From assembly GCA_031292735.1 (NCBI GenBank), contig JARLGP010000102.1, positions 1 through 18,055 of the forward strand: DNA of 18,055 nt. Reading direction: 5' to 3'. The position numbers and the translations under genes were made by a program. Origin of the DNA: Holophaga sp. GTDB taxonomy: Bacteria; Acidobacteriota; Holophagae; Holophagales; Holophagaceae. The notes beneath the pieces were generated by a model. The model searched no databases and was not told where the DNA came from. It saw nothing but the letters and a program-made list of their open reading frames with translations. This document shows, in pieces, positions 1 to 18,055 of this stretch. Numbering within the stretch: the first letter of the stretch is position 1; every line of letters starts with the position of its first letter.

Positions 1-3
1 GGT

Positions 4-36
4 GGCCCGGGACCGGGCCTGCCCTTGCCCCGGGCC
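4..36. other. GC-rich hairpin upstream of the chemoreceptor
   Basis: GGCCCGGG (4-11) and CCCGGGCC (29-36) are perfect 8-bp inverted arms with a 17-nt loop. There is no T-run after it, so it is only a possible terminator of a gene lying left of the window. Nothing else was recognised in bases 1-96. Confidence 0.3.
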
Positions 37-108
37 GACTCTGCGATACCATGGGGATCATCCGCAATCCCCAAGTGTCAAGAGAATGGCCTGTCGAAGG
101 GAGACCCC

Positions 109-1857
109 ATGTGGTTGCTCAAGGCACCGTACCGGCTTGCCGAGCGGTACCTGTTCAGTTCCATCCGCCGCAAGATTCTCGGCTGCATGATTCCCATCTT
201 CCTGGCGCTGCTGGTGCTGGACGGCTACCTGGTGCGCCTGGTGGACGCCGTCCGCGACGGGCGGCAGGCCGCCCCGGCCTTCCTGGCGCAGGCCGAGACC
301 GCGGCCAAGGTGCTGCCGATCCTGGTGCTGGTGGTGGGGGCCGTGGCCTTCCTCACCTTCCGCCAGTCGGTGAACGTGCCCCTGCGCAAGCTGGCGGACA
401 CCATCAAGGGCAACGATTTCAGCCGGGACATCCAGCTGGAGACCCATGACGAGATCCGCGACCTGGCGGACGGGTTCAACCAGTTCGCGGCCCGGATCCG
501 GGACATCCTGGACAGCTCCAAGCGCCTGGGCCTGACCATCGCCATCGGTTCCACCCGCACCACCAAGCTGGCCGCCGATTCGGCCGAGGACGCCCGGCGC
601 CAGGGCGAGCTTTCCGGGCACATCACCGGCACCAGCCAGGGCGTGGCCGACGCCGTGGGCGACCTGGCCCAGGTGACCCGGCAGATCCACGGCACCACCC
701 AGGAGAACCTGGAGCTGGCCCGCAAGACCCGGGCCGAGCTGGTGGCCGCCGAGACCGCCATGACCGCCGCCAACCAGCGGCTGGCCGACTTCTCCGGGCT
801 GGTGACCCAGCTGCGCGAGCGCTCCGAGCGGATCGGCGACGTGGCCCAGCTGATCGAGGGGATCTCCGAACAGACCAAGCTGCTCGCCCTCAACGCCACC
901 ATCGAGGCGGCCCACGCCGGCGCGGCCGGCCGGGGCTTCGCGGTGGTGGCGGAGCAGGTGCGCAAGCTTTCCGACGGAGCCGGGGAAGCGGCCAAGGAGA
1001 TCTCCCAGAACCTGGGGGCCATGCTGGACGACGTGACCCGGACCTCCGTGGAGATCCAGTCGCTCACCGGGGATTTCACCGGCACCTCGGCCACCCTGGG
1101 CAAGGCCTCGGGCGACTTCGCCAAGCTGATGGTGGATTTCGAGGCGACCACCGGCCAGTTGGAGGGCGCGGCCGGCTCGGTGGCCAGCATCGCCGCGACC
1201 GCCGAGGACATCCACCACCAGGCCCGCGACATCCAGGGCCTCAGCCAGGAGGCGGAGCGCCGGCTGGGGGAGGCGGCCCACTGCGCCGGGGAGATGAACC
1301 TCACCACCGAGAAGATGCTGGAACTGGTTTCCCGCTTCAAGACCGGCACCAGCGAACTGGAATCGGTGATCGACCACGCCGCCCGCTGGCGGGACCGGTT
1401 CCAGGCCCGCATCGAGGCCATGGCCGCCCAGGGGGTGGACGTGTTCGACCGCAGCTACCGCCCCGTGTCGGTGACCGTCCCGCAGAAGTACCTGACCTCG
1501 TACAACGACGTGTTCACCCGGGAGTTGCAGGCCCTGGTGGACGAGGCCCGGGGCGGGCTGGCCTCCATCTACGCCCTGCCGGTGGACGTCAACGGCTACA
1601 TTGCCGTGCACCATTCCGACGTGTCCGCGCCCATGACCGGGAACCCCCAGGTGGACATCCTGAAGAGCCGCCACCAGAAGCTCTACTTCACCAATGAAAC
1701 CGAGAGGCGGCGCTCGCGCAACACCGAGCCGTTCCTGTTCCAGACCTACATGCGCGACACCGGGGAGATCCTCAACGACCTGGCCATGCCCATCATGGTC
1801 CAGGGCCGGCACTGGGGGGCCATGGTCAGCGGGTTCAAGCCGGAGCGGTTCGTCTAG
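109..1857 (+). CDS. Methyl-accepting chemotaxis protein with C-terminal cytoplasmic sensor-like domain
   Basis: A 582-residue inner-membrane chemoreceptor that should signal to CheA/CheW. Two membrane segments (about residues 23-45 and 67-86) flank only about 20 periplasmic residues, so there is no room for a normal periplasmic ligand domain. A HAMP domain follows (about 87-134), then a long signalling coiled coil whose hairpin tip is at about 248-287 (LLALNATIEAAHAG, GRGFAVVAEQVRKL). After the coiled coil, residues about 440-580 form a globular domain with FDRSYRP, VDVNGYIAVHHS, RNTEPFLFQTYMRDTGE and GRHWG, a conserved C-terminal extension seen in a subset of bacterial MCPs and probably a PAS/Cache-like sensor. 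I chose the ATG at 109 because AAGGGAG (97-103) lies 5 nt upstream. The in-frame ATG at 25 has no ribosome site and adds a non-membrane tail. The stop overlaps the convergent regulator's stop by 4 bp. Ligand unknown; family assignment is secure. Confidence 0.93.
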   Translation: MWLLKAPYRLAERYLFSSIRRKILGCMIPIFLALLVLDGYLVRLVDAVRDGRQAAPAFLAQAETAAKVLPILVLVVGAVAFLTFRQSVNVPLRKLADTIKGNDFSRDIQLETHDEIRDLADGFNQFAARIRDILDSSKRLGLTIAIGSTRTTKLAADSAEDARRQGELSGHITGTSQGVADAVGDLAQVTRQIHGTTQENLELARKTRAELVAAETAMTAANQRLADFSGLVTQLRERSERIGDVAQLIEGISEQTKLLALNATIEAAHAGAAGRGFAVVAEQVRKLSDGAGEAAKEISQNLGAMLDDVTRTSVEIQSLTGDFTGTSATLGKASGDFAKLMVDFEATTGQLEGAAGSVASIAATAEDIHHQARDIQGLSQEAERRLGEAAHCAGEMNLTTEKMLELVSRFKTGTSELESVIDHAARWRDRFQARIEAMAAQGVDVFDRSYRPVSVTVPQKYLTSYNDVFTRELQALVDEARGGLASIYALPVDVNGYIAVHHSDVSAPMTGNPQVDILKSRHQKLYFTNETERRRSRNTEPFLFQTYMRDTGEILNDLAMPIMVQGRHWGAMVSGFKPERFV

Positions 1858-2495
1858 ATCAGACCGGTTTCCAGCCCCTTCAATACGGCCCTGATGCGGT
1901 CACGGACGCCGAGTTTCGAAAGGATATTCGAAATATGGTTCTTCACGGTGCCCTCCGTGGCGCCAAGGGCATCGCCAATCTCCCGGTTGCTGAAGCCGCC
2001 CGCCATCAGCCCCAGCACTTCGATTTCACGCCTGGTGAGCGGGTCCCGCCATTCCAGGCTTTCAAATTCAGTGGGGGCCTCCCCCAGCCGCTTGAGAGCG
2101 TGTTCCGTGATCGCCGGCCGGAGGATGGTTCCCCCCGCAGCCACGGCCCGGATGGCCTCGGTGAGCCGCTCTATGGAGACGTCCTTCAACAGGAACCCCC
2201 TCGCTCCAGAGCGGATGCCCTTCAGAAGAGCCGCATCGTCGTCGAAGGTCGTGAGGAGGATCGTGGGAGGAAGCGTCCCCGTGGATCGAAGCGCCTCCAG
2301 GACATCGATGCCGGAACCTTTCGGCATTCTCACATCCAGAAGCACCACGTCGGGCTGGTACCGGGGGATGACCCGAAGCGCATCCTCGCCGTCGACAGCC
2401 TCCGCCACCACGGTGATATCCCCGGTGAGGCCCAGCAGTCCCCGGATCCCCTGGCGGACCAGCATTTCATCTTCAACCAGGACCACCCGGATCAT
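1854..2495 (-). CDS. NarL/FixJ-family response regulator (LuxR-type HTH)
   Basis: A 213-residue two-component transcription regulator. The receiver domain (1-118) has the acidic pair E8/D9, phospho-acceptor D54 (VLLDVRMP), T82/T83 and K104 (FLLKDV). The C-terminal LuxR-type helix-turn-helix spans about 151-207 (LTRREIEVLGLMAGGFSNREI, then TEGTVKNHISNILSKL). Length is usual for the family. The ATG at 2495 starts the canonical receiver strand MIRVVLVEDE; the longer upstream reading is arginine/proline-rich and lies inside the kinase gene. Its start overlaps the kinase stop as ATGA, so the two are co-transcribed and probably translationally coupled. Targets are unknown; the divergent secreted-protein gene at 3820 is the nearest candidate. 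Its stop codon shares the CTAG with the convergent chemoreceptor. Confidence 0.95.
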   Translation of the reverse strand: MIRVVLVEDEMLVRQGIRGLLGLTGDITVVAEAVDGEDALRVIPRYQPDVVLLDVRMPKGSGIDVLEALRSTGTLPPTILLTTFDDDAALLKGIRSGARGFLLKDVSIERLTEAIRAVAAGGTILRPAITEHALKRLGEAPTEFESLEWRDPLTRREIEVLGLMAGGFSNREIGDALGATEGTVKNHISNILSKLGVRDRIRAVLKGLETGLI

Positions 2496-3700
2496 AACGG
2501 CGCCGCTGGAGCATGGACCAGGGCATGGAGGGCGAAACCCCCGCCGGCCGTGCTTGCCATGCTCAGTTGCCCTCCCACGTCCTCCAACCGTTCCCTCATT
2601 CCTTTCAGGCCATTGCCCGGTTTCACGGTGCTGCATCCTTTCCCGTCGTCGCGGACCGAGAGTTCCCAGCCGGCCTCGGATTGGCTCAGCCCGACCCATA
2701 GGTTGTTCGCGGAGGCATGCTTGATCACGTTGGTGACGGCCTCCTGGACGCAGCGAAAAAGGACGTTGGCGCTGACCGGATCCATCGCCTCCAGGTCGCC
2801 CGTGAACTCAAGGTGGATGCACGGTTCCCGGATGCCCTTGCACAGGAGCTCGAACGCCTTCCGGAGGTCGGTCTGGCGGAGCGTGCGCATGCCGCCCACC
2901 ACCTCGCGGACCTCGGTCAGCAACAATTTGGCAACCAGGAATGCGTCGGTGACGGGTTTGACCGCAGGGCCTTCCACCAGATGGGAGGCGAGTTGCAAGT
3001 TGAGGCTCAACCCTGCCAGGTGGTGGCCGACCACATCATGCAGTTCCCGGGAAATGCGAAGCCGCTCGGCAAGGCGCGTCTCGTCGGAGAGGAGCGCCTG
3101 GGTGGCCAGCAACTCGGAATGGATCCGGGCCAGATCCTGCAGATTGCGGGTCTCGCTGACCGCCAGATGGCCCGCGCCGAAAGCGAAGCAAGACCAAGCC
3201 AGCATATAGAGGACCGTGCCGGGCACCGCGATCACCCATGGGGTGTGCAGCAGCGAGTCCGCCGGCACGAAGTGGCGCGTGGCCACGGCCGCCCCGGTCA
3301 AGGCGAGGAGCAGTCCGCATTGGGCCCAAAGCCATTTCCGCGCCTCGCGGATCGGCATCATGAAAGGAAGTTCCGCTGAAACGATGAACATGGACTCGGC
3401 AAAGACAAGCGCCATGGCCATCTGGAACACCAGCAGGACGACGCTGGTCCTGGAAGGCCTGGTGCTGCCGGTCCCGCGGGTGTTCCACCAGAAACAGGCG
3501 CCGAACACGATGCACAGCGCCACCACGATCGTACCGAACGCCACGTGCGTGTAGCCCGTCCGCTCCGGGCCCGGAACCTGCAGGTGCGTTGAACGGCTGA
3601 ACCACTGATCGACCAGGATCGGCAGTGTCACCATTCCGCACGCGAGCAGGCCGGCAAATCGGAACCATTGTCTGGGCGCGTTCGTGGCGACCTCCCCCAT
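2492..3700 (-). CDS. Sensor histidine kinase, HisKA_3 (NarX/DesK-like) type
   Basis: A 402-residue membrane kinase, partner of the overlapping response regulator. The N-terminal half carries about six hydrophobic segments (near residues 15-33, 52-70, 86-107, 123-141, 153-172 and adjacent), then a coiled linker (185-215). The HisKA_3 dimerisation box ISRELHDVVGHHLAG puts the phospho-accepting histidine at H221. The ATPase domain has N324 (EAVTNVIKHA), DDGKG (351-355) and GNGLKGMRERL (363-372), typical of the NarL-partner class. There is no separate ligand-binding domain, so the signal is probably sensed in or at the membrane, as in DesK. The start is less certain: there is no Shine-Dalgarno before the ATG at 3700, a TATAAT sits 2 nt upstream of it, and GGGGGAGGT lies just inside the reading frame. 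M23 is an alternative start but would shorten the first membrane segment. Confidence 0.92.
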   Translation of the reverse strand: MGEVATNAPRQWFRFAGLLACGMVTLPILVDQWFSRSTHLQVPGPERTGYTHVAFGTIVVALCIVFGACFWWNTRGTGSTRPSRTSVVLLVFQMAMALVFAESMFIVSAELPFMMPIREARKWLWAQCGLLLALTGAAVATRHFVPADSLLHTPWVIAVPGTVLYMLAWSCFAFGAGHLAVSETRNLQDLARIHSELLATQALLSDETRLAERLRISRELHDVVGHHLAGLSLNLQLASHLVEGPAVKPVTDAFLVAKLLLTEVREVVGGMRTLRQTDLRKAFELLCKGIREPCIHLEFTGDLEAMDPVSANVLFRCVQEAVTNVIKHASANNLWVGLSQSEAGWELSVRDDGKGCSTVKPGNGLKGMRERLEDVGGQLSMASTAGGGFALHALVHAPAAPL

Positions 3701-3819
3701 GGATTATAGGGGTTGGGGTGGAATGCCACCTGTGCCGAAAGTCATGGGGGTGGGGCAGGACTTCCGGCACTTATCCAGGCGGAGGGGCGGTGGGAGCCTT
3801 GCCCGAGGAGGTAGTACCG
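3701..3819. promoter_or_regulatory. Divergent intergenic region between the kinase and the secreted protein
   Basis: This 119-bp gap must hold the promoters for both divergent units. On the minus strand a perfect TATAAT lies at 3703-3708, but no matching -35 box was found, and its distance to the kinase ATG (2 nt) would place the transcript start inside the gene. On the plus strand GAGGAGG (3805-3811) is the ribosome site of the secreted protein. No clear operator repeat was seen. Confidence 0.4.
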
Positions 3820-4320
3820 ATGTTCCATGCACGCGCGATCGCACCCCTTCTACTGCTGCTGGCTTCCTGGTCCGGAGGCGCGCAGGATGCGCCCACGCCA
3901 CGGCTGGTCGAAGGTTCCCCGGTGGCCCTGGTGTTCACGACGGCCTTGAGTTCGGCCAAGGCGGCCGTCGGCGACTCCGTCGGGTTCGTCCTGGTGGACG
4001 GCATCAAGGTCGATGGGCTGGTGGTGGCCAAGGCCGGCACCACCGTCTCCGGCCGGGTCACCTATGTGAGGAGAGCCGGACTTGCCGGCCGTTCGGGAAG
4101 GATCGGCCTCGAACTCGGGGCCCTTTCGGCGGGCAAGGACAGGATCGAGCTGAGAGGCTCACAGGAGCGAGGGTCCGGGGGCGAGGTCGTGGTGAAACAG
4201 CCTCACCACCTCAAATGGCCCATGGGCCTGCTGAGGGATGGCGATGAACTTGAGATCGGGGAAGGAAGGCCACTGACGGTATTTGTCGCCAAGGAGACCC
4301 TCCTCTCGCCCCGGAGCTAG
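3820..4320 (+). CDS. Small secreted protein, beta-rich, function unknown
   Basis: A 166-residue exported protein. The ATG at 3820 is preceded by GAGGAGG (3805-3811, 8-nt gap) and opens a signal peptide: positively charged start (MFHAR), hydrophobic core LLLLLA, and a likely signal peptidase I cut after GGA (residue 21). The mature part begins with LVEGSPVALVFTTALSSAKAAVGDSVGFVL, followed by VDGLVVAKAGTTVSGRV, alternating valines and glycines typical of a beta-sandwich or small barrel. I recall similar secreted proteins (the pattern VxGTPVxLxL...SSxxAxVGDxVxFxV...GxVVIxKGA) from Acidobacteriota; that resemblance is from memory, not a search. No catalytic residues are visible. It is monocistronic, divergent from the two-component pair, and may be its target, but this is inference from position only. 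Confidence 0.85.
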   Translation: MFHARAIAPLLLLLASWSGGAQDAPTPRLVEGSPVALVFTTALSSAKAAVGDSVGFVLVDGIKVDGLVVAKAGTTVSGRVTYVRRAGLAGRSGRIGLELGALSAGKDRIELRGSQERGSGGEVVVKQPHHLKWPMGLLRDGDELEIGEGRPLTVFVAKETLLSPRS

Positions 4321-4379
4321 GTTGGTGGGCGTGATCGGGGCGGATGCTGGGCGGGCTTCCGGCGAGCGCCACAGCAGGA

Positions 4380-5696
4380 CTAGGCCCGCAGCGCCCGCCC
4401 GGTTTTCGGCAGCAGGTAGATCATGGCCGCCAGCCGCCCGGCCACCATGGCGGTGACCGCGGCCACCGCCCCCACCCAGTCGCACACCTGGGTGAGGGCG
4501 AACAGGGTGGCGGCGATCCCGCCCACTTCCACCCCGCTGGCCCAGGTGATGGGCCGGGTGGTGCGCACCACCACCAGGAGCGCCCGCTGGAAGCAGGTGG
4601 CGGCGGTGATGGCCGGCAGCAGGGTGATGAGCGCCACCGGCAGCCAGGCGAACCGGGCCAGCTCATGGTCGAGCCCGGCCACGGTCTCCAGCCAGAAGCC
4701 CAGCAGCGGGGTGGCCACCATCAGGCCCAGGAGGCCGGTGGTGATCAGCGCCAGCCGACCGGCGAACTGCCTGAGCGGGCGGTAGCTGGCGCGGTCCCGG
4801 CCGTAGAGGGGGATCGCCACCTCCTGGAAGGTGAGCCCGGCGGTGTTGAACGCGAAGATCAGGCCGTTCACCACCGGCATCACCGCCAGGGATTCCATGG
4901 GCATCCGGCTGCGGCCCAGGAAGAAGGCCACCAGGGGGTTCACGCCCACCGCCAGGATCGAGGTGAGCGCCAGGGGCAGGTAGAACTGGGTGATGCCCAG
5001 GTAGCTGAGCGGGGCCCGCTGGTAGGCCGGCCCGGGCTCGGTGGCCCGCAGCTGGCGCAGCGCGTCCCGGGCCCAGAACCGGCTGGCCGCGGCCTCGGTG
5101 ACCACCCCCGCGGACAGGGCGGCGGTGCCCACCAGGGCGCCCGGCATCCGGGTCACGCTGGCCAGCAGCACGGCGGTGCCGCCCATGACCGCCAGGCGCA
5201 GGGCGGTGCCGTAGGCCACCCGGCGGGTGAGCCCGCTGCGCACCAGGATGCCCTGGTGGAAGCGGCGGTAGCCGATGGCCGAAGGCCAGGGCAGCAGCAG
5301 CACGCAGGCCGGGTGGGCCAGGCGGATGATCTCCGGGGGCAGTCCCATGATGGTGCCGGTCACCAGGGTGAACACCGGGGGCAGCACGAACACGGCCAGG
5401 CCCAGGGTGACCGCGGCGTTCATGGCGAGGGTGAAGGCCCTCAGCTTGCGCAGGGCGTCGCGGTTCTCCACCAGCGCGGTGACCGCGCTCATGATCAGCA
5501 GGACCGGCGACTCGAACAGGTAGGCGAACCCGGTGGCCACCCCGAAGGCGCCCAGGTTGTACGTGGCCTGCGGCAGCCGGGCCAGGATCGCGGCCAGGAA
5601 CGGCGCCTCCACCGCCATGAGCAGCCACGCGGCTTCCAGCGGCGCCCACAGGCGCAGGATTCCGGCTTGGGTCAACCCCCCGGCCGGTCGGTTCAC
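4380..5696 (-). CDS. Multi-pass membrane protein, MATE/MOP superfamily, ANK-like exporter
   Basis: A 438-residue very hydrophobic protein with about 11-12 predicted membrane segments and no signal peptide. The two-half organisation (about 10-215 and 226-432), the ESPVLLIMSAVTALVENRDA stretch (62-81) and the YRRFHQGILVRSGLTRRV stretch (143-160) resemble the MATE-like arm of the MOP exporter superfamily. The last resembles bacterial relatives of the eukaryotic ANK (progressive ankylosis) exporter. The substrate cannot be read from sequence. The start is the GTG at 5696, whose GTGA overlaps the stop of the dipeptidase gene, implying one mRNA and coupled translation. The longer in-frame ATG at 5843 would place 49 Arg/Gly-rich residues inside the dipeptidase gene. 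Confidence is high for a membrane transporter and moderate for the ANK-like assignment. Confidence 0.8.
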   Translation of the reverse strand: MNRPAGGLTQAGILRLWAPLEAAWLLMAVEAPFLAAILARLPQATYNLGAFGVATGFAYLFESPVLLIMSAVTALVENRDALRKLRAFTLAMNAAVTLGLAVFVLPPVFTLVTGTIMGLPPEIIRLAHPACVLLLPWPSAIGYRRFHQGILVRSGLTRRVAYGTALRLAVMGGTAVLLASVTRMPGALVGTAALSAGVVTEAAASRFWARDALRQLRATEPGPAYQRAPLSYLGITQFYLPLALTSILAVGVNPLVAFFLGRSRMPMESLAVMPVVNGLIFAFNTAGLTFQEVAIPLYGRDRASYRPLRQFAGRLALITTGLLGLMVATPLLGFWLETVAGLDHELARFAWLPVALITLLPAITAATCFQRALLVVVRTTRPITWASGVEVGGIAATLFALTQVCDWVGAVAAVTAMVAGRLAAMIYLLPKTGRALRA

Positions 5697-7165
5697 AGCT
5701 GTCCCAGCACCGCCGTCAGCAACTTCCAGAACTGGCCCACCGAGGCGACGCTCACGTGCTCGTCGGGGGTGTGGGCATCCCACATGCTGGGGCCGAACGA
5801 CACCATGTCCAGGCCGGGATGCTTTTCGCCGATGAGGCCGCACTCCAGCCCCGCATGGATGGCGCGGATGGCCATGGGCTTGGCGAACACCGCCTGGTGC
5901 GCCTGGTCCACCAGCCGGACCAGGGCGGCTTCAGGCTCGGGCTTCCAGCCCGGGTAGCCGCCCGCCAGGGCGTGCTTGAAGCCCGCCGCGGCGCAGGCGG
6001 CGGCGATGCGGTGGGTGAGGGCGACCTTGGACGGGTCGATGGAGCTGCGGGTCAGCAGGTTCACCGTGGCCTCCCCGTCGGCGGTGTCCACCACCCCCAG
6101 GTTCACCGAGGTCTGCACCAGGCCGGGGATGGCCGGGCTCATGGCCTCCACCCCATGCGGCAGGCTGAGCAGGAGCCGCACCAGGGCCAGGGCGTCCGCC
6201 GGGGCCATCACCTGGCCGGGGACGCCCGGCTCCAGGGCCATGGCCAGGTGGGGGTCGAAGCCGCCCAGGGCGGCCTGCCAGAGGGCTTCCTGCCGGGCCA
6301 GGGCGGCCTTGAAGGCCGGCTCCAGGGCGGGATCCAGGTAGAGCTGGGCCGAGGCCTCGCGGGGAATGGCGTTGCGCTTGTTGCCGCCCTTGACGGCGGC
6401 CAGCTGGAAGCCGAACTCGGCGGCCAGGGCGTGCAGGGCCTGGGCCAGGATGCGGATGGCGTTGCCGCGGCCGGCGTTGGTGTCGATGCCGGAGTGCCCG
6501 CCCTTCAGGCCGGAGACCTTCAGCCGGTAGGGCCGGGCCCCGGGCGCGGGCGGCGCCAGGGTGAGCCTGCGGGAGGCGATGCTGTCGACGCCGCCGGCGC
6601 AGCCGATGGTGAGGATGCCCTCCTCCTCGCTGTCCAGGTTGAGCAGGTACTTGGCCTTCAGCCAGCCGGCCTGGACGTTGCTGGCGCCGGTGAGCCCGGT
6701 CTCCTCGTCGATGGTGATCAGCACCTCCACCGGGCCGTGCTGGAGGTCGGTGCGGGCCAGCACCGCCAGGGCGGCGCTGACGCCGATGCCGTCGTCGGCG
6801 CCCAGGGTGGTGCCCGAGGCCCGCACCATGTCGCCCTCCCGCACCAGCTGGATGGGGTCGCGGGTGAAGTCGTGGCCGGTGCCTTCGTTCTGCTCGCAGA
6901 CCATGTCCACATGGGCCTGCAGCGCCACCGTCGGGCGCCCTTCCCGACCGGGGGCGGCGGCCTTGCGGATCAGCACGTTGCCCACCGCGTCGCGCTCCAC
7001 CTGGCAGCCCAGGGCCCGGCCCTGTTCCGCCACCCAGGCGGACGCGGCGGCCTCCGCCTTGGATCCCCGGGGGATCTTGGACAGCTCCATGAAGTAGCGC
7101 CAAAGCAGTCGGGTCTCAGGATCGGCGAGCAGGGTTTCCACGGAAGCCTCCGCGCCATTGTCCAC
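5693..7165 (-). CDS. pepD: Aminoacyl-histidine dipeptidase (M20 metallopeptidase, PepD)
   Basis: A 490-residue cytosolic di-zinc dipeptidase of the PepD (carnosinase-like) group, the family's usual size (about 485). Metal and catalytic motifs are intact: HVDMV (H85, D87), GTTLGADDGIG with bridging Asp at 124/125, DEETGLTG (general base and ligand at E154/E155), NLDSEEEG (D178), the lid-domain KGGHSG (H224), GLECG (E441) and the C-terminal DAHTPDEHV (H465). It would release amino acids from Xaa-His and other dipeptides. The start is GTG at 7165, giving the normal N-terminus before LLWRYFMELSKIPRGS. The ribosome site is weak, and the next in-frame ATG (residue 26) would cut a conserved helix. 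It is the first gene of an operon with the overlapping ANK/MATE-like transporter, and divergent from the nitroreductase. Confidence 0.95.
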   Translation of the reverse strand: MDNGAEASVETLLADPETRLLWRYFMELSKIPRGSKAEAAASAWVAEQGRALGCQVERDAVGNVLIRKAAAPGREGRPTVALQAHVDMVCEQNEGTGHDFTRDPIQLVREGDMVRASGTTLGADDGIGVSAALAVLARTDLQHGPVEVLITIDEETGLTGASNVQAGWLKAKYLLNLDSEEEGILTIGCAGGVDSIASRRLTLAPPAPGARPYRLKVSGLKGGHSGIDTNAGRGNAIRILAQALHALAAEFGFQLAAVKGGNKRNAIPREASAQLYLDPALEPAFKAALARQEALWQAALGGFDPHLAMALEPGVPGQVMAPADALALVRLLLSLPHGVEAMSPAIPGLVQTSVNLGVVDTADGEATVNLLTRSSIDPSKVALTHRIAAACAAAGFKHALAGGYPGWKPEPEAALVRLVDQAHQAVFAKPMAIRAIHAGLECGLIGEKHPGLDMVSFGPSMWDAHTPDEHVSVASVGQFWKLLTAVLGQL

Positions 7166-7178
7166 CGGGGCCGGGTTC

Positions 7179-7209
7179 TTGGCAAATTCCGGGGCCGGCC
7201 CGATACAAT
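7179..7209 (+). promoter_or_regulatory. Possible sigma-70-type promoter of the nitroreductase
   Basis: TTGGCA (7179-7184) and TACAAT (7204-7209) are each 5/6 matches to the -35 and -10 consensus, but the spacer is 19 bp, longer than the ideal 17. It lies 24-54 bp before the nitroreductase ATG. The spacing keeps confidence modest. Confidence 0.4.
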
Positions 7210-7232
7210 TGAATCATTGCCGAGGAACCCCC

Positions 7233-7967
7233 ATGAACGACGTCATCGCCCTGCTCCAGGCCCACCGCTCCATCCGCAAGTTCAAGCCCGAACCGGTGCC
7301 GGACGCGCAGATCGAGGAGATCGTCCGCTGCGGCCAGGCCGCGGCCACCTCCAGCAACATGCAGGCGACCACCATCATCCGGGTGCGGGACGGCGCCATG
7401 CGCCAGAAACTGGCGGAACTGGCCGGCGGCCAGCCCTACGTGGCCTCCGCCGGGGCCTTCCTGGTGTTCTGCGCCGACCTGCACCGCACCCGGCTCGCCT
7501 GCGAACTGCGCGGCGGCGACTTCAGCAGCGAACTCACGGAGCAGTTCATCGTCGCCACCGTGGATGTGGCCCTGGCCGCGCAGAACTGCGTGGTGGCCGC
7601 CGAGTCCCTGGGGCTGGGGATCTGCTACATCGGCGGGCTGCGCAACAACCCCCAGGCGGTGGCCGACCTGCTGGAACTGCCGGAATCGGTCTACCCGGTG
7701 TTCGGCCTGTGCCTGGGCCAGCCGGACCAGGATCCGGAGGTCAAGCCGCGGCTGCCGCTGTCGGCGGTGCTCCAGGAGGACCGCTACCGGGACGCCGGCG
7801 CCCGGGCCGGCATCGAGCGCTACGACCAGCAACTGCGCGACTACTACCGGACCCGCTCGGGGGGCCGGAAGGACAGCACCTGGAGCGAGGAGATGAAGTC
7901 GCTGGCCGGCAAGTCCCGGCCGCACATGCGGGAGTTCCTGGCCCGGCGCGGCTTCGCGCTGAAGTAG
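7233..7967 (+). CDS. NfsA-family FMN nitroreductase / flavin oxidoreductase
   Basis: A 244-residue cytosolic oxidoreductase of the oxygen-insensitive NfsA/FRP type, NAD(P)H-dependent and FMN-binding. It has the N-terminal HRSIRKFKPEPV (11-22) that contacts the FMN phosphate, the AATSSNMQATTIIRV stretch (37-51), the central helix QFIVATVDVALAAQNCVVAAESLGLGICYIGGLRNNP (104-140), and VFGLCLGQP (156-164). The C-terminal HMREFLARRGF is typical of NfsA, whose members are about 240 residues. Likely substrates are nitroaromatics, quinones or flavins. The ATG at 7233 is chosen because GAGGAA (7222-7227) precedes it; the upstream in-frame GTG reading has no such site and does not match the family start. 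It is monocistronic and converges on the DUF4143 ATPase. The 116-bp gap after it (7968-8083) holds no recognisable gene or terminator. Confidence 0.93.
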   Translation: MNDVIALLQAHRSIRKFKPEPVPDAQIEEIVRCGQAAATSSNMQATTIIRVRDGAMRQKLAELAGGQPYVASAGAFLVFCADLHRTRLACELRGGDFSSELTEQFIVATVDVALAAQNCVVAAESLGLGICYIGGLRNNPQAVADLLELPESVYPVFGLCLGQPDQDPEVKPRLPLSAVLQEDRYRDAGARAGIERYDQQLRDYYRTRSGGRKDSTWSEEMKSLAGKSRPHMREFLARRGFALK

Positions 7968-8083
7968 CGGTTCAGGCGGTCGCGTTGAAGTTGGCGCCGA
8001 TCGATCAGAGCAGGGCCCAGAACCGTTCCGCCCCATGCCGGATTCCAGGCTGTGGGCCAGGTGCGGCACCCCCTGCCTCACCG

Positions 8084-9334
8084 TCATCCGCCCGGTGGGA
8101 TAGACCGCCAGAGCGCTGAGACCGGTATGGCCCACATCCCCGGGCCGAAGGGCAGGATCTCGCTTCCGGTGTAGAACACGATGCCCCTCTGAAAGGTCGG
8201 GCCCAGACTCTCCGCCAGATGCCGCAGCCCCTTGAAGTCCCTGGTCTGGACGCTGGCGCTGGACTTCACTTCCAGCCCCACCACCCGTCCGTCGGCGCGC
8301 TCCAGAAGCAGATCCACCTCCTGGCCCGGAAGGGTCCGGTAGTGGAACAGCTGAACCCGGTTCCGGGACCAGCCGAGCAGCTTGCGCACCTCGCCCGCCA
8401 CGAAGGTCTCCAGCAGTTTGCCCAGCAGGTCCGGATCGTGCTGCAGCCGTCCCTGCTCGGCCCCCAGCAGATGCGCCATGAGCCCGGTGTCCCGGAGCAT
8501 GAGCTTGGGCGCCTTCACCAGGCGCTTGCCCAGGTGGCTGCTCCACGCGGGCAGGGTGGTCAGGATGAACAGGGTTTCCAGCAGGATCAGGTAGCGCTTG
8601 AGGGTGTTGAGGGGGATGCCCAGGGTGCGGGACAGCTCGGCCAGGTTGAGCAGGCCCGACGAGCGAGCTGAAACCAGCTCCAGGATGCGCGGCAGCTGGG
8701 TGATCCCCTCGATCTGCGACAGGTCCCGGACGTCGCGCTGGAGCAGGGTCTGGACGTAGCTGTCGAACCACTGGCTGCGCCGGCGCCCAGGCGCCCGCTC
8801 CCGCGCCTCTGGAAAGCCGCCGGCGAAGATGGCGGCGATCAACGCCTGGCGATCCAGTTCCAGGTGTTGCAGAAACAGGGGGGCGGGATCAAACAGCCGG
8901 TCCACCAGGTTGTCCGGCTGGCCCAGGATCTCGCCCTGGGACAGGCCTTCCAGGGTCACCACCTCCATTCGCCCCGCCAGGGATTCCGAAAGCCTGGGTA
9001 GCACCAGCACATTGGCCGACCCGGTCAGAAGGAAGCGGCCCGGCCGCCGATCCTGGTCCACCTCGATCTTGATGGCCCGGAACAGCTCCGGGGCCAATTG
9101 GATTTCATCCAGGACCGTCAGGCCCTTCGCCTGGGCCACGAATCCCCCCGGGTCCACTTCCGCGGCCCGCCGCACTGCCGGGTCGTCGAGCGTGGCATAA
9201 CGGCCCTCGGGGAGGGCGTCCAGCAACGTTTTGGCCAGGGTGCTTTTCCCCACTTGCCGGGATCCCAGCAGCAGAATCACCGGGGTGTCGTTCAGGGCTT
9301 CGGCCACCAGGGGGGCGAGATACCGTTGGATCAT
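8084..9334 (-). CDS. AAA_14 ATPase with DUF4143 C-terminal domain
   Basis: A 416-residue orphan P-loop ATPase. The N-terminal AAA_14 domain carries Walker A GSRQVGKS (24-31), Walker B GLTVLDEIQ (D76, E77) and sensor-1-like LLTGSAN (102-108). A winged-helix-like segment (LLNLAELSRTLGIPLNTLKRYL, about 228-249) leads into DUF4143, whose EVDLLLE (339-345) and GLEVKSS (353-359) give the D...ExK pattern of a PD-(D/E)xK-like nuclease fold. The end, LPFGPGMWAIPVSALW, is the family's usual C-terminus, so the gene is intact. The biological role of these ATPases is not established; they are patchily distributed and often look horizontally acquired. The ATG at 9334 has no Shine-Dalgarno, but a -10-like box lies 6 nt upstream within a perfect inverted repeat, suggesting leaderless, possibly self-controlled expression. 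Confidence 0.95.
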   Translation of the reverse strand: MIQRYLAPLVAEALNDTPVILLLGSRQVGKSTLAKTLLDALPEGRYATLDDPAVRRAAEVDPGGFVAQAKGLTVLDEIQLAPELFRAIKIEVDQDRRPGRFLLTGSANVLVLPRLSESLAGRMEVVTLEGLSQGEILGQPDNLVDRLFDPAPLFLQHLELDRQALIAAIFAGGFPEARERAPGRRRSQWFDSYVQTLLQRDVRDLSQIEGITQLPRILELVSARSSGLLNLAELSRTLGIPLNTLKRYLILLETLFILTTLPAWSSHLGKRLVKAPKLMLRDTGLMAHLLGAEQGRLQHDPDLLGKLLETFVAGEVRKLLGWSRNRVQLFHYRTLPGQEVDLLLERADGRVVGLEVKSSASVQTRDFKGLRHLAESLGPTFQRGIVFYTGSEILPFGPGMWAIPVSALWRSIPPGG

Positions 9335-9336
9335 GC

Positions 9337-9367
9337 TGAAAATATGCCATGAGCCGGCATATTTTCA
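9337..9367. promoter_or_regulatory. Perfect 12-bp inverted repeat at the ATPase start (putative operator)
   Basis: TGAAAATATGCC (9337-9348) and GGCATATTTTCA (9356-9367) are exact inverted copies separated by 7 bp. The repeat is AT-rich in a GC-rich genome, ends 2 bp from the ATPase ATG and covers its presumed -35 and -10 boxes. This is the geometry of a dimeric-repressor operator. As RNA it would form a hairpin only if transcription began further upstream, for example from the exporter. Confidence 0.65.
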
Positions 9368-9368
9368 A
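9341..9368 (-). promoter_or_regulatory. Putative promoter of the AAA_14/DUF4143 gene, leaderless
   Basis: Reading leftward, TTGAAA (9363-9368, 5/6 match) and CATATT (9341-9346, 4/6 match) are separated by 16 bp. Six bases (9335-9340) then separate the -10 box from the A of ATG, so the predicted transcript begins at or next to the start codon. This agrees with the absence of any ribosome site. It is a prediction from motif spacing only. Confidence 0.45.
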
Positions 9369-9372
9369 TGGG

Positions 9373-9386
9373 TTTATTGGAATAAA
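9373..9386. repeat. Second AT-rich palindrome upstream of the ATPase
   Basis: TTTATT-GG-AATAAA is a perfect 6-2-6 palindrome 5 bp outside the 12-bp inverted repeat, in the 80-bp gap between the exporter and the ATPase. It may be a further protein-binding site. The GC palindrome GGCCCTAGGGCC (9401-9412) lies just beyond, next to the exporter stop. Confidence 0.4.
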
Positions 9387-9414
9387 TTCATGGCCGTTAT
9401 GGCCCTAGGGCCCC

Positions 9415-10665
9415 TTAATCCAGCTCCGCCACTCCCGGCAGGGCCGGCTTGCGCCGGCCGGACCAGGAGGCGCTGGTGACGATCAGAGTCATCAATTGCA
9501 CCAGGATCACCAGCACCACGCAGGCGGTCCAGCCGCCGAAGGGCCAGAGGAAGCCGGGCAGTTCCGCCCCGACGCTGCCGCCCACGTAGTAGCAGGTGAC
9601 GTACAGGCCCACCGCCAGGGCCTTGCCCTCCTTGGCCGCCAGGCCGATGTAGCTGGCGGTGGTGGCCTGGCCGATGAACACGCCGGAGCAGCAGAGCGCC
9701 AGCCCGGCCACCACCACCCAGAGGTTGGGGACCAGGGTGAGCAGCATTCCGGCCATGCCCATGATCATGGCCAGCGCCATGGCGGTGCGGTGGCCGAAGC
9801 GGTCGATGGCCCGGCCGCAGGGTGGGGTGACCGCCGCGCCGAACAGGTAGGTGAAGAACAGCGAACCGATGGCCAGGGGCCCCAGGTGGAAGGGGGCCTC
9901 CGACAGGTGGAAGGTCACGTAGGTGTAGGTGCCCACCAGGGTGAACAGCAGGCCGAAGCCGGCGGTGAAGGTGGCCAGGAGGCGCGGGTTGCGCAGGTGG
10001 GCCGCCATGCCGGAAAGCAGCGAGGCGCCCCCGGTCGGCCCGGTGAAGTGCCGCTCCCGGGGCAGCCAGGACTGCAGCGCCAGCGCCGCCCCCGCGCTGA
10101 GCAGGCCGAGCGCCACGAAAGCCCAGTGCCAACTCCAGCGGGAGGCGATCAGGCCGCTGAGCATCCGCCCGGTGAAGCCGCCGATGACCGTGCCGGTCAC
10201 ATAGATGGCCATGGCCCGCCCGGTGTCCCCTTCGGTCCATTCCTCCTGCACGTAGGCCACGGTCACGGCGAACACCCCGGGGGTGAACAGGCCCTGGAGG
10301 AAGCGCCAGAAGATCAGCGAAGGCAGCCCGGTGGCGGTGGCGTCCAGCAGGGTGGACAAGGCCAGCAGGGAGGCCGACCAGACCATCACCCGCTTCCGGC
10401 CCAGCCGGTCCGCCACCGAGCCCACCAGGGGCGCGGCGATGGCCACGCCGAGGGTGCTGGCGGTGAGGGTCATGCTCACCGCGGTCTTGCTGGCCTGGAA
10501 CAGGTGCTCCAGGGTCGGCAGCAGCGGCTGGGTGGCATACAGGCCCAGGAAGGCGCTGAATCCGGCAAAGGCCACCGCCCATGTCCTCCGGTTCTTGCCC
10601 CCCATGGTTTCCGGAATCAGGGCAGGGGCGTGGGCAGGGGCGTGGGCAGGGGCGTGACGTTGCAT
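9415..10665 (-). CDS. MFS transporter, DHA1 / YnfM-like exporter
   Basis: A 416-residue, 12-segment major facilitator of the drug:H+ antiporter type. The first half has the family opening FLGLYATQPLLPTLEHLF, the loop 2-3 motif GSVADRLGRKR, and WRFLQGLFTPGVFAVTVAYV in segments 4-5. The second half repeats the loop signature as CGRAIDRFGHRTAM, giving the usual 6+6 arrangement with an intact end. It would export small hydrophobic compounds or metabolites; the substrate is unknown. I prefer the ATG at 10665 (no Shine-Dalgarno, but TATAAT exactly 6 nt upstream, a leaderless arrangement). An in-frame GTG at 10692 lies upstream of that box, and an ATG at 10605 would drop the N-terminal HAPA repeats. 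It is divergent from cysK and transcribed toward the ATPase, 80 bp away. Confidence 0.9.
   Translation of the reverse strand: MQRHAPAHAPAHAPALIPETMGGKNRRTWAVAFAGFSAFLGLYATQPLLPTLEHLFQASKTAVSMTLTASTLGVAIAAPLVGSVADRLGRKRVMVWSASLLALSTLLDATATGLPSLIFWRFLQGLFTPGVFAVTVAYVQEEWTEGDTGRAMAIYVTGTVIGGFTGRMLSGLIASRWSWHWAFVALGLLSAGAALALQSWLPRERHFTGPTGGASLLSGMAAHLRNPRLLATFTAGFGLLFTLVGTYTYVTFHLSEAPFHLGPLAIGSLFFTYLFGAAVTPPCGRAIDRFGHRTAMALAMIMGMAGMLLTLVPNLWVVVAGLALCCSGVFIGQATTASYIGLAAKEGKALAVGLYVTCYYVGGSVGAELPGFLWPFGGWTACVVLVILVQLMTLIVTSASWSGRRKPALPGVAELD
10620..10655 (-). repeat. Three tandem 12-bp repeats in the exporter N-terminus
   Basis: GGGCAGGGGCGT is repeated exactly three times on the plus strand; on the coding strand it encodes the HAPA repeats just after the start codon. 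The unit is a multiple of three, so a change in copy number keeps the frame. If translation starts at 10605 instead, the repeats would be untranslated leader. Confidence 0.9.
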
Positions 10666-10671
10666 TTCGTT

Positions 10672-10677
10672 ATTATA
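10672..10677 (-). promoter_or_regulatory. -10 box of the MFS exporter, placed for a leaderless mRNA
   Basis: A perfect TATAAT on the minus strand is followed by 6 nt (AACGAA) and then the ATG at 10665, so transcription would start at the start codon. No good -35 hexamer is visible 16-18 bp upstream, which limits confidence. Confidence 0.5.
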
Positions 10678-10804
10678 AGATATCAAAGCCACACTTATTC
10701 GATCGGAAAACAGTAAAATGAAAGATCATGCTTCGGTGGGTCAGCCGCAGTGCAGGCCAAGGAATCGGCGCCTTCGATCAACTGCAGTATCTGAGAGGAA
10801 TCCC

Positions 10805-11743
10805 ATGAATATCGCCACGGATATCACCAAACTGGTGGGCCACACTCCTCTGGTGCGGCTGAACCGGGTGGTGGGCGACGCCAAGGCCACGGTGCTGGCC
10901 AAACTGGAAATGTTCAACCCCGCCAGCAACGTCAAGGACCGCATCGGCGTCGCCATGATCGAAGCCGCCGAACGGGCCGGGCAGATCAAGGCCGACACCA
11001 TCCTCATCGAGCCCACCAGCGGCAACACCGGCATCGCCCTGGCATGGGTGGCCGCGGCCCGGGGCTACCGTCTGGCCCTGGTGATGCCCGAATCCATGAG
11101 CATCGAGCGGCGCCAGGTGTTCAAGCTGCTGGGCGCCGACCTGATCCTCACCCCGCAGGGGGAAGGCATGACCGGAGCGGTGCAGCGCGCCCAGAGTCTG
11201 GCCGACGCCGATCCCCGCTACCTGCTGCTCCAGCAGTTCTCCAACCCGGCGAACCCGGCGGTGCACCACGCCACCACCGGTCCGGAGATCTGGCAGGACA
11301 CCGACGGGACGGTGGACGCCCTGGTGGCCGGGGTGGGCACCGGCGGCACCATCACCGGCGCGGGCAGCTACCTGAAGGAGCGCAAGCCCTCGGTGCGCCT
11401 GGTCGCCGTGGAGCCCGAGGCCTCCCCCTTCCTGTCCAAGGGACGCCGGGGCTGCAACCACCCCATCCAGGGGCTGGGCTCCGGATTCCTGCCGGAGGTG
11501 CTGCGCAAGGACCTGCTGGACGAAGTGGTCGCGGTGCCCAGCGACGCCGCCGTGGCGTTCACCCTGCGGCTGGCCCGGGAGGAGGGCCTGTTCGTCGGCA
11601 TCTCCGCCGGCGCCGCGGTCTGGGCCGCGGTCCAGGTGGCAAAGCGGTCCCAGAGCGCCGGTCAGGTCATCGTCGCGATCCTTCCGGACAGCGGAGACCG
11701 CTACCTGACCACGGCCGCCTTCCAGGCGGCGCTCACCGAGTAG
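10805..11743 (+). CDS. cysK: Cysteine synthase A (O-acetylserine sulfhydrylase)
   Basis: A 312-residue cytosolic PLP enzyme that makes L-cysteine from O-acetylserine and sulfide. The PLP lysine is K44 in NPASNVKDR. Other family motifs are intact: the substrate loop PTSGNTG (70-76), the phosphate-binding GTGGT (178-182), the [10 protein letters not shown] stretch (219-228), S268 contacting the pyridine nitrogen (GISAGAA) and LPDSGDRYL (293-301). Length matches CysK. The ATG at 10805 follows AGAGGAA (10794-10800) by 4 nt and opens the family's usual N-terminus. The in-frame ATG at 10718 would add 29 residues of non-homologous sequence. CysK versus CysM cannot be fully separated by eye; the motif pattern favours CysK. 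It is monocistronic, with a strong hairpin downstream; no CysB or riboswitch element was recognised upstream. Confidence 0.95.
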
Positions 11744-11761
11744 CTTCCCTTTTCGCCCTGC

Positions 11762-11800
11762 GGACTCCCTAACCTGTGCGGAAGCAGGGTTAGGGAGTCC
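11762..11800 (+). terminator. Strong hairpin after cysK
   Basis: GGACTCCCTAACC (11762-11774) and GGTTAGGGAGTCC (11788-11800) form a perfect 13-bp stem with a 13-nt loop, starting 18 nt after the cysK stop. It is followed by CTGTCT, not a T-run, so it is either a weak intrinsic terminator or an mRNA 3'-end stabiliser. Confidence 0.6.
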
Positions 11801-11991
11801 CTGTCTGAACTTTATAATATTTGATTTATTAAGGTAATCCGAAATTGACCGAAAAAAACAATACCATTTTTGGTGTTTGGCTTTAACTTTCGTAGCGACA
11901 TGATGTTTCATTTATTATTTGTGAACCCCACTAGCCAAGCCGCGACAACCGGCTGGCCTGGGCTTGCCATGGAAAGTCGCAGGATGCCGCA
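11801..11991 (+). promoter_or_regulatory. AT-rich leader region of the epimerase gene, with possible 31-codon leader ORF
   Basis: Bases about 11803-11930 are strikingly AT-rich compared with everything around them and most likely contain the promoter of the following gene. Candidate pieces are TATAAT (11813-11818), TTGACC (11845-11850) and TATTAT (11913-11918), but none forms a well-spaced pair. An open frame of 31 codons runs from ATGATG at 11900 to a TGA at 11993-11995, overlapping the epimerase ATG as ATGA. It has no clear ribosome site. It could be a coupled leader peptide or chance. Confidence 0.4.
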
Positions 11992-14010
11992 ATGACAGGA
12001 TTGATGGAACCGCCACTGGTGTCGGGTGAGACCCGGAGCAGGAAGCTGCGGAGGGATCCCAGGGTCCGAAGGGCGGTCAAGCTGACCCTGGACCTCCTGG
12101 CCGCCTGCGCGGCCATGGTGGCCGCCTGCGCCGTCCTGGGCCAGAGGCTGCCCACCGGGCCAGGCCTGGCCGCCTTCGCGCTCCTGGGCATGGCCGTCAA
12201 CGCCGCCTTCAAGTTCTACGCCCAGCACTACCGGGCGGTGGGGCTCCGGGATGCCTGGGCGCTGGTGCTGGGCAACCTGGCCATGGCCACCGGAGTCCTG
12301 GCCGTCTGCCTCCTGCGCGGCCAGGGCTGGCCCGGCGGCGAGCCGGCGAAGGTGGTGCTCGGGGCCAGCCTGCTGCTGGGGCCCCTGTGGTTCGGGCTGC
12401 GCATGGCCTGCCTGGCCCTGCACCGGCGCCGGGCGGCCCTGGCCTCCGGCCGGGAGGGCGCCGCCATCCAGCGGGTGCTCATCGTCGGCGCGGGGCAGGC
12501 GGGAATCCTGCTGTGCCAGGAACTGCAGGACCATCCGGGGCTGTGCTGCCGGGTGCAGGGCTTCGTGGACGACGCCCTTGAGAAGCAGGGGCTCAGGATC
12601 CAGGGGGTGCCGGTGCTCGGTCCCACCGCGCTGCTGCCCCTGTACATCCGGGAGCAGCGGGCCAGCCAGGTGATCCTGGCCATGGCCGGGGCGCCCGGGG
12701 CCCGGCTGCGGGAGCTGGCGGCCATGGCCCGGGCGGAAGGGGCCGAGGTCAAGACCGTGCCGGGCATCCACAGCCTGGTGGCCGGCCAGCCCTGGAAGCC
12801 GGAAGTGCGCGACATCGCCATCGAGGACCTGCTCCGGCGCGCGCCCATCACCCTGGACACCGTGGCCATGCGGGCCGCGGTGGCGGGAGCGGTGGTGCTG
12901 ATCACCGGCGGCGGGGGTTCCATCGGCAGCGAACTGGCTCGCACCGTGGCCGGCTTCGGCCCCGAGCGGGTGGTGCTGCTGGGCCGGGGCGAGAACAGCC
13001 TGTGGCAGGCCCAGCGCCAGCTGACCCGCCTGCTGCCGCGGCAGCAGGTGGCGGTGGTCCTGTGCGACATCCGCAATCGCGCCCGGCTGGACCAGGTGTT
13101 CCAGACCTGGCGGCCGGAGGTGGTGCTGCACGCGGCGGCGCACAAGCACGTGCCGTTCCTGGAGGAGAACCCCGAGGAGGCCATCGAGAACAACATCTTC
13201 GGCACCCGCAACATCATGGAGGCGGCGCTGGAGCACGGCACCCGCACCTTCGTGAACATCTCCACCGACAAGGCGGTGAACCCGGTGAGCGTGCTGGGGG
13301 TTTCCAAGCGCATCGCCGAGCTGGTGGTGGCCCGGGAGGCGGCCGTGGCCTCCAGTGCGCGGCTGGTGAGCGTGCGGTTCGGCAACGTGCTGGGCAGCCG
13401 CGGCAGCGTGATCCCCATCTTCATGGACCAGATCCAGCGGGGCGGGCCGGTGACGGTCACCCACCCGGACATGGTGCGCTACTTCATGACCATCCAGGAG
13501 GCCGCCCAGCTGGTGCTGCAGGCCGGGCTGCTGGGCGACGGCGGCAAGGTGTTCGTGCTGGACATGGGCGAGCCGGTGCGTATTGTCGAACTGGCCCGGG
13601 AGATGGTCCGGCTCTCCGGCTTCTGCCCGGGGGCCGACATGGACATCCGTTACACCGGCCTGCGCCCCGGGGAAAAGCTGTTCGAGGAGCTGTTCGCCTC
13701 CGGCGAGGAGCGGCGCACCCAGGTGCACCCCAAGGTGTTCGAAGCGGTCCAGGATCCCCAGGATCCCGCGCGCCTGGAGCAGGGGCTGCGCAGGCTCAAA
13801 GCCCTCATGGCCAGCGTCGATCCGGACCGGCAGCGGAAGATCCTGGAATGCTTCATGCATCTGGTCCCCACCTACCAGGCCTCCCCCAGCGGCCTGGGGC
13901 GCTTCCTGGCCCTGGACCCGGTGACCCGGCCCGGGCCTTCCAGCCGTTCGGCGGCCCGGCACTTGACCGGCGCCTGGGTGCCCTCCTCCGAATTCCTACG
14001 CCCTGAGTAG
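11992..14010 (+). CDS. Membrane-bound nucleotide-sugar 4,6-dehydratase/epimerase (WbpM/CapD/PglF family)
   Basis: A 672-residue inner-membrane enzyme of the polysaccharide-biosynthesis SDR family, acting on UDP-GlcNAc-type sugars for envelope glycan or glycoprotein precursors. Four N-terminal membrane segments (about 29-50, 57-76, 88-108, 120-143) precede a regulatory Rossmann domain (RVLIVGAGQAG, 161-171). The catalytic SDR domain starts at TGGGGSIGSE (305-314) and contains AAAHKHVPFLE (381-391), STDKA (424-428), RFGNVLGSRGSVIP and GLRPGEKLFEE. The catalytic position four residues before K439 is L435 (SVLGVSK), where soluble relatives have Tyr and WbpM/PglF have Met. Other residues look intact. 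The ATG at 11992 has AGGA (11981-11984) upstream. Expression may be coupled to an upstream mini-ORF. No glycosyltransferase genes adjoin it, so the product is unknown. Confidence 0.92.
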   Translation: MTGLMEPPLVSGETRSRKLRRDPRVRRAVKLTLDLLAACAAMVAACAVLGQRLPTGPGLAAFALLGMAVNAAFKFYAQHYRAVGLRDAWALVLGNLAMATGVLAVCLLRGQGWPGGEPAKVVLGASLLLGPLWFGLRMACLALHRRRAALASGREGAAIQRVLIVGAGQAGILLCQELQDHPGLCCRVQGFVDDALEKQGLRIQGVPVLGPTALLPLYIREQRASQVILAMAGAPGARLRELAAMARAEGAEVKTVPGIHSLVAGQPWKPEVRDIAIEDLLRRAPITLDTVAMRAAVAGAVVLITGGGGSIGSELARTVAGFGPERVVLLGRGENSLWQAQRQLTRLLPRQQVAVVLCDIRNRARLDQVFQTWRPEVVLHAAAHKHVPFLEENPEEAIENNIFGTRNIMEAALEHGTRTFVNISTDKAVNPVSVLGVSKRIAELVVAREAAVASSARLVSVRFGNVLGSRGSVIPIFMDQIQRGGPVTVTHPDMVRYFMTIQEAAQLVLQAGLLGDGGKVFVLDMGEPVRIVELAREMVRLSGFCPGADMDIRYTGLRPGEKLFEELFASGEERRTQVHPKVFEAVQDPQDPARLEQGLRRLKALMASVDPDRQRKILECFMHLVPTYQASPSGLGRFLALDPVTRPGPSSRSAARHLTGAWVPSSEFLRPE

Positions 14011-14110
14011 TGATTCATTCTGCCACAGCCGTTGCAGGATCCAACCAGGGTCCGGGAGCCTCCGGAAAAAAACTGCCCCATTCTACAAGCAACGGACCGC
14101 TTTCAAAGGC
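14011..14110. other. Gap between the epimerase and the sigma-54 promoter
   Basis: About 100 bp. It contains a small stem TCCGG/CCGGA followed by A-rich sequence (not a plus-strand terminator) and a spaced inverted pair GGTCCG...CGGACC that might be an activator half-site pair for the downstream sigma-54 promoter. No gene is visible. Confidence 0.3.
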
Positions 14111-14126
14111 TGGCATGATTATTGCA
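14111..14126 (+). promoter_or_regulatory. Sigma-54 (RpoN) promoter
   Basis: TGGCATGATTATTGCA matches the consensus TGGCAYRNNNNTTGCW at every defined position, with GG and GC exactly 10 bp apart (-24/-12). The predicted start is about 14137, leaving a leader of about 29 nt with a perfect Shine-Dalgarno before the small gene at 14166. A sigma-54 promoter needs an enhancer-binding activator; none is encoded in this window. Confidence 0.75.
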
Positions 14127-14165
14127 TAAATGTCTGTGAGCCAGCTCCATCCCAAGGAGGTTCCC

Positions 14166-14324
14166 ATGCCCGATCTGCCCGCCCTGCCTCTGTGGGATAT
14201 CCTCTATCTGAACGGCATCAGCCTGGTTCTGACCGGGGTCCTGGTGGCCCTGCTGGACGATGCGCGAAAGGACGAACCCTGGGACGAACTGCCGCCCCTC
14301 GCGGATCCGTACGCGGAGATCTAG
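14166..14324 (+). CDS. 52-residue single-pass membrane protein, unknown function
   Basis: A tiny gene with unusually good signals. A full AAGGAGG (14154-14160) sits 5 nt before the ATG at 14166, downstream of a consensus sigma-54 promoter. The protein begins MPDLPALPLWDILYLNG, has one membrane segment (about residues 10-31, ISLVLTGVLVALL), then an acidic, proline-containing tail (DDARKDEPWDELPPLADPYAEI) probably facing the cytoplasm or periplasm. I do not recognise a family. An in-frame ATG at 14130 lies upstream of the Shine-Dalgarno and slightly before the predicted transcript start, so it is rejected. The stop is 2 bp from the stop of convergent glgC, so its transcript probably continues antisense into glgC. 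It could regulate a larger membrane partner, as small membrane proteins often do; that is inference. Confidence 0.75.
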   Translation: MPDLPALPLWDILYLNGISLVLTGVLVALLDDARKDEPWDELPPLADPYAEI

Positions 14325-14326
14325 CC

Positions 14327-15628
14327 CTAGAGCACGGCGTCCCGCCCCACCGCCACCACGTAGCCGTCCGTGCCGGGGATGGACGCGGTGGTGAGCCCGC
14401 GCCGCTCGTCATCGGCCCGGTCGTAGCCGAGCACGGTGCCCTCGCGCAGGGTCACGTGGCGGTCCAGGATGGCGTTGCGGATCCGGCAGTGCCGGCCGAT
14501 GGAGGTCTCCAGCACCAGGTCCCGGTGCACTTCGCCGCCGAAGATCACCGAGGATTCCACCAGGGCGTAGCTCTGGATGAAGGTTCCGGCCCCCACCACG
14601 CTCAGCCGCACCACCGCGCCGGAAATGACCACGCCTTCGGCGACGATGGAACGCAGCGCCATGCCGGTGCGGTGGTCCTCCTCGTGCACGAACTTGGCCG
14701 GCGGGAAGAAGGTGGGGCTGCGGAAGATGGGCCAGCGCTCCCCGTAGAGGGAGAAGGGCGGCTTCACCGCCACCAGGTCCAGGTTGGCCTGCCAGAACGA
14801 ATCGAGGGTGCCCACGTCGCGCCAGTAGCCGGCTTCCTCGGTGAGGCACAGGCGCTTGATCCGCTGGTCGGCCCGGGACTCCACGATGTAGTCCTCGATC
14901 TGGTTCAGGATGGAGAAGTCGAAGGCGTAGACCGGCTCGTTGGCCGCCACCATGGCCGGGATGATGTCCCGGCCGAAGTCCGGGAGGTCGTTGTCCAGCC
15001 ACTGGTGCAGCGCCCGGTTCTCGAACATGTAGATGCCCATGGAGGCCATGCAGTCGGTGGTGCCGGGAATGCACTTGGGGTGCTCCGGCTTCTCCTCGAA
15101 GCCGACGATCCGGCCCTTGTCGTCCACCTCCAGCACCCCATACTGCCCGGCCGCCAGGGCCGCGGGAACCCGGATGACCGACACCGTGACCTTGGCCGCA
15201 TGGTCCTGGTGGAACCGGCGGAGCAGGCGGTAGTCCATCTTGTAGATGTGGTCGCCGGCCAGCACCAGCACATGGTCGGCCAGGATGCTGTCGATGAACG
15301 CCAGGTTCTGCCGGATGGCGTCGGCGGTCCCCTTGTACCAGGTGTTGCCGGTCTGCATCTGGGCCGGCACCTCCTCGATGAACTCGTCCAGCCGCGGGGA
15401 CAGGAAGCTGAACCCGAGGGTGAGGTGCCGGCTGAGCGAGTGGGACTTGTACTGGGTCAGCACCAGGATCTGGCGGATGTCGGAGTTGATGCAGTTGCTG
15501 AGGGTGAAGTCGATGATCCGGTAGATCGCGCCGAACGGCACCGCCGGCTTGGTGCGGACCTCCGTGAGCGGGCGAAGCCGCTCGCCCATGCCCCCGGCCA
15601 TGATGACTGCGAGTACGCGCTGTGCCAT
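14327..15628 (-). CDS. glgC: Glucose-1-phosphate adenylyltransferase (ADP-glucose pyrophosphorylase)
   Basis: A 433-residue cytosolic enzyme making ADP-glucose from glucose-1-phosphate and ATP, the committing step of bacterial glycogen synthesis. The nucleotidyltransferase domain has the GGMGERLRPLT loop (12-22), TKPAVPFG (27-34), WYKGTADA (98-105), GDHIYKMDY (125-133), the sugar-phosphate lysine in GFEEKP (176-181) and ASMGIYMF (195-202). The C-terminal third is the left-handed beta-helix with hexapeptide-like repeats (IVAEGVVISGAVV, then SSVIFGGEV, IGRHCRIRNAILDRHV). Length is normal. The ATG at 15628 has GAGGAGGT immediately upstream (about 6-nt gap). No other glycogen gene is adjacent. 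Its 3' end faces the sigma-54-driven small gene, so antisense interference is possible. Confidence 0.95.
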   Translation of the reverse strand: MAQRVLAVIMAGGMGERLRPLTEVRTKPAVPFGAIYRIIDFTLSNCINSDIRQILVLTQYKSHSLSRHLTLGFSFLSPRLDEFIEEVPAQMQTGNTWYKGTADAIRQNLAFIDSILADHVLVLAGDHIYKMDYRLLRRFHQDHAAKVTVSVIRVPAALAAGQYGVLEVDDKGRIVGFEEKPEHPKCIPGTTDCMASMGIYMFENRALHQWLDNDLPDFGRDIIPAMVAANEPVYAFDFSILNQIEDYIVESRADQRIKRLCLTEEAGYWRDVGTLDSFWQANLDLVAVKPPFSLYGERWPIFRSPTFFPPAKFVHEEDHRTGMALRSIVAEGVVISGAVVRLSVVGAGTFIQSYALVESSVIFGGEVHRDLVLETSIGRHCRIRNAILDRHVTLREGTVLGYDRADDERRGLTTASIPGTDGYVVAVGRDAVL

Positions 15629-16016
15629 GGTGACCTCCTCGGCTTGTCCTTTATGAGGATGATCCTGGAACGGAAGGGTTTGTAAATAACATCCAATCTA
15701 AAAAACGGGCCGTCAAGGGTTCCGCGCGACTCAAAACGATTCGCACAGCCGAAATGATACCCTTCACCGGCCGGTCGCTTGCGATCGGCCCAGGCGCCCC
15801 GGCTGCCGGGCTGAAAACCGGGGAAGGGGCGCGATAGGCCCTTTCCGGGCGGAGCCTTCCGACTCAATTCAATAAGGTCGCCGGCGCCGGATGCCGGACG
15901 GCCTTCCCGGAGATCCGCGCCCAGCCTGCGAATGCGTTCCGGGTCGGGGCTTGGCATGGGAATTGAGAGAGCACTCCATCCCCATCGAGCGTGGTCCAAG
16001 CAACCCAGGAGTCATT
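15629..16016. other. Divergent glgC / chemoreceptor intergenic region (388 bp)
   Basis: The glgC ribosome site occupies the left edge (GAGGAGGT on the minus strand). A possible glgC promoter is TTGACG (15711-15716) with TGTTAT (15686-15691), but the spacer is 19 bp. A GC hairpin with 9 pairs, one of them G-T (15822-15830 with 15838-15846, 7-nt loop), lies mid-gap. On the right, AGGAG (16007-16011) serves the TTG start of the chemoreceptor. No riboswitch, RNA gene or convincing coding sequence was recognised. A minus-strand open frame through the gap has no ribosome site and runs into glgC out of frame. Confidence 0.5.
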
Positions 16017-17600
16017 TTGCGAATCCTATCGAAATTTCGTTTCCAATCCCTCGCCGCCAAGGTGGTTGCACTCAGCCTCCTGCCCGTGGCCCTGTTCCTG
16101 GGGCTGTTCGCCGCCTACGTGATCCCCAAGCTTCGGAGCACCATCATGGAAGGCAAGGAACAAGGCCTCCGCCAGGTGGTGGATTCGGTGATCAGCGTGG
16201 CCGATGGGCTGGAAAAGGAGGTGCAGGTGGGCCGCCTGACCCGGGACCAGGCCCAGGAGCGCCTCAAGCGGGTGGTCTCGATGCTGCGCTATGACGGAAC
16301 CAATTACATCCTGATCCAGGACGAGGCGGGTTCCGTCATTCTCCACCCCACCCGCCCGGAACTCAACGGAATGACCGCCCAGGCCATGGGCACCACCAAG
16401 ATCGCGGCCGACATCCTGCGCGCCGGGGCGGATCCGGCCGGGGGGTTCATGGAATACCAGGCCACCAAGCCCGGTCACCCGGGGATGTTCCCCAAGCTGT
16501 CCCTGGTCAAACGGTATCCTCCCTGGGGATGGCTGCTGGTCACCGGGGTGTACGTGGATGACGTGCACCGGGAGATGGGGACGGTCGCCCTGGCCCTGGG
16601 GGTGGCCGCGCTGCTGGTGGCCCTGATGGTGAGTTTCATCTCCTTCAAGGAGGCCGCCCATATCACCCGGCCCCTGGCCATGCTGGTGCGGGGCCTGCAG
16701 CACAGCGACCTCAAACGCCGGATCGAGGTCCACGGCCAGGACGAGGTCTCCTTGGCCGCCGCAGCCTTCAACCAGTACAACGAAACCATGCTGGAGACGG
16801 TGAATCGGGTGAGCAGCTACGCGGACCGGGTGGCCTCGGGCAGCACCGAACTGGCCGCGTCTTCGGAGGAAATGACCCGCACCGTGGCGGATGTCGCCCA
16901 CGTGGGGGAGGACCTGAAGGAAGCGGGAGAGCAGGTTTCCAGCGCCATGGGACGGGTGGCCGACCTGGTCGGGACCATGGCCGGGAAGGCCCAGACCACC
17001 AGCCTCGAGACGGAGCAGGCGGTGCAGGAAGCCGCGTCCGGGGCCGATGCGGGCCAGGTCGCCGCCGCCGGAATGGCCGAGATCCAGCAGGTGACCGACA
17101 ACATTTCCAGCGTGGTCCAGGTGATCCAGGATATCGCCCGGCAGACCAACCTGCTCTCCCTGAACGCCGCCATCGAAGCCTCCAAGGCGGGGGCCCATGG
17201 CAAGGGGTTCGCGGTGGTGGCGGAGGAAGTGCGAAAGCTGGCTGAGCGCAGCCGAACCAGCGCCCAGGAGATCAAGGATTTCATCCAGCTTGCCAGGGAC
17301 ACGGTGACCGGCGGCGTCGGCAGCGTCCACACCACCCTCGCGCAGTTGGCCGCCATCAGGGGAAGGATCACCGTCATCACCAACTGCATCCAGGAGATGG
17401 GGGAGGTGAGCCGGGACCAGGCCACGACCACCAGCCAGATGGCCGCGATGATGGGTAAGACCAATTCCCGGCTCATGCAGAACGCCGCGTCCACCCACGA
17501 GCTGTCGGCGGCCGTGGGGGAGATCGCCCATACGGCGGAGGAGCTGTCGGTGGTCGCCAACGGCCTCAAGGATGTCGTGAGGACGTTCAACCTCGAATGA
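16017..17600 (+). CDS. Methyl-accepting chemotaxis protein with periplasmic sCache_2 domain
   Basis: A 527-residue chemoreceptor. Membrane segments at about 15-36 and 188-210 enclose a periplasmic single-Cache domain (about 37-187; signature pieces [30 protein letters not shown] and [16 protein letters not shown]), a domain known to bind small organic ligands such as carboxylates. A HAMP domain (about 211-263) and a signalling coiled coil follow, with the hairpin tip at about 369-410 ([39 protein letters not shown]). No CheB/CheR tether pentapeptide is seen at the C-terminus (RTFNLE). The start is a TTG at 16017 because AGGAG (16007-16011) is 5 nt upstream and it gives a short charged N-terminus before segment 1. 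The longer frame from 15891 lacks a ribosome site. Followed by a strong hairpin terminator. Confidence 0.92.
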
Positions 17601-17605
17601 ACGGA

Positions 17606-17638
17606 AAGGGACGGGCCGGAATGCCGGACCCGTCCCTT
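17606..17638. terminator. Bidirectional hairpin between the chemoreceptor and the aminotransferase
   Basis: AAGGGACGGG (17606-17615) pairs perfectly with CCCGTCCCTT (17629-17638), with an inner CCGG/CCGG stem, 5 nt after the chemoreceptor stop and before the stop of the convergent aminotransferase. There is no T-run longer than two, so termination is likely but not certain. Confidence 0.65.
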
Positions 17639-17659
17639 CCTGTTCCTGCCGTGGGGCAG

Positions 17660-18055
17660 CTAGCGCAGGCCCAGCTGCTTCAGCGCGGTGGCCAGGTACT
17701 CCACCGTGCGGTCAACGTTGTGCAGCTTGTCCAGGCCGAACAGGCCAAGCCGGAAGGACATGAAGTCGGCCGGCTCGTCGCACTGGAGAGGCACGCCGGA
17801 AGCGATCTGCAGGCCGACGCCCACGAACTTCTTGCCGGACTGGATCTCCGGGTCGGTGGTGTAGCACACCACCACGCCCGGGGCCTTGAAGCCATCGGCC
17901 GCCACGCTAGGCAGGCCGCACGTGTCCAGCAGGGCGCGGACCTTGGAACCCAGTTCCGCCTGCTCCTTCTGCAGCTTGTCGAAACCGTAGGCTTCCATCT
18001 CCTGCATCACGGTGCAGATCCGGGCCAGGGAATCGGTGGGCATGGTGGAATGGTA
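17660..18055 (-). CDS. Class V aminotransferase, C-terminal part (runs off the window)
   Basis: The last 131 residues of a PLP-dependent class V aminotransferase (alanine-glyoxylate / serine-pyruvate type). The frame is open to the right edge, where it reads YHSTMPTDSLARI, so the ATG at 18043 is internal and the true start lies outside the window. The visible part is the small C-terminal domain: SVAADGFKAPGVVVCYTTDPEI, GVGLQIASGVPLQCDEP, and FRLGLFGLDKLHNVDRTVEYLATAL, where the Arg of FRLGLFG would bind the substrate carboxylate. The PLP lysine is outside the window. The exact substrate cannot be told from this portion. Confidence 0.85.
   Translation of the reverse strand, partial: YHSTMPTDSLARICTVMQEMEAYGFDKLQKEQAELGSKVRALLDTCGLPSVAADGFKAPGVVVCYTTDPEIQSGKKFVGVGLQIASGVPLQCDEPADFMSFRLGLFGLDKLHNVDRTVEYLATALKQLGLR

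Follow-up and report, generated by a model that had tools for sequence, protein, structure and literature searches.

The 52-residue protein encoded at 14166-14324 of the window (the whole 18,055-nucleotide stretch of DNA analysed here) belongs, as judged from sequence comparison, to a real, conserved and undescribed protein family, and a -24/-12 promoter motif travels with its gene wherever the upstream sequence can be read. A conserved frame, a conserved promoter motif, a predicted helix and a conserved tail were found by computation, and together they make it probable that the locus is a stand-alone unit producing a sigma-54-switched, single-pass accessory or regulatory protein of the inner membrane with a partner docked on its tail. 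The features of the locus are listed in Table 1.

Table 1 Features of the small-gene locus and its neighbours in the window
Feature	Position	Strand	Basis
CapD/PglF-like nucleotide-sugar dehydratase gene	11992..14010	+	Upstream context
Non-coding block conserved behind the capD stop; candidate site for activator binding	14011..14057		Inferred
Predicted sigma-54 (-24/-12) promoter TGGCATGATTATTGCA	14111..14126	+	Motif match; L001 conservation; compatible in 6/6 readable relatives
Ribosome-binding site AAGGAGG	14154..14160	+	Sequence; identical in L001
Gene of the 52-aa small membrane protein, stop included	14166..14324	+	ORF, family, selection, fold
Convergent glgC-like gene	14327..15628	-	Context; target of the antisense alternative

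An initial search with the window protein retrieved 29 relatives with 54-94% identity to it. A profile search raised the set to 57 proteins including the window protein, and a third search gave 59 with only two new ones, so that by these searches the family is closed at 59 clusters, the window's and 58 others. Members begin with the pattern M-x-E/D-L-P-A-L-P-L-W-D, which leads into the hydrophobic stretch V-L-Y-L-N-G-I-S-L-V-L-T-G-x-L-A-A-L-L. An acidic linker that varies between members then precedes the C-terminal pattern L-P-P-L-A-D-P-Y-A-E-I, whose end is near-invariant and usually reads PYAEI. Among the 58 members examined, 57 end in P-[YFW]-x-x-[IV], the exception being a 41-aa entry. 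The most distant members, P0054-P0057, share 43-48% identity and have a longer linker; in these and in P0028, insertions or long linkers separate the helix from the tail and the C-terminal motif is retained, suggesting that the linker is only a spacer. The first-pass annotation had recognised no family for the protein, in agreement with the profile and structure searches: the window protein has no Pfam match, none of 21 members matches NCBIfam, Pfam returned a single non-significant match among the same number of members (1/21, DUF4013, E 0.16), and a search of PDB sequences gave no significant match to solved structures (best E 0.68). One member, from a 'Holophaga sp.' MAG, is named 'hypothetical protein' by NCBI, and narrow term searches of the open-access literature returned no paper combining all terms.

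AlphaFold predicted one helix covering residues 6-36 (pLDDT 93 for residues 11-20 and 95 for residues 21-30) followed by an unstructured tail (mean pLDDT 79 overall, pTM 0.45). The Kyte-Doolittle value of residues 12-30 is 2.26, and the mean core hydropathy over 58 members is 1.68; hydropathy and predicted fold both fit the initial description of a single-pass membrane helix with an acidic tail. Lysine or arginine is found on the C-terminal side in 49 of 58 members and on the N-terminal side in 8 of 58. These charges weakly favour a C-in orientation with the tail in the cytoplasm, the topology being uncertain since the tail is strongly acidic.

The one relative that could be read as DNA is the Holophagaceae MAG contig PLUC01000088.1 (L001). 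Between the window and L001 the small gene has a dN of 0.118, a dS of 0.422 and one in-frame indel, with 12 silent differences and 10 residue changes over the 52 codons. Seven of the 10 changes lie at residue 32 or later, in the linker and tail, and the earlier ones are D3E, V27A and A28V. Such a pattern indicates that the small protein is under purifying selection, and the proposal that the tiny gene is real is upheld by this selection and by the conservation of the frame in 58 other clusters.

In the window, the small gene runs from its ATG at 14166, 55 bp from the promoter motif, to the stop codon at 14322-14324. A longer in-frame ATG at 14130 lies upstream of the predicted transcript start at 14137. 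The stops of the small gene and glgC are separated by 2 nt in the window and directly adjacent in L001. As had been proposed, no gene other than the small one lies in the direction of the promoter before glgC, which ends at 14327 on the opposite strand. No intrinsic terminator was found in a scan of 13900-16100, an absence that tells little because shuffled sequences average just 1.3. Folding of the small-gene mRNA was no better than that of shuffles, and an Rfam search gave a sub-threshold match only. Farther along, a chemoreceptor (MCP) gene lies at 16017-17600 between glgC and the next gene, where L001 has only about 90 bp. The reverse-strand frame at 17660-18055 runs off the window; its DNA is 84% identical to L001, and the 127-aa piece that it encodes has no Pfam or NCBIfam match.

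The promoter motif TGGCATGATTATTGCA is the sole exact match in the window to the looser pattern TGGCAYRNNNNTTGCW, and base composition predicts 0.005 matches per window, both strands counted, for the stricter pattern TGGCAYGNNNNTTGCW. When two mismatches or fewer to the looser pattern were allowed, 13 matches were found against 7.8 expected, and 14 of 200 shuffles reached 13, so weaker sigma-54 look-alikes are near chance. The motif had been said to fit every defined base of the RpoN consensus, which slightly overstates the match: 13 of the 14 defined letters agree with the sigma-54 consensus YTGGCACGrNNNTTGCW, as given in an excerpt of PMC5874634, and the sole mismatch is at the sixth base of TGGCAC, which is T instead of C. 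The exact -24/-12 spacing claimed for it is present, with the -24 GG and the -12 GC at the fixed distance, and the full AAGGAGG and the ATG both follow within 55 bp, again as described. The GC of the -12 element occupies 14124-14125, from which the predicted transcript start was derived.

Conservation of the motif in relatives, named by the first-pass annotation as a point on which its proposal could fail, was found at a near-fixed distance from the start codon. In L001, TGGCACGATTTTCGCT lies 54 bp before the ATG, compared with 55 in the window, and the ribosome-binding site is retained. For other relatives, promoters were inferred by back-translating the upstream residues of over-long gene calls. 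Such extensions occur in eight members, two of which (P0019 and P0053) are too short to reach the motif, leaving six to be scored. All 12 scored motif letters are possible in P0009, P0017 and P0058 (each at -55) and in P0059 (at -52), and 10 of 12 are possible in P0011 at -54. In P0006, all 8 readable letters are possible at -55, a result that is weak alone (161 of 2000 shuffles) and is outscored at another offset, -44, in an unrestricted scan. The five others are individually reached by 0 to 9 of 2000 shuffles, and the joint score over the six by 0 of 2000 residue shuffles. Thus, six of six readable relatives are compatible with a sigma-54 motif at 52-55 bp, one of them weak alone. Because L001 has TCGCT and P0011 admits only 10 of 12 letters, the strict motif is not retained everywhere. 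Since the P0059 and window proteins share just 53% identity, the gene appears to have retained its promoter through deep divergence.

Upstream of the promoter, the non-coding block that follows the capD stop is identical to L001 at 44 of 47 positions. The four-fold degenerate sites of glgC are 75% identical between the same two sequences (153/204), and the chance of an identity of at least 44/47 at a 75% rate is 0.001, for a stretch picked after looking. The spacer between block and promoter is 53 nt in the window versus 77 nt in L001 and aligns only with many gaps. In L001 the capD-like gene (L001:6840-7780) lacks two stretches corresponding to about 12109-12404 and 13196-13964 of the window, through deletions or assembly faults. 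Since the block and small gene are intact where capD lacks these stretches, it is the small gene that the block seems to serve, and from these two sequences the block is possibly an activator-binding site. In a search of 13 genomes for capD homologues, six passed E 1e-100; the 12 capD loci besides L001 carry no trace of the block, with best matches of 17-20/36 to a 36-nt piece compared with 35 in L001. Copies of the block core with three mismatches or fewer number 5 in the genome G001 (including the block itself) against 1 in the control, and 21 against 10 over all four genomes, no clear excess. The one match with a single mismatch (G070, L027) was rejected since it falls within a long open frame. 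The block itself contains another sigma-54-like sequence, TGCCACAGCCGTTGCA, at 14021-14036, in which C replaces the second G of the -24 element; a site of this type is retained in L001 with one other base altered.

The distribution of the gene points to a narrow lineage, with diversity in metagenomes. G001 was the sole carrier among six genomes of its genus, among 77 of its taxonomic family (the same 77 make up its order) and among 396 in a phylum sample, where at most 17 first-look candidates per genome were scored among the matches listed. A collection of contigs with one genome per species yielded L001 only. Three further matches in genomes of the family (E 0.03-0.08) were discounted because they fall inside open frames of 202-458 aa, as was another (E 0.48) inside a 336-aa frame. 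The gene is lacking in 76 of the 77 family genomes, including three single-contig assemblies of 4.5-5.2 Mb from G001's own genus, indicating that it is dispensable in most Holophagaceae. In viral contigs, 18 stretches matched the family patterns and none encodes a relative; plasmids gave no match. In G070, G072 and G073, whose glgC genes are 74-78% identical, the roughly 1.5 kb read behind glgC holds other genes, and no family member was found in these three genomes. G001 holds two GlgC-like genes (L006 and L012), 88% and 48% identical to the window's, the latter resembling the GlgC of its genus mates (45-49%); with two different GlgC, G001 may be a mixed bin whose true genus is uncertain.

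A DNA-binding domain of RpoN was found in all three related genomes tested. The strict motif has three exact copies in G001 versus none for the backward control; about 1.4 are expected in 4.8 Mb at the base composition of the window, so three copies are no strong excess, and the locations of the copies are the stronger argument. From the start of one copy it is 51 bp to the ATG of a downstream ORF that we take to be CoA-transferase-like (L022); another lies 71 bp before an ORF that is presumably binding-protein-like (L023), and the third is 394 bp before an ORF assumed to be oxidoreductase-like (L021). For L022 and L023, the ORF on the other side carries GAYTGA or GAFTGA, a motif of sigma-54 activators, and these ORFs are probable sigma-54 activator genes.

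From these results a model is inferred for the activator site, topology, docking, partner and role. The segment 14111-14324 would be a stand-alone transcription unit, at which sigma-54 RNA polymerase would wait on the promoter for an ATP-driven activator to open it, the conserved upstream block being a possible binding site of that activator. A leader of about 29 nt and the strong ribosome-binding site would then direct synthesis of the 52-residue inner-membrane protein. The conserved helix, with G17 and G24 one heptad apart, may pack against another copy or a partner within the membrane, and the near-invariant P-Y-A-E-I/V of the flexible acidic tail may dock a partner, probably in the cytoplasm; the near-invariance of this C-terminus would imply that the partner is specific. 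Most likely, the protein would serve as an accessory or regulatory subunit whose production is confined to a single nutritional or stress condition.

Other explanations were weighed against this model. Since the small gene and glgC lie 2 nt apart in the window and touch in L001, and the scan found no terminator, read-through into the facing glgC could yield an antisense RNA by which a sigma-54 signal lowers ADP-glucose (glycogen) synthesis; the transcript would then matter as much as the protein. This is unlikely, however: selection acts on the protein itself, whose C-terminus is near-invariant, glgC is a known neighbour only in the window and L001, shuffles already average so few terminators, and Rho could end the transcript. 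Very unlikely, too, is a broader scheme in which the protein is a lineage-specific, sigma-54-switched membrane tether with PYAEI as a new docking signal and its read-through mRNA also silences glgC; if it were true, one activator would divert carbon from glycogen while placing a membrane partner.

The small size and single predicted helix would also suit a toxin-like or stress peptide that lowers membrane potential upon induction, but the conserved long acidic tail, fixed C-terminus and few positive charges argue against it, and neither an antitoxin-like partner nor an antisense RNA was recognised, Rfam giving only the sub-threshold match; we give this explanation hardly any weight. Least probable of all is that the promoter match arose by chance and that the gene is transcribed with a different sigma factor. 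The excess of near-matches in the window over expectation speaks for chance, whereas L001 and the six readable relatives, one weak alone, have the motif at -52 to -55, and no sigma-70-like site was reported by the scan upstream of the small gene. The sigma-54-switched membrane protein is the best reading. The gene is only a 'hypothetical protein' in the sources that name it, yet its frame, ribosome-binding site and regulated promoter are conserved together, and gene and promoter offer a starting point for studying how sigma-54 control works in Holophagaceae.

Several elements of this system have known counterparts. The promoter has the -24/-12 elements and spacing of sigma-54 (RpoN) promoters and 13 of 14 consensus letters, with rpoN present in the three related genomes tested and probable activator genes in one; it differs in driving a lone 52-aa gene. 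The phage-shock proteins PspB, PspD and PspG are likewise small membrane proteins driven by sigma-54. Pfam includes models for the Psp families, none of which is among the Pfam matches of 21 members, and no psp-type gene was found among the window proteins scanned. Pfam also includes models for CcmD, CcoQ, CydX, KdpF and MgrB, whereas the present protein matches no profile, has its own sigma-54 promoter and ends in a fixed PYAEI; oxidase, K+ pump and haem-export genes were absent among the window proteins scanned. These five are described, in an excerpt of PMC10903887, as small accessory or regulatory proteins with one membrane helix, CcmD being N-out and C-in. Their small size and single helix, predicted here as well, make them a possible working model for the 52-aa protein, which represents a new protein family among small regulated membrane proteins, a type of system that is not itself new.
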